The notes beneath the pieces are model-generated. The model saw nothing but the letters and a program-made list of their open reading frames with translations. It did not search any database and had not been told where the DNA came from. The position numbers and the translations under genes were made by a program. Positions 1-62,445 of a stretch of 62,445 nt of DNA are shown piece after piece; positions within the stretch are counted from its first letter, which is position 1, and each line of letters begins with the position of its first letter. The stretch comes from Singulisphaera sp. GP187 (GTDB lineage Bacteria; Planctomycetota; GCA-002687715): NCBI GenBank assembly GCA_945907755.1, contig CAMDTN010000009.1:1-62445 (forward strand), given 5' to 3'.

Positions 1-1
1 C

Positions 2-775
2 ATCATCCGCCCGCCCTTCGGCGTCTTGCCCGCGTTGTTCGCGTACCGCCAGAGCGACCTCGCCCAAGTCGTCAATTTCTACTACACCGGCTATGTGCTC
101 AGCGAAGTCACCGCCATCGAAGAACAGCCCAATGTGGGTTGGGTGTCGAACCAGTCTTGGGACCCCGCCGGCGTTTACCAAGGCGGCACGCGCCCGCGAT
201 TGCTCTGGACCGTGGGAGGCGATGAAAACGTATTCTGCTGGACCAACACGCTGAATCCGCTCAGCACCAGCCACAATTTCTATGCCCTGATTGGTGGCAG
301 TAACGCAAGCAGCATGGGTTATTCGACCAACCTTGGTGGCTTCCGCGTGATCGCCGATGCATTGGCCATCTGGCCGCGCACCATGACATCTGCTTCTCGC
401 ATCACTATCGATGCTTCATCGCTCACTCCCTTAGCAGGCACCAGTCTTTATTTCGATGTGCGCTCCCGTGAAGCAGCAGGCGCTCTGTTCCAAATCTTCC
501 TGAGCGGCACCACCAGCTCGGGCACCGGGCTGATATTAGGCACCACGGGGTTCAGGCACTTGATGGCGCCCTACACTGACCCGTTTTTGCAGTGGAGCAT
601 CGATCCATTAACCGTGCCCTTCTTCGTCACGGCACCTGCAAACGCGCAAGGCACCGGCGCGTCTCTCACCTTCCCCTTGCCGGCAAACGCTGCAGGGCTA
701 GCACTGATCGTGCAAGCGTTGCGTGTGGGCAACGGCTGGCCGCTGTCGGCACCGTTGTTCCTCAAGATCTTCTGA
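2..775 (+). CDS. C-terminal part of a secreted protein of unknown function
   Basis: The reading frame is already open at base 2, so the start and any signal peptide lie outside the window; 257 residues are visible. The sequence is rich in Gly, Ser, Thr, Asn and aromatic residues, has no Lys-rich or catalytic motif, and ends in an alternating polar/hydrophobic stretch that suggests a beta-sandwich. Such composition is common in exported proteins of Planctomycetota. I do not recognise a family. It ends one base before the stop of the convergent metallopeptidase gene. Confidence 0.6.
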   Translation: MIRPPFGVLPALFAYRQSDLAQVVNFYYTGYVLSEVTAIEEQPNVGWVSNQSWDPAGVYQGGTRPRLLWTVGGDENVFCWTNTLNPLSTSHNFYALIGGSNASSMGYSTNLGGFRVIADALAIWPRTMTSASRITIDASSLTPLAGTSLYFDVRSREAAGALFQIFLSGTTSSGTGLILGTTGFRHLMAPYTDPFLQWSIDPLTVPFFVTAPANAQGTGASLTFPLPANAAGLALIVQALRVGNGWPLSAPLFLKIF

Positions 776-776
776 T

Positions 777-2003
777 TCAGCGCAGGGTGGCGAGCCAACT
801 GCGCTCGGCTTCGTCTTGTGCCATGCCGAACGCACGGGCAAAGGATGCCTCAAAGGAGTGCTGCTCGCGCAGGCTCTGGAACAGCGTGCGCACGGCCCCG
901 TCACCGTGCTGTTGCAACAGCCACGCTGTGAACCCAAGCGCATGGCGGTAGAGCAGCTCGACTTCGGTGCGATCTTGCAGCAGGTTCCACTCCTTGGGCG
1001 CGTCGCGCAGTGGCTTCTTGATGTCGGCCTTGCGCAGCGGTGGCGCTTGCGTGCTGCGCGCTTCATGCTGCTGCGCCAAACCCTCGTTCAACCAAGTGGG
1101 ACAACCTGGGGCCAAAGTGCGCACAAACCAATGCACCATTTCATGCTTCAAGGTGCGGCGCAGTTCGTCGGCCTCATGCTCGCGGCGCTCTAACGGAATG
1201 CGCACACGCCCATCGAACAGGCCGCCAGACCATTCCTGCGCCCCCGTAGTGCGGAGGTACGACTCGCGCGGCAACAGCACGATGACCAGCGCGCGCTGAG
1301 GGCGCTCCCCCAAAGCCATTTCGAGTTCGGTGGCCGTCTTCAGAGCCGCTTGCAAGACTTCTTGCGCGCGTGCGCGCTCGGCACTGCTCTGGTGCTTCAC
1401 CACGAAACACGCGCTGGCTTCGCGCAAGAACCCGCGTTCGGATTCCGCTTCATTTTTCCAGCGCGCCAACAAGCGCCCGAGGCCCTTGGTGTCGATCAAT
1501 AAGGCAGCATTCGGCGCTGCGATAGCGGCAGTGGCCGTGGCGACGCATTCATCCAAGGCATCTTCGTCGTAGGCCAACTGCGCGTAGGCCGAAAGCACGC
1601 GCGCATCCGAAGCGGCGTCGCTGCCTGACTCGGGCACTAAGCGCCGCGCGGCAGCAAGTTCACCGCGGCGCCGCAGCAATTCCATCAACTGGGCGACGGC
1701 CGCCGCCTCTCCAGGGATTAGTTCCAGTGCTCGGCGCGCATCGGCTTCTGCGACCACGCTGCGCCCAGCGCCAAGGTGCGCCTGAGCGCGCTGCACCAGC
1801 AGCATGCCCAGATTGGTGCGCAGCGCCGCCGTTGTGCCATCGATGCGCCGCGCTTGTTCCAACAAATCCACCGCCGCATCCAACTTGCCAGCGGCAGCGG
1901 CCGCCACGGCCTTCTCGTTCAATTCAAAGGCGCGCTCTTGGTCGCTGGCTTGAGCCGCGAGGCTGGCCGCAAAGCACATGAACAGCAACAGGCGGGCGTT
2001 CAT
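777..2003 (-). CDS. secreted TPR protein with a zinc metallopeptidase-like domain
   Basis: 408 residues. A hydrophobic signal peptide (about residues 1-18) is followed by helical repeats with TPR character (about 25-125). The C-terminal half holds a gluzincin-type zinc site: HEMVH at 287-291 and a downstream Glu in WLNEGLA (E307), the pattern of the peptidase MA-like family. The protein probably acts in the periplasm or outside the cell; its substrate is unknown. Its ATG overlaps the TGA of the upstream kinase gene (ATGA, 2000-2003), so the two are likely translationally coupled and may work in one pathway. Peptidase activity is inferred from the motif only. Confidence 0.75.
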   Translation of the reverse strand: MNARLLLFMCFAASLAAQASDQERAFELNEKAVAAAAAGKLDAAVDLLEQARRIDGTTAALRTNLGMLLVQRAQAHLGAGRSVVAEADARRALELIPGEAAAVAQLMELLRRRGELAAARRLVPESGSDAASDARVLSAYAQLAYDEDALDECVATATAAIAAPNAALLIDTKGLGRLLARWKNEAESERGFLREASACFVVKHQSSAERARAQEVLQAALKTATELEMALGERPQRALVIVLLPRESYLRTTGAQEWSGGLFDGRVRIPLERREHEADELRRTLKHEMVHWFVRTLAPGCPTWLNEGLAQQHEARSTQAPPLRKADIKKPLRDAPKEWNLLQDRTEVELLYRHALGFTAWLLQQHGDGAVRTLFQSLREQHSFEASFARAFGMAQDEAERSWLATLR

Positions 2004-3058
2004 GGTCCGCGCGTGCGCCGAAGGCGCGGGTCGCTCTTGGGAGTGGGCGGTTTGGCAGTGCCGATACCGGTTTGAGCACCGATGTCTTCCACCAGTGCGG
2101 CGGTATCGGCGTAGCGCACTTCGCGTTCCAAGGCCATCATTTTCTGGATGAAGTAATGCATGCGCTGCGAAATGCCCAACGCCTTCAGCTCGGGCGAACG
2201 CAACTCGTCTAACAAGCGGCGCGCCATACTTTCGTCGTCGGTGGGCCCTTCGAAAGGTAGGCGCCCAACGACCAAGTGATAAAGGCTTGCCCCTAGCGCG
2301 TAGATGTCGGCTCGCGGATCCAGCCCAGACCCAGTGGCCTGCTCAGGAGCGATATAGGCGCGCGTGCCCGCAGTAGTTTCTCCTGCGCTGTGATCCACCA
2401 ATTTCACGGCCAATCCCAAATCGCACAGCTTCACCCTTCCTTGCGTATCCAGCAAGATATTCGCCGGCTTCACATCGCGGTGCAGCACGCCATGCAGGTG
2501 CATGTGACCTAAGGCGCGAGCCACTTGCACAATTACAGATAGCGCCTTCTCTTCTTGGAAGCGACCACGCTGGTCCAACTCTTCTTGGGCCGAGCGCCCG
2601 GGAAAATGTTCCATCACAAGGTAGATCAAGCCTTCGTGCTCGTGCAGGTAATAGCCCTTCACCAGCCCCGGGTGTTCGAGCTTGCACAGCAACTCGCTCT
2701 CGGCGCGAAACTCAGCCACCGAGCGCGCATCGCGCGCCAGCCGCGGGTGCAGGATTTTGACGGCCACATCGCCCCGCGTCTGCATATCCCGCGCACGCAG
2801 CACGCGGCCCATGCCGCCGCGCGCAATCTGAGCGCCTAAAAGCAGCCCCGGCAGCAACTTCTCCGGCGCGTTGTCTTCAAGCAGCAACGCCGCTTCACCA
2901 ACAGTAATCCAACTCTTGCGCAAGCAGATATCGGCGACGCCGAGTTCGTGACCACGCGTGCGCAGTTCCGCTTGCTTGGCCAACACCGCGCGTGCAGTGG
3001 ATTCTTCGAGAAGGCCTTCCATCACAAGCCGCGCTGCGAATTTGCCACCACCGTCCAT
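2000..3058 (-). CDS. Hanks-type serine/threonine protein kinase
   Basis: 352 residues, cytoplasmic, with no transmembrane segment. The kinase core starts near residue 72. It shows the Gly-rich loop (ARGGMGRV, 79-86), the catalytic Lys in VAVKIL (K101), HRDVKPAN (193-200), DLG (213-215, in place of DFG) and an APE-type motif. The first 65 residues repeat a pattern (GLL, LG, WIT) reminiscent of the small helical N-terminal domain of type II secretion and MshE ATPases, possibly a binding or dimerisation module. A consensus promoter lies so close to the ATG that the message should be leaderless. It is the first gene of a two-gene operon with the TPR-metallopeptidase. Confidence 0.9.
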   Translation of the reverse strand: MDGGGKFAARLVMEGLLEESTARAVLAKQAELRTRGHELGVADICLRKSWITVGEAALLLEDNAPEKLLPGLLLGAQIARGGMGRVLRARDMQTRGDVAVKILHPRLARDARSVAEFRAESELLCKLEHPGLVKGYYLHEHEGLIYLVMEHFPGRSAQEELDQRGRFQEEKALSVIVQVARALGHMHLHGVLHRDVKPANILLDTQGRVKLCDLGLAVKLVDHSAGETTAGTRAYIAPEQATGSGLDPRADIYALGASLYHLVVGRLPFEGPTDDESMARRLLDELRSPELKALGISQRMHYFIQKMMALEREVRYADTAALVEDIGAQTGIGTAKPPTPKSDPRLRRTRGP

Positions 3059-3064
3059 GCCGTG

Positions 3065-3094
3065 ATGCTACCGACGAGCGACAGTATGTGTCAA
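3065..3094 (-). promoter_or_regulatory. sigma70-type promoter of the kinase operon
   Basis: On the minus strand a perfect TTGACA (3089-3094) is followed after 18 bp by TAGCAT (3065-3070), a 4/6 match to the -10 consensus. The -10 box ends only 6 bp before the kinase ATG, so transcription is expected to begin at or next to the A of the start codon. An A/T-rich tract upstream could act as an UP element. Confidence 0.6.
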
Positions 3095-3101
3095 CGAAAG
3101 C

Positions 3102-3119
3102 AAAAAACCCGCAATCGGG
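3102..3119 (-). terminator. short GC hairpin followed by six T, minus strand
   Basis: Read on the minus strand, CCCG-ATTG-CGGG is followed at once by TTTTTT, the layout of an intrinsic terminator, though the stem has only 4 bp. It lies just upstream of the kinase promoter, where it could stop stray antisense transcription from the AAA+ gene region. The T run may equally serve as an UP element. Confidence 0.35.
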
Positions 3120-3250
3120 AATGTGCTCGCAACTGCCTCTAATATGCGCGCCGTTGTTGTCCGAAACACCTATCAGTGGCGAGACTCGCGCAAGGGACGG
3201 CGCGGGATTGCGATAGGTTGGTAGGTCAGGTCAAGCGAGGAAGCGACACA

Positions 3251-4591
3251 ATGACGATCAGTGACGTCAATCTCGTGCTCAAGTACTGCGAGGCACTCGA
3301 TGAGTTCCTGCGCATCCGCGTGTGTTCAGAAACTGAAGCCAAGGCTCTCCTTGCCAATGGATGCAATGGGGACCGCGCCGCTTACCAGCGGCATGTGCTG
3401 CAGCACACGCTCTTGGATTACAACCCAGGCCTATCCGCGCGCCTGGAACAGGTAAGGATGCAAGGCACAGTTGCGGACATTGATGAGGTGCTCTACCTCC
3501 TCAGCGTCGACGTCAACCAAGGCTTGGAAATCCACCATGTGGCCGTGCCGCTGACGCTGGCGGATGTATGCAAGGACGAGGAACTGGACGCGCTCCCCGC
3601 AGTCCAGCCGCGCACCAAGAAGCAACTCGAACGCATCATGGTTATGGACCGCGAGCTGAAGAAGCGCATCGTGGGCCAAGACAAAGCCATCGATCTCGTG
3701 AGCCGCGCGGTGAAAAAGTCCGCGGTTGGGTTGCGCGATCCTCGCCGCCCCATTGGGGCATTCCTCTGCGTTGGCCATGTAGGCGTGGGCAAGACAGAAT
3801 TGGCCAAGTCACTGACCGACTACCTCTACGGCACTCAGTCGCGCCTCATTCGGGTGGACTGCTCTGAATACGCGCTGCCGCACGAGTATGCCAAGCTGAT
3901 CGGTTCGCCCCCGGGCTACATCGGTCACAACGAAGGTGGCTACCTCACCGAAGCCGCCAAAGAGATGGACGAGTTCGTGGTGCTCTTCGACGAAATCGAG
4001 AAGGCTCACAGCAAGATGCACAACATCCTGTTGCAGTTGCTCGACGAAGGCATGATCACGGACTCCAAGGGCTTCAAAGTTTCCTTCCGCAACGCTCTGG
4101 TGCTGATGACCAGCAACTTGGGTGTGCGCGAAGTGGAAGAACTGCGTGGCGGCATTGGCTTCGACTCCGAGACGCGCCAGGAGGCCAGCTATGAGAAGCA
4201 GCGGGGCGCCATCGACGACGCGCTCAAGAAGTGCTTCCGGCCCGAGTTCTTGAACCGCCTCGATGAGGTGGTGGTGTTCAATACCCTCGGTCGCGACGAC
4301 AGCGTGCGCATCGTGGACATCATGCTGGGCGAAATGGGGCGCATCGCGCGCCGCGCCGGCATCAGCCTGCACTTCGATGCTGGCGTCAAGCGCGTGCTGG
4401 CAGACAAGGGCTGGCGCCGCGAATGTGGTGCCCGCGAACTGCGCCGCACATTGAAACAACACATCGAAACCCCGCTCACAGACCTCCTGCTCGACGGCAC
4501 CATCACCGAAGGCATGGAAGTGCGCGTGCGCGCTCGCTCAGGCGAGATCAGTTTCGAGCCGCAACACTTGGAATCACCCACCCACTCCTGA
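3251..4591 (+). CDS. single-ring ClpB/ClpC-like AAA+ ATPase
   Basis: 446 residues from ATG 3251, chosen because GAGGA lies 9 bp upstream; the frame is open further upstream but without a good ribosome site. About 120 N-terminal residues of unknown fold precede one AAA+ module of the ClpA/B second-ring type: Walker A GHVGVGKTE near residue 176, Walker B VVLFDEIEKAH near 243, a SNLG sensor-1 stretch, and the ClpB C-terminal small domain (ECGARELRR). Normal ClpA/B/C proteins have two rings and 750-860 residues; this has only the second. No ClpP-binding IGF/L loop was identified, so it is more likely a remodelling ATPase than a protease partner. Confidence 0.8.
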   Translation: MTISDVNLVLKYCEALDEFLRIRVCSETEAKALLANGCNGDRAAYQRHVLQHTLLDYNPGLSARLEQVRMQGTVADIDEVLYLLSVDVNQGLEIHHVAVPLTLADVCKDEELDALPAVQPRTKKQLERIMVMDRELKKRIVGQDKAIDLVSRAVKKSAVGLRDPRRPIGAFLCVGHVGVGKTELAKSLTDYLYGTQSRLIRVDCSEYALPHEYAKLIGSPPGYIGHNEGGYLTEAAKEMDEFVVLFDEIEKAHSKMHNILLQLLDEGMITDSKGFKVSFRNALVLMTSNLGVREVEELRGGIGFDSETRQEASYEKQRGAIDDALKKCFRPEFLNRLDEVVVFNTLGRDDSVRIVDIMLGEMGRIARRAGISLHFDAGVKRVLADKGWRRECGARELRRTLKQHIETPLTDLLLDGTITEGMEVRVRARSGEISFEPQHLESPTHS

Positions 4592-4606
4592 ACTTCATTG
4601 CTCAGG
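4587..4606. terminator. inverted repeat spanning two convergent stop codons
   Basis: CCTGA (4587-4591) and TCAGG (4602-4606) are complementary across a 10-nt loop, and each arm contains the stop codon of one of the convergent genes. It could act as a weak two-way terminator. There is no T tract. Confidence 0.3.
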
Positions 4607-5897
4607 GGTAGATGCGGTTGAGCGTACGCGGGAACGGAATGCACTCGCGCACATGTTCGCGGCCGCAGATCCAAGCAACGGTGCGTTCGAGACCCAGCCC
4701 GAACCCTGCGTGCGGCACGCTGCCGTAGCGGCGTAGGTCGAGGTACCAAGCGAAGGCTTCTTCAGGGAGGCCATGCGCATGGATGCGTCCGAGCAACTCG
4801 TCGAGGTTGTCCTCGCGTTGACTGCCGCCGACCAGTTCGCCTGCGCCTTCTGGGCCGATGACATCCACGCCTAACGCGAGGCGCGGGTCTGCCGCGTCGC
4901 GCTTCATGTAGAAAGCCTTCACCTCATGAGGCCAACGGTGCACCATCACCGGCATGCCGAAGTGCTCGCCCAGCGCGGTTTCATCAGGCGCACCCAAGTC
5001 GTTGCCGCGGACAAAACCTGTGCCCAATTTTTCCAGCAGAACGGCCGCCTCTTCATAGGTGATGCGCGGGAATGGAGCCTTGATGCGCTCCAGCTTGGTG
5101 ACATCGCGTTCGAGGTCTGCAAGATCTTGGCGATGGTGTTGCAGCACTGCGCTGACCGCAGCGCAAATCAGGCCTTCGGCCAAGTCCATCACATCTTCCA
5201 GCGTGGCGTAGGCCACTTCGGGCTCCACCATCCAGAACTCCGTGAGATGCCGGCGCGTCTTGCTCTTCTCTGCGCGGAACACGGGCCCGAACACATACAC
5301 CTTGCCTAACGCCATAGCGGCCGCCTCGCCGTAGAGCTGCCCACTTTGGGTGAGATACGCCTTCGCTTCATCGAAGTAGTTCACTTCGAACAGCGTGGAA
5401 GTGCCTTCGCAAGCGCTGGGTGTGAAGATCGGTGCGTCCATCAGCGTGAAGCCACGATCGTCGAAGAAGTCGCGGATGGCGCGCACAATGCGGCTGCGGA
5501 TGCGCATGATGGCCGCTTGCTTCTTGCTGCGCAGCCACAAGTGACGGTTGCCCAGCAAGAAATCTGGGCCGTGCTCTTGGTGCGCGATGGGGTAATCCTT
5601 CACATCTTGCAGCACTTGCAGGTCGAGCATGCCCAGCTCGACGCCGCCCGCCGCGCGCGCGTCGGCGCGCACCACGCCACGCACAATGACTGACGATTCT
5701 TGGCCGATGCGCCCGGCTTGTTCGAACAACTCATCCGAGACCTCGCCCTTGGCCACAACGCTCTGCACGATGCCTGTGCCATCGCGCAGCATCAGAAAGT
5801 GCAGCTTGCCTTTGGAGCGACGGCTGTAGAGCCAGCCCTTCAACTCCACTTCCTTGCCCACATGGGCGCCAAAATCGTTGATGTAGACCTGTGACAT
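4602..5897 (-). CDS. asnS: asparaginyl-tRNA synthetase
   Basis: 431 residues, the usual length. It charges tRNA-Asn with asparagine. The N-terminal OB-fold anticodon-binding domain (about 1-110, with GWLYSRRSKGKLHF) is followed by a class II catalytic core. Motif 2 is visible as FRAEKSKTRRHLTEFW and motif 3 as GFGLGLERTVAW close to the C-terminus, which ends in NRIYP as in typical AsnS proteins. Motif and length favour AsnS over AspS. It lies 9 bp downstream of a small membrane protein gene and is probably co-transcribed with it. Confidence 0.95.
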   Translation of the reverse strand: MSQVYINDFGAHVGKEVELKGWLYSRRSKGKLHFLMLRDGTGIVQSVVAKGEVSDELFEQAGRIGQESSVIVRGVVRADARAAGGVELGMLDLQVLQDVKDYPIAHQEHGPDFLLGNRHLWLRSKKQAAIMRIRSRIVRAIRDFFDDRGFTLMDAPIFTPSACEGTSTLFEVNYFDEAKAYLTQSGQLYGEAAAMALGKVYVFGPVFRAEKSKTRRHLTEFWMVEPEVAYATLEDVMDLAEGLICAAVSAVLQHHRQDLADLERDVTKLERIKAPFPRITYEEAAVLLEKLGTGFVRGNDLGAPDETALGEHFGMPVMVHRWPHEVKAFYMKRDAADPRLALGVDVIGPEGAGELVGGSQREDNLDELLGRIHAHGLPEEAFAWYLDLRRYGSVPHAGFGLGLERTVAWICGREHVRECIPFPRTLNRIYP

Positions 5898-5906
5898 GGT
5901 TGTGCG

Positions 5907-6434
5907 TCAGGGGAACAGGAAAGTTGGGGCGGTCATGTTGGCAGAAGCCACGGCAAGATCGCGCACCAGAATGGCTCCGTAACGAGTTTGATCGCCGTGC
6001 GCTGCGCTCACAAGGAAGCGCTCGCCGCCGTCGCGTTCTTCGCGCTTCAAAATAACGACGCAGGCATAGCCTTCGGCCTGCAACCAGCGGCGAGCGACAT
6101 CTTCGGCCTCCGGCGGTACCGCGCGCCCACTGTCCACCGCATGGCGCAGATCGCGGCGCACTTCTTTCAGTTCGCTGCGCAGAGTTTCCACTCCTTGGTG
6201 GGCTTCATTCTGAGCGGCGCGCACTTCGGCCAGCAAGCGCTGCACTTCGCCGTCAGGGGTGGAGGGCACGACCACGGATGGCCGCGCAACGATGTCGTTC
6301 ATGCGCTTTTCCACCGCCTCGATGCGCTCGGCTGTGTTCATGCGTTCGCGGCGCAGCGCTTCGATCTGACGCCACAGCAGGGCCACTCCCGCAGCTACGG
6401 AAACCAGCAGCACGATTTCCATGACGGAAGGCAT
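5907..6434 (-). CDS. membrane-anchored coiled-coil protein of unknown function
   Basis: 175 residues. One N-terminal transmembrane helix (about residues 5-20) is followed by a charged, heptad-like segment (about 22-100), then a compact C-terminal domain of about 75 residues with a strand-rich pattern (YACVVILKREERDGGERFLV). It is likely a membrane-tethered cytoplasmic protein. I do not recognise a family. It precedes asnS by 9 bp in the same direction and diverges from the cytochrome gene 64 bp away. Confidence 0.6.
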   Translation of the reverse strand: MPSVMEIVLLVSVAAGVALLWRQIEALRRERMNTAERIEAVEKRMNDIVARPSVVVPSTPDGEVQRLLAEVRAAQNEAHQGVETLRSELKEVRRDLRHAVDSGRAVPPEAEDVARRWLQAEGYACVVILKREERDGGERFLVSAAHGDQTRYGAILVRDLAVASANMTAPTFLFP

Positions 6435-6498
6435 GTCGGCAGCGTAGCAGGTGCCCTAAGCACGGAGCAGGCGCTGCGCATCTGCGTAAACTGCGGCC

Positions 6499-7884
6499 AT
6501 GCGCACGCTCTTAACACTCTGCCTCGCACTGCTCAGCATCGTGGCCACAGCTCAAGGTCAATGCGTCCTTTACTTACAACAGTGCGCCGCCTGCCATGGC
6601 GAACGCGGCCGCGGCGACGGGCCGGCCGCACGCTTCTTAGACCCGAAGCCACGAGACTTTCGCAGCGGCTACTTCCGCTTCGTCAGCACCACCAACGGCA
6701 TCCCTAGCGACGGCGACATCTGGGAATCACTCTCCGCTGGCTTGCCTGGTTCGGCCATGCTCTCGTTCGCGCACTTCGCCCCCATGCAACGCACGATGTT
6801 GGTGAACACCATCCGCGAGTTCCGGCGCGATGGTCTGCGCGAACGCTTGAGTGCGAGCATGACGGATGCGTCCGCCATAGAAGCCGCAGTGCTGGAACTG
6901 GACACGCCTAGCGGAGGTGTTTCGATCCCCACCGAGACGCCCGACACAATGGATGCGCGAGCCCGTGGTGCGCTCACCTTTGCGCGCCTTTGCTCGCGTT
7001 GTCACGGCAGCGACGGGCGCGGCATTATCGACCCAGAGAGGCTTACGGCAGAAGGCGCACTGGCGCGCCCGCGCGACCTCACGCGCGGCGTGCTGAAAGG
7101 TGGCATCGAGGATGTGCGCTTGTGGCAGCGCATTCGCGGCGGCATTCCCGGCACACCCATGCCGGCGGTCAGTTCCAAAGACTTGTCCGACGAAGGCGTG
7201 TGGGACTTGGTGCACTATGTCGAAGCACTCATGCCGCGCGGGCAACAGGAACTGCACGACCCAGTGCGTTGGTCGCTCGGTGCAGTACGCATCCAAGGCC
7301 CGTTGCCCACGGGGCCCGATGATCCTGCTCTGCTGGCCGTGCAACCGCTGTGGGTCGCATTAGCGCCCTTTCAAAGCCACGAGCGCACTGTTGAAGGCGT
7401 GGCAGTGCGCGCGCTGCACGACGACGAGCATGTGGTGCTGCGGATGGAATGGGCCGATGCGACCTGCGATGTCCCCGCGCGCGGTGGTAAGGCCGTTGCG
7501 CCAGATGGCATCGCCGTGCGCCTTGCTGGCATGAGCTTTCCGCCAGTGATGCCCATTGCGGGCAGCCCGCTGCCGCTCGACCGCGCGCTGTGGCTCGCCG
7601 GTGCCAAGCCGGCCGCCGACGACCCCGTCTTCGACGCTTTGGTACCGCGTTTCGAAAACCCGGACAGTGTGTGCAAATCCCCCATTGGGCCCGAGCATGT
7701 AGGCCAAGCCCAATGGCGCGACGGCGTGTGGACCGCCTTCATGATCGTGCGCCCCGAACGCGCTGGGCACATCGAGGCTGGCGGATCGATGCCCATCAGC
7801 TTCGCCGTGTTCGATGGCTCCGTGGCACGCGGCCCGCTGCCAGCAACATTTTCACACTGGCAGACTTTGCGCTTCGGCCACTGA
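6499..7884 (+). CDS. secreted di-heme cytochrome c with ethylbenzene-dehydrogenase-like heme domain
   Basis: 461 residues. A signal peptide (1-18, ending ATA before Gln) is followed by two cytochrome c domains with CAACH (29-33) and CSRCH (165-169). The remaining 200 or so residues (LWVALAPFQSHERTVEGV onward) resemble the heme-binding gamma subunit domain of ethylbenzene dehydrogenase and related type II DMSO-reductase enzymes. The protein would act in the periplasm as an electron carrier or sensor. No molybdenum catalytic subunit or Fe-S subunit is encoded nearby, so its partner is unknown. Confidence 0.8.
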   Translation: MRTLLTLCLALLSIVATAQGQCVLYLQQCAACHGERGRGDGPAARFLDPKPRDFRSGYFRFVSTTNGIPSDGDIWESLSAGLPGSAMLSFAHFAPMQRTMLVNTIREFRRDGLRERLSASMTDASAIEAAVLELDTPSGGVSIPTETPDTMDARARGALTFARLCSRCHGSDGRGIIDPERLTAEGALARPRDLTRGVLKGGIEDVRLWQRIRGGIPGTPMPAVSSKDLSDEGVWDLVHYVEALMPRGQQELHDPVRWSLGAVRIQGPLPTGPDDPALLAVQPLWVALAPFQSHERTVEGVAVRALHDDEHVVLRMEWADATCDVPARGGKAVAPDGIAVRLAGMSFPPVMPIAGSPLPLDRALWLAGAKPAADDPVFDALVPRFENPDSVCKSPIGPEHVGQAQWRDGVWTAFMIVRPERAGHIEAGGSMPISFAVFDGSVARGPLPATFSHWQTLRFGH

Positions 7885-7898
7885 GCAGCACTGCTCAG
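7881..7898. terminator. perfect 8-bp inverted repeat between convergent genes
   Basis: CTGAGCAG-CA-CTGCTCAG forms a strong hairpin overlapping the TGA of the cytochrome gene, with the SGNH hydrolase gene ending 27 bp further on. It reads the same on both strands and could terminate transcription both ways. There is no T tract, so Rho assistance or mRNA end protection is possible. Confidence 0.5.
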
Positions 7899-7924
7899 CG
7901 CCTATCAGCGCTGCAAAGCGCCTA

Positions 7925-9109
7925 TTAATGTTGCTCACGCACCCACGCTGCAACGCTGGCAGCGATGAGCGCAGCAGCACGCTCGTTCGGGTGCCCACTG
8001 CCGTTCACGAAAAGCGCGCTGCACTCTTCGCCCGGTTGCAGCGAGGCGAGCAGCGTTGGCCCCAAATCCCGGCACGGGACTTGCGCGGCCTGCAACAAGC
8101 GCAACAGCGGCGCGAACACCGACGCCGTTCCACTCTTGTAGCGGGGCAAGTCGTCCGCTTGGGGCAGCAGCAGCACTAACGGCTGTGCGCCTTGCGCGCG
8201 CGCGCTGTGCGCAAAGCGTTCGAGAATCGCGGCGGTCGTTTGAACCGCCTCGCCACCTTCGGAAACCAAGTGCAAGAGATGCTCGTGACGCTCGCGATGC
8301 TCCCGGCGCGAACGCAAAAAGCGCAGCAAGCGGAACGAATCCGTCCACGGTTCTGCGTAGAAACCTGGGCGAAAACAGTCATCGAAGGCCGCGAGCGGGC
8401 TTGCCTCGAAGCCGCGCACCACAGCGGCCACCTCAGCCACTGGCACCGTGGGCTGGTTCACCAAGTCCAGTACGCCGTCGCGCAGCACGAAGCGCGGTTT
8501 GGTCCACGGGAAATCCGTCCAGTGCAAATAGAACGCGCGCACGATGTTGACATTGCGCAACAAGTCGTCGCGGCACAGCGCCATGACCACTTGCTTGGGC
8601 CGCAATTCGGGCAGCAGCGCTTCCGCCCGCAACAACGCTTGATCTGTTCCATAACCCGGCACGCCAGCGTTGTGCACGCGGTGGGCAACGCCCAGTTGCT
8701 GCTGCAACTGCGCGCTCCATGTCGATTCCCACGGCAGTTCGTCGCCATGGGTGAAGGAATCGCCGGATAACAGCAGTGCCGCTGCTCCTAGTGTTTCTGG
8801 CGGCGCGGCGGCGCCGCAGCGCAAACCACGCGCATCAGACTGAAACAGGCCGTCGGTAGAGCGTCCGTTGGGGCGAATGGTCCAGCCCAAGTGCGCATCG
8901 GGAACGATGTAGTCCGCCGCCGCAGGCGCACGCTCCAGGACGGCTGCATGTGCCACCGTAAGGCGCTCGAAAGGCAGCAGTTTCAATCCGAAGAGAGTCA
9001 GGTGTTCGCCCTCTGTGCGCGACAACACACGCAGCCCGAGGTCTAAGAGCACAGCACCAAAGATCAGCGCAAAAAGCACCCGCAGAAATAATCCGCGCCA
9101 TGACTTCAT
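7925..9109 (-). CDS. membrane-anchored SGNH/GDSL-type hydrolase
   Basis: 394 residues from the ATG at 9109, chosen because AGGAGAAGG lies just upstream and the ATG overlaps the upstream TGA (ATGA). One N-terminal membrane helix (about 7-25) anchors the domain outside the cytoplasm. Block I of the SGNH family is LLSGDSFTHG with the nucleophile Ser; a later GHPN supplies the usual catalytic His. Such proteins remove or add acyl groups on sugars or lipids. It is the last gene of the DUF58/BatA-like run, a common setting in Planctomycetota. The substrate is unknown. Confidence 0.75.
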   Translation of the reverse strand: MKSWRGLFLRVLFALIFGAVLLDLGLRVLSRTEGEHLTLFGLKLLPFERLTVAHAAVLERAPAAADYIVPDAHLGWTIRPNGRSTDGLFQSDARGLRCGAAAPPETLGAAALLLSGDSFTHGDELPWESTWSAQLQQQLGVAHRVHNAGVPGYGTDQALLRAEALLPELRPKQVVMALCRDDLLRNVNIVRAFYLHWTDFPWTKPRFVLRDGVLDLVNQPTVPVAEVAAVVRGFEASPLAAFDDCFRPGFYAEPWTDSFRLLRFLRSRREHRERHEHLLHLVSEGGEAVQTTAAILERFAHSARAQGAQPLVLLLPQADDLPRYKSGTASVFAPLLRLLQAAQVPCRDLGPTLLASLQPGEECSALFVNGSGHPNERAAALIAASVAAWVREQH

Positions 9110-10473
9110 GACCTTCTCCTCGCACGAAACTGCAAGATGAGCCATACGAGCAACAAGGCCGCACTGGCCGCGAGCAATGCGTGTTCGCAACTGGCGAACG
9201 CGCTCGACGGCGCTGGTTCCGTGAGCACGCGGTCGTGCTGTGCACGTGCGCCGCTGGTGGCATCTGCGTCCAAAACGCCTGTGGCACGCCAGTGTTGCTG
9301 CGGGCGCAACTGCGCCAACAAGTCCGCGCACAACAAAGGCAAGGCAGCACTGCCATCCATAGCCGCTGGATCCGTTAAGAGCACAAAGACATCTTGATGC
9401 CGCACGAGCAAGGGTGCCCCGGCGAAAGCCACCAATGTTGCCGCACCTGCTGGAGCACTCGCGAGGGCCAAGTGCATTTTCTCACCGGCGCAAGCGCGCG
9501 AAGCGACGCCCCCCAGTATGCCCTCGTGCGCAACGCCCGCGTCGGCAGCAACCACTTGCAAGCGGTGCCGTCCGTCGCCATCCCCCACGCGCAAATCGCA
9601 TGGGCCAGGCCCGCGCAAGATCTCAGTGTTCTCTTGCGCAGCCAATGCCCTCTGAAGTGCCACTGCACCCTCGGAAGGCAGGCCAATACGCAGCGGCAAT
9701 GCCATCGCGACAAGCTGTGCTGCGTCATCCTCGCTGAACGCGTCGCGAGGGGTCAAGCGTGCAATCACCGTGTCGTCGGCCAGCAACGCTTCGAGAGCAA
9801 GCACGCGCGTCAGCGGCGCCTCATTCAAAGGCTCAGAGCAAACCACGCGCTCTGCACCGCTGGCTGCACGCACAACGACATGCAACGTGCGCACGGGCAC
9901 TGCACCCAGTGCAGTCGTCCGGCGCGCCGCACTCACCAACAAGCGACTCTCAGCATCCACTCCCAATGCCGTGATGCCTGCGTTGGGTTCGTCGTCTCCC
10001 ACCTGAACCACCCCAGCACCCATGGGCACCTGAAGGCGTTCGCGATCCGATATGGCAACCACACGCGCGCCCGCTGCCAACTGCTGCGCCGCAGCGGCTG
10101 CAACATCAGCCACCTGCAGCACGCGTTGCGTATGGCCCCAGCGCTGCGCCACCAACGCGAGGCCTCGTTGTTCCGCTGTGGTATCGGCGCTGCGCGTTTG
10201 CAGGCTGGCACGAGCATCGACGAGCACCACCAAAGGCGCGTCTGGCCCTGCAATCTGCAAGCCTGCAAGCGCCAAGAGTGCAGCGAGCAACCCTGCACCT
10301 AAGAGCAAGTTGTTCCAACGCAGCCGCCACGACGACTGCGCCACGGTTGCCTGCATCGCACGCTGCAGCAGCATGTGCGTGGTCAAACGCCTGCGCTGCG
10401 GGCGCGCGCTGATCCACAGCAGCAACGCCGCCGCCAACAGCAACCACAACAACTCTGGGCGCGCGAAGTTCAT
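9106..10473 (-). CDS. BatA-type membrane protein with degenerate von Willebrand A domain
   Basis: 455 residues from ATG 10473, which overlaps the upstream TGA (ATGA). The N-terminus has the BatA pattern (FARPELLWLLLAAALLLW), a second helix near residues 50-70 and a third at the C-terminus. Between them lies a VWA-like domain that starts PLVVLVDARASL; the metal-binding DxSxS motif is changed to DARAS, so metal binding is doubtful. Families of this kind sit with MoxR ATPases and DUF58 proteins in envelope stress loci, but no MoxR gene is present here. Confidence 0.7.
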   Translation of the reverse strand: MNFARPELLWLLLAAALLLWISARPQRRRLTTHMLLQRAMQATVAQSSWRLRWNNLLLGAGLLAALLALAGLQIAGPDAPLVVLVDARASLQTRSADTTAEQRGLALVAQRWGHTQRVLQVADVAAAAAQQLAAGARVVAISDRERLQVPMGAGVVQVGDDEPNAGITALGVDAESRLLVSAARRTTALGAVPVRTLHVVVRAASGAERVVCSEPLNEAPLTRVLALEALLADDTVIARLTPRDAFSEDDAAQLVAMALPLRIGLPSEGAVALQRALAAQENTEILRGPGPCDLRVGDGDGRHRLQVVAADAGVAHEGILGGVASRACAGEKMHLALASAPAGAATLVAFAGAPLLVRHQDVFVLLTDPAAMDGSAALPLLCADLLAQLRPQQHWRATGVLDADATSGARAQHDRVLTEPAPSSAFASCEHALLAASAALLLVWLILQFRARRRS

Positions 10474-11333
10474 CCGCCTGCACCACTCTGGCGCAGACAC
10501 TGTTGCACGGCAGCCTCGAAGGGTTGCTCGTCAGTGGCCACCACGCTGTGAATCCGGTGCTTGCGCGCCAAGGCTGTCACCGCTTCCTCATGCTGCGCCA
10601 GCGCCGCGAGATACGCGCTCTGCAAGTTGCGCTCGACGCTCAAGTCCAGCGGCGCTTCACCTTCGCCTCCCGTGCACGACCAGCGGCCCGCATCAAGGCT
10701 GCGTTCACTGGCCGCACTCAGCAGGAACAAGGCCGCGTCGTCGGATCGCCCCAACGCTGCGAAGCCTGCTGCCGGCAGAGGATCTACCAGTGCATCAGTG
10801 ATCAAGAAACAGGCGCGTCCCGCGCCGCTGCGCGGGGGCAAATGATCCAGCGCTCCCAGCCAGGTTCCGCCACGCGGAATCTCCAAGCGCTCCACGCATT
10901 GCAGCACTGTGTCCATGCGCTTCACGCCGCGCCAACGTCCCAAAGTGACAAGGCCACCCTCGCCAAGGCTGCAAAGTTGCACTTCGCTGCCACCCACCAA
11001 ACCGAGGTGCCCCAACGCCACCGCCAATTCGCGACTGAGACGATCCTTGCCGCCAGTTGCATCGGCCATTGATCCAGAGCGGTCGATGATTACCAGCACT
11101 TCGGGCGCTTCGCCGCGACCAAGCTCTTTCACATGCAGTTGATCAAGCCGCGCGAAGATGTTCCAGTCCACGCGGCGCAAGTCGTCACCTTGAGACAACG
11201 AGCGATACCCAAGGAACTCACTTTGGCCGCCTGGCAGCGCCGCGCCAGATCCTGTGCCGCCGTGACGCAGCAGTTGCGGCAGAGCCAACACGCGCGCACG
11301 AAAATCTGGAGCGAAGGCGAACACTGGGCGCAT
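10470..11333 (-). CDS. DUF58 domain protein
   Basis: 287 residues. It carries the DUF58 signature (GYRSLSQGDDLRRVDWNIF) followed by a VWA-like segment with an intact metal site, VIIDRSGSMAD (DxSxS). DUF58 proteins usually work with a MoxR AAA+ ATPase as chaperone or metal-insertion systems; here the neighbour upstream is dxs, 34 bp away, and downstream come the BatA-like and SGNH genes with ATGA overlaps. The role in this organism is not known. Confidence 0.85.
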   Translation of the reverse strand: MRPVFAFAPDFRARVLALPQLLRHGGTGSGAALPGGQSEFLGYRSLSQGDDLRRVDWNIFARLDQLHVKELGRGEAPEVLVIIDRSGSMADATGGKDRLSRELAVALGHLGLVGGSEVQLCSLGEGGLVTLGRWRGVKRMDTVLQCVERLEIPRGGTWLGALDHLPPRSGAGRACFLITDALVDPLPAAGFAALGRSDDAALFLLSAASERSLDAGRWSCTGGEGEAPLDLSVERNLQSAYLAALAQHEEAVTALARKHRIHSVVATDEQPFEAAVQQCLRQSGAGG

Positions 11334-11367
11334 ATTAGCGGGGAGCGCACGCAGGGCGTTGCCGCGC

Positions 11368-13266
11368 CTAACGCACCTTGCTGAGTTGCAGCGTCGCGCG
11401 CACCCGTGCGGCGATGCCTGCTGGGTTCAGTCCCAACTCCACCAGTAACTCGGCGCGAGTGCCATGCGGCACCAAGGCGTCAGGCAGCGCGATGGGACGG
11501 ATGCGGTCGGCACCGACGCCCATTAGCGCGCACTCCTCCAACACGGCAGAAGCAAAGCCGCCGCGGATCGTGTGTTCTTCAACGGTGAACACATGGGCGA
11601 AGCGCGTGCACAGATCGCGCAGCGCTTGAGTATCCATGGGGCGAACGAAGCGCGCGTTCACCACGGTCAGATGAATGCCCTCTTGCGCCAAGATCTCCGC
11701 CGCTTCCATGGCCGGATAGACCATGTGCCCCAGAGCGAAGATCGCGCCATCAGCGCCGGTGCACAGCGTTTCGGACAGCCCCGGCAGCAATTCGCGGCGC
11801 ACAGGGTATTCCTGCGCCGCATCAGGTGCCGCCGTACGCGGGTAGCGCAACGCTGCCGCTTGGCCGCAGTCGAGCGCCAAATCAAACATGGCTGCAAATT
11901 CGCTCGCATCGCGCGGTGCCATGACCATGATGCCGGGGAAAGTGCGCATATAGGCGATGTCGTAACTGCCGTTGTGTGTCGCGCCGTCTGGGCCCACAAC
12001 ACCTGCGCGATCAACACAGAACACCACGGGTGTGTGATTCAGCGACACTTCGTGAAACACTTGGTCGAACGCGCGCTGCAAAAAAGTGCTGAAAATGGCG
12101 CACACTGGTTTCTTGCCTGCCTTGGCCAAACCAGCTGCAAAGCCCACCGCATGCTGCTCGCAGATGCCAACATCGTAGGTGCGCTCAGGAAAAACCTTTT
12201 GGAAGCGCGTCACCGCAGTGTTGTCGGGCATCGCTGCCGTGATCACTTCCAGTTTGTCGTCATGCTGCCCGCGCGCGATGGCCGTGTCAGCGAAGACATC
12301 GCTCCAGTTGCGCATGCCTTGGCGCTTGAACTCTTGCACAGGGCCCGCTGCGGGGGCCATTTTCGGCGACACCCCGTGCCACTTGATCGGATCTTTCGAT
12401 GCGGCGGAATGCCCTCGCCCCTTCTCCGTAATGACATGCAGTAGGCGGAATCCCTTTTGCCGCTTCATGTCGGACAAGATGGCGATGAGGTGCTTCATGT
12501 CGTGGCCGTTCACTGGCCCGAAATAGCGTGGCCCCAGCGCTTCGAAGAAATACCCTGGTTTGATGGCCGAAAGCACTGCGTCGCGCGCATCCACGAGGTC
12601 GTGGTCTAAGCGCTCGCCCACCACAGGAATGGCTTGAATGAAACGATGCGCCGTTTCCTTCATCTCGTTGTAGAAGCTGCCCGCGCGCACCCGCGAGAGG
12701 TATTCGCTGAATGCACCCACTGACTTCGAGATGCTCATCTCGTTGTCGTTGAGAATCACCAGCACATCCTTTTGCAGCGCGCCCGCGTGGTTCAGCGCCT
12801 CGAAGGCCATCCCTGTGGCAATAGAGGCGTCTCCGACCAAGGCCACAAACTTGCGCCCGTCCTCGCTGTTGGAAGGCTCTGCTGCGGCCATGCCCAGTGC
12901 GGTCGATATCGCTGTGCCTGCGTGCGCCGAATGGAACAAGTCGTACGGGCTTTCATCCGGGTGGGTGTAGCCCGCGAGGCCGTGGCGTTGGCGAATCGTG
13001 TGGAAGCGATCGCGTCTTCCTGTGAGGATTTTGTGCGGATAGCACTGATGCGACACATCAAAGATCAAGCGGTCGCGCAGGAAATCGTAGACATAGTGCA
13101 GTGCGATGGTCAGCTCGACCACCCCCAAACCGCTGGCAAGGTGCCCACCGTTGTTGGACAGCGTCGTACAGATGAGTTCGCGGATCTCGTCCGCAACCAT
13201 TGGCAAATCGGTGACCGGCAATGCGCGCAAGTCCGCCGGGTCGTTGATCCGCTGCAGGATGCCCAT
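11368..13266 (-). CDS. dxs: 1-deoxy-D-xylulose-5-phosphate synthase
   Basis: 632 residues from ATG 13266. It condenses pyruvate and glyceraldehyde 3-phosphate, the first step of the MEP isoprenoid pathway, using thiamine diphosphate. Visible family features are the N-terminal FDVSHQCYPHKILTGRRD, the TPP motif GDASIATGMAFEALNHAG, and the transketolase pyrimidine region with GICEQHAVGFAAGLAKAG. Length is normal. Its start codon shares one base with the stop of the prenyltransferase gene (TGATG), so the two are translationally coupled. Confidence 0.97.
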   Translation of the reverse strand: MGILQRINDPADLRALPVTDLPMVADEIRELICTTLSNNGGHLASGLGVVELTIALHYVYDFLRDRLIFDVSHQCYPHKILTGRRDRFHTIRQRHGLAGYTHPDESPYDLFHSAHAGTAISTALGMAAAEPSNSEDGRKFVALVGDASIATGMAFEALNHAGALQKDVLVILNDNEMSISKSVGAFSEYLSRVRAGSFYNEMKETAHRFIQAIPVVGERLDHDLVDARDAVLSAIKPGYFFEALGPRYFGPVNGHDMKHLIAILSDMKRQKGFRLLHVITEKGRGHSAASKDPIKWHGVSPKMAPAAGPVQEFKRQGMRNWSDVFADTAIARGQHDDKLEVITAAMPDNTAVTRFQKVFPERTYDVGICEQHAVGFAAGLAKAGKKPVCAIFSTFLQRAFDQVFHEVSLNHTPVVFCVDRAGVVGPDGATHNGSYDIAYMRTFPGIMVMAPRDASEFAAMFDLALDCGQAAALRYPRTAAPDAAQEYPVRRELLPGLSETLCTGADGAIFALGHMVYPAMEAAEILAQEGIHLTVVNARFVRPMDTQALRDLCTRFAHVFTVEEHTIRGGFASAVLEECALMGVGADRIRPIALPDALVPHGTRAELLVELGLNPAGIAARVRATLQLSKVR

Positions 13267-14165
13267 CAGTGGTTCCTCCCGGTGATGTACTGAGCCAGCG
13301 AACGCAACACACCTTGTGGGTCGTGCGGCGCGATGATCTGCACCGCTTCTTGCACCAAGCGCGTCGCGTCGTTGCGCGCAGCTTCGATGCCCACCACACC
13401 CGGCCATGTGAGCTTGCCCCGTTCCAAATCTTTGCGCGTGCGTTTGCCCACTTGTTCTGCCGTCGCGGTCAGATCCAACAAATCGTCGGTGATTTGAAAT
13501 GCCAACCCAATGCGCTCGCCATATTGGGCCAAGGCGAAGCTGGTGGCCGCATCCGCACGGGCGCACACCGCCGCCATTTCGCAACTGGCGCGAATCAAAG
13601 CCGCCGTCTTGCGCAAATGGATCTCGCGCACGACCACCAGATCAGCGGGCGTGCCTTCCGCGAGTAGGTCCAACACCTGACCGCCGATCATCCCTTGGGT
13701 GCCCGTGGCGCGCCCAAGAATGACGATGAGCTGCGCCACCAAATCCTGCTGCGGCGTTTCCCGTGCAATCAATTCGAATGCCAAACAGGCCAGCGCGTCG
13801 CCCGCGAGGATGGCAGTGGCCTCACCGAAGCGCACATGATTGGTGGGCAACCCGCGGCGCAGGTCGTCGTCGTCCATGGCAGGCAAATCGTCGTGCACCA
13901 AACTGAATGCGTGGATCAGTTCCAGCGCCACCGCTGCTGGCAACAATGTGGCGCGCTCAGCGCCGCAAGATTCCCCCGCTGCCAGCAACAAGGCCGGACG
14001 CAAACGCTTGCCCGGCGCCAGCGCCGACCAACGCATGGATTCGTGGATGCGCCCGGGCACAGCTTCCGCACACGGAAGCCAACGCTCTAACGCGGCATCC
14101 ACTTCTTTCGCTGCGGCTGCAAGGTAGACGGCTGCGTCGTTGTCAGTGCTGATTGCCATCGCCAT
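13266..14165 (-). CDS. ispA: polyprenyl diphosphate synthase (farnesyl or geranylgeranyl type)
   Basis: 299 residues. It joins C5 units into C15-C20 prenyl diphosphates. The first Asp-rich motif is DDLPAMDDDD and the second DDLLD; GKRLRPALLLA and GGQVLDL are also typical. The start is at 14165 or six bases later at 14159; both overlap the end of xseB. Chain length cannot be decided by eye, so the symbol is by similarity. The xseA-xseB-ispA-dxs order is a classic conserved arrangement. Confidence 0.9.
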   Translation of the reverse strand: MAMAISTDNDAAVYLAAAAKEVDAALERWLPCAEAVPGRIHESMRWSALAPGKRLRPALLLAAGESCGAERATLLPAAVALELIHAFSLVHDDLPAMDDDDLRRGLPTNHVRFGEATAILAGDALACLAFELIARETPQQDLVAQLIVILGRATGTQGMIGGQVLDLLAEGTPADLVVVREIHLRKTAALIRASCEMAAVCARADAATSFALAQYGERIGLAFQITDDLLDLTATAEQVGKRTRKDLERGKLTWPGVVGIEAARNDATRLVQEAVQIIAPHDPQGVLRSLAQYITGRNH

Positions 14166-14373
14166 CCGCCGCGTCGTTGTCTGCGCTGAGCTTTTCCAAA
14201 CGCTGTTCGTAACTCGCCAGCTCCGCCAGCAATTCTTGATGCAGGCTGCGTCCTTGCTCGAAACGAGCAACCGATTCTTCGAGGCTCAGTTCGCCACCAT
14301 CGAGGCTCTGAACAATGCCAGACAACTCGTCGAGGCGCGCTTGAAACGACTTGCTGTTGCGTTCCTTGGACAT
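14143..14373 (-). CDS. xseB: exodeoxyribonuclease VII small subunit
   Basis: 76 residues from ATG 14373, the family's usual size. The core FQARLDELSGIVQSLDGG followed by LEESVARFEQG is the XseB signature. Several XseB chains bind one XseA to form the single-strand exonuclease. It lies 4 bp downstream of xseA and overlaps the start of the prenyl synthase gene. Confidence 0.93.
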   Translation of the reverse strand: MSKERNSKSFQARLDELSGIVQSLDGGELSLEESVARFEQGRSLHQELLAELASYEQRLEKLSADNDAADGDGNQH

Positions 14374-14377
14374 GGGT

Positions 14378-15703
14378 TCAGAGAGTAGCAGGAGGCTTAA
14401 TGCGGGACGAGTCAGCGGATGCGGCGCCCGGCAGGACCTTCGAACGCAGCGTGGCGCCACCGGTAAATAAGGTGATCAACGTTGCGCCCGGCAGCACGGC
14501 TTCAGGGCTGCGCACAATGCGGCCCGATTCGTCGCGCGTCAGCGTGAACCCGCGGGCCATCACCGCCAGCGGATTCAACGCTTGCAGCGCAGCGCAAGCA
14601 CGATCCAGCGCCGCGCGCTTGCGAGCGACATGCTGTTGCGGCAGCAATTGCAAGCGCTGATACAAGCCAGCGACTTCTTGCTGTTGCGCGCTCAACCGAC
14701 GCCTTGGGCTGGCGCCAACCAGCCGTGCAAACAACGCGTGCAGCGCCGGTCGACGACGCACCACGGCGTTGCGCGCTCCGCGTTGCAAGCGGGCTTGCAT
14801 TGTTTCCAGCCCTAGTGTCGTTTCGCGCAGGGTGCGCTGCAAAGTCCGCGTCGCTTGGGCTTGCAGCCCCGTCAGATGTTCTTGCAAGTCCAGCAACACC
14901 GGCACACAGCGTTCACCGCCTTCAGTAGGCGTGAAGGCGCGCACATCCGCAACCAAATCTGCCAAGGTCACATCAATTTCGTGACCGACAGCACTAATCA
15001 TGGGCACCCGAGCCGCGGCAATGGCGCGCGCGAGAGACTCGTCATTGAAAGCCCACAGGTCTTCCACCGAACCGCCGCCGCGCCCGATGATGATGACATC
15101 GACATCGTCGCGCCGCTCAAGCCTGCGCAGCGCTGCGCACAACTCGGCCGCGGCGCCGTCGCCTTGCACCCGAGCTGGGGACAACACGATGGGCATGCCA
15201 GGAAAGCGTTTCCAAATGGCCTTTTTGATGTCTTCGATCGCGGCGCCGGTGGGCGATGTCACCACTCCTACGCACCGCGGCAAGAAGGGCAGAGCGCGTT
15301 TGCGTTCTGGCGCCGTGAGCCCCTCAGCATCCAACTTGGCTTTCAGCGCCAGGAACGCTTGGCGAATGGCGCCTTCACCTTCCGGTTGAATGCTGCGCAC
15401 TACTAACTGGTAGCTGCCGCGCGCTGGATACACCGTGATGCCGCCACGCAGCACAACGCGTGCGCCCTCGGCAGGCTTGAAGCTGTTGGACCGTGCAGCG
15501 CCAGCAAACAAAGCGCAAGCGATGCTCGCCGCAGAATCCTTCAATGTGAAATAAGTGTGCCCGCTGGGTTGCACCACCACGCGCGACACTTCGCCGCACA
15601 CGCAAACCTCTGCAAGATTCTGCTCCAGCAGGTCACGAGCAAGCTGATTCAGTTCCAGCACGGTCAGCGGCCGCGCCGAAGCAGACTTGCCCATGAAGTT
15701 CAT
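14378..15703 (-). CDS. xseA: exodeoxyribonuclease VII large subunit
   Basis: 441 residues from ATG 15703, which forms an ATGA overlap with the upstream gene. The N-terminal OB-fold (GEVSRVVVQPSGHTYFTLKD) is followed by the catalytic domain with VGVVTSPTGAAIEDI, the GRGGGSVEDLWAFNDE motif and AVGHEIDVTLADLVAD. The enzyme degrades single-stranded DNA in repair. A central helical stretch (about 270-370) is the usual XseB-binding region. Confidence 0.95.
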   Translation of the reverse strand: MNFMGKSASARPLTVLELNQLARDLLEQNLAEVCVCGEVSRVVVQPSGHTYFTLKDSAASIACALFAGAARSNSFKPAEGARVVLRGGITVYPARGSYQLVVRSIQPEGEGAIRQAFLALKAKLDAEGLTAPERKRALPFLPRCVGVVTSPTGAAIEDIKKAIWKRFPGMPIVLSPARVQGDGAAAELCAALRRLERRDDVDVIIIGRGGGSVEDLWAFNDESLARAIAAARVPMISAVGHEIDVTLADLVADVRAFTPTEGGERCVPVLLDLQEHLTGLQAQATRTLQRTLRETTLGLETMQARLQRGARNAVVRRRPALHALFARLVGASPRRRLSAQQQEVAGLYQRLQLLPQQHVARKRAALDRACAALQALNPLAVMARGFTLTRDESGRIVRSPEAVLPGATLITLFTGGATLRSKVLPGAASADSSRIKPPATL

Positions 15704-16890
15704 CGCGCAGCCGCCAGCGTGAACGGCAACTTTGCGCCATTCCATGCGTCAGCTTCGACGCCCACCAAAACGATTTCATAGCGCTCATTGAAAAATGGAG
15801 AACGCACCGCACGAGCCACGCCTTGGTGGAATGTCACCGTTCCCCGAATGAAATCGAGTTCCATGACGCGGGTGCGAGCGGTCAGCACCAGCGCCAACTT
15901 CTCGGCCTCTACCACTCGAGCCAACTGATCGTCGCGACCACGCACGTCCAATACCACACCCAAGAGCCCGCTGGCATCCACGCCCGTAGCGGAACGCAGC
16001 ACATATTTCTCGTAGCCGCTGTGCCGCGCCAACAGCGCGTTGACATCCGCGATCAACGCTTCGTCGGCCATCCGCGGTGGAGCATTGTTCGCGCTCGACG
16101 AAGCCGGTGCCCCTCGTTCAACCAGTGGCGACACAGGATTCGGCAGCGCCGCGCGTGCAGACTCCAGTGCTTTGTTCAATTCGGCCACGAGCTTTTGGTC
16201 TGCGAGCGCCCGCTCGGTGAGCCGCGCCAGTTCAATGTCACTTTGATGCAAGCGATCGGACATCACTTGTTCGCGCTGCGCAGCACCGTCAACCCGCGCG
16301 CCTGCGGCAGCCACCTGATCGCGCGCTTCGTCGCGCTCGCGCTCAAGGCGCGCGCGTTCTAATGCGTGGGTTTCAAAGGCCGCACGCAGCTTTTGCACTT
16401 CTTGCAACAGCACTTCTCGCTCGCGCCCCTCCACCCCCTGCAACCGATCTTCCAGCAAGGCAAGGGCACGCTCGCGCTCTGCATCGTTGGCGAATCCGCG
16501 GCCCAATCCGGCGCTGATGTCTTCACCAAAGTGCAGCACCGCAATAGTGACCGCAGCCGAGAGCAGCACAAAACCAATGGCCACGACCAGCAGCAGTTTG
16601 CGCCGCGCCGGGCGCGACTCCTCCAATGTGTTCACCAACTGCTCTTGAGTTTGGCGCATAGCATTGAATGAATCGTTCAACACTTGAGCCGAACGAACCA
16701 TCAGTTCAGAACGGCTGCGATCGCGCACTTCTTCGCCCAACTTCTTCTGTTCTTCATGCAGACGCCGCAGCACCTCGGCTTGCAATTGCATGGCCGCAGC
16801 CAGCCCTTCCATCGGCGCCACATCGCGCCGCGGGGGCAGCATCGGCGCCTGATCGCCAACTGGTTTGTCATCAGCGCTGTTGTTGTTCAC
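15700..16890 (-). CDS. membrane protein with long coiled coil, unknown function
   Basis: 396 residues from a GTG at 16890, preferred because GGAGG lies 6 bp upstream and the GTG overlaps the upstream TGA (GTGA). About 95 N-terminal cytoplasmic residues are followed by one membrane helix (LLLVVAIGFVLLSAAVT) and a highly charged coiled coil, then a C-terminal globular domain of about 130 residues. Topology suggests the C-terminal part is outside the cytoplasm. I do not recognise the family. It belongs to the pabB-dxs transcription run. Confidence 0.65.
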   Translation of the reverse strand: MNNNSADDKPVGDQAPMLPPRRDVAPMEGLAAAMQLQAEVLRRLHEEQKKLGEEVRDRSRSELMVRSAQVLNDSFNAMRQTQEQLVNTLEESRPARRKLLLVVAIGFVLLSAAVTIAVLHFGEDISAGLGRGFANDAERERALALLEDRLQGVEGREREVLLQEVQKLRAAFETHALERARLERERDEARDQVAAAGARVDGAAQREQVMSDRLHQSDIELARLTERALADQKLVAELNKALESARAALPNPVSPLVERGAPASSSANNAPPRMADEALIADVNALLARHSGYEKYVLRSATGVDASGLLGVVLDVRGRDDQLARVVEAEKLALVLTARTRVMELDFIRGTVTFHQGVARAVRSPFFNERYEIVLVGVEADAWNGAKLPFTLAAAR

Positions 16891-17507
16891 AAACCGCCTC
16901 CTGCAGCGCCGTGTTTGCGCAGCAGCGCTGACAGTTCGATGCGCGTCAAATCTGCCACCGCTGCGCGCGGCAGCCGCATTGTCTGTAAGGCCACCCCGCT
17001 CACCCAGCCCTCCGTGAGTTCGCTGATCGCCACACTCGCGGCGGCGCTGAGGCTGCAACGGCGCTGCGTTCCGGGGGCCAGCGGGCGCTGCAGCGCGCCT
17101 TCGAGCACGGTGTTCCAAACTTGCGCGGTGTTAGCTGTAGGCCTTGCGTCGCTAGCGGCTGCGGCGCTGCTCGCACGCAAGAGCACTCGCCCTTCGCGGG
17201 TCTGGAGGCGCGCCTCGGACAAGTCCAACACATGCGCTTTGTCGCCGTGGTTTTCAAACACCACATCGAACCGCGGGCCATCCGCGAGGACCGTGGCTTC
17301 CAATGCACGGCGCTGCGGCGCCGCATGGCGTTGCAGCACCATGACAGCCAAACCTTCCGATTCGCCCAGAAGAACCAGCACTTCTACGGGCTCGTCATAG
17401 GCCGGTGGCGCTGCGACCTCGCCCTGCACGGACGACGGCAGCACCACACGCAGCAGCAGCACTGCACTGAGAAGCGCCATGGTCACTAACAGCAAGATTC
17501 TGGGCAT
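16887..17507 (-). CDS. single-pass membrane or exported protein, unknown function
   Basis: 206 residues from ATG 17507. An N-terminal hydrophobic segment (MPRILLLVTMALLSAVLLL) acts as a signal or anchor. The rest is a strand-rich domain (about 35-150, with VFENHGDKAHVLDLSEAR, which resembles the Ig-like folds used in exported proteins) and a helical end. No catalytic motif is visible. It starts 7 bp after the HEAT-type gene and overlaps the coiled-coil gene by GTGA. Confidence 0.6.
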   Translation of the reverse strand: MPRILLLVTMALLSAVLLLRVVLPSSVQGEVAAPPAYDEPVEVLVLLGESEGLAVMVLQRHAAPQRRALEATVLADGPRFDVVFENHGDKAHVLDLSEARLQTREGRVLLRASSAAAASDARPTANTAQVWNTVLEGALQRPLAPGTQRRCSLSAAASVAISELTEGWVSGVALQTMRLPRAAVADLTRIELSALLRKHGAAGGGL

Positions 17508-17514
17508 GTGCCGC

Positions 17515-18264
17515 TCACCACTCCGTGGCCTTCTTGCCGCTGTCGTTCCACCACTTCTGCCAAGCAGGTGCACCCTCCACGCCCGTCTTCACACTGGTGA
17601 GCATCTTGAGGCTGCCCTCCATGGCGTTCTTAATCTTCGCTAGATTGTTTTTGGCGGTGGTGTCTCGTGGATCGTTCGCCGCGCTCCATGCGCTGTTGTA
17701 GATCTTCAACATCGCGTCCACAGATTCCTTGCGGCTCTGCAAATTTGCATCCTTGTAGTAGCCCAACGCTTCCGCCGCAGAGCTGCGCACTTCCCAATCC
17801 TTGTATCCCAGCATCTTGGTCAGCACTGTGATCTGCTTGGACGAATGCAGCTTGCCCAACGCAACCAGAACTTGGCCGTGATAGGTCAGGTCTTCCGCCG
17901 TCGATTTCTTGGCGGCCTCATCAGCCAGCAACTTCGCTGTAGTGTCCGCATCTTTGTCCTTTTCGCCACCGCCCATCTTCGCAGCGGCCTCCACTGTGGC
18001 GCTACGCGTCTTCGCAATCTTGCTAGCGAAACAACGCGGCAGCATGGTGTGCACTTCTTTGCGTTGCGCAGCATCAGTCGCGAGCCACTTCTCCGCCACC
18101 AGCTTCACGAAGTGCTCGATGTCAGTGTCAACCTTTTCCTTCACCGCTGTGCGCAGCCCAGTGAGCGCTTCGGTCGCGGCACTCTTGTCGGCGTCCGACA
18201 CTTGCGCGAACGCAGCCAGCGTCAACACCAACACCATCCCAACGGATCGCAGCATGTCATTCAT
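17515..18264 (-). CDS. exported alpha-helical HEAT-like repeat protein
   Basis: 249 residues. A signal peptide ends AAFA before Gln-21. The mature part is helical with HEAT-like repeats, for example the units around residues 115-170 (LVALGKLHSSKQ, DWEVRSSAAEALGYY). Such proteins are protein-binding scaffolds. Function unknown. It overlaps the upstream pabC gene by ATGA and so shares its mRNA although no folate role is evident. Confidence 0.65.
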   Translation of the reverse strand: MNDMLRSVGMVLVLTLAAFAQVSDADKSAATEALTGLRTAVKEKVDTDIEHFVKLVAEKWLATDAAQRKEVHTMLPRCFASKIAKTRSATVEAAAKMGGGEKDKDADTTAKLLADEAAKKSTAEDLTYHGQVLVALGKLHSSKQITVLTKMLGYKDWEVRSSAAEALGYYKDANLQSRKESVDAMLKIYNSAWSAANDPRDTTAKNNLAKIKNAMEGSLKMLTSVKTGVEGAPAWQKWWNDSGKKATEW

Positions 18265-19136
18265 CGAAGGGTTCCTCCTGCGGGGGCGCCTGATTTTCCT
18301 GCCGAAGGACCACTACGGCAAGGGCCCAAGAATGCCGCATAGGCCGCCCGCAACCGACGCGTCACGGGGCCATCAATTTTGTCTGGGGCTTTGCCTTCCC
18401 ACAGCGCCACGGCGCGCACGCCGCGCACGGACGCCGACAAAAAGGCCTCATCGGCCTCTGCAAAGGCCTGTACGGAACAGCGCCCTTCCACGCAAGGAAT
18501 CCCCTCGTTCCGTGCCAATTCCAGCAGCACTTCGCGGGTGATGCCGGGCAGAATCGGCCAACTGAGCGCGGGCGTGTGCAGGATGCCGCCCTTCACCATA
18601 AAAATGGACGAACGCGTGCCTTCCAAGAGCGTGCCATCAGGCAGGCACAGCAGCACTTCGTCCAAACCACGCCGCGCCCCATCCATCTGCGCCAAACGAG
18701 ATTGCAAATTATTCAGAGTCTTGTGGGCCGCCATCGGCCGCGGCCCCTGAAACTCCGCCGCCGCCAACGCAGTCTTCACCGGCGCCATGCGATCACTTGG
18801 GAGCGCTTCAGTCAGCAGCGCGCGGCGCGTGCGTTGGTCGTCTTGCAACAGCAGCACCCGCAGCAAGCCTTCACCACCCGGCATGCAACTCGCCACTGAG
18901 TTCGCTTCGGCACGCAGCAACGCTGCATCGGGCGGTGACGGAAACCCCAATGCGCACGCCGATGCGAGCAAGCGTGCAAGGTGGCGCTCTAACAAAGGTG
19001 CATGGCCGCGTAACACCAACAGTGTTTCGAAGAGTCCCGCGCCTGCGTTCAGCGCCGGGTCGTGCAAGTTCAGTGCGATGCGTGCGTCGGGCGCTGCCGC
19101 ACCATCCACCCACACTGGGAAATCTGTTCCTCTCAT
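18261..19136 (-). CDS. pabC: aminotransferase class IV, probable aminodeoxychorismate lyase
   Basis: 291 residues from ATG 19136 (ATGA overlap with pabB). It belongs to the PLP fold-type IV family: DPALNAGAGLFETLLV near the N-terminus, the PLP Lys in MAAHKTLNNLQSR, and TRSSIFMV and PGITREVLLELA. Sequence alone does not separate aminodeoxychorismate lyase from branched-chain or D-amino acid aminotransferases. Direct coupling to pabB makes the lyase, which releases p-aminobenzoate for folate, the best call. Confidence 0.85.
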   Translation of the reverse strand: MRGTDFPVWVDGAAAPDARIALNLHDPALNAGAGLFETLLVLRGHAPLLERHLARLLASACALGFPSPPDAALLRAEANSVASCMPGGEGLLRVLLLQDDQRTRRALLTEALPSDRMAPVKTALAAAEFQGPRPMAAHKTLNNLQSRLAQMDGARRGLDEVLLCLPDGTLLEGTRSSIFMVKGGILHTPALSWPILPGITREVLLELARNEGIPCVEGRCSVQAFAEADEAFLSASVRGVRAVALWEGKAPDKIDGPVTRRLRAAYAAFLGPCRSGPSAGKSGAPAGGTLR

Positions 19137-20476
19137 GCCCATGCGGCTAATAGCCCCGCCAGTTTGTGATGCGTTTCCTGCTCTTCGAGTTCGGGATCAG
19201 AGTCCAACACGATGCCTCCGCCTGCGTGCAAAACCATCGCCGCGCCTGCCGTAAAGGCCGAGCGAATGATGATGTTCCAATCGCTGCATCCATCGTAGCC
19301 AATCCATCCGAAAGTGCCGCAGTACGGGCCACGGGCGCTGGCTTCCAACGCGTCGATGATTTCCATGGCACGGATACGGGGCGCGCCGGTGATCGAGCCG
19401 CCGGGCAGCGTGGCACGCAGCAGCGTGGCCACAGATTCGCCCGGCCGCAAACGCCCACGAATCTCGGCAACTAAGTGGTGCACCGTTGGGTGTTGCTCCA
19501 CTTCCATGGCACTGCTGACATGCACACTGCCCGCGCAGCACACCCGCGCGAGATCGTTGCGCAGAATGTCGACGATCATGGCCAGCTCAGCGCGGTCCTT
19601 CGCAGAGCGCTGCAACGCCGCGGCCCACGCCTGGTCTTCAGCAGCGTTAGCCCCACGCGGCGCGGTGCCTTTGATGGGGCGGGTGGACACTGCGTCGCCT
19701 TGGGTGCGCAAAAAACGCTCGGGCGAAAGACACAGCAGCGCTTCGCCTGCGGCTTCCAAATAGCCACCGAAAGTCGGCGGATTCAGCGCGCGCAAGCGCC
19801 GGTAGCAAGCCACCGTGTCTCGGGGACGCTGGACACTCCACGCCTGCGCCAAGTTGGCCTGATAAATGTCGCCGGCGCGAATGTGTTCACGCGCCGCGGC
19901 CACCCGCGCCCGATGCAAACTCGCGTCAGGAACGGAAACCGACGCCGCGTTGGATTTCCACTCCAGCACTGGTGCTGGAATGGCCAGAGCCGCAAGAACT
20001 GAATCCATCATGGCGCGTGTTTGCTGCGTGGCAGCAGTGTCTTCGCTGTCCTCGATGTGCAGCAGCGTTCCGTGGCCCGTCGCTTCGTCGCGCTGCAACA
20101 CCACGCGGGTTTCTATGAGCAGCGCGTCGGGCAGCGCGGTGCTGCGCGGGTGACGGCCTGGCAGATGCTCCAGCACGCGGCGGATTTCGTAGGAGAACAG
20201 AGCCACCCAGCCACCGGGAAAGGGCACACCGCATGAATCCATGCGTGGCGCTTGTTGCAGCAACTGCTCCAGCGACTCCAGCGGATTGCCCTTGTCGCCG
20301 ATGTTCCAGCGCAGCACTTCGCGCTGCGGCAGCGCCACCATGCTGGTGCGCCCAAAGCGCCCACCAGCGCCGCTGTCATAAAGCACAGCACCCAGCGAAC
20401 GAAGCTGCGCCAAGAGTGCACCGGCATCCGCCACCGGCCCGAGTTCGTGGGAATGAATGCGCAGACGCGACGGCAT
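19133..20476 (-). CDS. pabB: aminodeoxychorismate synthase component I
   Basis: 447 residues from ATG 20476. It belongs to the chorismate-binding family with PabB and TrpE. The PIKGTAPRG motif carries the Lys typical of PabB (TrpE has Ala there), and the core motifs AMIVDILRNDLARVC, LPGGSITGAPRIRAMEII and CSDWNIIIRSA are present. It converts chorismate to aminodeoxychorismate; a glutaminase subunit (PabA) is not seen in the window. It is the first gene of the long minus-strand run and diverges from the Xer recombinase gene 44 bp away. Confidence 0.92.
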   Translation of the reverse strand: MPSRLRIHSHELGPVADAGALLAQLRSLGAVLYDSGAGGRFGRTSMVALPQREVLRWNIGDKGNPLESLEQLLQQAPRMDSCGVPFPGGWVALFSYEIRRVLEHLPGRHPRSTALPDALLIETRVVLQRDEATGHGTLLHIEDSEDTAATQQTRAMMDSVLAALAIPAPVLEWKSNAASVSVPDASLHRARVAAAREHIRAGDIYQANLAQAWSVQRPRDTVACYRRLRALNPPTFGGYLEAAGEALLCLSPERFLRTQGDAVSTRPIKGTAPRGANAAEDQAWAAALQRSAKDRAELAMIVDILRNDLARVCCAGSVHVSSAMEVEQHPTVHHLVAEIRGRLRPGESVATLLRATLPGGSITGAPRIRAMEIIDALEASARGPYCGTFGWIGYDGCSDWNIIIRSAFTAGAAMVLHAGGGIVLDSDPELEEQETHHKLAGLLAAWA

Positions 20477-20520
20477 CACGGCGAGTCTATCGTTGAGCAG
20501 TGTGCTACGCACCGGGCCGT

Positions 20521-21495
20521 ATGCTGCGCGTCGTGAAGCACGCTGCCGCCTACCTGCGCCATCTCGAACACGCTCGCGGAGCGTCGGAACACACGGTGGC
20601 CGCCTACTCGCGCGACATAGCGCAACTGTCTGAACCCCACGGAGGCACCGCTTGCGACCCCGCGCAGCTCACAACCGCTTTGCTGAAGGGCCATGTGGTG
20701 AAACTCTTAGGCCGCGGACTTTCGCGAGCTTCCGTCGCGCGGCATGTATCGGCAGTGCGCGGGTTTTACCGCTGGCTGCTGGCCACTGGCCGCGTGGCGG
20801 CAGACCCTTCTTGCGCGCTGCGCGTGCCACGCCCTCGCAGGAATCTGCCCCGGGCGTTGTCGAACGAAGATTTGCAGCGCCTGCTGGCTGCACCTGCGGG
20901 CGATGGCTTTGTGGACACGCGCGACCGCGCGGTGTTGGAAGTGCTTTACAGCGCCGGCATGCGTGTGGCGGAACTTGCGGGCTTGGAATTGGAGAGCATC
21001 GATGCCGCGGGCGGCGTGGTGCGTGTCTTGGGCAAAGGCCGCAAGGAGCGCCTGTGTTTTTTGGGGCGTCACGCACTGGAAGCGCTGGAAGAGTGGTGGC
21101 CGTTGCGCACGGCCACCGCGCGCGGCCGCGAACGCAAGCGCGTCTTCATCAATCGTTTGGGAACGCCGCTCTCCGACCGCAGCATCCGCCGCATTTTGGA
21201 GCGCTGCATTCGGCGCGCAGGCCTGCCGCGCGGGATCTCACCGCACACGCTGCGCCACACCTTCGCCACCCACTTGCTGAGTGCAGGAGCCGGATTGAAA
21301 GAAGTGCAAGAAATGCTGGGCCACAGCCAGCTATCGAGCACGCAGATCTACACCCATGTCACGCCGTCGCATCTGAAGAAGGTGTACGAAGCGGCGCACC
21401 CTCGAGCGCGCCTTACGCGCCAACTTCCTCGTGATGGCGCAAGTACCACGCCAACATCGGGCCCACGCAGTGCTCGCACCAAGAGTGCTCGGTGA
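20521..21495 (+). CDS. tyrosine recombinase of the XerC/XerD family
   Basis: 324 residues from ATG 20521. The N-terminal SAM-like DNA-binding domain (about 1-95) is followed by the catalytic domain with Arg in GMRVAELAG, HTLRHTFATHLL, GHSQLSSTQIYTHV and a downstream Tyr. This fits the chromosome-dimer resolution recombinases; XerC and XerD cannot be separated by eye. The last 27 residues, a Thr/Ser/Arg-rich tail, are encoded opposite the end of prkA (21413-21495). No mobile element surrounds it. Confidence 0.9.
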   Translation: MLRVVKHAAAYLRHLEHARGASEHTVAAYSRDIAQLSEPHGGTACDPAQLTTALLKGHVVKLLGRGLSRASVARHVSAVRGFYRWLLATGRVAADPSCALRVPRPRRNLPRALSNEDLQRLLAAPAGDGFVDTRDRAVLEVLYSAGMRVAELAGLELESIDAAGGVVRVLGKGRKERLCFLGRHALEALEEWWPLRTATARGRERKRVFINRLGTPLSDRSIRRILERCIRRAGLPRGISPHTLRHTFATHLLSAGAGLKEVQEMLGHSQLSSTQIYTHVTPSHLKKVYEAAHPRARLTRQLPRDGASTTPTSGPRSARTKSAR

Positions 21496-23671
21496 TCAAC
21501 CGAGTGCCAAAGGCTTCCGCCGCGGTGCGGCGGTCTTTGTCGAGTTCTGCACCAGTGCCCATGAGCACCTGCAGCGAATCGCGCACCAATTGCAGCACCC
21601 GCGCCGCGCGCTCGCGATAGAAACTGCGTTCTAGGGCGCGGAACTGCACTTGGAACAGCTCGCGCAACACCAAGGGCGCGTCGGGGTTGCTCAGGCGGAA
21701 CGCCGCAATGCGCCGGATGCTGTTGCTGCGGAACTCATCCGCACCGCTATTGATGCCAAGGTGGCGTTCCACTTCTTCCATCAGCTTGCGATCGGGCGAA
21801 CGCGCTTCGTGCGTGCGTTGGTCAACCACGCTTTCACCGGTGCCTAGTGCCTTCACTTCACGCAGCCAGTCGCCGAACAGGCGATCAGCCTCGCATTCAT
21901 CCACCAGTTGCGAGGCGCTGCGCAGCTCGCGCCCCAAAGTGCGCAGCAGTTCTTCGCGCACAGTGGTCACAAAAGCTTCACACTGGCCATAGGCGCCGTT
22001 GGCGGGCACGCGCAAGAAAGCGTAGAGCGTGGGGTCGCTCAGCAGTCGCGGCAAAGCATCAAGCACATCCATGGGGCTGATGCAGGTAGAGCGCTGCTCC
22101 ACCGCAACTTCCGAAAGGAGGCTTTGGATTTCTCGTGGCGAAGCACCGCAACGCCCTTCGTAAGCAGCTTCGATGGTTTCTTCGAACTCTTCTTCGGCCC
22201 CGTTCCACTCTGCCGCCAACAACGGCGCTGCTTCGCGCAGCAGTTGCTGCTCTTGCTCATCCAAGCCATCGGGCAGCGTGCCGTCTTCGTAAAAGCGCGC
22301 CTTCTCAATTGGGGCCAGCTTGCGCACCACCTTGGCCAGCGGGCCTTCGTAGGCCGCGGGATCGGGGCGCCGCAAACGTGTGAGCACGGCGAACAGTGCT
22401 GCCACCATGGCCGCGTGAGGCGCCACATGGCTACCGCGCGCCACCGAAGCCAAATGCCGTTCGTAAATCTGCTCTTCGTCGGACCAACGCCGCAGATACG
22501 GCACGCGCACAAACTCCATCCGCCCTTTGAAGCTGGGGAAACTTGCGTCGCGTTTGAACGCTGCGAGATACTTCTCATCGGATGTTCCGATGAGCAGCGT
22601 GTCCAGTGCCACGGTCATGGAGGGCAGGTTCAAGAACCCGCGTTCCACCGTAGTGAGCAGGTATTTGTTCGCTTCCAGCGAGCGCTTCAAGAAGTCGCTG
22701 TACTCAGCCATGCCGTGGTTCGCATCCACCAAGTCGCCATGGGCTTCGTGCATTTCTTCGTGAGAAAGCACAGCGGGCAAGCCTTCCATCGAGGCGTGGA
22801 TGAGCATGCGCGTGCCGGCGTCCACTGTGGTTTGCGGCTCGATCGTCACCGCGCCGGTGCGGTAGCGATGCGAAACGAAATAGCGCTCCACGCGCACATG
22901 CCGCAGCACGCGGCGCCAATCGCCTTTGTAGCTGCGCAACAGCACTTCGTAGAGCACTTTGTTCTTGGGCGATAGTTCGCCCTTCGTGATCGCGTCCGTG
23001 GCCACGAAGCGCTCGCGCTCCGATTCGTCGGCATCGCCCAACGCCTCTTCCAACAACTCGACGCGCCGCTTCTTGGGAATCAGCAGCCAAGGCGGGTCTT
23101 TCATTTCGCAAGGCATGCGGCTGGTGATCAGCCGATCGTCCATGTGCGCGAGCGATGTGTCGTCTTCAGAGCCGAGCTTGCCACCAAAACCCACTTCCCC
23201 TTTTTCGGAGCGCTCGCAGAACACCCAAGAGAATCGGAACAGCGGGCATGCGTCACTGCGACTGTAGGCTTCAAGACCTGAACGCAGGCAATCCACCAAG
23301 CTGCTCTTGGCTGCGCCGTTGGGCCCGTGCAGCAACACGAAGCGGTCGCAGCGCCCTCGCTCTGCGAATCCGGTAATCACTTCGTAGAGGCGGTTTTGCA
23401 CCTCCTCTTGGCCGAACACTTGGGCTGCACCGTCGCCCGCTGGATCATCAAAGATGGCGAAACGCCGTTGGCGCGATTCCAGCCCTGGCACCTCGTAGGC
23501 GCCATGCTGATCGAACATGTCGCGCAACACCTGATGCGCATTGCGGGTCAGGGTGTAGGGACGTGCGATGAGTTCTTCGAGGTATTCCTCGAAGGAGAGC
23601 TGCACACGCTTCGCTTCGAAGGCTTCCTTCGACAGCTGCGCAATGTGCTCGATGATCTTGTCTGCCTTCAT
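21413..23671 (-). CDS. prkA: PrkA-family AAA+ serine protein kinase
   Basis: 752 residues from ATG 23671 (GAGG upstream); longer than the 630-640 of Bacillus or Escherichia PrkA. An AAA+ core has the Walker A-like LLHGPNGAAKSSL, followed by the PrkA regions FSWVFCERSE and SRMPCEMKDPPWLLIPKKRR, and GLPAVLSHEEMHEAHGDL. The C-terminal third is the PrkA kinase-like region. PrkA acts in stress and starvation signalling, usually next to yeaH and spoVR; neither is present. The 3' end overlaps the convergent Xer gene by 83 bp. Confidence 0.88.
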   Translation of the reverse strand: MKADKIIEHIAQLSKEAFEAKRVQLSFEEYLEELIARPYTLTRNAHQVLRDMFDQHGAYEVPGLESRQRRFAIFDDPAGDGAAQVFGQEEVQNRLYEVITGFAERGRCDRFVLLHGPNGAAKSSLVDCLRSGLEAYSRSDACPLFRFSWVFCERSEKGEVGFGGKLGSEDDTSLAHMDDRLITSRMPCEMKDPPWLLIPKKRRVELLEEALGDADESERERFVATDAITKGELSPKNKVLYEVLLRSYKGDWRRVLRHVRVERYFVSHRYRTGAVTIEPQTTVDAGTRMLIHASMEGLPAVLSHEEMHEAHGDLVDANHGMAEYSDFLKRSLEANKYLLTTVERGFLNLPSMTVALDTLLIGTSDEKYLAAFKRDASFPSFKGRMEFVRVPYLRRWSDEEQIYERHLASVARGSHVAPHAAMVAALFAVLTRLRRPDPAAYEGPLAKVVRKLAPIEKARFYEDGTLPDGLDEQEQQLLREAAPLLAAEWNGAEEEFEETIEAAYEGRCGASPREIQSLLSEVAVEQRSTCISPMDVLDALPRLLSDPTLYAFLRVPANGAYGQCEAFVTTVREELLRTLGRELRSASQLVDECEADRLFGDWLREVKALGTGESVVDQRTHEARSPDRKLMEEVERHLGINSGADEFRSNSIRRIAAFRLSNPDAPLVLRELFQVQFRALERSFYRERAARVLQLVRDSLQVLMGTGAELDKDRRTAAEAFGTRLITEHSWCEHCVGPMLAWYLRHHEEVGA

Positions 23672-23833
23672 CGGGAAAGCCCTCTGCATCTACATACGCG
23701 GCGGAACCGCGCCAAGCACAGCGCACAGCGCTGGCCCACGCAAGGTGCCATGGAGCACTTATCGGCGCGGCGGGGCGTGTATCCCGCGGGAAATCAGTAC
23801 GCGCCGAAAGAGCGGCGCAACACGCGTAAGTAG

Positions 23834-23908
23834 TGACCCCGACGGGATTTGAACCCGTGTTACCAGGATGAAAACCTGATGTCCTAGACCTGGCTAGACG
23901 ACGGGGCC
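23834..23908 (-). tRNA. tRNA-Glu (anticodon TTC)
   Basis: A 75-nt cloverleaf on the minus strand. The acceptor stem GGCCCCG pairs with CGGGGTC (one G-U), the anticodon loop is TTTTCAT with anticodon TTC, and the T arm is ACGGG-TTCAAAT-CCCGT. The 3' CCA is not encoded. Confidence 0.95.
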
Positions 23909-24054
23909 GAGATTCGGCCGTGCTTCCAAACCGGCAAGCGAGCGCGGGCACTTTAGCAGCCAAATTGCTCACTTCCAGCCATGCGCACGCTGTTCTGCGC
24001 TCGTGGGAGAATCTCACCGGGCGCGGCGCCGGTCGCCCGCCCGGAGGATTCCCC

Positions 24055-25359
24055 GTGAAGCACTGCACCGCATTTTTACTGCTCGTTGCCTGCGTCTTGC
24101 TGCCCGCCCAAGAGGCCGAATGGACCCCGCTCTTCGACGGCAAGACCCTCGACGGCTGGGTGAATGTGCAGTGCGCGCCGTCGACTTGGACCGTGAAGGA
24201 CAGCATGATCGTGTGCTCTGGAATACCCACCGGCATTCTGCGCAGCGCGCGCATGTACGAGAACTTCGAGCTGGAACTGGAATACCGCCACATGAAATCC
24301 GGCGGCAACGCAGGTCTGTTCATTTGGTCCGATGCCTTGACCGCGCGCGGGCAACCCTTCAGCCGCTCGATCGAAGTTCAAGTGATGGATGGCGTCGAGA
24401 ACCCCACCTACTACACCTCACACGGGGACATCTTCTCTATTCACGGCGCGCGCATGAAACCCGACCGTCCTCACCCGCACGGCTGGGAACGCTGCCTGCC
24501 TTCCGAGCAACGCACCAGACCTTCGCCGGAGTGGAATCACTACAAAGTCATCGCGAGCCAAGGTGTGCTGAAGCTGCATGTGAACGGCAAGGAAGTTAGT
24601 GGCGCCACAGAATGCACGCCGCGCAAGGGCTATATCTGCTTGGAATCCGAAGGCAGCGAATGCCACTTCCGCAATTTGCGCATTCGTGAAACAGCGCCTG
24701 CAACGCCGCCGCTGGATGGCGCGCATTGCGCCGCGCTCGACGAGGGCTTTCGCAGCCTGTACGACGGCGTCGGCTTGTCGGGGTGGCGCGAAGCTCAAGG
24801 CAAGGAAGGCCACTGGAAAGCCAACGACTGGGTGCTGGCCTATGACGGCACTGGCAGCGATCTGTGGAGCCTTGCAGACTACGGCGACTTCGAAATGATC
24901 GTGGACTGGCGCCTGCCAGCTGCATCACAAGAAATCGCACGACCTGTGCTTGGAGCCGACGGCACAAACGCCAAGGACGATCGAGGCAAGGAACGCACCG
25001 TCCTCGTGAAAGACGCCGGTGACAGCGGCATCTACATGCGCGGCAGCACCAAGGCGCAAGTGAACATCTGGTGTTGGCCGTGTGGCTCGGGCGAAGTCTA
25101 TGGTTTCCGCACCGACCCAGCGACGGACGCCGCCAAGCGTGCCAGCTTCATGCCCCGCGAGCGCGCCGACGCGCCACTCGGGCAATGGAACAGATTCCTC
25201 ATCCGCCTGAAGGGCGAGCGTCTGGATGTCACCTTGAACGGCAAGCGCGTGCTGGAAGGCGCACAGCTCACCGGCATTCCCGCCCGCGGCCCCATCGGCT
25301 TGCAAAGCCACGGGGACGCCGTCGAGTTCGCCAACATCTACATCCGACCGCTCGAATAA
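24055..25359 (+). CDS. secreted protein with two DUF1080 domains
   Basis: 434 residues from GTG 24055, supported by GGAGG 7 bp upstream and by a signal peptide starting there (ending LLPA before Gln). Two tandem copies of the DUF1080 (3-keto-disaccharide hydrolase/concanavalin-like) domain are visible. The first begins WTPLFDGKTLDGW and includes GGNAGLFIWSD; the second begins RSLYDGVGLSGW and includes DSGIYMRGS. The family is expanded in Planctomycetota and linked to sugar breakdown outside the cell. The gene stands alone between two tRNA genes on the other strand. Confidence 0.88.
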   Translation: MKHCTAFLLLVACVLLPAQEAEWTPLFDGKTLDGWVNVQCAPSTWTVKDSMIVCSGIPTGILRSARMYENFELELEYRHMKSGGNAGLFIWSDALTARGQPFSRSIEVQVMDGVENPTYYTSHGDIFSIHGARMKPDRPHPHGWERCLPSEQRTRPSPEWNHYKVIASQGVLKLHVNGKEVSGATECTPRKGYICLESEGSECHFRNLRIRETAPATPPLDGAHCAALDEGFRSLYDGVGLSGWREAQGKEGHWKANDWVLAYDGTGSDLWSLADYGDFEMIVDWRLPAASQEIARPVLGADGTNAKDDRGKERTVLVKDAGDSGIYMRGSTKAQVNIWCWPCGSGEVYGFRTDPATDAAKRASFMPRERADAPLGQWNRFLIRLKGERLDVTLNGKRVLEGAQLTGIPARGPIGLQSHGDAVEFANIYIRPLE

Positions 25360-25376
25360 CCCTGCTTCACGCGTGA

Positions 25377-25449
25377 TAAGGCCGGCGGGAGTCGAACCCG
25401 CGACCTACGGATTAAAAATCCGGTGCTCTACCAACTGAGCTACGGCCTC
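25377..25449 (-). tRNA. tRNA-Lys (anticodon TTT)
   Basis: A 73-nt cloverleaf on the minus strand: acceptor GAGGCCG with CGGCCTT (one G-U pair), anticodon loop TTTTTAA with anticodon TTT, T arm GCGGG-TTCGACT-CCCGC. CCA is not encoded. Confidence 0.95.
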
Positions 25450-25457
25450 AAGTGGCC

Positions 25458-25471
25458 GGGGCGATTGCCCC
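25458..25471 (-). terminator. GC hairpin downstream of frr
   Basis: GGGGC-GATT-GCCCC forms a 5-bp stem 26 bp after the frr stop and 8 bp before tRNA-Lys. It may end the rpsB-frr transcript or separate it from the tRNA. No T tract follows. Confidence 0.3.
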
Positions 25472-25497
25472 AACCGCGGCACGGGGCGCGACCGCCC

Positions 25498-26064
25498 TCA
25501 CACCGTTGTGAGTTCTTCAGATTTCTTTTTCAACGACGCATCGATCTGCGTCTCAGAGGCCTTGGTCAGTTCTTGGATTTTTTCTTCCAAGTCCTTCTCT
25601 TGGTCCTCTGTGATCTTCACATCCTTCTTCGCTTGCTGCGCAGCCTTGTTGCAGTCGCGGCGCACGTTGCGCACCGCTATGCGCTGCTGCTCGCCCAAAT
25701 CCTTGATGTGCGCCACCAGCTTCTTGCGCTGGTCGTCGGTCATCATGGGCACGGGCAAACGAATGATCTTGCCGTCGCTCTGCGGCGTGATGCCGAGGTT
25801 GCTAGCAAGGATTGCCTTTTCGATGAGGGACACTGCGCCCACATCGAACGGTTTGATCACGATGGTCTTGGCGTCAGAAACGCTCACCTGCGCCATTTGC
25901 GCAATGGGTGTCATGGACCCGTAATAATCAACCTTGATGTGGTCCACCAAACCAGGCGACGCGCGCCCGGTGCGGATGCCACGCAAGTCGTCATCCAAGC
26001 GCTGAGCCGCCTTGGTCATGCGCTCTTTCGCTTCCTTCAGAATGCCGCTGTAGCTTTGCTCCAC
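25498..26064 (-). CDS. frr: ribosome recycling factor
   Basis: 188 residues from GTG 26064, with GGAGGA upstream. RRF splits post-termination ribosomes together with EF-G. The helical bundle signature is clear (LRGIRTGRASPGLVDHIKVDYYGS and the C-terminal AKKDVKITEDQEKDLEEKIQ). It is the last gene of rpsB-tsf-pyrH-frr, 10 bp after pyrH. Confidence 0.97.
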   Translation of the reverse strand: MEQSYSGILKEAKERMTKAAQRLDDDLRGIRTGRASPGLVDHIKVDYYGSMTPIAQMAQVSVSDAKTIVIKPFDVGAVSLIEKAILASNLGITPQSDGKIIRLPVPMMTDDQRKKLVAHIKDLGEQQRIAVRNVRRDCNKAAQQAKKDVKITEDQEKDLEEKIQELTKASETQIDASLKKKSEELTTV

Positions 26065-26074
26065 TGCATCCTCC

Positions 26075-26809
26075 CTAGTCGCTAACGAGCGTTCCCACTT
26101 CTACGCCGTTCAGCACTTTTACAAGATTGCCTGGCACCGACATGTCGAACACAACGATGGGCAGGCTGTGTTCCATGCAAGTAGTGATGGCGGTCTTATC
26201 CATCACTCCCAAACCTTGCGTGATGATATCGATGTAGCTGATGCGCGTGTAGCGCTTAGCCTGTGGGTTCTTGCGCGGGTCGCTGTCGTACACGCCGTCA
26301 ACCTTGGTGGCCTTCAGCAGCACATCGCAATCCAATTCCTTCGCGCGCACCGCCGCAGCGGTGTCGGTGGTGAAAAACGGACGCCCCGTGCCGCACGAGA
26401 GAATGACCACGCGGCCCTTCTCCAAGTGTCGTGTAGCGCGACGGCGAATGAAGGGCTCCATCACTTCGCGGATGTCGATGCCCGAGCACACGCGCGTGGG
26501 CACGCCCAGCTTTTCCAGCGCGTCTTGCAAAGCCATGGAGTTGATGGCCGTAGCCAACATGCCCATTTGATCGGCCGTTGCGCGGTTGATGCCCAACGGC
26601 GCGATTTGCGCGCCGCGCATGATGTTGCCGCCGCCCAAGACGACGGCCACCTGAGCCCCACTGCTGTGCGCTGTCTTCACCAACTCCGCTGCGCGCTTCA
26701 CAGCAGCAAGGTCGATGCCGTGGCCGCCGGGCTCGCACAGGGATTCGCCCGAGAGCTTCAGCAGCACTCGCTTCCAGCGCAATGCAGCCTTGCCGCCGGC
26801 GTCACTCAC
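26075..26809 (-). CDS. pyrH: UMP kinase
   Basis: 244 residues from GTG 26809. It phosphorylates UMP to UDP in pyrimidine synthesis. Amino-acid-kinase-fold motifs are present: KRVLLKLSGESL at the N-terminus, VVLGGGNIMRG, and CGTGRPFFTTDTAAAVRA. Its start overlaps the end of tsf by 8 bp. Confidence 0.96.
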   Translation of the reverse strand: MSDAGGKAALRWKRVLLKLSGESLCEPGGHGIDLAAVKRAAELVKTAHSSGAQVAVVLGGGNIMRGAQIAPLGINRATADQMGMLATAINSMALQDALEKLGVPTRVCSGIDIREVMEPFIRRRATRHLEKGRVVILSCGTGRPFFTTDTAAAVRAKELDCDVLLKATKVDGVYDSDPRKNPQAKRYTRISYIDIITQGLGVMDKTAITTCMEHSLPIVVFDMSVPGNLVKVLNGVEVGTLVSD

Positions 26810-27671
26810 CGATGCGCACTCTCGCGAAACCGGTGATCTTCACTTGCTTCACGCCGCAGGCTGCTGCGCGCGCATCCAGCCAAACTGCAACGGTCTTTTC
26901 GGAATCGAGCACATAGTTCTGCTGCGTCAGCGCGCGCTCTGCCACAAACTTTTGCAGGCGCCCGCCCACCATCTTTTCTGCGATGGCCTGAGGCTTGCCC
27001 GATTCCATGGCCTGCTTGATGAAGATCTCGCGCTCGGCGTCCATCTCCTTCTGCGGGATGCCCGAAGCATCCACGGCCAAAGGCGCTGGCACAGCCGCAA
27101 CGATGTGCATGCACAATTCGCGCAGCACCTTGCCGAACTCGGCGCTGTCCACAGGGCCTTCTGCGCTCACTTCGACGATGGCACCGCTGCGGCCGTCGAA
27201 GTGCTGGTAAGCACCGCACGTGCCCTCGAAGCGCGCAACGCTGCGCACCGCCATGTTTTCACGGATGGTGTTGCCTGCGTCGTCCAACAACGCTTGCACA
27301 GTGCCACTGCCCGCGCGCGCCGCCAACACGCTTTCGGGCGTTGCGCTAGCAGCGGGCAGTTCCAGCGCCGCACAGATAGCCGCTTCGGCCAATGCTTGAA
27401 AGTTGTCGTTACGAGCAGAGAAATCTGTCTCGCACGACACCATCACTGCTGCTGCTCCACGGTTGCCGCTGCCAGTACGCGCGCGGACCACGCCTTCAGC
27501 CGTATCGCGGTCGGCGCGCTTCGCTTGCTTGGCAATGCCACGCTCGCGCAACACCTTGATCGCGCCTTCGATATCACCCGCCGCAACATCCAGCGCATTC
27601 TTGCATTCCATCATCGGAGCCTGCGTGCGCTCACGCAGTACCTTCACCATCGCAGCGGTCACAGTAGCCAT
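26802..27671 (-). CDS. tsf: translation elongation factor Ts
   Basis: 289 residues from ATG 27671 with GGAGAG upstream. It exchanges GDP for GTP on EF-Tu. The N-terminal UBA-like domain VLRERTQAPMMECKNALD is followed by two core repeats, with FVAERALTQQNYVLD and a short C-terminal strand module. It lies 51 bp downstream of rpsB. Confidence 0.96.
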   Translation of the reverse strand: MATVTAAMVKVLRERTQAPMMECKNALDVAAGDIEGAIKVLRERGIAKQAKRADRDTAEGVVRARTGSGNRGAAAVMVSCETDFSARNDNFQALAEAAICAALELPAASATPESVLAARAGSGTVQALLDDAGNTIRENMAVRSVARFEGTCGAYQHFDGRSGAIVEVSAEGPVDSAEFGKVLRELCMHIVAAVPAPLAVDASGIPQKEMDAEREIFIKQAMESGKPQAIAEKMVGGRLQKFVAERALTQQNYVLDSEKTVAVWLDARAAACGVKQVKITGFARVRIGE

Positions 27672-27722
27672 TGGTCTCTCCGTCGTTATCGCTCGATCAT
27701 CTTGGCGCACACACACCAAACC

Positions 27723-28643
27723 TCACTCAGTAGGTTTGGTGTCCGGCTCCGTCGGAGCTGGTGCCACCGGGGTGCCATCGGCGGCGCCCTTCGCGGCGCG
27801 CTCGGCACGCAAACGCTGCTGCGCGGCCTTGAGGGCTTCCATCTCGGCAGCGCGACGCTCGGCGCTCTTACGCGCGGCATCCTGTTCCTTCTTCTCTTCT
27901 TCCTGGCGACGAGCCATATCGTCGGTGCGACGCTTCTCTTCGGCAGCGAGGTGCTGCGCGTAGGCCGTGTTGCCTGCGGCCACCGCTTCAGTGAGCTTCT
28001 TCAGCAGCACCTGGATGGAGCGCATGCTGTCGTCGTTGCCAGGAATAACGATGTCCACCTTGGTGGGATCGCAATCGGTATCAAGGATGGCCACCACGGG
28101 GATGCCAAGCTTGTTGGCTTCGCGGACGGCGTTGTGTTCCTTCTTGGGGTCAACAACGACCATCGCGCCCGGCAAGCGCTCCATGGTGCGCAGGCCGTCG
28201 AGGTTGCGGAACATCTTGCGTTTGTCGCGCAAAATCGAAGCCTGCTCCTTCTTGGGCCGCGCAGCAAACGAAACATCCGCAACGGAGGCTTCCAGTTCCA
28301 TCAAGGTCTTCAAGCGGCCACGAATGGTGCTGAAGTTGGTGAGGGTTCCACCCAGCCAACGCTCGGTCACCATCGGCATGCTCACCGAGGCGGCACATTC
28401 TTGGATCACCGGCGCGGCTTGGCGCTTGGTGCCCACGAACAGGATTTGATGGCCTTCGGCACTCAAGCGGTGCAAGAAGGTGGTGCCCTTGATCAGACCA
28501 CGCAGCGATTCGCGCAGGTCGATGATGTGGATCAGGTTGCGCTTGCCGAAGATGAAAGGCTTCATCCTCGGGTTCCAACGGGAAGCGCGGCAACCGAAGT
28601 GAACGCCGGCTTCGAGTAGATCCTTCACTGGGACAGCAAACAT
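27723..28643 (-). CDS. rpsB: 30S ribosomal protein S2 (uS2) with charged C-terminal extension
   Basis: 306 residues. The core (1-235) shows LLEAGVHFGCRASRWNPRMK, TERWLGGTLTNFSTI and the GIPVVAILDTDCDPTKVD stretch. The last 70 or so residues are an extension absent from most S2 proteins: an Arg/Glu/Ala-rich helix and then a Pro/Thr tail with the motif APAPTEP. The same kind of motif occurs in bL25, bS18 and bL9 of this window. A strong GGGAGGGAG ribosome site precedes the ATG. First gene of the rpsB-tsf-pyrH-frr cluster. Confidence 0.96.
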   Translation of the reverse strand: MFAVPVKDLLEAGVHFGCRASRWNPRMKPFIFGKRNLIHIIDLRESLRGLIKGTTFLHRLSAEGHQILFVGTKRQAAPVIQECAASVSMPMVTERWLGGTLTNFSTIRGRLKTLMELEASVADVSFAARPKKEQASILRDKRKMFRNLDGLRTMERLPGAMVVVDPKKEHNAVREANKLGIPVVAILDTDCDPTKVDIVIPGNDDSMRSIQVLLKKLTEAVAAGNTAYAQHLAAEEKRRTDDMARRQEEEKKEQDAARKSAERRAAEMEALKAAQQRLRAERAAKGAADGTPVAPAPTEPDTKPTE

Positions 28644-28821
28644 GGTGGACTCCCTCCCGAGGCGCCCATGGTGGTTTCCTTGAGGCAGAAAACCGGGGCC
28701 AGCGGATGGTCAATGGACAAGCCCGAAACAGCGCGCACTCCACCGTGGAGGTCCGCATTTCAGGCCCGGCGAGTCTATCTGGGCACGTTGGCGACGAAAG
28801 GGGGGTGCTACCCTCGGCGCC

Positions 28822-30006
28822 ATGGCGGCGGGCAAGACGTTGTTTATCGTTGCGGGTGAGCCCTCGGGGGATCTCCACGCCGCCAATCTGCTGCGCGCTT
28901 TGCGCGAGCGCGCGCCGGACTTGCAAGCTCGCGGCATCGGCGGCCCACGCCTCGCGGCGGCAGGAATGACTCTGCAGCACGACCTCGCGAGCGACGCCGT
29001 GATGGGCCTGTTCCCTGTGCTGGCGGCGCTCCCCCGGCTACGCCGGGTGTTCCGCGACGCGGTGCATCAATTGGATGACGCGCGTCCCAGCGCGCTGCTG
29101 CTGGTGGATTATCCCGGCTTCAATTTGCGCCTTGCTGAACAAGCCAAGCGCCGCGGCATCCCCGTCATTTGGTACATCGCGCCCAAAGTGTGGGCGTGGG
29201 CCCGCTGGCGCGTGAAGCGCATCGCGAAGTGCGTCGATCAATTACTGCTCATTCTTCCGTTTGAAGAAGCGTGGTTCCGCGCAGCGGGGCTGAATGCCTT
29301 GCATGTTGGCTCGCCGGTGGTGGACCACTGGCACAGCCATGTGCCGACGCGCACCGCAGCACTGCGTGGCGACGCGCCGTTCTGCGTGGGGCTTTTCCCT
29401 GGCAGCCGACGGCATGTAGTGCGCAGCGTGTTGCCTGTGTTTTTGGATGCCGCCATGCGCTTTGACATCGCCTGGTGCGCGGCCGAACGCAGCAGCGGCA
29501 AGAGCGCCAACGCGAATGCGCTTAGTGCGCGTCCGCGATTCCTGCTTTCCAACGCCACCACCGAAGGCGCCGCCATGGTGGCCGCCGCGCGCGCGCGCGG
29601 TTTGGACGTGCACGCGTGCACTGGTTCTGCACTGGATCTGATGCACGCAGTGGATCTATCGCTGGCCGCGTCCGGCACGGTCACTTTGGAACTGGCGCTC
29701 AGCGGCAAACCCTTTGTGGTGGGCTATCGCTTGTCAGCGCCGTTCTGGGTCGTGGCGAAATTGCTGGTGAAAATCGACCATGTTGCCCCGGTGAATCTGG
29801 TAGCCGAAGCACGAATTGTGCCCGAGCATGTGTCCGTGCGTTCCTTCGCAGCGGCAGCTGCGGACGACCTTTTGCGACTGAGCGCAGGCCCGGCCCGCGA
29901 ACGCTGCATCGCTGACCTCGCGGAAGTGACGCGCCGCTTGGGCCCACCCGGCACGGCGGAACGCGCTGCCGCAGCGGTCCTCGAGTTCCTTGAAGCGCGC
30001 CGCTAG
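28822..30006 (+). CDS. lpxB: lipid-A-disaccharide synthase
   Basis: 394 residues. It joins UDP-2,3-diacylglucosamine and lipid X to make the lipid A disaccharide at the inner membrane. Family motifs: VAGEPSGDLHAANLLRAL at the N-terminus, VDYPGFNLRLAEQAK, YIAPKVWAWARWRVKRI, and SGTVTLELALSGKPFVVGYR near the C-terminus. Transcribed away from rpsB, with lpxA converging from the other side 3 bp after its stop. Confidence 0.95.
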   Translation: MAAGKTLFIVAGEPSGDLHAANLLRALRERAPDLQARGIGGPRLAAAGMTLQHDLASDAVMGLFPVLAALPRLRRVFRDAVHQLDDARPSALLLVDYPGFNLRLAEQAKRRGIPVIWYIAPKVWAWARWRVKRIAKCVDQLLLILPFEEAWFRAAGLNALHVGSPVVDHWHSHVPTRTAALRGDAPFCVGLFPGSRRHVVRSVLPVFLDAAMRFDIAWCAAERSSGKSANANALSARPRFLLSNATTEGAAMVAAARARGLDVHACTGSALDLMHAVDLSLAASGTVTLELALSGKPFVVGYRLSAPFWVVAKLLVKIDHVAPVNLVAEARIVPEHVSVRSFAAAAADDLLRLSAGPARERCIADLAEVTRRLGPPGTAERAAAAVLEFLEARR

Positions 30007-30009
30007 CGC

Positions 30010-30801
30010 TCAGCCCTGCAAGGCTCGGCCGGCGGCGCTGCGTTCAGAACGGCGCAAAAACGCAACCAAATAGGCCACTTCCGCTGTTAGATATGGGCTG
30101 CGCTCAATCTCGTCGAGAATCTCCGAACGCGGCTGCGCAGTGCGGAAGATGGTGCGGTACGCATCGCGAATGGCCTCCATCTGCCCCGGCGAATAGCCAG
30201 CGCGCTGCAGACCCACTGTGTTCACTTTGCGCACCTTGGATGGATGGCCTTCAACCACCATGAAGGGCGGCACATCGTGCACCACGCGGGTGAGCCCGCC
30301 GACATACGAGTGCTTACCGATGGTGGCGAACTGCTGCACCGCTGCGGCACCGTTCAGGATGGCGCGATCTTCGATCACTACATGCCCAGCGATGAGCACA
30401 TTGTTGGCCATGATCACATGGTCGCCCAGCACGCAATCGTGGGCCACATGGCAGCATGACATCAACAGGTTGTGCGATCCGACGCGCGTCCAACCATCGC
30501 CTTTCAGCGTGCCGCGATTCAACTGCGCGAATTCACGAATGACATTGTTGTCGCCGAGAGACAACCAAGTGACTTCACCCTTCCAAGTCAGGTCTTGCGG
30601 CGCGCCCCCTACCGCCGCATGACTATGCACGCTGTTGTTGCTGCCCATGCGCACATGCGGGCCAACGACGGCATGGGGGCCTATCTGCGAACCCGCACCG
30701 ATCACCGTGTCTTCGCCGATAACCGCAAAAGGCGCGATGGTGACATCGCTGCCAATCTGCGCATCGGGATGCACTACTGCTGTTGGATGAATGTTGCTCA
30801 T
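30010..30801 (-). CDS. lpxA: UDP-N-acetylglucosamine O-acyltransferase
   Basis: 263 residues from ATG 30801 (ATGA overlap with lpxC-fabZ). It adds the first 3-hydroxyacyl chain in lipid A synthesis. A left-handed beta-helix of hexapeptide repeats starts IHPTAVVHPDAQIG; HAAVGGAPQDL holds the usual active-site context, and a helical C-terminal domain follows. Last gene of the envelope cluster. Confidence 0.95.
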   Translation of the reverse strand: MSNIHPTAVVHPDAQIGSDVTIAPFAVIGEDTVIGAGSQIGPHAVVGPHVRMGSNNSVHSHAAVGGAPQDLTWKGEVTWLSLGDNNVIREFAQLNRGTLKGDGWTRVGSHNLLMSCCHVAHDCVLGDHVIMANNVLIAGHVVIEDRAILNGAAAVQQFATIGKHSYVGGLTRVVHDVPPFMVVEGHPSKVRKVNTVGLQRAGYSPGQMEAIRDAYRTIFRTAQPRSEILDEIERSPYLTAEVAYLVAFLRRSERSAAGRALQG

Positions 30802-32099
30802 GCGTCCATCAACATGAATTTCATGACCGCTTGGCAGGACAGCTCGCCATTCACCGAAGCGCGCCCTTCGACCTTGCCAGAACGGTCGCGCAGCGACACG
30901 GTCTCGCATTCCAAACGCAACTGATCGCCCGGCACCACCGGCCGCCGGAACTTCACATGGTCGATGGCCACCATCACCGCAACGCGACCCGTGTTTTGCA
31001 GACGGCGCAACAGCAGCACGCCAGCGAGCTGCGCCAACGCTTCGATCTGCAGAACTCCAGGCATGATCGGCTGTCCGGGCCAGTGCCCTTGGAAGTGCGG
31101 TTCGTTGAAGGAAACGCTCTTGATGCCCACAGCGCGCTGCCAGCCTTCAAGCTCGATGACGCGGTCGACGAACAAGAAGGGGTAGCGGTGCGGCAAGATT
31201 TTCAAGATCTCGCGCACATCTAAGCCAGTGTCGCTTTGCAAGACGCCGCGGGCTTCCAGCTCGCGTTGACGCGCTGCAATCAAGCGCACCAGTTTTTGGT
31301 TTTCGTCGTGGCCGCTGCGTGTGGCCACCACGCGGGCTTCAAGATCGCAGCCCAGTAAGGCGAGGTCGCCTAACAGGTCCAACAATTTGTGGCGCGCCGG
31401 TTCGTCGGCGAAGCGAAGCGCGTTTTCCATGACACCGTTGGGCCCGAGAACAAGCGTGTTGCGTGTGTTGGCACCCTTGCCCAAGCCCAACTCTTGCAGT
31501 GCCTTCACTTCGGCTTCAAGGCAGAAGGTGCGCGCCGGAGCAATCTCCGACAAGAAACTCTCTTCGCGCACTTTCAGGCTGACGCACTGCGTGCCCAAAC
31601 CGATCACGCCGGGATAGTGCAGTGTGTAGGAAAGGTCTAATCCTTCGCCAGCAAAGGCAGCGATACTGGCTTCGCCATCTTGGGCTGCAACTGCTTGGTC
31701 CAGCGCAAAGCTCTTTCGTGGCGCCTTCTGTTCCAGTCGTCCTGCGCCACGAATCACTTCGGCATAAGGCAAACTGGATCCATCCAACCCAGGCACTTCC
31801 ACGCCATCGATTTCGATGTCCACATTGTCGACGCCCAAGGCGTAGAGGCTGGCGGTGAGGTGTTCGACCGTGTGCACATCTGCATCGCCCAGCGCAATGG
31901 CCGTGCGGCGTTCTCGGGCCACGACATTTTCGATGCGCAGTGGGATGCGCGGCCTGCCCGGCAAGTCCGTGCGCACGAACACAACACCGTTGCCCGCTTC
32001 GGCGGGGCGCAAAGTGACGCTGCATTCAGTACCGCTGTGCAGGCCCGTGCCGCGCACAGTCACGGCGCTTTTCAAAGTGCGTTGGTTGCGCAAAGTCAT
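30798..32099 (-). CDS. lpxC-fabZ: LpxC-FabZ fusion: lipid A deacetylase and hydroxyacyl-ACP dehydratase
   Basis: 433 residues from ATG 32099 (ATGA overlap with lpxD). Residues 1 to about 275 are LpxC, the zinc deacetylase of the committed lipid A step: the HTVEHLTASL His, HKLLDLLGDL (His and Asp zinc ligands) and SGH (general acid His) are all present. Residues from about 290 are FabZ, with LPHRYPFLFVDRV, GHWPGQPIMPG and the catalytic Glu in LQIEALAQ. Both halves look complete. The fusion is known from Bacteroidota and some Planctomycetota and links lipid A to fatty acid supply. Confidence 0.95.
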   Translation of the reverse strand: MTLRNQRTLKSAVTVRGTGLHSGTECSVTLRPAEAGNGVVFVRTDLPGRPRIPLRIENVVARERRTAIALGDADVHTVEHLTASLYALGVDNVDIEIDGVEVPGLDGSSLPYAEVIRGAGRLEQKAPRKSFALDQAVAAQDGEASIAAFAGEGLDLSYTLHYPGVIGLGTQCVSLKVREESFLSEIAPARTFCLEAEVKALQELGLGKGANTRNTLVLGPNGVMENALRFADEPARHKLLDLLGDLALLGCDLEARVVATRSGHDENQKLVRLIAARQRELEARGVLQSDTGLDVREILKILPHRYPFLFVDRVIELEGWQRAVGIKSVSFNEPHFQGHWPGQPIMPGVLQIEALAQLAGVLLLRRLQNTGRVAVMVAIDHVKFRRPVVPGDQLRLECETVSLRDRSGKVEGRASVNGELSCQAVMKFMLMDA

Positions 32100-33157
32100 G
32101 AGTTCGTCTCCGGGCCGCCACTGCCACCGGCATTGACATCGACATCCGGCTGCAAGCGTCTCTCGATCTCGTTCAACCTGCGCCACATTTCTGGCAAGCG
32201 TTTTTGCAGCACTCGCACGCGCAAACCGTCGGCCAGCGGCAACGGTGGGGCGCCCATGTACGCACCAGCGGCTTTGATGGAACTCGTGGTGCTGCTGTAA
32301 CCAGCCATCTGAGTTCCGCTTGCAATCGATATGTGCCCACCGATGCCAACATGGCCGCCGAAGACCACGCGATCACCTACTTTGGTGGAACCTGCGATCC
32401 CGACCAAGGCCGCGAACAGACAATCCTCGCCAACTTGCACGTTGTGAGCAATCTGGACCAAGTTGTCGATCTTGGTGCCGCGCCCAATGCGGGTCGCATC
32501 AAAGCGCGCGCGGTCGATGCACACGCAGGAACCAATCTCGACATCGTTGCCGATGATGACGGTGCCCACATGCGGGATGCGCGCATGCTGGCCGCGGTCG
32601 TCGGTGGCATAGCCGAAGCCATCGCCTCCGATCACGCTGCCCGAATGCACGCTGACGCGGTCGCCCAAGCGCACATGGTGTTCGATCACCACACGCGGAT
32701 GGATAGTGCAATCAACACCAATCTGTGCACTGGCACCAATCACAGCGCCGGGGCCAATGCTGCTGCGCGCGCCGATGGTCGCGCCTGCCCCAACGAAGGC
32801 CAGAGCCCCGACGGAAGCTGTCGGATCGATGCTGGCGCTGCTCTCCACGACCGCGCTCGGATGAATGCCAGCAGCGGGGCGCGGTTGCGCACTCATGTGT
32901 TCAACGATGCGTGCGAAGGCGAGATTCGGCTGCGGCACCAAGATTGTGACGCCGCGAAAATCTGGAATCGGTGCATCGAGCACTGCTGCTGTCGCCGTTG
33001 ATGCAGCAAACGCCGCACGCCAACGCTCGCCGGTGGCAAAGGTGATGTCGCCTGGGCCAGCAGCTTCTGCGCCAGCACAGGCGAAGACTTCGGCGTCGGC
33101 GTCACCCAAGACCTGACCGTCGACCAGCGCTGCGAGACTCCGGACCGTGAAAGCCAT
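32096..33157 (-). CDS. lpxD: UDP-3-O-(3-hydroxyacyl)glucosamine N-acyltransferase
   Basis: 353 residues from ATG 33157. It adds the N-linked acyl chain in lipid A synthesis. An N-terminal uridine-binding domain (about 1-100) is followed by a long hexapeptide-repeat helix and a C-terminal helical arm (MWRRLNEIERRL). The conserved segment SVIGGDGFGYA is present, and IAHNVQVGEDC contains the catalytic His region. It lies 5 bp after the Skp-like gene. Confidence 0.95.
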   Translation of the reverse strand: MAFTVRSLAALVDGQVLGDADAEVFACAGAEAAGPGDITFATGERWRAAFAASTATAAVLDAPIPDFRGVTILVPQPNLAFARIVEHMSAQPRPAAGIHPSAVVESSASIDPTASVGALAFVGAGATIGARSSIGPGAVIGASAQIGVDCTIHPRVVIEHHVRLGDRVSVHSGSVIGGDGFGYATDDRGQHARIPHVGTVIIGNDVEIGSCVCIDRARFDATRIGRGTKIDNLVQIAHNVQVGEDCLFAALVGIAGSTKVGDRVVFGGHVGIGGHISIASGTQMAGYSSTTSSIKAAGAYMGAPPLPLADGLRVRVLQKRLPEMWRRLNEIERRLQPDVDVNAGGSGGPETNS

Positions 33158-33162
33158 GCGTG

Positions 33163-33699
33163 TCAGCGGTTCAGCCGCTGCACCACCTCCGCGGTAAGGT
33201 CCAGTTTTTCGTCGTGCCACAGCACGTTGCGCAACTGAATGCCAGCCCAGACATCGCTGCGGGTGCGCCCGCCCAATTCGTCGCGACTAATCAAATACAC
33301 AGCCGACAGCCCCTTGCTGGCCCCGATGGCTGCGACTTCGCGCTGAACCACCTTGTAGACCTTCTTCAGGTGCTCGACGAGTTCGCGCTCTTGCTGCAAC
33401 AACGCGCCCTTTTCTTGAAGTTCAATCTCGACTTTCTCGAGGGCAAGGTCGCGTTCTTTCTGCAGGCGCTCGAGCGCTGGTGGGTCCGAAAGCTCGAGGG
33501 CTTCCACCTTCTGCAGCAGCGCCTGACGCTTCGTGCGCACTTGCTCGCCGTTCTGCTTCAGGCGTGCTTCGAGCTGCGTGGTGATGTCTGCGGTCTTCTT
33601 GTATTCGAGGACAACGCGTTCGACATCAACAAAGCCGACGCCTTGGGCGCTCACCATGGTGGCGCAGGCGATGGTCAAGAACAGGGCTGCGATGCGCAT
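33163..33699 (-). CDS. skp: Skp/OmpH-family periplasmic chaperone
   Basis: 178 residues with AAGGAGGAG before the ATG. A signal peptide ends MVSA before Gln-20. The mature protein starts with a strand (VGFVDVERVVLEYK), continues as a long charged coiled coil (about 35-115) and ends in a small globular part, the OmpH/Skp pattern. It would carry outer membrane proteins to BamA, encoded just upstream in the same operon. Confidence 0.85.
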   Translation of the reverse strand: MRIAALFLTIACATMVSAQGVGFVDVERVVLEYKKTADITTQLEARLKQNGEQVRTKRQALLQKVEALELSDPPALERLQKERDLALEKVEIELQEKGALLQQERELVEHLKKVYKVVQREVAAIGASKGLSAVYLISRDELGGRTRSDVWAGIQLRNVLWHDEKLDLTAEVVQRLNR

Positions 33700-33710
33700 G
33701 CGCTCCTCCT

Positions 33711-36176
33711 TCAGAAGTTCGAACCGAACGAGAACGAAAGCAACTGGGTTTCGTCACCATCCTGCTTCAGCAAGGGAAAGCCGAAATCGATGGATACAGG
33801 ACGATCGCCGAGGAAAGGTATCACGATGCGAACGCCCGCTCCAACGGCCACACGCGGGCTGGTGAGCTGGGAATCGCTCCAACTTCCACCAACAGAGCCG
33901 GTGTCGATGAAGAGCACGCCACGGAGCGCTTCGTCGGCAACTGGGAAGAGATACTCGGCGCTGGCCAGCCACATGGCTTCACCACCGATCGGGTCTTCGC
34001 CGTCGTGCGGCCCTGCGCCGCGGAAGCGGAAGCCGCGGATGGTGCCAGCGCCACCGGCAAATAGGCGGTCGAAAATGGGCACTGCACGAGTGTCGCCCAA
34101 CGCTGTTGCGTGCCCCAATGTGCCGCTGAGTTGCAGCACATGCGCCCGTTCGTCGGCACTCTCGCCGAGCTGGAAGTAGCGATCGGCTCGCAGTGTTGCG
34201 GTGGCGTAGGACAGCGCGCCCCACAGCCCTGCATACTTGGCGGTAGCCGCAAGCTCATAACCACTTGTTGGGTCCAGCAAGTTATCCACGCGGCGCAAAC
34301 GCGACGTAACTTGCAGCGAGGCCACTTCATTGCGACCTTCCACATCGAACACGATCTGCGGGGCGGTAGCCGAGATCTCGCCGACATCCGCCACTTCGTC
34401 ACGCAAAGTGACATCGATGCGCAGATCGTCGCCCAATTCCCGCCCCACCGTCAGCGCAAACCCCTCGTGTCCTTCTTGCCAGTCTTCGCGCAACCACTCG
34501 GTCATGTAGAGCTCGCCGCTGAGCGCCCAGGGCGTATCGAAGGCCCGCTGATCGCCCCACAAAATACGCCCGCGCGACACAACCGTGCCGGGCTGGTAGC
34601 TCAATACAAGAATCTGTCCGCCACCGCTGAAGGATTCCAGCGTTTCACCGAAGGACTCCGGCGTATCGAGCGGATCGAAGTTGGTCTTGGTCCAGGTCAC
34701 ATCGCCGATAAACCCCGCGTTGGTAGACACGCCCACTGCAAAGCGCAAATTGCCGGTGTCGGTCTCCTGCACATCAATCACGATGTCTTGCACGTTCTCG
34801 CGCTTGGTGTCGCGCAACTGCACATAAGCCTCGCGGTACACCTGAAAATCATCGAAGGGGATTGCGGGTGTTTCCGCACGCATACCGGATTGCGGCGACC
34901 AATAGCGTAGGGAGCGAATCTTCTGCTCGGAGCGGCGCAGCTTCTGCAAGTTCAGCGGATCGCCTGTGAACAGCTCGATTTCGCGCCGAATGACGCGGTC
35001 CTGCGTTTCAACATTGCCGCGGATTTCGATTTCGCCTACATGCACCAACTCGCCTTCAGCAACCATGATCACGACATCGACTTGGTCGCTATCGAGATCG
35101 ATGGTGCTCTTGTCATTCACTGTGGCGTTGATGTGGCCGATGGCTTGATAGCGCTCCATGAGAACACGCATGTCGCGGCCCAGCATTCCGTCTTGACCCG
35201 TGGCGTAGGCCGCGCCGACTTGTGTCTGCAAGGCTGCGCTGAGCTCTGCCGCTTCAAAAAGCGTTGCGCCTTGAAGTGCTACTGAGCGCACGGTGTAAAG
35301 CCTGCCCTCTTCGATGCGCACGATGAGGTCTACTCGTTCGTGCTCGGGAGTTGGCACCCATTCCATCAGCGTGGCGCGCGCATCGAGATAGCCCTGGCCA
35401 CGCAACCACGCCGTCAGCCCCACCACATCGCGGCGCACTTGTTCCAGCACGAATTCCTTACTGCTCAGCAGCCCGGGCTCTTCGCACCAAGGCATTTGTT
35501 CCAGCAGCTTGTCTTTGTCGAAGCTAGTGGTTCCTTCGAAAATGACGCTGCGAATCTTCACCTTCACACCTTCAATGACATTGAACAGCACAATGTCGCC
35601 GCTGCGCTCGCTCTCCTTCACGAAGCGCACGCTGATGTAGTGGAAGCCGCGCTCGCGGTACCAGCGTTCCAGTTCTTGGCGGTCCAACTCGAGGGTGGCG
35701 TCGTCCACCAAATTGCCCCCGCGCGTGCGCAGCAATGGCAAGAAATCTTCGCGTCCGAACTCCAATGCCCCGAGGAAAACCAAACCCATCACGCGGCGGT
35801 TCTCTTCGCCATTCAAGGTGATGACCACGCCGCCGCTTGAGTCGAGCACCGCAAGCACGCTCGGGATCACCGAAAACAATTTCGGCAAACGCACGGTTGT
35901 CTCTTCGGGTTGGGGGCGCGTCGGATCCACCGCTGCTGGTGCTTGCCAGCCAGACAAACGGCGCACGTCGCGGTCCAGCGCATCGCGCGAGAACGGCGCG
36001 CCCACTTTGATGGTCATCACCGCCATGATGGCGTCGGGCGTCAGTGTGCGCAGGCCTTCAAAGTGAATGGCCCGCACAATCTTGCCTTCCAATTCCTGTC
36101 CGTCACCTTGGGCCAACAACGCGCCCGGCAAACAGCACAGAAGAAGCAACAGCGCCCTTCGAAGCAGATTCGGCAT
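33711..36176 (-). CDS. bamA: outer membrane protein assembly factor BamA
   Basis: 821 residues from ATG 36176 (GGAG upstream). A signal peptide ends ALLA before Gln. Several POTRA repeats follow (about residues 30-430; starts such as IRAIHFEGLRTLTPDAI and VGEIEIRGNVETQDRVI), then the Omp85 beta-barrel with FRFRGAGPHDGEDPIGG, similar to the VRGF region. The chain ends in Phe, as outer membrane barrels do. The function is insertion of outer membrane proteins. A small palindrome TTGACAGTCAA lies 17-27 bp upstream of the start. Confidence 0.93.
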   Translation of the reverse strand: MPNLLRRALLLLLCCLPGALLAQGDGQELEGKIVRAIHFEGLRTLTPDAIMAVMTIKVGAPFSRDALDRDVRRLSGWQAPAAVDPTRPQPEETTVRLPKLFSVIPSVLAVLDSSGGVVITLNGEENRRVMGLVFLGALEFGREDFLPLLRTRGGNLVDDATLELDRQELERWYRERGFHYISVRFVKESERSGDIVLFNVIEGVKVKIRSVIFEGTTSFDKDKLLEQMPWCEEPGLLSSKEFVLEQVRRDVVGLTAWLRGQGYLDARATLMEWVPTPEHERVDLIVRIEEGRLYTVRSVALQGATLFEAAELSAALQTQVGAAYATGQDGMLGRDMRVLMERYQAIGHINATVNDKSTIDLDSDQVDVVIMVAEGELVHVGEIEIRGNVETQDRVIRREIELFTGDPLNLQKLRRSEQKIRSLRYWSPQSGMRAETPAIPFDDFQVYREAYVQLRDTKRENVQDIVIDVQETDTGNLRFAVGVSTNAGFIGDVTWTKTNFDPLDTPESFGETLESFSGGGQILVLSYQPGTVVSRGRILWGDQRAFDTPWALSGELYMTEWLREDWQEGHEGFALTVGRELGDDLRIDVTLRDEVADVGEISATAPQIVFDVEGRNEVASLQVTSRLRRVDNLLDPTSGYELAATAKYAGLWGALSYATATLRADRYFQLGESADERAHVLQLSGTLGHATALGDTRAVPIFDRLFAGGAGTIRGFRFRGAGPHDGEDPIGGEAMWLASAEYLFPVADEALRGVLFIDTGSVGGSWSDSQLTSPRVAVGAGVRIVIPFLGDRPVSIDFGFPLLKQDGDETQLLSFSFGSNF

Positions 36177-36231
36177 GGGGTTCTCCAACGGATTGACAGT
36201 CAAACGCCGGACGGTGGCACTGTAAAGGGCC

Positions 36232-37590
36232 TCAATTTTCTGGGCCGCCATCGGCTGCGTTTTCGAAGCGCAGACGGGCCGGGAAAAACTGCAGCTCCAC
36301 CTTGCCGGTGGGGCCGTTGCGGTGCTTGGCCACGATCACTTCAGTGAGGCTACCTTCACCCTGCGGCGTGACATCGGTCTTGTAGTAGTCATCGCGGTAC
36401 AAAAACATGATCAAGTCCGCGTCTTGCTCGATGGCCCCAGACTCGCGCAAGTCTGACAGTCGCGGACGATGATCTTCGCGAGCGTCCACTGCGCGGTTCA
36501 ACTGCGAGAGTGCCACCACGCAGCACTTGAGTTCGCGCGCCAGCTCTTTCATGGCCCGGGAGATCTGCGCAATTTCCTGCTGGCGGTTCTCTGAACCTGC
36601 CGGCGGCGCAACCATCTGCAAATAGTCCACGATGACGAGGTCGATGCCACCCAGTTGGCGCGCCAAGCGACGCGCCTTAGTGCGGATGGCCATTGGGGTC
36701 ATGGCCGGCGAGGCATCCACATGGAAACTGGTATTGCTCAGCCCCGACGCCGCATCCGACAACTTGGCCCAATCGCGTTCCGACAGCGTGCCTTTGCTGA
36801 TCTTGGTCGCTTCAACCCGCGCCTGCGCGCACACCAAGTTCTGCACGATTTGTTCTTCCGACACTTCCAACGAGATGAACAGTGCTCGCGTCTTGGGGTT
36901 GCTCATGCAAGCATTCAAAGCCACATTCAACGCGAATGTGGTCTTGCCCATGCTGGGGCGCGCTGCGATCACCACCAAGTCGCCACGCTGCAACCCGTTG
37001 GTCATGGCATTCAGTTTGAAATAGCCCGTATCCACGCCGGTGACAGCACCGCGGTTCGCGGACAATTTTTCGATGCGGTCGAAGGTGCTCTCCAGCAGCT
37101 CGCCCACATGCAGCGTGCCTTTGGCGTGCTGGTCTTCGCCGACGGCAAACACGGCAGCTTCCGCTGCGTCCAAGATCTCGCCCACCGGCGAAGCCGAGCT
37201 GAGCGCCTCGTGACGCATCTTGTCGCCGATGTCCGCGAGTCGGCGACGCTGCGACTTCTCGAGCACGATGCGCGCATAATGCGGCGCGTTCACTGCCGAC
37301 GGCAGTAGCTCAAGTAATTGCCCGATAAACGGACGGCCACCGATGGCAGCCAAGCGTCCCTGGGATTCCAGTTCCGCTGCGACCGTGACGGGATCAAGGG
37401 GCACGTGGCGCCCATTGAGCTCGACGATGGCGCGGAACAGGAGCGCGTGGCTCTCGTGGAAAAAGTCCTCTGCCGCAATGATACTGAGGACATCGTCCAG
37501 CTTGGACGGATCAATGAGCACTGCGCCCAGCACGCTCATCTCGGCGTCTGCGCTCTGCGGAACAACCACCTTGAGCGCATCTTCCGCCAC
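36232..37590 (-). CDS. dnaB: replicative DNA helicase
   Basis: 452 residues from GTG 37590, preferred for its GGAGG 5 bp upstream; another GTG in frame lies at 37629. The N-terminal DnaB domain starts VPQSADAEMSVLGAVLID, and the RecA-like motor has Walker A ARPSMGKTTFAL and IDLVIVDYLQM. It unwinds DNA at the replication fork as a hexamer. No intein is present. It follows rplI, as in many bacteria. Confidence 0.96.
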   Translation of the reverse strand: MAEDALKVVVPQSADAEMSVLGAVLIDPSKLDDVLSIIAAEDFFHESHALLFRAIVELNGRHVPLDPVTVAAELESQGRLAAIGGRPFIGQLLELLPSAVNAPHYARIVLEKSQRRRLADIGDKMRHEALSSASPVGEILDAAEAAVFAVGEDQHAKGTLHVGELLESTFDRIEKLSANRGAVTGVDTGYFKLNAMTNGLQRGDLVVIAARPSMGKTTFALNVALNACMSNPKTRALFISLEVSEEQIVQNLVCAQARVEATKISKGTLSERDWAKLSDAASGLSNTSFHVDASPAMTPMAIRTKARRLARQLGGIDLVIVDYLQMVAPPAGSENRQQEIAQISRAMKELARELKCCVVALSQLNRAVDAREDHRPRLSDLRESGAIEQDADLIMFLYRDDYYKTDVTPQGEGSLTEVIVAKHRNGPTGKVELQFFPARLRFENAADGGPEN

Positions 37591-37652
37591 GAACTCCTCC
37601 CAAAGCGCTACACCCGCGAGGCCGCGCACGGCCTCGCAGGCGTCCTAATCCC

Positions 37653-38159
37653 TCATGATTCCGCTGGCGTTGGGACTGGAGCAGTTTCCTGCCCAGGCAC
37701 CCAGTCGCCACGACCTTCTGCGCGCACCTTCAAGGTGATGCTCAGCTTCACAGCTTCGTGCAACACCACGGCAATGCTGTGGTCGCCGACATGCTTCACC
37801 GCCGCAGCAACGCGGAAGACGCGTGCATCCAGCGGGAACCCCTTAGCCGCAGCGGCTTCAGTGATTTCACGCAAGCCCACCGAGCCATACAGGTTGCCGG
37901 CATCTGATGCCTTGGCGACCAGCGTGATCTCGAAGCCAGCGAGCCGACCAGCAAGTTCTTGCATTTCCGAGAGCAGCTTGGCCTCTTCAGCAAGCCATTG
38001 CGCGCGGACCTTGTCGACGCGCAGCAGATTCACAGCGCTCGCGGGAACAGCGATGCCGGTTGGCAGCAGGTAGTTGCGGGCATAGCCCACGCGCACCCGC
38101 ACCTTAGACCCGCGTTTGCCGAGGTGTTCGACATCCTTCATCAGCAGCAGTTCAACCAT
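37653..38159 (-). CDS. rplI: 50S ribosomal protein L9 (bL9)
   Basis: 168 residues from ATG 38159 with GGAGG upstream. The N-terminal RNA-binding part (LLMKDVEHLGKRGSKVRVRVGYARNYLLP) is standard. The C-terminal domain ends in a Pro/Thr-rich tail with TAPVPTPAES, about 15 residues longer than usual. It lies 10 bp downstream of rpsR. Confidence 0.95.
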   Translation of the reverse strand: MVELLLMKDVEHLGKRGSKVRVRVGYARNYLLPTGIAVPASAVNLLRVDKVRAQWLAEEAKLLSEMQELAGRLAGFEITLVAKASDAGNLYGSVGLREITEAAAAKGFPLDARVFRVAAAVKHVGDHSIAVVLHEAVKLSITLKVRAEGRGDWVPGQETAPVPTPAES

Positions 38160-38169
38160 GGGAGCCTCC

Positions 38170-38502
38170 TCAGCCTGTGTATGACAGGAGCGCGAGGAAC
38201 CGCGCCCGCTTAACCGCGAACTTGATGGCCTTTTGATGACGGGGGCAACCACTGGAGCGCTTGCGCGAAACCAGCTTGCCCTGCCCCGTGACCATGCGCT
38301 GCAGCAGGTCGAGGTTCTTGTAGTCAATACCCACCGCCGGATCGAGGCGGGTGTCCACCGGTTCGGTTGGAACCGGTGCGCCTTCAACAGGCTTCTTCTT
38401 CTTGAGAGCCGCGCAGAACCTGCAAGGCAGGCGCTCCGCGAACTTCTTCATCTTGTTCTTCTTCTTCCGGCGTTCTTTCATCTTGCTCGTGAGAGGTGGC
38501 AT
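38170..38502 (-). CDS. rpsR: 30S ribosomal protein S18 (bS18) with an internal insert
   Basis: 110 residues; usual length is 75-90. A Lys-rich N-terminus is followed by CRFC, then an unusual insert of about 22 residues containing KKPVEGAPVPTEPVD, then the normal core IDYKNLDLLQRMV and CPRHQKAIKFAVKRARFLALL. CRFC with CPRH gives the zinc-binding form of S18. It lies 11 bp after rpsF, its binding partner in the ribosome; no ssb gene lies between them. Confidence 0.93.
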   Translation of the reverse strand: MPPLTSKMKERRKKKNKMKKFAERLPCRFCAALKKKKPVEGAPVPTEPVDTRLDPAVGIDYKNLDLLQRMVTGQGKLVSRKRSSGCPRHQKAIKFAVKRARFLALLSYTG

Positions 38503-38513
38503 GTGTGTATCCT

Positions 38514-38999
38514 TCAGTTGCCGGATTCGAAGTTGTCAGAGTCAGGGCGCGCTTCGTCGTCGAAGCGTTCACGCCATCCACCGCCGCCGCCACGGCGTTC
38601 GCCGCCGCCGCCGCCTTCATCCCACGACTCATCGTCGCGGCGACGCGGCTCGCGTCGCGGACGCAGCGCATCGATTTCGGCGAAGTTGCGCCACATCGGG
38701 AACGCATCCACTCGCACCACCAACGCGCGCATCAGGTCTTCGCTGATGTTCACATCGTGGCTGATGCCCGCAACCGATGTGGGCGGTGCTTCGAAGTGCG
38801 CCAAGATGTACGTGGCGCGCTTCTGGTCTGCGATGGGATAGGCGAGCTTGCGCTCGTCCCACAAGTCAACCTTGACGGGCTGCCCATGGTGCTTCTGGAT
38901 AAGGCTGGTCACGAGTTGCGTGCCCGAGCCGTTCTCGGCATTCACCTTGCCGTTATGCAAGATGAACATGCCCTCGTACTTGCAAAGTTTTGCAGACAC
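38514..38999 (-). CDS. rpsF: 30S ribosomal protein S6 (bS6) with Gly/Arg-rich tail
   Basis: 161 residues from GTG 38999 (GGAGGG 6 bp upstream). The ferredoxin-like S6 core covers residues 1-110 (YEGMFILHNG, DLWDERKLAYPIADQKRATYI, with FPMWRNFAEID at its end). The last 45 residues are a Gly/Arg/Asp low-complexity tail. The ribosome site is inside a 6-bp hairpin, which suggests control of translation, possibly by the S6-S18 complex. Confidence 0.92.
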   Translation of the reverse strand: MSAKLCKYEGMFILHNGKVNAENGSGTQLVTSLIQKHHGQPVKVDLWDERKLAYPIADQKRATYILAHFEAPPTSVAGISHDVNISEDLMRALVVRVDAFPMWRNFAEIDALRPRREPRRRDDESWDEGGGGGERRGGGGGWRERFDDEARPDSDNFESGN

Positions 39000-39002
39000 G
39001 AA

Positions 39003-39018
39003 AGACCCTCCAGGGTCT
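39003..39018 (-). promoter_or_regulatory. hairpin enclosing the rpsF ribosome-binding site
   Basis: On the minus strand AGACCC-TGGA-GGGTCT is a perfect 6-bp hairpin with a 4-nt loop, ending 3 nt before the GTG start of rpsF. The Shine-Dalgarno sequence GGAGGG runs from the loop into the 3' arm, so folding should hide it. Confidence 0.6.
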
Positions 39019-39081
39019 GGTTGCCTCCCACGGACGCCTTGCCCGCTGCGAGGAAATCCCGCAGACCTTCGGACAACGCGG

Positions 39082-39104
39082 CCCCTGAAGTTCCTCTTCA
39101 AGGG
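39082..39104 (-). promoter_or_regulatory. 9-bp hairpin in the rplY-rpsF leader
   Basis: On the minus strand CCCTTGAAG-AGGAA-CTTCAGGGG gives nine pairs, one of them G-U. It lies in the 164-nt gap between rplY and rpsF, has no T tract, and is followed by CCGCG. It may be part of an S6-S18 leader RNA or an mRNA processing site. Confidence 0.45.
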
Positions 39105-39163
39105 CGAGCGGCAACACTGCACACTCCAGCGACTTCGCAACCCTTAGGCCGCGAAGGCACCAG

Positions 39164-39817
39164 TTATTTTTTGTCCTTGCCCTTTTCTGGGGTGCCAGGG
39201 GCTTCCACTGGCTTCTTCTCGGTGAGCACAATCGGCTCGGTGGGAGCGCCATCCACAGGAGTAGCCTCCACTTCCGCGTTCTTGTAGTGGTAGCTGACCA
39301 AGGTCTTGTGGGGCGGGTCGGCCAAGGTGACACCAGCAGGCAGCACGATGTCTTTCGCCTCGATGTGATGGCCTACCTTGAGGTCGGCGATGTTGCACTG
39401 CAACACACCTGGCAGTTCGCGCGGCAAGCACGAAATGTGGATGTCGCGGTTGATGAACTCGAGCAGTGCGCCAGTCAACGGCAGCGGCGGGTTGCTGAAT
39501 TCCACAGAGACGTTCACCGTCACGGGCAACTTGTCGTCGACGCGCATGAAGTCAAGGTGCACGATCTTGTCGCCCAGCGAGTTGTACCCAATGTCCTTCA
39601 GCAGGCACATCTGAGTCTTGCCGCCGACGCTGAATTCGAACATGCGCGCACCCTTGCGCATCACCATGTCGAAAGCGTGCGATTCAAGGCTGATCGCGCG
39701 AGCTTCGCGCTTGAGCCCGTAAATCACCGCCGGAATGCGCCCTGCGTTACGCATGCGCTTGCACTCTTGGGAACCCGTGGCTTCACGGAACTCCACTGGC
39801 AACATCACGACTTCCAT
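39164..39817 (-). CDS. rplY: 50S ribosomal protein L25 (bL25, CTC type)
   Basis: 217 residues from ATG 39817. The 5S rRNA-binding domain (1-95, with RMRNAGRIPAVIYG) is followed by the TL5/CTC C-terminal domain (PPLPLTGALLEF, CLPRELPGVLQCNIADLKVGHHI). The end is a Pro/Thr/Lys tail with VDGAPTEP and KKPVEAPGTPE. A GTG at 39847 overlaps the glmU stop and is an alternative start; the ATG is preferred for GAGG upstream and a standard N-terminus. Confidence 0.93.
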   Translation of the reverse strand: MEVVMLPVEFREATGSQECKRMRNAGRIPAVIYGLKREARAISLESHAFDMVMRKGARMFEFSVGGKTQMCLLKDIGYNSLGDKIVHLDFMRVDDKLPVTVNVSVEFSNPPLPLTGALLEFINRDIHISCLPRELPGVLQCNIADLKVGHHIEAKDIVLPAGVTLADPPHKTLVSYHYKNAEVEATPVDGAPTEPIVLTEKKPVEAPGTPEKGKDKK

Positions 39818-39843
39818 CGCCTCGATCTCCTCAGCACACGGCG

Positions 39844-41109
39844 TCACTTATGGCGACGCACTTTTGTCTTCGCTCCGAGCGGCCGCGCTGGCACGCCCAC
39901 CACCGTGGCCCCGCGACCAATGTCGCGCGTCACCACCGCACCTGCACCGGTACGGGCCTTGTCAGCCACCTTCACAGGGGCCACAAAAATTGTCCCGGCA
40001 CCCACGGACACTCCGGCACCAATTCGGGTTCGATGCTTCGCGACCCCATCAAAGTTTGCCGTAATTGTCCCGGCTCCCACATTCACATCTGCGCCGACAT
40101 CCGCGTCGCCGAGATAACTGAGATGTAGAACCTTGGCCCGTTGCCCCAGGCGGCTCGCCTTCACCTCGACAAAGTTGCCCACACGGGCACCCTCATCAAG
40201 CCGAGCCCCCTTTCTGAGTACTGCACAGGGGCCCACGGAACAACGGGCGGCGATCGTAGCACCCGATCTAAGCACCACAAACGGATGCAGCACGGTGCCT
40301 TCGCCCACCTCGACGCCGCTCTCAACGACCACATGTTCGGGCGCCGGGATGATCACGCCGCCAGCCCGAAGCCGATGCAAGATGCGGGCTTGGAGCAGCC
40401 GCCGGGCCGCGTCCAACTCGTCCGGTTGGTTCACTCCGCGCGCTTCCTCAGCATCGGCCAAGAGAAATGCCTGAGCCTTGGCGCCGGCGAGGGCCACCAA
40501 GTCGGTCAGGTAATACTCGCGCTGAGCGTTGTTCCGCCCCACTTGGGGCAGCAAGCGGTGAAGCGCTTCGGCCCGCACCACAAATTGGCCCGCGTTGATC
40601 TCGCTGATACGCAGTTGGTCAGCGGAACAATCTTTCTGCTCGACGATGCGAAGCAACCGCCCGTCAGAACCCCGAATGATGCGCCCTAACCCTGTTGGAT
40701 CCGCCACCTTGGCGCTCAACACGGTGACGTCAGCCCCAGTGCGTCGATGCGCGGCGAGAGCGGCTTCCAAAGTCTCGCGCCTAATCAGTGGCGCGTCGCC
40801 ACACACGATGAGCACGTCGGCGCCCTTAGCTGGCACTTGTTTGAGCGCGCTGCGCACGGCATGCGCTGTGCCAAGGGGCTTGGCTTGGCGTGCAAACTCC
40901 ACGCCCCTTTCCGCGCCAAAAATGTCGCGCAACTGGGCCAAGGTGCGCCCACCAACAACAATGCGCTTGCGACAGTTTGCCGGCAACGCCGCCAACACAT
41001 GCCACAGCAGCGGACGGCCAAGCAAGTCCACGAGCACTTTGGGGCCTTGCGTACGCATGCGCTTCCCCTCGCCTGCTGCAAGCACCACTGCCACCACTGC
41101 TCGCGCCAT
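39844..41109 (-). CDS. glmU: GlmU: N-acetylglucosamine-1-phosphate uridyltransferase/acetyltransferase
   Basis: 421 residues from ATG 41109 (AAGGAG upstream). The N-terminal pyrophosphorylase has VVLAAGEGKRMRTQGPKVL and CGDAPLIRRETL; the C-terminal half is a hexapeptide-repeat helix with LSYLGDADVGADVNVGAGT and NFDGVAKHRTRIG. It makes UDP-GlcNAc, the precursor of peptidoglycan and lipid A, which fits its place at the head of the lpx-bam cluster. At 421 residues it is shorter than E. coli GlmU (456). tRNA-Gln lies 26 bp upstream on the same strand. Confidence 0.92.
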   Translation of the reverse strand: MARAVVAVVLAAGEGKRMRTQGPKVLVDLLGRPLLWHVLAALPANCRKRIVVGGRTLAQLRDIFGAERGVEFARQAKPLGTAHAVRSALKQVPAKGADVLIVCGDAPLIRRETLEAALAAHRRTGADVTVLSAKVADPTGLGRIIRGSDGRLLRIVEQKDCSADQLRISEINAGQFVVRAEALHRLLPQVGRNNAQREYYLTDLVALAGAKAQAFLLADAEEARGVNQPDELDAARRLLQARILHRLRAGGVIIPAPEHVVVESGVEVGEGTVLHPFVVLRSGATIAARCSVGPCAVLRKGARLDEGARVGNFVEVKASRLGQRAKVLHLSYLGDADVGADVNVGAGTITANFDGVAKHRTRIGAGVSVGAGTIFVAPVKVADKARTGAGAVVTRDIGRGATVVGVPARPLGAKTKVRRHK

Positions 41110-41135
41110 GCGCATCTCCTTGGGCACCGCTGAAA

Positions 41136-41207
41136 TTACCCCGCTAGGACTCGAACCTAGAATAAGAGGATCAGAACCTCTTGTGTTACCAATTACACCA
41201 CAGGGTA
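41136..41207 (-). tRNA. tRNA-Gln (anticodon CTG)
   Basis: A 72-nt cloverleaf on the minus strand: acceptor TACCCTG with CGGGGTA (one G-U), anticodon loop TTCTGAT with anticodon CTG, T arm CTAGG-TTCGAGT-CCTAG. CCA is not encoded. Only 26 bp separate it from glmU, so the two may share a transcript. Confidence 0.95.
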
Positions 41208-41332
41208 GTGATTAAGACTGGTGCGATCCATTCAGCTCGAACGCCAGCATGGTAGCCCCGGCAATTTCGTGATCAAGCGCAAGAGTCTGCGCCTTCAGTG
41301 CAGAAAACCTCAATGCATTCAGGCATGTCGGC

Positions 41333-41362
41333 TTGACCAAAGCGCCGCCCGAGCGGTACAGC
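41333..41362 (+). promoter_or_regulatory. possible sigma70 promoter of the di-heme oxidoreductase operon
   Basis: TTGACC (41333-41338), 18 bp, then TACAGC (41357-41362), ending 28 bp before the ATG of the first gene. The -35 box is good (5/6), the -10 box weak. Confidence 0.35.
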
Positions 41363-41390
41363 ACACACACCTTTGCCGCCGAGAGCTCCT

Positions 41391-42602
41391 ATGCGAAATA
41401 CTTCAGTGTTGATGGCGGCGCTGCTCTTGATGGCAGCTTGCGGCGACCCAACGCCACCGCGTGTCGGGGGAGTCGTCGATGGTGCGACTGCCGAACAGCG
41501 CGCCGCGTTCGATCGAGGGCGTGCGTTGATGCGCCGGCGCTTCACTCCTTCGGAAGGGTTGGGCCCGCTCTACAACTCCAGTTCGTGTGCTGCTTGCCAC
41601 GAGCAACCCGTGACCGGTGGCGGCGCTCCGAACTACCGCAACTTCTTCTTGGTCGCTCTGGGCACAGAGGGCAGCCAAGTGCCGCTGGTAGTTATTAATT
41701 TGCCCAGTCAAGTGTTGCCTGCGTTTTACGGGCCAGGTTTCGGCGCAGGCCGCATCGTGGTGCCGCCAGTGGGCCCGCCAGGCGTAGCCATCACCATGGC
41801 GCAACGCGCCGGGCCGCCGCTGTTCGGCACGGGCCTTTTCGAGTTGGTGACCAACGCCACCATCATCGCGCTCAGCGACCCTGATGACGCAGACGCCGAC
41901 GGCATCTCTGGGCGCTTCAACCGCGCACCGGGGCTGTTGGTGGGGCGCCTCGGATTCAAGTCGCAGGCCAACAACATCGAATCTTTCATTCGCGGTGCTG
42001 CACGCAATCAGATGGGCATCACCACGAATCCTGTGGCAGGTTCTGGTGCGGCTGTCAGCCTCGCTTCGTGCCGCCTGCTGCAAGTGCCCACAGGTGGGCC
42101 CAACGATCCCATCACCGACGAAGACAGCATCGCAGACCCAGAAATCTCGGTGCCCGACTTCGCCGACATCATCGCCTTCTGCAGGTTCCTCGCGCCACCG
42201 CGGCGGCTTGCGCTCACAGAATCGTCCGCGCGTGGGCAAACATTCTTTGAACAGGTTGGGTGCACCAAGTGTCACTTGATGAACCTGACCACTTCCCTCG
42301 GCACCATTCAGCCTTTCACTGATCTGTTGTTGCACAACATGGGCCCCGGCCTCGCGGATGGCATTTCTCAGGGCAGCCCGCAACCGTCTCTGGACGGCGA
42401 CACGACGACTGGCGATGAATGGCGCACGGCACCACTTTGGGGCGCCGCGCTGAATGCTCCCTACATGCACGATGGCCGTGCTGGAACACTGTTGGAAGCG
42501 ATTGATACCCATGGTGGAGAGGCCACCGGAGTGCTGGCCGCATTCAATGCGTTGAGCGCAGCGCAACAAGCCGATGTCATCGCCTTCTTGGAGACACTCT
42601 GA
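41391..42602 (+). CDS. di-heme oxidoreductase (DUF1111 family), probable lipoprotein
   Basis: 403 residues from ATG 41391. A signal peptide ends in LMAAC, so Cys-17 may be lipidated. Two c-type heme sites are CAACH (66-70) and CTKCH (291-295). The C-terminal APYMHDGRAGTLLEAIDTHGGEA is the signature of the DHOR family, relatives of MauG and bacterial cytochrome c peroxidases. It probably acts in the periplasm as a peroxidase or oxidoreductase. Its stop shares a base with the start of a second family member (TGATG). Confidence 0.85.
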   Translation: MRNTSVLMAALLLMAACGDPTPPRVGGVVDGATAEQRAAFDRGRALMRRRFTPSEGLGPLYNSSSCAACHEQPVTGGGAPNYRNFFLVALGTEGSQVPLVVINLPSQVLPAFYGPGFGAGRIVVPPVGPPGVAITMAQRAGPPLFGTGLFELVTNATIIALSDPDDADADGISGRFNRAPGLLVGRLGFKSQANNIESFIRGAARNQMGITTNPVAGSGAAVSLASCRLLQVPTGGPNDPITDEDSIADPEISVPDFADIIAFCRFLAPPRRLALTESSARGQTFFEQVGCTKCHLMNLTTSLGTIQPFTDLLLHNMGPGLADGISQGSPQPSLDGDTTTGDEWRTAPLWGAALNAPYMHDGRAGTLLEAIDTHGGEATGVLAAFNALSAAQQADVIAFLETL

Positions 42603-43774
42603 TGCGCAGCACCTCTTTGCGACGCGGAGTCCTGTTGCTGTGCAGCAGCGCACTGCTGCTGGCATTCCAGTTCGTAGGCCCCACAGATCCATTGCCTGCA
42701 ACGGGCTCTCTGGGCGGGCCCGATCGCTCCCTCACCTGGGGCGAAACTCAAGATTGGCTGCGCGGGCGCCGCGTATTCGATCACGATTTTTCTCTCAGCG
42801 AAGGCCTCGGGCGACCGCACTACAACGGCGACAGTTGCCGCTCATGCCACTTCGACCCCGTGGTGGGCGGCAGCGGTGATGTGGACTTGAATGTCAGCCG
42901 CGTCGCCAGAAGCTTCGGCGGCACCGGCTTCGCAACAGTGCTGAATGCAGACCCTTTCGGCAATCCGCAGATTCTGTCGCGGCTTACGCGCCCAGACAAC
43001 GCGCGGCGCGAAGAGTATGACCCCGCCATCACCGACATCTTCGAACAGCGCAACGCGCCACCGGTGTTCGGACTCGGGCTCATCGAGCGCATTCCCGCAA
43101 CTGCCATCCTTGCGCAGCAAGACCCCAACGACTTGAACGGCGATGGCATCCGCGGCGTGGCGCGCATGCTCAGCGTGCAAAGCGCCACGGTGCTTGGTCG
43201 TTTCGGTTGGAAAGCTCAAGTGCCCACCGTGCGCGATTTCTTGCGCGACGCTATGGGTGAAGAGAACGGCATCACCGTTGCTGTCACTGGCAGCCCCTTC
43301 GGCATCAGCGCCGATGGCGACGGCATTGCCGATCCAGAGTTATCCAGCGACGACTTCGAAGCCGGTGCCTTCTTCTTGGAGCACTTGGCCGCGCCACCTC
43401 GCGCCAACCCCACCCACCCTCAAGCCGCGTCGGGCTTGCTGTTCTTCACGCAGATTGGCTGCGCCAAGTGCCACACGCCTTCGTTCAACATTGATGACGC
43501 CGCCGTACCGCTGTTCTCAAACTTGCTGCTGCACAATGTGGGGACTGAAGAGTTCCGTGGCATGCAAGAAAATGGCGCAGGCAATGGCTTCTATCGCACG
43601 CCACCGCTCTGGGGGCTGCGGCACAGCAAGCCTTACATGCACGATGGCTCTGCAGAGACTCCGTTGATGGCTATCAGGGCTCACGAAGGCGAGGCCGCCG
43701 GTGTGCGCGTGGCTTTCGACGCCCTCAGCGCAACGGCGCAAGCAGCACTTCTCGCATTCCTCGATGACCTCTGA
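42602..43774 (+). CDS. second di-heme oxidoreductase (DUF1111 family)
   Basis: 390 residues. An N-terminal hydrophobic export signal (about 8-22) precedes two heme sites, CRSCH (79-83) and CAKCH (287-291). Near the end SKPYMHDGSAETPLMAI with AHEGEA matches the DHOR signature. It is a diverged paralogue of the upstream protein rather than a fresh copy: the heme contexts agree but most of the intervening sequence differs. The two may form a heterodimer. The metzincin gene overlaps its end by 11 bp. Confidence 0.85.
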   Translation: MRSTSLRRGVLLLCSSALLLAFQFVGPTDPLPATGSLGGPDRSLTWGETQDWLRGRRVFDHDFSLSEGLGRPHYNGDSCRSCHFDPVVGGSGDVDLNVSRVARSFGGTGFATVLNADPFGNPQILSRLTRPDNARREEYDPAITDIFEQRNAPPVFGLGLIERIPATAILAQQDPNDLNGDGIRGVARMLSVQSATVLGRFGWKAQVPTVRDFLRDAMGEENGITVAVTGSPFGISADGDGIADPELSSDDFEAGAFFLEHLAAPPRANPTHPQAASGLLFFTQIGCAKCHTPSFNIDDAAVPLFSNLLLHNVGTEEFRGMQENGAGNGFYRTPPLWGLRHSKPYMHDGSAETPLMAIRAHEGEAAGVRVAFDALSATAQAALLAFLDDL

Positions 43775-44921
43775 TTTTCGCGTCCTGTTCGCAGGCTGTC
43801 TCGCGCTGTGCGTGGTGGCCTGCAGCGAGCAAAGCGACGCGCCATCAGAGCTGCACGCAAGCCAACGGCCACATGCCAGCCTGCGCGAACCGATGCTGTT
43901 GGATTGGAGCCTTCGCTGCCCACCCGCCGCGTTAGCCCCGCTGCCATTTCGCGTCGAGTCCAACAGCGTTGGCCCGCTTGATGCCGCCGCTGTGCACGCG
44001 GCTGCGTGCAGCGTGTTGCTGCCACTGCGTCTGAATGAACAGACGCTGTTCCGTGAAGCCGTTGCCGATGAGCCCGCTTTGGTCATCAGTTGGCGCGCCG
44101 GCGATCACGGAGATTGCGCACCTTTTCTTAAAGTCGATGGAGACCTCGCCCACTCCGGGCCGACGCCATCATCTTCGGGTGCGCTTGCGCCGAGCTTCAT
44201 CCACCTGAATCCGGATTTCAATTGGGACCGCGCCAACGGGCCAGACCTCCGAAGCACAATTTTGCACGAGGCGCTGCATTTCTTTGGCCTCGGGCACGCA
44301 GCGGAGCCAGCCGCCGTGATGTGGGCGGGCTTTGGTATGGAGCAGCGCCGCAGCTTGCATCCGGCAGACCAGCGCGCCCTCGTCGCGGCGCTTGGCATCA
44401 GCAGCAACGAAGGGCCCGCCTTGGTGCTGAGCAACCCAAACGACCAGAGGGTGCTTCAAGTGATTCCGCTGAGTGCTGACGAAACCCGAGTGCGCCACGC
44501 GATATTGGATGTCGATGCTGATGGCAACGACGAAATACTGCTGTTCGCAGAGGCCGGCTGCAGCGGCGGCGAGTTGTTGCTGTTGCATTTTTCTGCCGAC
44601 GGACGCTTGCGCCGCACGCAGGGCCCTGTGCCAGGCGCGTTAGATGCACGACTGGACAACGAATTCACGCGAGATGCCGTGGGCCGCGCGGTGCATCTTG
44701 CCCACCGCGCCGATGGACGCTTCACTGCTGCGCGCTTTGACGCTAGCGGCCTGCCTACCCGCACGCTCCCCCGGGGTCAGTCCCTCGTCCTCATGGATGG
44801 TCGCAGCGACTTGAATGGTGATGCGCGCTTCGACCACCCCGCCCCTATGACGCGCGCCGCTCCCGCCACGACGCTGCGCCTCGGGCTCCACCAATTCACC
44901 CTCACTCGCCGCCCCCAATAA
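43764..44921 (+). CDS. secreted metzincin-type zinc protease lipoprotein
   Basis: 385 residues from ATG 43764, which overlaps the upstream gene by 11 bp. The N-terminus ends in VVAC, a lipobox with Cys-20. The zinc site HEALHFFGLGH (168-178) is the full metzincin motif HExxHxxGxxH, and VMW (185-187) could be the Met-turn. The C-terminal 170 residues contain a DVDADGNDE stretch like the calcium-binding repeats of FG-GAP or dockerin-type domains. It probably sits on the outer side of a membrane. The link with two di-heme enzymes is unusual. Confidence 0.8.
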   Translation: MTSDFRVLFAGCLALCVVACSEQSDAPSELHASQRPHASLREPMLLDWSLRCPPAALAPLPFRVESNSVGPLDAAAVHAAACSVLLPLRLNEQTLFREAVADEPALVISWRAGDHGDCAPFLKVDGDLAHSGPTPSSSGALAPSFIHLNPDFNWDRANGPDLRSTILHEALHFFGLGHAAEPAAVMWAGFGMEQRRSLHPADQRALVAALGISSNEGPALVLSNPNDQRVLQVIPLSADETRVRHAILDVDADGNDEILLFAEAGCSGGELLLLHFSADGRLRRTQGPVPGALDARLDNEFTRDAVGRAVHLAHRADGRFTAARFDASGLPTRTLPRGQSLVLMDGRSDLNGDARFDHPAPMTRAAPATTLRLGLHQFTLTRRPQ

Positions 44922-44983
44922 ACAGGGCAGCGCCGACCGTTGGAGTGCATCCGCCCCGCGTTACAGTCCCCGCGCTGCCCTGT
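44922..44983. repeat. 12-bp inverted repeat overlapping the tRNA-Gln acceptor stem
   Basis: ACAGGGCAGCGC (44922-44933) is the exact reverse complement of GCGCTGCCCTGT (44972-44983). The right arm includes the 5' acceptor strand of tRNA-Gln; the left arm begins at the base after the metzincin stop codon. The loop is 38 nt. Confidence 0.8.
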
Positions 44984-45047
44984 GGTGTAATCGGTAACAC
45001 ATCAGGTTTTGGTCCTGAGATTCCAGGTTCGAGTCCTGGCGGGGCAA
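44976..45047 (+). tRNA. tRNA-Gln (anticodon TTG)
   Basis: A 72-nt cloverleaf: acceptor TGCCCTG with CGGGGCA (one G-U), anticodon loop TTTTGGT with anticodon TTG, T arm CCAGG-TTCGAGT-CCTGG. CCA is not encoded. With tRNA-Gln(CTG) at 41136-41207 it covers both Gln codons. Confidence 0.95.
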
Positions 45048-45055
45048 TCCAACGC

Positions 45056-45086
45056 ACGCGACGCTCTCACACCGAGGGCGTCGCGT
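45056..45086. terminator. 9-bp perfect hairpin between tRNA-Gln and cinA
   Basis: ACGCGACGC (45056-45064) pairs with GCGTCGCGT (45078-45086) over a 13-nt loop that contains the cinA stop codon. It starts 9 bp after tRNA-Gln and is followed by TT, so it could terminate both the tRNA and the convergent cinA transcript. Confidence 0.55.
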
Positions 45087-46317
45087 TTGCGTTGAACCCT
45101 TGGCGGCGCAGTAGGTCCAGCGCTGCGGTACAAGCCCGCTCGCGCACTTGATCGCGCGTTCCTGGAATCTGCAGGCGCCGGCTGTGAATGTCGGCCCCTG
45201 CAGCCAAGGCGATGAAAACTGTGCCCACAGGGTGCGCTGCCGTCCCGCCGTCGGGCCCGGCGACGCCAGTGGTTGACAGCGCGTGGGTTGCGACGCAACT
45301 CTGCAGCGCACTGCGCGCCATGGCTTCGGCCACCGCTGCAGACACTGCTCCGTGCTGTTCCAGCAGCGCCGCAGGGACGCCCAACAGCGCTTGCTTCACG
45401 CTGTTGCTGTAGGCCACCACGCCGCCAGCGAAACATGCTGATGCACCGGGCACCGCCACCAAGCGCGCAGCCAGCAAACCACCTGTGAGCGATTCCGCGG
45501 TAGCCAACAGCATTTGCTGCGCACAAGCCATGCGCACCACGAAAGGCGCAAGCCCCTCACCTGTAGCGCTGACTAAATCGGCGCCCAACAGCGCAGCGAC
45601 AGTTTCAGTGACTTGGTCCAGCTCGCTCGCGTGCACCGCGTCGGCGCTGAGCACCAAGCGAATCTCGCCTTCTGCTGGATACGAACCCAGCAGCACGCGC
45701 TGCTCGCGCAGCATGAACTGTGCCAAGCGCGCACCCAGTTCCGCCTCTGGGATTCCAACGACCACCAGCGTGCGTTGCAAACGCGCTGCGCCGCGCGCGA
45801 CATGCCCCGCGAGCCACGGGTCCACCACCATGTCGATCATTGCCAGCACTTCACTCGGCACCCCAGGCAGCACCAACACATCGGCGCGTTGCATGCGCAG
45901 CACAAAGCCCGGCGCTGTACCCCGCGGGTTGCGCAGCGCTGTGGCGCCCATGGGCAAATCCGCTTGCACCAAGTTGGCTTCGCTCGCTTGGCGCCCGGTG
46001 GCCGCAAAATAAGCGCGCACCATGGCTTCAGCGCCTGCGTCGCGTTGCACCACGACGCCCGCCGCTTGCGCCACCGCGTCGGCGGTGAGGTCATCTTCGG
46101 TGGGCCCAAGCCCGCCCGTGACCAAGATCACATCGCATTCTGTAGCCAACGCGCGCAGTGCAGTGCTGATGGCCGCAGCATCGTCCGGCAGCAAGCGCAC
46201 TTCGCTCACACTGAATCCGTGGCGCAGCAGCGCGGTAGACAGCGGCGCCACATTCGCTTCGCGCACACGCCCACTGACGAGTTCGTCACCAATGGCAAGG
46301 AGCGCAGCCACTCCCAT
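45067..46317 (-). CDS. cinA: CinA-family protein with nicotinamide-nucleotide amidase domain
   Basis: 416 residues, the usual full length. The N-terminal half is the MoCF-like domain (TGGLGPTEDDLTADAVA); the C-terminal half is the PncC/CinA amidase domain with the Ser-containing ATAESLTGGLLAARL and STTGVAGPDGGT. The protein recycles damaged or by-product pyridine nucleotides. It starts 3 bp after tatC and is likely co-transcribed. Confidence 0.93.
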   Translation of the reverse strand: MGVAALLAIGDELVSGRVREANVAPLSTALLRHGFSVSEVRLLPDDAAAISTALRALATECDVILVTGGLGPTEDDLTADAVAQAAGVVVQRDAGAEAMVRAYFAATGRQASEANLVQADLPMGATALRNPRGTAPGFVLRMQRADVLVLPGVPSEVLAMIDMVVDPWLAGHVARGAARLQRTLVVVGIPEAELGARLAQFMLREQRVLLGSYPAEGEIRLVLSADAVHASELDQVTETVAALLGADLVSATGEGLAPFVVRMACAQQMLLATAESLTGGLLAARLVAVPGASACFAGGVVAYSNSVKQALLGVPAALLEQHGAVSAAVAEAMARSALQSCVATHALSTTGVAGPDGGTAAHPVGTVFIALAAGADIHSRRLQIPGTRDQVRERACTAALDLLRRQGFNANATPSV

Positions 46318-46320
46318 GGG

Positions 46321-47649
46321 TCATTCCTTCCAGACAGGACCGCGAGCAGCGCTCACTTTGGCGCTGAAACTCTCCAGCGTTTCATCAGCCCCGGGCACAC
46401 TGCCCGCGAAGCGCTCGAAAAGCACGCGTGCCTCTGCCACCACTTCTTCACTGCCATACCTCAGTGCTTGGAACAACCCAGGCAAGAGTTGGTCCCACGC
46501 TGCGCTGCGCACGCGGTCGGCAACCCAAACGGTGGCACCAGCAGGAGTCCAAGCAATGACGCTCTGCTCGTCGGTGCGATCAACCACCTGCAGCGCGCGG
46601 CGCTCTTGGTGCAACGACACCAACGCAGGCCCAGTAGAACCAACCACCGCAAAAAGTTGCGGCTCTTCACTGCTACTCGTGCGCAAGATGGCATCGACTT
46701 TCGTTTGCAGCGCTTCTTCGATGATGCGGCGCGCGTCGTGGAAACCCGATTCCGCCGCTGGGCGGCGATCATCGGCCTGCATGCCCTCCCAGAAATCTGT
46801 GATCCGGCCCCATAGCAGTACAACAATGGCGGCGACCAAAGCAAAGCGGAAGAAGCCACGCCGCACGGCACGCGGATCCATCGGCGGACGATTTGCACCC
46901 ATGCCAGCCCAAGCAATGAAGATGCCCAGCTCGTAGAGGATGCACAGCGGAATCGCCAACAGGCTTTGGGTCACCGGATCTGGTGGCGTCAATATCGCAG
47001 CCACGATGAAGATGATGAGGATCACCCAACGCCGCTTCTCGCGGAAGGTTTGAATGCGCACAAACCCCAAGCGCGCCAGCGCGATCATCACCATGGGCAA
47101 TTGGAACGTCACGCCCAAGACCAGAGTGAATAGCGTGAACAGTGAAAGGTATTCAGAAAGCGAAATCAGGTTCTGCACCAGCTCTGGGTCTGGGAAAGCC
47201 AGCAAGTAGCGCAAACCGATCGGGATCAGAACGAAGTAGCCGAACAGAACTCCAGCGGCGAAAAGAACCAAGCACAGTGGCGCGTAGCGATAGACATTGG
47301 TCTTTTCTTTGTTGTAGAGCCCTGCGCCCACAAAGCCCCAGAGCTGCCAAATCCAGTACGGGGCCATCAGGATGAGCCCGCTGATCAGCGACACCTTCAA
47401 GTACGCGAAGAAGCCCGCAGCTGGGCCCGTGACCATCAACGCGGGGCTTTGGCCAATGTCGGTCATCGCGTCCCGATAGGGCTTCACAATGACGAACATA
47501 ATTTCGCGGCAATAGATGAAGGCGCAGGTGACGCCGATGGCTGTCACCCAAGTGGCGCGCATCAAGCGGCGGCGCAACTCATTCAGATGTTCGCCGAAGC
47601 TCATGCGCGTGCGCGAAAGTTCGTCGGGCGTTTCTGCAGGCTCGCTCAC
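46321..47649 (-). CDS. tatC: twin-arginine translocase subunit TatC with long C-terminal extension
   Basis: 442 residues from GTG 47649 (AAGGAG upstream). Residues 1 to about 260 are a normal six-helix TatC: MSFGEHLNELRRRL at the N-terminus, the conserved FAYLKVSLISGLILMAPYWIWQLWGFV and LTPPDPVTQSLLAIP. TatC proteins normally end there. This one adds about 180 residues with a seventh membrane helix (FFRFALVAAIVVLLW) and a soluble domain of unknown type. No tatA or tatB is in the window. It exports folded proteins. Confidence 0.93.
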   Translation of the reverse strand: MSEPAETPDELSRTRMSFGEHLNELRRRLMRATWVTAIGVTCAFIYCREIMFVIVKPYRDAMTDIGQSPALMVTGPAAGFFAYLKVSLISGLILMAPYWIWQLWGFVGAGLYNKEKTNVYRYAPLCLVLFAAGVLFGYFVLIPIGLRYLLAFPDPELVQNLISLSEYLSLFTLFTLVLGVTFQLPMVMIALARLGFVRIQTFREKRRWVILIIFIVAAILTPPDPVTQSLLAIPLCILYELGIFIAWAGMGANRPPMDPRAVRRGFFRFALVAAIVVLLWGRITDFWEGMQADDRRPAAESGFHDARRIIEEALQTKVDAILRTSSSEEPQLFAVVGSTGPALVSLHQERRALQVVDRTDEQSVIAWTPAGATVWVADRVRSAAWDQLLPGLFQALRYGSEEVVAEARVLFERFAGSVPGADETLESFSAKVSAARGPVWKE

Positions 47650-47714
47650 AGATCTCCTTCAGCTTTGGCGACCGCGCAGCAGCCGCACGCGCCCCGGAAA
47701 AGTAGCGCGGGCCC

Positions 47715-47731
47715 TGACGGTGCTGCCGTCA
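47715..47731 (-). terminator. 6-bp hairpin downstream of the BRCT-like membrane protein gene
   Basis: TGACGG and CCGTCA pair over a 5-nt loop, 30 bp after the stop at 47761 and 66 bp before tatC. No T tract. It may end the upstream transcript. Confidence 0.3.
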
Positions 47732-47760
47732 AGGCCTGCGATGTTACGCACAGATCGAAG

Positions 47761-49020
47761 TCACTGCTTCAGGAACGGAGCCAAGTCTTGAGCGCGAATG
47801 ATCTCGACGCCCCAGAGCAGCGCATTCTTGTAGTCCGCCGACGCTGTCAGCTCTTCGGCTTCCGCGTCTTCCTTCTCGCCCAGGACGAGGAAGGTGGTGC
47901 TGACATCAACCTTTTCGCCGATCTTGGCGCCAGCGTTCTCGAGGATGCGCGAAGCCACCTCGCGGGAATAGCGCCCGGGGAGTTGGCCCAAGAACGCAAA
48001 GGTCACCGTCTCGCTGGCCTCAAAGATGGGGCTGTAGAGCCAGTCGCCGGCACCAATGGCGCCGCTACCAGTCGATTCGTCCACCTTGGCTTCACTCATG
48101 GCCGCGCCCACATCCGTCACGGTCACATAACCCTTATGGATGCGCTCGCCACCCTTGCCGTTCTCGAACACCTTGAAGCGTGTGCCGCGGCGCACCATGT
48201 TCTTCGATGTCAGGTCGATGAATACGGCCCCAGTCTTGGGGTCCGCTGACAAAACCTTGCCGTCGGAAGTCACGGTGGCGCGCTTGATGCGCTGCTCGGA
48301 CTTCACTGCGCGCACGGTGGACTCGAGATCCTTGCGATCAGTGAGCAAGCCCTGCTTCTCCTTGTTGAAGGTCTCGCGCGAGGTCTCCAATTCCGTTTGC
48401 GATTCGCGCACCTTGCCCTGAACAGCTTCGTTCTGCGCACGCACTTCGTTGATCTGGCTGTTCAAGCGCGAGATGTTGGATTCAAACTCGCTCTGCATGC
48501 GCGCCTTCTCGTCGGCGTGCGCGGTGCCCAGCGAGCTGATCTGCGTGGCCTGAGCTTCGTTCTCAGACTTCATCCGCGAAATCTCTTGATCCTTCGCAGC
48601 GAGCTGACCCTTCAGGGCCTTCACGCGCGTGATCGGCACATCCAGCGCCGACACCAAATTGGCTGGGCGTTCGCTGGGTGCGTCGACTTGTTGCCCAACG
48701 CCTTCGAGCACAGTGCTCACAACCTTCACCACGGCTTCAGCAACGAGCGCCGCAGGCTCAGACTTGGTTGCGTCGTAAGGAATTGTCGATGGCACGCCGC
48801 CACCAACCAACGGTGCCACCGCTGCGTAGTAGTCGCGATAGAACTCCATCTGCGCAGTGGCAGCTTTGCTGTCCTTCACCGCAGCACTCGACTTCTTCGT
48901 GAGATCCTCGTTTGCCCCCATCTGGGTGAACCAGAGCACCCCGAAAATCAGAGTCACAACGAGCACAAGGATGAGGACGAGGAGGCTGACAGCTCCCCGC
49001 TGAGCGGAGTGAACAGACAT
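47761..49020 (-). CDS. membrane-anchored coiled-coil protein with BRCT-like C-terminus
   Basis: 419 residues from ATG 49020 (GGAG upstream); an in-frame ATG 9 bp earlier is possible. An N-terminal membrane helix (about 10-30) is followed by a spacer, a long coiled coil (about 115-230), a strand-rich domain (about 235-330, with TRFKVFENGKGGERIHKGY) and a final 85 residues that read like a BRCT domain: VTFAFLGQLPG, ENAGAKIGEKVDVSTTFLV, then WGVEIIRAQDLAPFL. The strand-rich and BRCT-like parts would lie outside the cytoplasm if the helix is in the usual orientation. Function unknown. Confidence 0.7.
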   Translation of the reverse strand: MSVHSAQRGAVSLLVLILVLVVTLIFGVLWFTQMGANEDLTKKSSAAVKDSKAATAQMEFYRDYYAAVAPLVGGGVPSTIPYDATKSEPAALVAEAVVKVVSTVLEGVGQQVDAPSERPANLVSALDVPITRVKALKGQLAAKDQEISRMKSENEAQATQISSLGTAHADEKARMQSEFESNISRLNSQINEVRAQNEAVQGKVRESQTELETSRETFNKEKQGLLTDRKDLESTVRAVKSEQRIKRATVTSDGKVLSADPKTGAVFIDLTSKNMVRRGTRFKVFENGKGGERIHKGYVTVTDVGAAMSEAKVDESTGSGAIGAGDWLYSPIFEASETVTFAFLGQLPGRYSREVASRILENAGAKIGEKVDVSTTFLVLGEKEDAEAEELTASADYKNALLWGVEIIRAQDLAPFLKQ

Positions 49021-49296
49021 CGGCGGCATCTCCGTTCGACGCTGGTGCATTTTTGCTGCCAGAGACGAACTGCACTTTCCAACCAGCCCTCTCGGAACAA
49101 ATCCGAGGCGGGGCACAAACCTGCACTGATGGCGCTGGCAGGTGCCGCACCATCCCGGGCGCGAGGATCATAGAAAGCACTGCGCAGGGTCGTCAAGCAG
49201 GGCCCGAAGCCCCCGGCGGGCTTTCCCCCCCAGCCGCAAGTCCCTACGATGTCCGCACATGGAACCTCAAGGGCATCAGACTCTCGGCGGACAAGC

Positions 49297-50043
49297 ATGA
49301 CTGGCGCCGCAGGAAGACCATCCCCGCCCGTCATTGGCCTCTTAGGCGGCATCGGCTGCGGCAAGAGTGAAGTGGCCCGCCGGTTCGCGGTTTTGGGGGC
49401 CGAAACTCTGGATGCGGACTCCATGGCCCATGAAATCTTGGCCTCCGCCGAGGTGCAGCCGGAACTGCGGGCGCTGTTCGGTGATGCGGTTTTTGGAGCC
49501 GACGGCGTGCCGGACCGGGCCGCGCTTGCGGCGCTTGTGTTTGGCCCTGCCGGAGCGCCAATGCGCGGGGCGCTGGAACAAGTGCTGCATCCCCGAGTGC
49601 TCCAGCGGATTAGCGCCACGGTGCAGGCCTCGCGTGGGGCCAACGCAGTTCCCCTCATCGTCTTGGATGTGCCGCTCATCGCCGAGAACCCCGCTGTGAC
49701 TGCGCTCTGCGACCGCCTGGTTTTCATTCATGCGCCTGAGGACGCCCGCCGGCAGCGCTGTCTCGAAAGCCGCGGCTGGAGTGCAACGGAGTGCGCAGCC
49801 CGCGAGGCCGCACAAACGCCGCTGGATCAAAAGCGTGATCTTTGCCGCCACACGCTGAACAACTCTGGTACGGTCGCGGCGCTCCACGAACAGGTTGACG
49901 AATTACATGACGGCCTGCTGGCAGCGCATCGGCTTGCGTCCAGCATCGAAGAGCACGGTCTGCGCGCCCATGGTGGGCTCGGACCAGCGGCGACGGCGAA
50001 ACATGGCGCAGGATTCAAACAGCGAGGCACAGACGGCGCCTGA
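49297..50043 (+). CDS. coaE: dephospho-CoA kinase
   Basis: 248 residues from ATG 49297. It phosphorylates dephospho-CoA, the last step of coenzyme A synthesis. P-loop GGIGCGKSE (17-25) and the CoaE context AETLDADSMAHEIL, VLDVPLIAENPAV and RRQRCLESRGWS are visible. The last 40 residues extend beyond the usual fold and are encoded across the start of rho (41-bp overlap). A 7-bp inverted repeat (TGTCCGC 49250-49256, GCGGACA 49287-49293) ends 3 nt before the ATG; no clear Shine-Dalgarno is seen. Confidence 0.92.
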   Translation: MTGAAGRPSPPVIGLLGGIGCGKSEVARRFAVLGAETLDADSMAHEILASAEVQPELRALFGDAVFGADGVPDRAALAALVFGPAGAPMRGALEQVLHPRVLQRISATVQASRGANAVPLIVLDVPLIAENPAVTALCDRLVFIHAPEDARRQRCLESRGWSATECAAREAAQTPLDQKRDLCRHTLNNSGTVAALHEQVDELHDGLLAAHRLASSIEEHGLRAHGGLGPAATAKHGAGFKQRGTDGA

Positions 50044-51355
50044 GATTGGCGCTCCGCCGCATAACGCCGCACGTCACGCGGAGTACGACCGCCTCAAGAC
50101 CGCGCGCACTGCTTTCTCGCGTTTCGAGCCGCTGGATGCAAGTGGATTGGAGCGCGAGTCGCTGCGTTTGGGCATCGTGCACAGCGCGCACGCAACGCGT
50201 CCACGCTTGGTCCACGCGCTGGTGGCTGCTGCGATTGCAGCGGAAAACTTGCCCGTCGCTGACGGCATTCTGGAAGTGCTGCCGGCGGGCTTCGGTTTCC
50301 TGCGCTCGCCCGCCAACGACTGCTTGCCTTCCAACGCCGATGTCTATGTCAGCCCCAGTCAAGTGCGGCGCTTTGGGCTGCAGACCGGAGCGCATGTTCT
50401 AGGCATTGCGCGCCCTGCAGAAACTGGTGAACGCTTCACTGCGTTGCTGCGCGTGGAGTGCATCGAAGGAGAAGCGCCGGAAGTGGTGCGTCAGCGCCCG
50501 CGCTTCGACACTTTGACACCGGTGCATCCCAACCGCCGTTTGGTGGTTGAGCACAGTGCAACCGAGTTTTCGTGCCGCATCTTGGACCTGCTGGCACCCA
50601 TCGGCCTCGGCCAGCGCGCGCTCATCGTCGCGCCGCCGCGCACGGGCAAGACCATGCTGCTGAAGGCCTTGGCGCAAGGCCTGAAAACGAACCAGCCGTG
50701 GCTTGAGCTAATGATGCTGTTAGTCGACGAGCGCCCCGAAGAAGTGACCGACCTGCGCCGCAGCGTGCCTGGCGAAGTGATCAGTTCCACCTTCGACGCC
50801 ACTTCAGCGCGTCACTGCCAAGTGGCCCACATCGTCATCGAGCGCGCGCGGCGGCTGGTCGAAGCCGGGCGCCACGTGGTACTGCTGCTGGATTCGCTGA
50901 CACGCTTAGCCCGTGCGCACAACACAGAGAGCCCCAACTCGGGGCGCATCCTTTCGGGCGGAGTGGATTCCACCGCGCTGCAACGCCCCAAACGATTCTT
51001 CGGCGCAGCCCGCAGCATCGAAGGGGGCGGCTCGCTCACCATTATTGCTACCGCGCTGGTGGAAACCGGATCGCGCATGGACGAAGTCATCTTCGAAGAG
51101 TTCAAGGGCACGGGCAACCTCGAAGTGATCTTGAATCGCAAGGCCGCGGAGCAGCGTGTGTTCCCTGCCATCGATGTGGCCAAGACCGGCACGCGCAAGG
51201 AAGACTTGCTGATGGACCCTGAAGAACTGCGCCGCGTGACGGCGCTGCGGCGTGTGCTCGCAGGCATGAACCCCGAAGAGGGCTTAGCACTGCTACTGCA
51301 ACAGTTGCAGCGCTCGCGCAACAACGCCGAGTTCTTGATGTCGATGGCTATGTAA
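50003..51355 (+). CDS. rho: transcription termination factor Rho
   Basis: 450 residues from ATG 50003. The N-terminal cold-shock-like RNA-binding domain (LEVLPAGFGFLRSPANDCLP, VYVSPSQVRRFGLQTG) is followed by the hexameric motor with Walker A APPRTGKTMLLKAL near residue 213, LVDERPEEVTDLRRSV, and NLEVILNRKAAEQRVFPAIDV. It starts inside the end of coaE, so its translation is probably coupled to it. The scarcity of T-tract hairpins in this window fits strong use of Rho. Confidence 0.95.
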   Translation: MAQDSNSEAQTAPEIGAPPHNAARHAEYDRLKTARTAFSRFEPLDASGLERESLRLGIVHSAHATRPRLVHALVAAAIAAENLPVADGILEVLPAGFGFLRSPANDCLPSNADVYVSPSQVRRFGLQTGAHVLGIARPAETGERFTALLRVECIEGEAPEVVRQRPRFDTLTPVHPNRRLVVEHSATEFSCRILDLLAPIGLGQRALIVAPPRTGKTMLLKALAQGLKTNQPWLELMMLLVDERPEEVTDLRRSVPGEVISSTFDATSARHCQVAHIVIERARRLVEAGRHVVLLLDSLTRLARAHNTESPNSGRILSGGVDSTALQRPKRFFGAARSIEGGGSLTIIATALVETGSRMDEVIFEEFKGTGNLEVILNRKAAEQRVFPAIDVAKTGTRKEDLLMDPEELRRVTALRRVLAGMNPEEGLALLLQQLQRSRNNAEFLMSMAM

Positions 51356-51369
51356 CGCTGCTCAGCGTT
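51354..51369. terminator. 7-bp perfect hairpin spanning convergent stops of rho and the HEAT gene
   Basis: AACGCTG-CT-CAGCGTT begins within the TAA of rho and contains the TGA complement of the opposing gene. It reads the same on both strands and could act as a two-way terminator or mRNA 3'-end protector. Confidence 0.5.
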
Positions 51370-54358
51370 CAGGCCCGATGCGCTCACGCCAATCCGTCGC
51401 CCGAGTCGAAGCCTCGGCCGCAGAGCAGCGCGGCAACAGCGCAGGCAACGGCGTTCCAGAGGACACCACCACTTGCCGCAAGATGCGGTCGGCCTCCACC
51501 CGTAACGGCGCGTTGCCCTTTTCCAGCAACACAATCAGCGCTTCTTGCTGCTGCACATCCAACCCCTTCGCGCCCAACCAATCCGCACTTGCATCCAGAG
51601 GCACGCCAGCAGCGCCAGCCGCTACCACGAACCACTCTGCACGCGGTTTGGTCCCTTCGGTTTCGTTCCATCGCCGGAAGGATTCTGCGCGGCGCGCTGG
51701 CGCTGCCTCACGCGCAACTTGGAATGTGAGGCTCTCCAGCGCCACTTCCACCGCTTGATCCCCTTCGGGAGCCAGCAGCAAACGCGCCAGCAAAGGTTGC
51801 AGCGCCTTCGGATTGCCGAGGCGCGCCATCGTCAACGCTGCGCTACGGGAAAGCTGCGGGTCGGTCGCCGCCAACCACGGTTCGATCAGTGCCGCGCTCT
51901 CGACGCCCAGTTTCTGGGCCAACGCATTCATGGCCATGATTTGCAATTCACCCGAATCGGAGTGCTCGAGCACATCGCGCAGCAGCGCAGTGCTGTCGGC
52001 CATGCGGGCCAGTGAGTCGAGAGCGTCGCGCCGCAGGCTGATGTCGCCGGCTTCGCGCACGATGCCTTGCAACGCCAGAGCGGCTCGTGCGCCACCAGCA
52101 GCGGCCAGCGCCTTCAGCACCGCGGCCTTCTCGGGGCGTTCCCCTTCGCGCCAAAACTCCATGGCCCGCGCCACGCCTTGTTCCCCCAACACTGCACCCA
52201 GAGCCATGATGGCCCGCGCACGCAAGTTGCGATCAGTGCCTGCCAGGAGGTTTTCCAACAGCGCCGGAGTGCGTGGGTCGGCCAGCCCAGCCAACGCCGT
52301 CAAGCATGCCTCACGCACTTTGGTGTCGTCATCGCGCAGCCCGCCTAAGAGCTGTTCGGCCACACCCACAGCACCGCTGCGACTGAGCGCGCTTGCAGCC
52401 GCCACGCGCACGCGCGGATGCTCCGATGCCAGTGCCATGGACATGTCTTGCGGCGCAAGCGCGGCTACCACTGTGGTCAGATGCTGGTCTTGCGGCGACC
52501 CACGCAAACAGGCTTCCAGCAGCCCGTTGCGCACCTCCACGCTGACGCTGCCGATCACGCGGCCTGCGAGCGCTGCGCTCGCGGCATCGCCGATTCCAGA
52601 TTTCGCCAAGGCCGGCCCGATGCGCGCGGCCTCGGCCTTGCACCACACCGGATCCATCGCGTCCAACATGCCTGCGGCTTGCGCCCGCGCGGCAGCGCCT
52701 AACAGCGGCCACGATGTCAACGCTAGTTCTGCGATGGCTGCAGCCCGCGCCTCGCGAGTCGTGCAAGCATCCAAAGTTGCTGCGGTCATGGCGACGAGCA
52801 GCGCGCGCTCCTTGGGCGAAGCTGCGTGCACGAAACTTTGCCACGAGCGCTCCAGTGCGAGCTTGTCGCACAGAGCAACAAGTGCATTCAACTTCTCCGG
52901 AAGCGCTCCTGCCGCGATGCGCCGGAACTTGCAGGATTCTTCGGGCAAGGACACGGTGATCCACACCTCGCCTGTGGTGCGTGCGGAATCCTCTGGAGCA
53001 CCGCGCGTGCTGAAAAACTCTGCAGCCAGTGCCGCTTCCAACACTTGCTGCGCCGTGGCGGCTTCCAGCAAGGTCACTTCCAGCCCGACGCGAGTGGCGC
53101 TCACACTTGGCCCCGCTAACACCACCGTGCTGCGCACGCGCCCTGCCTGCACTTGCTGCACGCTCCACTCCGCGCGCAAGGCTTCTTCAGCAGTCAGCAT
53201 GCGCAGTTCGCGGTTGGCATGAAAACCCTGGGCCACCCCAGCCCACCAGCGCTTCCATGAAAACGCGTCTTGCCCGAAGGAACGCCCGCTCAGCAACGCG
53301 AGCTTGCGCCACACTTGGCCTTCCAGCGAGGTGTAGTCAGAGAAATACACGCCGCCCGCGACCGTTTCGATGAGCAGCGGCACCAAAACTGTGTCCGCAA
53401 GTTTGCGATCGGCAGGTGCGGCGCTGGTCCAAGTGATATTCGCCAGCGCCACCGCGGCGCAGCCCCGCTGGAATGAATCCGCACTTTTCAGCCACTGCTC
53501 CAAGCGCGTGCGCGCCGCTTCGTCGCTCGGCAACGCCGCCCCTCCATGCAAGTCTTCATCCTGCACCAACGCCAACAGCGCATAACAAGCAGCACGTGCG
53601 GGAGCGAGCCGAACAGATTCGACCAAGCGCCCACGCACGCCCGCATCGGCTTGCTTGCCCAAGTGCATGGCCGCAGCCACGGCCACGCTGGGTTCCGGAT
53701 CTGACAACGCCGCGAAAAACTCGTCGCGCAAGCCCGCGCCAGGGATGCGCGCAAGGAGTTCGAGAGCAGTGGCTTTGCCGGGGCCTCGCGCGCTTTCGAG
53801 CAGCGCCAACACGCTGCCCAAGTACTGCGCATCCAACTCTGCTGGGAGCGCGCGCGAGGCGGCTTGGCGCACGCGGGCGGAAGCGTGAGTGAGCATCGGC
53901 AGCACAGCAGCCGTACCAGCCCTCGGGTCGATCTTCACCAGCGCCGCCATCAATTCGGGCAGGCCGGCGCGGTTGCTGGGGTCGCTGATAGCCAAACGCA
54001 ACGGCTGCACCGCGCGCTGCTCGCGCATTTCGGCAAGGGCTCGCGCGCAACCTGATTGCACCCGCCAGTCGTTGTGCCCGAGGCCACCGATGAGCCTCGG
54101 CACCGCGTCGTCACCGAGCCCCGACAGCACTAACGCCGCTTCGCGGGCTCGCGGCTGCGGCCAACTGGCCAGACGCTGCATCAGCGCATCAATGGGGTCC
54201 GCTGGTTGCGCTGCCACATCAGGCTTCACCAATGGTGTTGGTGGGACCTCCACCGGCGCAGGTGCAACAGGCGTTGCTCGCACGGGCGGTGAAAACACCG
54301 GCTGCGCAGCAATCACACCGAGAAGGCAAAGCACACTCAAAACGGTGCGGATCAGCAT
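51362..54358 (-). CDS. large secreted HEAT-repeat protein
   Basis: 998 residues from ATG 54358. A signal peptide ends VIAA before Gln-19, followed by a Pro/Val-rich linker (about 20-55). HEAT-like helical repeats fill most of the rest, clear at about 60-270 (AREAALVLSGLGDDAVPRLI, DWRVQSGCARALAEM) and about 640-900 (HPRVRVAAASALSRSG, DDTKVREACLTALAGL). Between them lies a less regular segment with strand-rich stretches. It is probably a periplasmic or surface scaffold. It lies 57 bp downstream of a lipoprotein gene. Function unknown. Confidence 0.75.
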   Translation of the reverse strand: MLIRTVLSVLCLLGVIAAQPVFSPPVRATPVAPAPVEVPPTPLVKPDVAAQPADPIDALMQRLASWPQPRAREAALVLSGLGDDAVPRLIGGLGHNDWRVQSGCARALAEMREQRAVQPLRLAISDPSNRAGLPELMAALVKIDPRAGTAAVLPMLTHASARVRQAASRALPAELDAQYLGSVLALLESARGPGKATALELLARIPGAGLRDEFFAALSDPEPSVAVAAAMHLGKQADAGVRGRLVESVRLAPARAACYALLALVQDEDLHGGAALPSDEAARTRLEQWLKSADSFQRGCAAVALANITWTSAAPADRKLADTVLVPLLIETVAGGVYFSDYTSLEGQVWRKLALLSGRSFGQDAFSWKRWWAGVAQGFHANRELRMLTAEEALRAEWSVQQVQAGRVRSTVVLAGPSVSATRVGLEVTLLEAATAQQVLEAALAAEFFSTRGAPEDSARTTGEVWITVSLPEESCKFRRIAAGALPEKLNALVALCDKLALERSWQSFVHAASPKERALLVAMTAATLDACTTREARAAAIAELALTSWPLLGAAARAQAAGMLDAMDPVWCKAEAARIGPALAKSGIGDAASAALAGRVIGSVSVEVRNGLLEACLRGSPQDQHLTTVVAALAPQDMSMALASEHPRVRVAAASALSRSGAVGVAEQLLGGLRDDDTKVREACLTALAGLADPRTPALLENLLAGTDRNLRARAIMALGAVLGEQGVARAMEFWREGERPEKAAVLKALAAAGGARAALALQGIVREAGDISLRRDALDSLARMADSTALLRDVLEHSDSGELQIMAMNALAQKLGVESAALIEPWLAATDPQLSRSAALTMARLGNPKALQPLLARLLLAPEGDQAVEVALESLTFQVAREAAPARRAESFRRWNETEGTKPRAEWFVVAAGAAGVPLDASADWLGAKGLDVQQQEALIVLLEKGNAPLRVEADRILRQVVVSSGTPLPALLPRCSAAEASTRATDWRERIGPER

Positions 54359-54415
54359 GCACATCTCCGTCGGCGCACTAGGGGGAATCAGCTTATGGGC
54401 AGCAGGGTGGAAGCA

Positions 54416-54910
54416 TCAAGGGACCGTGAGGAAGCCCGAGACCACCAACTTGGCTGCTGCATCCGGGCCCACACGCAGAGTGACCGAGCCGCCGCTGTTG
54501 GCCACAAGGCGCACCAAGAACCCGTTGGGGTCCACACCCAAGGCGCCAAGCCGCCGTGTGCTTTCCTCCACGCTCAGCTTCTCGGCCCGCGGCCATTCTC
54601 CTCGGTGCAAGCGCGCATAGGGCCACACTTCGCAGGTATCTGCTCCACCAGCTTCACGCTTGATGGTGCCCAACTGTCGCGGCAACTCGGCATCCAATTC
54701 GGCGGCACTGCTCCAGTCGCGGGTGCGGAAACGGAAAGGCGTGCCCGCCGCGGCGCGCGCTGCGACTGCGTCGCCAGCAATGCAAGCGCTCACGAAAGCG
54801 ATCGCGACCGCCTTGGCTTCATCTTGCGGGTAGAGCGATTCGACTTGCTCCTCAGAGCAGGACGCCAACATCGCAGGCAACAAAAGCAGCAGAGTCGACA
54901 GCTTCGCCAT
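54416..54910 (-). CDS. small lipoprotein of unknown function
   Basis: 164 residues from ATG 54910. The signal ends MLASC, a good lipobox with Cys-18 as the lipidation site. The mature part begins with acidic residues and a helical segment rich in Ala (about 30-55), then strands; the pattern resembles NTF2-like accessory proteins but I cannot confirm that. It lies 51 bp after recG and 57 bp before the HEAT-repeat gene, in the same direction. Confidence 0.6.
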   Translation of the reverse strand: MAKLSTLLLLLPAMLASCSEEQVESLYPQDEAKAVAIAFVSACIAGDAVAARAAAGTPFRFRTRDWSSAAELDAELPRQLGTIKREAGGADTCEVWPYARLHRGEWPRAEKLSVEESTRRLGALGVDPNGFLVRLVANSGGSVTLRVGPDAAAKLVVSGFLTVP

Positions 54911-54961
54911 GGGCGAGATCTTCCGGCTACTGCCCCTCGTTGGCAAGCGATGCAAGCACTC

Positions 54962-56950
54962 TCAAAGTGCGTCTTGCGGGCGGAACAGTGGCGTGGAAGC
55001 ACAGTGCAAGGCGCTCAGGTACTGCTGCGCCGTGGCGCAGCCGCTTTCCAGCACGCGCGTGGCGGTGCTGCGCGCCGCTTCCAGCAGCCCAGCCTCGGCT
55101 GCAACGGCCACTTGCAGCGTGGCCCCGTGGCCTGCCTGCTTCAGCCCCAGCACCTCGCCGGGGCCGCGCTGTGCAAGGTCCTGTTCGGCTAGACGAAACC
55201 CGTCTGATTCGACGAGCAGCGTTTGCAGCCGCATCAGCCCTGGTGCTTGCGCCGTTGGGCTGGGCACTAGGAGGCACTGCCCAGGCAGCGTGCCACGCCC
55301 CACCCGTCCGCGCAGTTGATGCAGTGTCGCCAATCCGTGGCGCTCGGCGCCAAAGATGATCATGACCGTGGCCTCAGGCACATCCAAACCCACTTCCACG
55401 ACCACGGTCGCCAACAAGAGTTGCGCCGCGCCACTGCGGAAGGCTGCCAAAGCGGCCTGACGTTTCTCTGGCGGCATGCGCCCATGAGCGAAGACATGTG
55501 GCACCTTTGCTAGGGGCCCGCGCGCTGCAACAACGCGCAGCCCTTCGCGCAGCAACGCCGGTGCGCCTTCCGCGTCAATGCCTGGAAACACACAGAACAC
55601 GCGCTCACCGCGCGCTGCGGCCGCAGCGGCGGCAGCGACCGCATCCTTCGCCGTGGTGATGCTCGTGGCAACAGCAGCGCGCCCTGGTGGCCGACCCTGC
55701 ACAATCGAACGCGGCAGCGAACCCAGCAAGCTCAACGCCAACGTACGCGGAATGGGAGTGGCACTGAGCGACAGTCCATGAACAGCGTCGCCCTTGCCCA
55801 CCGCCGCCAGTCGGTTGCGCACTCCGAAGCGGTGTTGTTCATCGACGATGACCAAGGCCAAGTGCGGCAGTTGCACCTGCGTCGACAAAGCTGCGTGAGT
55901 GCCCGTGAGGATGTCCACCGGCTCTGCGCGGACAGCACCCCGCGCACCGCCGCCGCGCAGCAATTGCAGACGCACCTTTGAGCCCGCCAACCAGCGCGTC
56001 AACAGTGCGTGATGTTGCTCCGCCAACTCTTGCGTTGGCGCCAAGAAAAGAACTTGGCGGCGCGCCGCCACCACCGCCAGCGCCGCAGCCACTGCTACCG
56101 CCGTCTTGCCGCTGCCGACATCGCCTTGCAACACGCGCCTCATCGGCACCGTGCGATTCATGTCTGCCAACACTTCGTCCAAGGCGGTTCGTTGCGCGCT
56201 TGTGAGCGTGAACGGCAAGCGCGCTGTTATCCGCTCCCACACCCGCGGCGGCACTTCGATGCGCACGGCGCTGCGTCGGTCCGGAGCGCCGCCCAAACTG
56301 ACCAGCAAAGCCACGAAGCGGTCGAAGAGCAAGCGCTCGGCGCCATGGGCTGCGGCGGCGCGGTCCGCTGGGCGGTGCACTGCATCGAAAGCCGCGTGCA
56401 GACTGGCCATGCTCGGCGGCAGCATGCCTTCCAACGGATCTTCGAGAGGCTGCGCCAGCGCTGTGTCGATCAGCCGTGCCAAAGTCCCCGCCGCCAGCCC
56501 TTCCAATTTCGGGCGCACCGCGTGCAATCGCCCCAACGACTGCGCTAGTGCAGCGTCATCTGCAAGCGCCACACAACTCGTGCCCAGAAACTCCGTCTTG
56601 GTGCCGTGATTGCGCCCGCTCACCAGCACGCGCTGGCCTACTTCGATCCGCTCGCAAACCCAGCCTTGCCCATAAAGCCGCACCAACACTGGGTGGCCAT
56701 CGCAATCCAAGCGCAGTTCTGCGAATCCACCAGCGCGCCCGCGCATGCGACCGCGCCGCAGGCGTAGGACCGTTCCAACCAGCGAACAGGGAGCCGCTTG
56801 GGGCTCGCTGGCCAGAGGCGGAGCCGATTCGTAGCGCCCCGGCGTCACTAACAGCAAATCGAGCAGCGTTGCCACTTCCGCTGTTTGCAACAACACGCTG
56901 CGCTGCGCACCGACACCGTTCAGCTCGGCAACAGAATCCGATGTTCTCAT
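54962..56950 (-). CDS. recG: ATP-dependent DNA helicase RecG
   Basis: 662 residues. It remodels stalled replication forks and Holliday junctions. The N-terminal wedge/OB domain is followed by the helicase core: Walker A QGDVGSGKTAVA, DEQHRFG (motif II), and LSATPIPRTLALSLLG (motif III), then the C-terminal motifs VEVGLDVPEATVMII and QLRGRVGRG. Slightly shorter than E. coli RecG. Its ATG overlaps the stop of the small DUF1858 gene (ATGA). Confidence 0.95.
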   Translation of the reverse strand: MRTSDSVAELNGVGAQRSVLLQTAEVATLLDLLLVTPGRYESAPPLASEPQAAPCSLVGTVLRLRRGRMRGRAGGFAELRLDCDGHPVLVRLYGQGWVCERIEVGQRVLVSGRNHGTKTEFLGTSCVALADDAALAQSLGRLHAVRPKLEGLAAGTLARLIDTALAQPLEDPLEGMLPPSMASLHAAFDAVHRPADRAAAAHGAERLLFDRFVALLVSLGGAPDRRSAVRIEVPPRVWERITARLPFTLTSAQRTALDEVLADMNRTVPMRRVLQGDVGSGKTAVAVAAALAVVAARRQVLFLAPTQELAEQHHALLTRWLAGSKVRLQLLRGGGARGAVRAEPVDILTGTHAALSTQVQLPHLALVIVDEQHRFGVRNRLAAVGKGDAVHGLSLSATPIPRTLALSLLGSLPRSIVQGRPPGRAAVATSITTAKDAVAAAAAAAARGERVFCVFPGIDAEGAPALLREGLRVVAARGPLAKVPHVFAHGRMPPEKRQAALAAFRSGAAQLLLATVVVEVGLDVPEATVMIIFGAERHGLATLHQLRGRVGRGTLPGQCLLVPSPTAQAPGLMRLQTLLVESDGFRLAEQDLAQRGPGEVLGLKQAGHGATLQVAVAAEAGLLEAARSTATRVLESGCATAQQYLSALHCASTPLFRPQDAL

Positions 56951-57168
56951 CGCGGCAACGCGTTCAGCTCCGCCAACACCGCAGCGACATCCAGTCCATA
57001 GGCGCGCAAGCCATCAGCGAGAGTCTCGCTCTCACTCACCACACAGCGTTCGCAGTGCAGCGCATGGGCATTCAAGATCGCTTGGGCCCCAGGATGAGCT
57101 CCAAGCACATCGATCAGCAGCATCGTTGCGTTGAATCGCGGCGGAACTGAGGACTTCACATGCTTCAT
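56947..57168 (-). CDS. small DUF1858-like protein
   Basis: 73 residues from ATG 57168. The pattern LLIDVLGAHPGAQAILNAHALHCERCVVSESETLADGL with a CxxC near the middle and a final ALxxLN-like helix matches the DUF1858 fold found with hybrid-cluster and disulfide redox proteins. Its role is unknown. A TTGACA occurs 30-35 bp upstream but without a good -10 box. It opens the recG-lipoprotein-HEAT gene run. Confidence 0.7.
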   Translation of the reverse strand: MKHVKSSVPPRFNATMLLIDVLGAHPGAQAILNAHALHCERCVVSESETLADGLRAYGLDVAAVLAELNALPR

Positions 57169-57224
57169 GGCCGCAGGTTGCGCTCGGTAAGTTCCAGTGT
57201 CAAGCGTGATAGGCTCGGTCGCAC

Positions 57225-58550
57225 ATGGGATGCAATAGAAGCCTCGTAGCCGTCGTGCTGTTGTGCCTACCGCTGTGGTCGCAACAGACGGTGGCATTGG
57301 AAAAACGCGTAGCCACAGCGCAGGCAGCGCTGCAGGCGAGCAAATTGCAACTGAGCGTGGTCTACGAACGCTTGGAAACGGCCCTTAGCAGAGGGCGCGA
57401 GCAGTTCTGCGCCGGCTTGCAGGTGGACTTGGACACAGCGCTGTCCGCTGCGCGCAACCTTGGCAACGCCCCGCGCGCGAAGCTGTTGGCCGAAGTGAAG
57501 AAATCGTTGCAAGGCATGGAGCGCAACGCGACTGGAGCTGGCGCCGACCTCAGCATGTGGTTGCAGCAGCGCCTGCCCGCAGTGCTGCAGAACGAAGTGG
57601 CTGCTGGGCTGCAAATGAAAGCGCAAGAGTTCGCGGCCCTCGTGCTGGAACCACTCGTACGCGAAGGCCGCCCATTCCATCAAATCTGGAATGAGGAACT
57701 CGCTGCGTCCTTACCGGCTGCTGAATCGTGGCGCAAGGCCAACACAGAACTCAGCGCCGCCGAGGAAACACTCTTGGCGGCCAAAGACCCGAGCGCGGCA
57801 TTCCGTCGCGGTGCGCCCGCAGGATTCGCCCGCATCCCTGCTGGCAACTACATGACCATCTTCACGGCGGGGTTTTCTGGGCAAGGCGTGCGCAAGAAAG
57901 ACCGCCCTTTCGTTCTGGATCACGATGTGTTTCTTGGCATCCACGAAGTCACCAACGCGCAGTACCTCGCATGGCTTTTGAAACTGACCGAAGAGGAGCG
58001 GCGCATCCACCAACCGCGCGATGCTGCGAACAAACCACTGTGGGAACCAGAGCCAGGGAGCGGCATTGTTGCAGTGCCAGTGGGTTCCGAAGCCCTGCCG
58101 ATCACCTGCGTCACCTTTGCCAGTGCTTTGGCCTTCGCCCATGCCCATGACGCGCGCCTGCCCACCGAAGAAGAATGGTGCGCGGCTGCCGCCGGGCGCG
58201 AGAAACTGACGTTTCCTTGGGGTTCCAAGTACGAACCCGGCCGCAGCAACGACCGCGACAGCGGCAACACTGCACCAATGCCGGTGGGCTCCTACCCCAC
58301 GGGAGCCAATGCCTTCGGGCACATGGACCTCGCGGGCAATGTTGCCGAATGGACCATGACCTATGAATCCGGCAAGGTGGCTGATGCAGCCGCGCTGGCG
58401 CAAGAAAGCGTTGCGGTGCGCGGCGGTTCTTTCCGCTGCGGGGATCGCGATGTGTCCACCGGCTGGGTGTGGCTGAAGCGCGCCATCGGCGACCGCGACG
58501 CTGAGACAGGTTTCCGCCTGCTCATCGACCCCGGCGCTAAGCCGCGCTGA
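57225..58550 (+). CDS. secreted SUMF1/formylglycine-generating-enzyme-fold protein
   Basis: 441 residues. A signal peptide ends LPLWS before Gln. Residues 20-190 are helical and charged. The SUMF1-like domain fills about 195-438: GIHEVTNAQYLAWLL, ARLPTEEEWCAAAAG, GHMDLAGNVAEWT and VRGGSFRCGDRD, ending TGFRLLID. True formylglycine-generating enzymes carry two active-site Cys in the last motif; here only the first position (FRC) is Cys. It is therefore more likely a binding or non-sulfatase member. No sulfatase gene is nearby. Confidence 0.82.
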   Translation: MGCNRSLVAVVLLCLPLWSQQTVALEKRVATAQAALQASKLQLSVVYERLETALSRGREQFCAGLQVDLDTALSAARNLGNAPRAKLLAEVKKSLQGMERNATGAGADLSMWLQQRLPAVLQNEVAAGLQMKAQEFAALVLEPLVREGRPFHQIWNEELAASLPAAESWRKANTELSAAEETLLAAKDPSAAFRRGAPAGFARIPAGNYMTIFTAGFSGQGVRKKDRPFVLDHDVFLGIHEVTNAQYLAWLLKLTEEERRIHQPRDAANKPLWEPEPGSGIVAVPVGSEALPITCVTFASALAFAHAHDARLPTEEEWCAAAAGREKLTFPWGSKYEPGRSNDRDSGNTAPMPVGSYPTGANAFGHMDLAGNVAEWTMTYESGKVADAAALAQESVAVRGGSFRCGDRDVSTGWVWLKRAIGDRDAETGFRLLIDPGAKPR

Positions 58551-58556
58551 ACGGCC

Positions 58557-59198
58557 TCAGCCGCGCCGTTGGATCAGAACAGCGAAGTCGCAGTCGTCCT
58601 CGGCTTCCATGCGGCTGGGCGTCACGCCTTCCAGCGCGAGCGCCTGACCGGCGGTGAGCACAAGGCGCTTGTCCTTGGCTTCCACCACCAGAACACCGTG
58701 GTGCACGATGATGCTCATTGCATGAGCAACACCCAGTTCTGGAGCCACCGCAACTGCTCCACGACGACCTTCACCCAACAGAATCTCTGTTTGCCCCATG
58801 CTCAGCGCATGAAAATGAAACGTACCGGCGCGCACTTCGCGAGTGTTCTGCACGCTGGTATCCGTTCGCTCTGCAAGCGCCAACAGGCCGAAGGTGCTGA
58901 TGCCCAGTCCTTCGGCGATGCGGTCGAGAGTATCCAGATTGGGTTTGATCAGATTGGTTTCGATGCGCGAAATCGGTGCGTACGACAAGCCACATTCGCG
59001 CGCAAACTTCTCGATGGTCAGGCCCTTTTTCTGGCGCAACGCGCGAATGACACTGAAGTCATAGCGACGACGCACCTCTCCGGCGCGTTGATGCCGCGCT
59101 GGCACTGGGCTGGGGCCTGACTCCGCTGCCGCAAGCTCGCCGCCGTTCCCGCGAGCTGCGCTCGGACTCAAAGACTGGTCGTGAAACTCCTTGGGCAT
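58557..59198 (-). CDS. XRE-family regulator with C-terminal cupin-like domain
   Basis: 213 residues from ATG 59198 (GGAG 8 bp upstream). A 45-residue polar N-terminus precedes a helix-turn-helix domain (about 48-105: IRALRQKKGLTIEKFARECGLS with PISRIETNLIKPNLDTL). The last 90 residues are strand-rich (AMSIIVHHGVLVVEAKDKR, LTAGQALAL), as in the small-molecule-sensing cupins fused to such regulators. It would repress or activate a promoter in response to a ligand; targets are unknown. Convergent with the SUMF1-like gene, 6 bp apart. Confidence 0.82.
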   Translation of the reverse strand: MPKEFHDQSLSPSAARGNGGELAAAESGPSPVPARHQRAGEVRRRYDFSVIRALRQKKGLTIEKFARECGLSYAPISRIETNLIKPNLDTLDRIAEGLGISTFGLLALAERTDTSVQNTREVRAGTFHFHALSMGQTEILLGEGRRGAVAVAPELGVAHAMSIIVHHGVLVVEAKDKRLVLTAGQALALEGVTPSRMEAEDDCDFAVLIQRRG

Positions 59199-59300
59199 AG
59201 CAGACACTCCAGGGGGCTCGTGGGCACTGAATCCCCAGTGCCGTTATCGGATGCGGGCGGCGGTTGGTGACAGTCAGTCCTGCCGCGCGCACAGATTTCG

Positions 59301-60371
59301 TTACTGATCGAGAGCGATCAGCACGGTGTCGCCAGTGTCGGGGTTGCCTTCCGCAGCGCGCAGCACTAACCCCGGCAGGGATTCGATCTGCCCGATCAGC
59401 AAATCGGCAAGCGCGTCACGACCGACGAGGAACAACGTGTAACGCTGTTCGACGCGGTCGCGCACCACGGCTCGATTGGCTGCCCATTCCAAAGCCCCGC
59501 GCCGCGCGGCGGCACCTTGCGCCAAGTCCAACGCCTGCACCGGGGTCTTGCTGCTGCGCACCAGTAGGGCGTGCACCGCGTCGCTGCTCTTCGGCCCGCT
59601 CACTGTGTAGATGCGCCGCTCGACGGTCACCACGGCATCCTTAGATTTCCTCTTTGCATCCGAGAAAGCGCCTTGCTCAGACTTCGTAGCCACCGCAACC
59701 TCGATGGGCGCTGGCGCCGCAACGTCATCGATCAATTGCTGCACCGCCGCCGAGGTGGATCCACAGCTCAGCACGCCCCGCGCAACTTCGGCGGCGCTCA
59801 CCCCACGCTCGGATTGTTGCGCATCCTCATCAGCGTCATGCGCCAGTCCGAGGGCCAACTCTGGCAGTTCCTTCAGCGCTCGCTGCTGTAAGAACAAGAT
59901 CGCGTTGCTCCGAAAGATCACTTCTCCTGGATCTTGAGTGATCTGCTCTGCATTGGGCGCAGCGGTGACGGACGCCTCCACGAGTGCAGCATCCAACGCC
60001 TCGGCTCTCATGGCTGGGGCCGCAGCAGCCTCCAATGCCGGGGCAGGCTCGGGTTCTTGCAGTACCAATGTTGTCAGGGCCGCGAGCAGCAGCACGGATG
60101 CCGCGATGCGCAGACCCCGCATGCGCTGCCAAGCAGACCGCTGCGGCACCATTTGCGCACAGATCCGTTGCGCCAATCCCTGCGGCGCGGCCATCTGCGG
60201 CGCTGCGCGCAATAACAGCCGCTGCATCGCGTAGTTTGCCGCGGCGGCATGACACGCCGGACACAGCGCGAGATGGGCGCGCAACGCTTCCAACTCTTGG
60301 GTATTCACGCGTTGGTCCAATTGGGCCGAGGCCAGGGTGCGCGCGTGCGTGCATGCTGCTGGCAAGGTCAT
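59301..60371 (-). CDS. membrane-bound anti-sigma factor with zinc motif
   Basis: 356 residues; its ATG overlaps the stop of the ECF sigma gene (ATGA). The N-terminal anti-sigma domain has HxxxCxxC (H33, C37, C40), the zinc motif of ZAS proteins. One membrane helix (about 88-104) follows, and then about 250 residues outside the membrane that could sense envelope state. The sensor part ends in a strand-helix domain (about 255-355). It should hold the sigma factor inactive until a signal arrives. Confidence 0.85.
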   Translation of the reverse strand: MTLPAACTHARTLASAQLDQRVNTQELEALRAHLALCPACHAAAANYAMQRLLLRAAPQMAAPQGLAQRICAQMVPQRSAWQRMRGLRIAASVLLLAALTTLVLQEPEPAPALEAAAAPAMRAEALDAALVEASVTAAPNAEQITQDPGEVIFRSNAILFLQQRALKELPELALGLAHDADEDAQQSERGVSAAEVARGVLSCGSTSAAVQQLIDDVAAPAPIEVAVATKSEQGAFSDAKRKSKDAVVTVERRIYTVSGPKSSDAVHALLVRSSKTPVQALDLAQGAAARRGALEWAANRAVVRDRVEQRYTLFLVGRDALADLLIGQIESLPGLVLRAAEGNPDTGDTVLIALDQ

Positions 60372-60946
60372 GCGCCACGCCCTCCCAGAGTCTCGCGCAA
60401 CCGCTCGCGGGCTCGAAACAAACGCGAGCGCACGGTGCCCGCAGGAATCTCTAGGACCGCCGCAATTTCTTCGTAGGAACGGTCCTCGACGTCGCGCAAC
60501 ACAATGATCTCTCGGAATTCGAAGGGCAACTGTTGCAGCGCTGCCAGCACCAGTGCCACGCGCTCGGCTTGTTCAAGCGCCTGAGATGGGTCCGATGCCA
60601 CCGCTGGTTCCGCCACCTCGCCTGCTTCGGTGCCGATACTCGCGGACACGACAGGCCGCGCCGCACGGGCGCGGGCTGCGGAAATCACCGTGTTGCGGCC
60701 GATGCGGTAGAGCCACGTGTAGAACGCACTCTGACCATCGAAACCGCGGATGCCGCGCCAGGCCCGCAAGAATGTCTCTTGGGTGAGGTCCACTGCCAGC
60801 TCCGAATCGCCACACAACCTGTGAATAAATGCATGCAGGCGCTCTGCGTGCTGTTCCACAAGTGCAGTGAAGGCTTGCGCGTCCCCGAGTCTGGCCTTGG
60901 CGACCAGCTCGGCTTCAGCGCGAGGCGCTTCACCCGATGGGCTCAT
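60368..60946 (-). CDS. ECF-type RNA polymerase sigma factor
   Basis: 192 residues from ATG 60946; an upstream in-frame GTG at 60958 is possible. Region 2 has FTALVEQHAERLHAFIHRL and LTQETFLRAWRGI; region 4 has LPFEFREIIVLRDVEDRSYEEIA and GTVRSRLFRARERLRE. It is of the RpoE-like ECF group. It is translationally coupled to its anti-sigma factor and lies 31 bp after the 91-residue gene that follows BMC-T. Confidence 0.93.
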   Translation of the reverse strand: MSPSGEAPRAEAELVAKARLGDAQAFTALVEQHAERLHAFIHRLCGDSELAVDLTQETFLRAWRGIRGFDGQSAFYTWLYRIGRNTVISAARARAARPVVSASIGTEAGEVAEPAVASDPSQALEQAERVALVLAALQQLPFEFREIIVLRDVEDRSYEEIAAVLEIPAGTVRSRLFRARERLRETLGGRGA

Positions 60947-60977
60947 GCTTGGACGCACTTTCTAAGCGCTGGTTCCC

Positions 60978-61253
60978 TCAGCAGCGCTCGAGATCGATGC
61001 GGTTAGGGCGGGTCTTGGACACGAGATAGGTCACCGACGCGCCGCCTTCTTTCGCCGGCCAACGCAGTGCCTGCAGGCCTTTCTTGAAGCGCGCCTCGCC
61101 GGGCAGGATGGAAACGGTCGCGCCCTCTTCGAGGATCACCGCATAGCGGAAACGGACATCCGGCGCATCCGTTGGCCCAAACCATGTGAAATTGGCGTCT
61201 GCTGTGCTCTTTTTGGGGTCAGGGCCGAGGCTGGGTTTGAAACCGGTATTCAT
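60978..61253 (-). CDS. small protein of unknown function
   Basis: 91 residues from ATG 61253 with AAGGAG upstream. It lacks a signal peptide or membrane segment. The sequence looks like a compact strand-rich domain (FRYAVILEEGATVSILPG, ASVTYLVSK) with Arg/Lys near the end, and ends in Cys. I do not recognise it. It is between BMC-T (21 bp upstream) and the ECF sigma gene (31 bp downstream), in the same direction, so it is probably part of that operon. Confidence 0.6.
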   Translation of the reverse strand: MNTGFKPSLGPDPKKSTADANFTWFGPTDAPDVRFRYAVILEEGATVSILPGEARFKKGLQALRWPAKEGGASVTYLVSKTRPNRIDLERC

Positions 61254-61274
61254 AAAACTCCTTGCGGACCGCCC

Positions 61275-61877
61275 TCAGGCGATGAGGAAATCGCTAAACG
61301 GAATGGTGGATTGCATGAACGCGTCGCGCAGGCGCGCATCCGGGTTCGGCAACACCACAGCATTCACATATTGCCCACGCTCGCGCGCGAGCTGTGTGCC
61401 AGCGTGCAGGGCCGATTCGACATCGCTCTGTGCGCCGGTGAAAGTAAAAAATGCCTTGCCGCCCAGCCCCATGGCCAAGCGCATTTCGAGCAACTGCACT
61501 ACAGCAGTTTTTGCTGCACCATCAGCAGCGAGAAGCGCGGAACACAGCGAACTCGTTTCGATGATGCCAACGGAAGCGGTGACCTTCGGATGGCTTTGAC
61601 CTGAAAGAGTAGGCAACAGCGTTGGATGCGGCAGTGCGAGGAACAATGAGTCCAGCACGAACGCGCCACCGATTTCTGCGCCACGACCGAGCGAGCGCCG
61701 CACGGCTTCTACGCTGCCGCGAAAGAGCGCCACGAAGCGCCCAGGGGTGACAGGACGCAACGCGAGAAAGGTGATCTCGGCCTCTTTGGCCATAGCATCA
61801 GCCGCAAGCAGACCTTGGGCGATGCTCGTCCACTCGAGCATGCCCAAAGGTTCGCTGACGGGGGCCCGGCGCTGCAC
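61275..61877 (-). CDS. tandem-domain bacterial microcompartment shell protein (BMC-T)
   Basis: 200 residues from GTG 61877; a TTG three bases earlier and ATG 61841 are other options. Two BMC domains follow one another: the first begins LGMLEWTSIAQGLLAADAMAK (about 11-90), the second ASVGIIETSSLCSALLAADGA (about 99-190), each with the typical Ala-rich helix and later AEIGG or ESALHAG segment. BMC-T proteins form pseudohexameric trimers, often with a gated pore, in protein shells that enclose enzymes. No hexamer, pentamer or enzyme gene is in the window; any would have to lie beyond its right edge or elsewhere. Confidence 0.88.
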   Translation of the reverse strand: MQRRAPVSEPLGMLEWTSIAQGLLAADAMAKEAEITFLALRPVTPGRFVALFRGSVEAVRRSLGRGAEIGGAFVLDSLFLALPHPTLLPTLSGQSHPKVTASVGIIETSSLCSALLAADGAAKTAVVQLLEMRLAMGLGGKAFFTFTGAQSDVESALHAGTQLARERGQYVNAVVLPNPDARLRDAFMQSTIPFSDFLIA

Positions 61878-61880
61878 CAA

Positions 61881-62445
61881 TTACCTGCGGCGACGCGGAC
61901 GCTTCAGAGTCGACCCCGTCGGCTGAGCGGCTCCGCCGCCATCCCAAACGATGTCAAACCCAGTCTCGGCTGCCGTTTCGGGCGCGGCCGCACGCGGTGC
62001 AGAAACCGGTGCTGGTGCGCTTGCACGTGCGGGTTCGTCCCAGACGGCGGTGAAGCCTGCGGATGGAGCAGCCACTGGCTGCGCCGCTACTGGCGCAGTA
62101 GCGGGACGCTCGGGCGGCCCGACCACATCGTCTTGGCGCGGAGGACGCGGTGCGCCGCGTTCTTCATGCCGCGGGCGACGATCCCGACGATCGCCACGCT
62201 CAAAGCGGCCTTCGCTGCGCCCACCCTCGCCGCGGCCATCGCCGCGTTCGGGATGCACTTCGCGATTCTGTACGGGCTCTGGTGCGCGTTCCATCTGCGG
62301 TGCGCGCTCACCGCGCGGCTCTGCAGCGCGTTCACCGCGCGGCTCTGCAGCGCGTTCACCGCGCGGCTCTGCAGCGCGTTCAAAACGCAGCTCACCTTCA
62401 CCGCGCACTTCGTTGGGGTTTCCTGGACGACGATCACCGCGCGGC
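61881..62445 (-). CDS. C-terminal part of a protein with a long disordered tail
   Basis: The frame is open to the right edge, so only the last 187 residues are visible. They are low-complexity: Arg/Glu/Gly-rich repeats (ERAAEPRG three times), a Pro/Ala-rich stretch and a basic end (KRPRRRR). Two similar motifs, GFTAVWD and GFDIVWD, lie in the last 70 residues. Tails of this kind occur on DEAD-box helicases and RNase E-like proteins, but the folded part is missing and I cannot assign it. It ends 3 bp before BMC-T. Confidence 0.6.
   Translation of the reverse strand, partial: PRGDRRPGNPNEVRGEGELRFERAAEPRGERAAEPRGERAAEPRGERAPQMERAPEPVQNREVHPERGDGRGEGGRSEGRFERGDRRDRRPRHEERGAPRPPRQDDVVGPPERPATAPVAAQPVAAPSAGFTAVWDEPARASAPAPVSAPRAAAPETAAETGFDIVWDGGGAAQPTGSTLKRPRRRR
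62306..62377. repeat. three tandem copies of a 24-bp unit
   Basis: Copies at 62306-62329, 62330-62353 and 62354-62377; the last two are identical and the first differs at one base. In frame they encode three ERAAEPRG-type units of the disordered tail on the minus strand. Copy number could vary between strains. Confidence 0.9.

What the first reader, a model, noticed from the sequence alone, without database searches (positions are those of the whole stretch)
59301..62445. BMC-T shell protein in one run with an ECF sigma/anti-sigma pair
Five minus-strand genes are packed with gaps of 3, 21 and 31 bp and one ATGA overlap: disordered protein, BMC-T, a 91-aa protein, ECF sigma factor, membrane anti-sigma factor. 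Known microcompartment loci carry hexamer, pentamer and enzyme genes; planctomycete loci described so far are of the fucose/rhamnose type. Here only a tandem-domain shell protein is seen with a signalling pair. It may be an unusual microcompartment controlled by envelope stress, or a BMC-T used outside a classic compartment.
Basis: partly seen in the sequence, partly recalled or inferred. Interest (0 to 1): 0.7.

Follow-up and report, generated by a model that had tools for sequence, protein, structure and literature searches.

The report
Cut-off end of a nucleoside-degrading microcompartment operon
The lone shell gene is the tail end of a normal bacterial organelle operon whose start was lost at the end of the contig; the organelle probably breaks down the sugar of DNA building blocks, and its unusual features are a neighbouring membrane-linked gene switch, lost in some relatives, and a vertex protein with a long floppy tail.

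Summary
The gene run is real, but "only a BMC-T with a signalling pair" is an artefact of the contig end. The window is a whole contig (C9) that stops inside the "disordered protein". In two same-genus genomes that protein is the tail of a BMC-P pentamer, preceded by a BMC-T(dp), a BMC-H and an aldehyde dehydrogenase (AldDH). In the own genome, contig C2 breaks inside the neighbouring M16 peptidase gene, so about 4.2 kb holding those genes is unassembled. A second, conserved locus on contig C25 encodes three more BMC-P, RpiB, DeoC and a nucleoside phosphorylase, beside nucleoside-salvage genes. DeoC plus RpiB is the published signature of SPU metabolosomes (deoxyribose/DNA catabolism). So this is half of a split SPU/HO-like metabolosome. 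The ECF sigma/anti-sigma pair lies next to the shell genes in most of the order and recurs downstream of this BMC-T in at least four other families (5 of 68 loci, 0.6 expected). Yet it is decayed in one same-genus genome and absent in two others that keep the shell operon, so it is accessory. New details: the sigma/anti-sigma linkage, a BMC-P with a disordered tail ending in a VWD motif and poly-Arg, and an unknown 91-aa beta protein.

The parts
61881..62445 (-). C-terminal disordered tail of a BMC-P (EutN/CcmL) pentamer gene, cut 5' by the contig end; the pentamer domain itself is beyond the edge
   Evidence: Aligns to the BMC-P tail of G001 (shared FTAVWDEPAR, GFDIVWDGGG, STLKRPRRRR); full G002 gene has PF03319 at residues 1-79
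61275..61880 (-). BMC-T1, PduT-like single-layer tandem BMC shell protein (201 aa)
   Evidence: PF00936 x2; TIGR02526 109 bits; best PDB matches 3nwg and PduT 3n79
60978..61253 (-). p91, 91-aa protein of unknown family, predicted six-stranded beta fold
   Evidence: Conserved in families f1 and f3 of the order, plus f29 without this BMC-T; no Pfam or NCBIfam match; model pLDDT 80
60368..60958 (-). ECF sigma factor
   Evidence: PF04542, PF08281; TIGR02937 115 bits; one of 16 sigma-r2 matches in the genome
59301..60371 (-). Membrane anti-sigma factor with N-terminal zf-HC2 zinc finger (ZAS type)
   Evidence: PF13490 over cut-off; HLALCPAC motif, TM 86-104
58557..59207 (-). XRE-family regulator, kept next to the operon in all ten order genomes whose downstream flank was read, including those without the sigma pair
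   Evidence: PF01381; conserved downstream

Best explanation
The finding is the 3' half of the main shell operon of a split SPU/HO-like metabolosome in an uncultured Planctomycetota lineage. Nucleosides enter through NupC and are cleaved by nucleoside phosphorylases. Inside the shell DeoC splits deoxyribose-5-phosphate into glyceraldehyde-3-phosphate and acetaldehyde, and the AldDH turns the confined acetaldehyde into acetyl-CoA. BMC-H, CcmP-like BMC-T(dp), PduT-like BMC-T and BMC-P paralogues form the shell. The pathway rests on gene content; encapsulation and chemistry are inferred. The ECF sigma and membrane anti-sigma are most likely co-transcribed with the shell genes and modulate them or a linked response. 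That step is inferred from position only, and since the pair is lost in some relatives it is accessory.
For: Same-genus G001 and G002 carry the full run AldDH > BMC-H > BMC-T(dp) > BMC-P with tail > BMC-T > p91, with sigma and anti-sigma intact in G002. AldDH matches TIGR02518 acetylating acetaldehyde dehydrogenase at 539 bits (cut-off 620) and PDB 5j78. BMC-T2 matches CcmP/HO BMC-T(dp). In G000 the M16 peptidase gene that flanks AldDH breaks at the end of contig C2 (query residues 342-898 only), and AldDH, BMC-H and BMC-T2 are missing from the assembly. Satellite locus G000 C25: BMC-P, RpiB (PF02502), BMC-P, BMC-P, DeoC (PF01791), nucleoside phosphorylase, converging on NupC, PNP, CDA; BMC-P x3 + RpiB + DeoC conserved in all seven order genomes read. 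Published SPU definition: PF01791 plus PF02502, DNA catabolism (PMC8217296; PMC4207490).
Against: AldDH, BMC-H and the BMC-P pentamer domain of this operon are not seen in G000 itself; their presence is inferred from synteny. The two loci lie on different contigs and joint assembly is not shown. No PduL phosphotransacylase (PF06130) in seven order genomes. Encapsulation peptides are only suggested by short helices; hydrophobic moments were mostly low. The Sutter HMMs and trees were not run, so the SPU subtype is not assigned.
Confidence: 0.88

Rival explanations
1. The ECF sigma/anti-sigma pair directly controls the metabolosome: a membrane or envelope signal releases sigma, which transcribes the shell operon that also encodes sigma (positive feedback).
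For: Tight spacing in the window; pair kept in families f1, f2 and f3 of the order; 5 of 68 BMC-T1 loci outside the order have ECF then anti-sigma within 2.6 kb downstream on the same strand, 0.6 expected, P about 4e-4 not corrected for kinship; a sixth lies slightly further (L060).
Against: Sigma has a stop and a frameshift and the anti-sigma a large deletion in G001, whose shell operon is intact; pair absent in G007 and G011; no obvious shared ECF promoter upstream of AldDH by eye; most BMC-T1 loci of the phylum lack it.
Confidence: 0.35
2. The sigma pair is a neighbour kept by slow chromosomal rearrangement (RecG, FtsW, PBP2 region) with no functional tie to the compartment.
For: Synteny extends to XRE, FGE-sulfatase, DUF1858 and RecG on one side and M16 peptidase and FtsW on the other; RecG is also near in L053 and FtsW/PBP-like genes in L046 and L060.
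Against: Recurs directly after BMC-T1 in four or five other families, while most flanking genes differ there; co-oriented with gaps of 19-31 bp or an overlap.
Confidence: 0.45
3. A solitary BMC-T that works outside any compartment, as an envelope-stress effector.
For: It is the only PF00936 gene in the G000 assembly.
Against: Full operon in same-genus, same-family and same-order genomes; contig ends inside BMC-P; flanking M16 gene broken at another contig end; three further BMC-P genes in the same genome.
Confidence: 0.02
4. A metabolosome of unknown substrate (MIC/FRAG class), with the DeoC/RpiB locus belonging to a different compartment.
For: No signature enzyme beside the main locus; the loci are unlinked; FRAG types with BMC-P triplets are reported in Planctomycetes.
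Against: No other BMC-H or BMC-T in G000, so the satellite has no other shell to join; AldDH is of the acetaldehyde type, which DeoC would feed.
Confidence: 0.1

Closest known systems
SPU (sugar phosphate utilization) metabolosomes, SPU1-7 (Axen 2014, Sutter 2021)
   Same: DeoC (PF01791) plus RpiB (PF02502), acetaldehyde-type AldDH, CcmP-like BMC-T(dp), several BMC-P; DNA or nucleoside catabolism
   Different: Genes split into two loci; four BMC-P, one with a long disordered tail; ECF/anti-sigma, p91 and XRE genes attached; no PduL found
HO (Haliangium ochraceum) BMC, type I with satellite
   Same: Published type I satellite has BMC-P genes with an aldolase; BMC-T(dp) and BMC-P match structures 5v76 and 5v74
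   Different: Satellite here also has RpiB and a nucleoside phosphorylase, beside nucleoside-salvage genes; sigma/anti-sigma pair beside the main locus
PVM microcompartment of Planctomycetes and Verrucomicrobia (fucose/rhamnose)
   Same: Phylum; AldDH-based metabolosome
   Different: No PF00596 aldolase in either BMC locus; only unlinked PF00596 genes elsewhere, none in G009
ECF sigma with ZAS (zf-HC2) membrane anti-sigma
   Same: Sigma r2 and r4 domains, HxxxCxxC finger, single TM, 4-bp gene overlap
   Different: Encoded directly after microcompartment shell genes; not linked to BMCs in the main texts read

Membership tests
SPU metabolosome | DeoC-type PF01791 aldolase among BMC genes | tested here: met
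   G000 C25, next to three BMC-P; same in six relatives
SPU metabolosome | RpiB-type PF02502 among BMC genes | tested here: met
   L171:8135-8995, E 2e-48; conserved in all seven
SPU metabolosome | PF00171 AldDH in the BMC locus | tested here: inconclusive
   Present in the order relatives whose contigs extend to it; in G000 the place is an assembly gap
SPU metabolosome | BMC-H, BMC-P and BMC-T shell genes | tested here: met
   BMC-T and BMC-P in G000; BMC-H only in relatives
SPU metabolosome | CcmP- or CsoS1D-like BMC-T(dp) (reported for SPU2, SPU3 and SPU5) | tested here: met
   NF053796 CcmP 300 bits, cut-off 340; PDB 5v76, 4ht5; in relatives only
SPU metabolosome | Signature enzymes in the main locus | tested here: not met
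   They are in a separate satellite locus; satellites are allowed in the catalogue
SPU metabolosome | Placement by the published type-specific HMMs and AldDH tree | not tested
   Supplementary HMMs not available
PVM | PF00596 class II aldolase in the BMC locus | tested here: not met
   None in either locus; unlinked matches only
HO | BMC-P triplet, aldolase in a satellite | tested here: met
   Three BMC-P plus DeoC on C25; clade membership of the triplet not tested
ECF/ZAS anti-sigma pair | Sigma r2 and r4; zf-HC2 with HxxxCxxC; TM helix | tested here: met
ECF/ZAS anti-sigma pair | Anti-sigma binds this sigma and controls it | not testable with these tools
   Needs a binding assay

The most novel reading that the evidence does not exclude
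A nucleoside-degrading metabolosome whose shell operon is switched by a membrane anti-sigma/ECF pair encoded in the same transcript. Its vertices carry long Arg/Glu-rich disordered tails ending in a conserved VWD motif and poly-Arg that may tether or space the organelle.
Probability: 0.3. Interest if true: 0.6.

Novelty: new variant of a known kind. Interest (0 to 1): 0.36.

Why it matters
It turns an apparent oddity into a concrete metabolic prediction, nucleoside/deoxyribose breakdown in a split SPU-like organelle of uncultured Planctomycetota. It also shows how a contig end inside a repeat-rich gene can make a standard operon look exotic. If the sigma link is functional, it would add membrane-gated ECF control to the known BMC regulators. 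The tailed pentamer is a testable lead on how metabolosomes are anchored or spaced.

Tried and rejected
A solitary BMC-T was rejected by relatives and contig breaks. The enzyme-less compartment I first read in G001 and G002 was my gene caller missing AldDH; direct six-frame translation found it. A p91 role in c-di-GMP binding was not adopted: Foldseek hits to PilZ are weak (best E 0.02, none below 0.001), and I saw no RxxxR or [DN]xSxxG PilZ motif (recalled) in the alignment. An ECF promoter shared upstream of AldDH or of the satellite was looked for by eye and not found. Encapsulation peptides on AldDH and DeoC are plausible but not shown by hydrophobic moment. The genome-contig scan with the BMC-T found nothing; p91 gave eight named loci. 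Where the BMC-P C-terminus points (outside or lumen) was not settled by the paper passages read.

Full report
Observation. The five minus-strand frames exist with the stated spacing. Pfam confirms two BMC domains in the 201-aa protein, ECF regions 2 and 4, and a zf-HC2 anti-sigma; the 91-aa protein and the disordered frame match nothing. The anti-sigma has HLALCPAC at residue 33 and one hydrophobic stretch at 86-104. The window is the whole contig C9 of a 2.68 Mb, 97% complete assembly, and the disordered frame runs off its right end.

The right edge is an assembly break. In the same-genus genomes G001 and G002 the order is AldDH > BMC-H > BMC-T(dp) > BMC-P with a long disordered tail > BMC-T > 91-aa protein. 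In G002 intact ECF sigma and anti-sigma genes follow; in G001 they are decayed (below); an XRE gene comes next in both. The window's disordered frame aligns with the G001 BMC-P tail down to the shared end STLKRPRRRR, and the full G002 protein has a PF03319 pentamer domain at residues 1-79. In the relatives a divergent M16 peptidase gene lies beyond AldDH. In G000 that gene is present only from residue 342, exactly at the end of contig C2, while BMC-T(dp) and AldDH are absent from the assembly and the two domains of this BMC-T are the only PF00936 matches. Using G001 spacing, about 4.2 kb is missing between C9 and C2.

What the compartment does. The AldDH matches the acetylating acetaldehyde dehydrogenase model TIGR02518 at 539 bits, under its strict cut-off of 620, and PDB 5j78. 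BMC-T(dp) is CcmP- and HO-like and the window's BMC-T is PduT-like. A search for further BMC-P genes found a second locus in G000 (C25) and in six order relatives. It reads BMC-P, RpiB, BMC-P, BMC-P, DeoC, nucleoside phosphorylase, and in G000 it converges on cytidine deaminase, purine nucleoside phosphorylase and the NupC transporter. PF01791 plus PF02502 is the shared signature of SPU metabolosomes, proposed to degrade deoxyribose from DNA (PMC8217296; PMC4207490), and HO type I loci have a satellite of BMC-P genes with an aldolase. Since G000 shows no other BMC-H or BMC-T, the satellite most likely shares this shell. PduL was not found in seven genomes, and the PVM aldolase is not in either locus.

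The sigma/anti-sigma pair. Within the order it is kept beside the shell genes in G000, G002, G003, G004, G006, G008 and G009. In G001 the sigma gene has a stop and a frameshift and the anti-sigma is a deletion remnant, while the shell genes are intact. G007 and G011 lack both genes but keep the shell operon and the XRE gene. In a phylum sample, 68 BMC-T1 loci outside the order were read; five, in four families, have ECF then anti-sigma within 2.6 kb downstream on the same strand, against 0.6 expected from the ECF rate elsewhere in the same loci (Poisson P about 4e-4, kinship not corrected). A sixth (L060, a fifth family) lies slightly further. So the linkage is more than chance but dispensable. 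No link between BMCs and ECF sigma factors turned up in the paper search, and the main texts of the two catalogues do not use the term sigma factor; supplements were not read.

Other features. BMC-P tails in families f1 and f3 are Arg, Glu, Pro and Gly-rich, 185-270 residues long where read in full, with a conserved [FL]xxVW[DE]-like motif and an RRRR or RRRK end; the f2 tail (G008) is acidic and lacks it. The 91-aa protein occurs in f1 and f3 and, without a match to this BMC-T, in family f29; it is predicted as a small beta protein with only weak PilZ-like matches.

Shown: gene content, order, conservation, contig breaks, decay of the pair in relatives. Inferred: the missing genes in G000, co-transcription, co-assembly of the two loci, the deoxyribose pathway, and any regulatory role of the sigma pair.

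Noticed in passing
L171:7888-13689 (G000 C25:13887-19688): Conserved SPU satellite: BMC-P, RpiB with N-terminal extension, BMC-P, BMC-P, DeoC, nucleoside phosphorylase, converging on CDA, PNP and NupC.
   Followed up: yes
L171:9545-10405, L172:9672-10538, L175:10073-10933, L176:5220-6125: The DeoC N-terminal extension carries a conserved Cys cluster (C-x2-C-x3-C-x3-C) in f1 and f2, absent in f3 (L177); possibly metal or Fe-S binding.
   Followed up: no
L033:8974-9870 (G001): ECF sigma with in-frame stop and frameshift; anti-sigma reduced to N- and C-terminal remnants.
   Followed up: yes
L078-L082 (family f29): p91 homologues in genomes in which no relative of this BMC-T was found, in varying neighbourhoods.
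   Followed up: partly
L035:5121-5849: Sirtuin-like gene inserted between anti-sigma and XRE in G004; rhodanese-like genes near the operon in G007 and G009.
   Followed up: no
L139, L143, L144, L046, L053, L060: BMC-T1 loci of other Planctomycetota families followed by an ECF/anti-sigma pair.
   Followed up: partly
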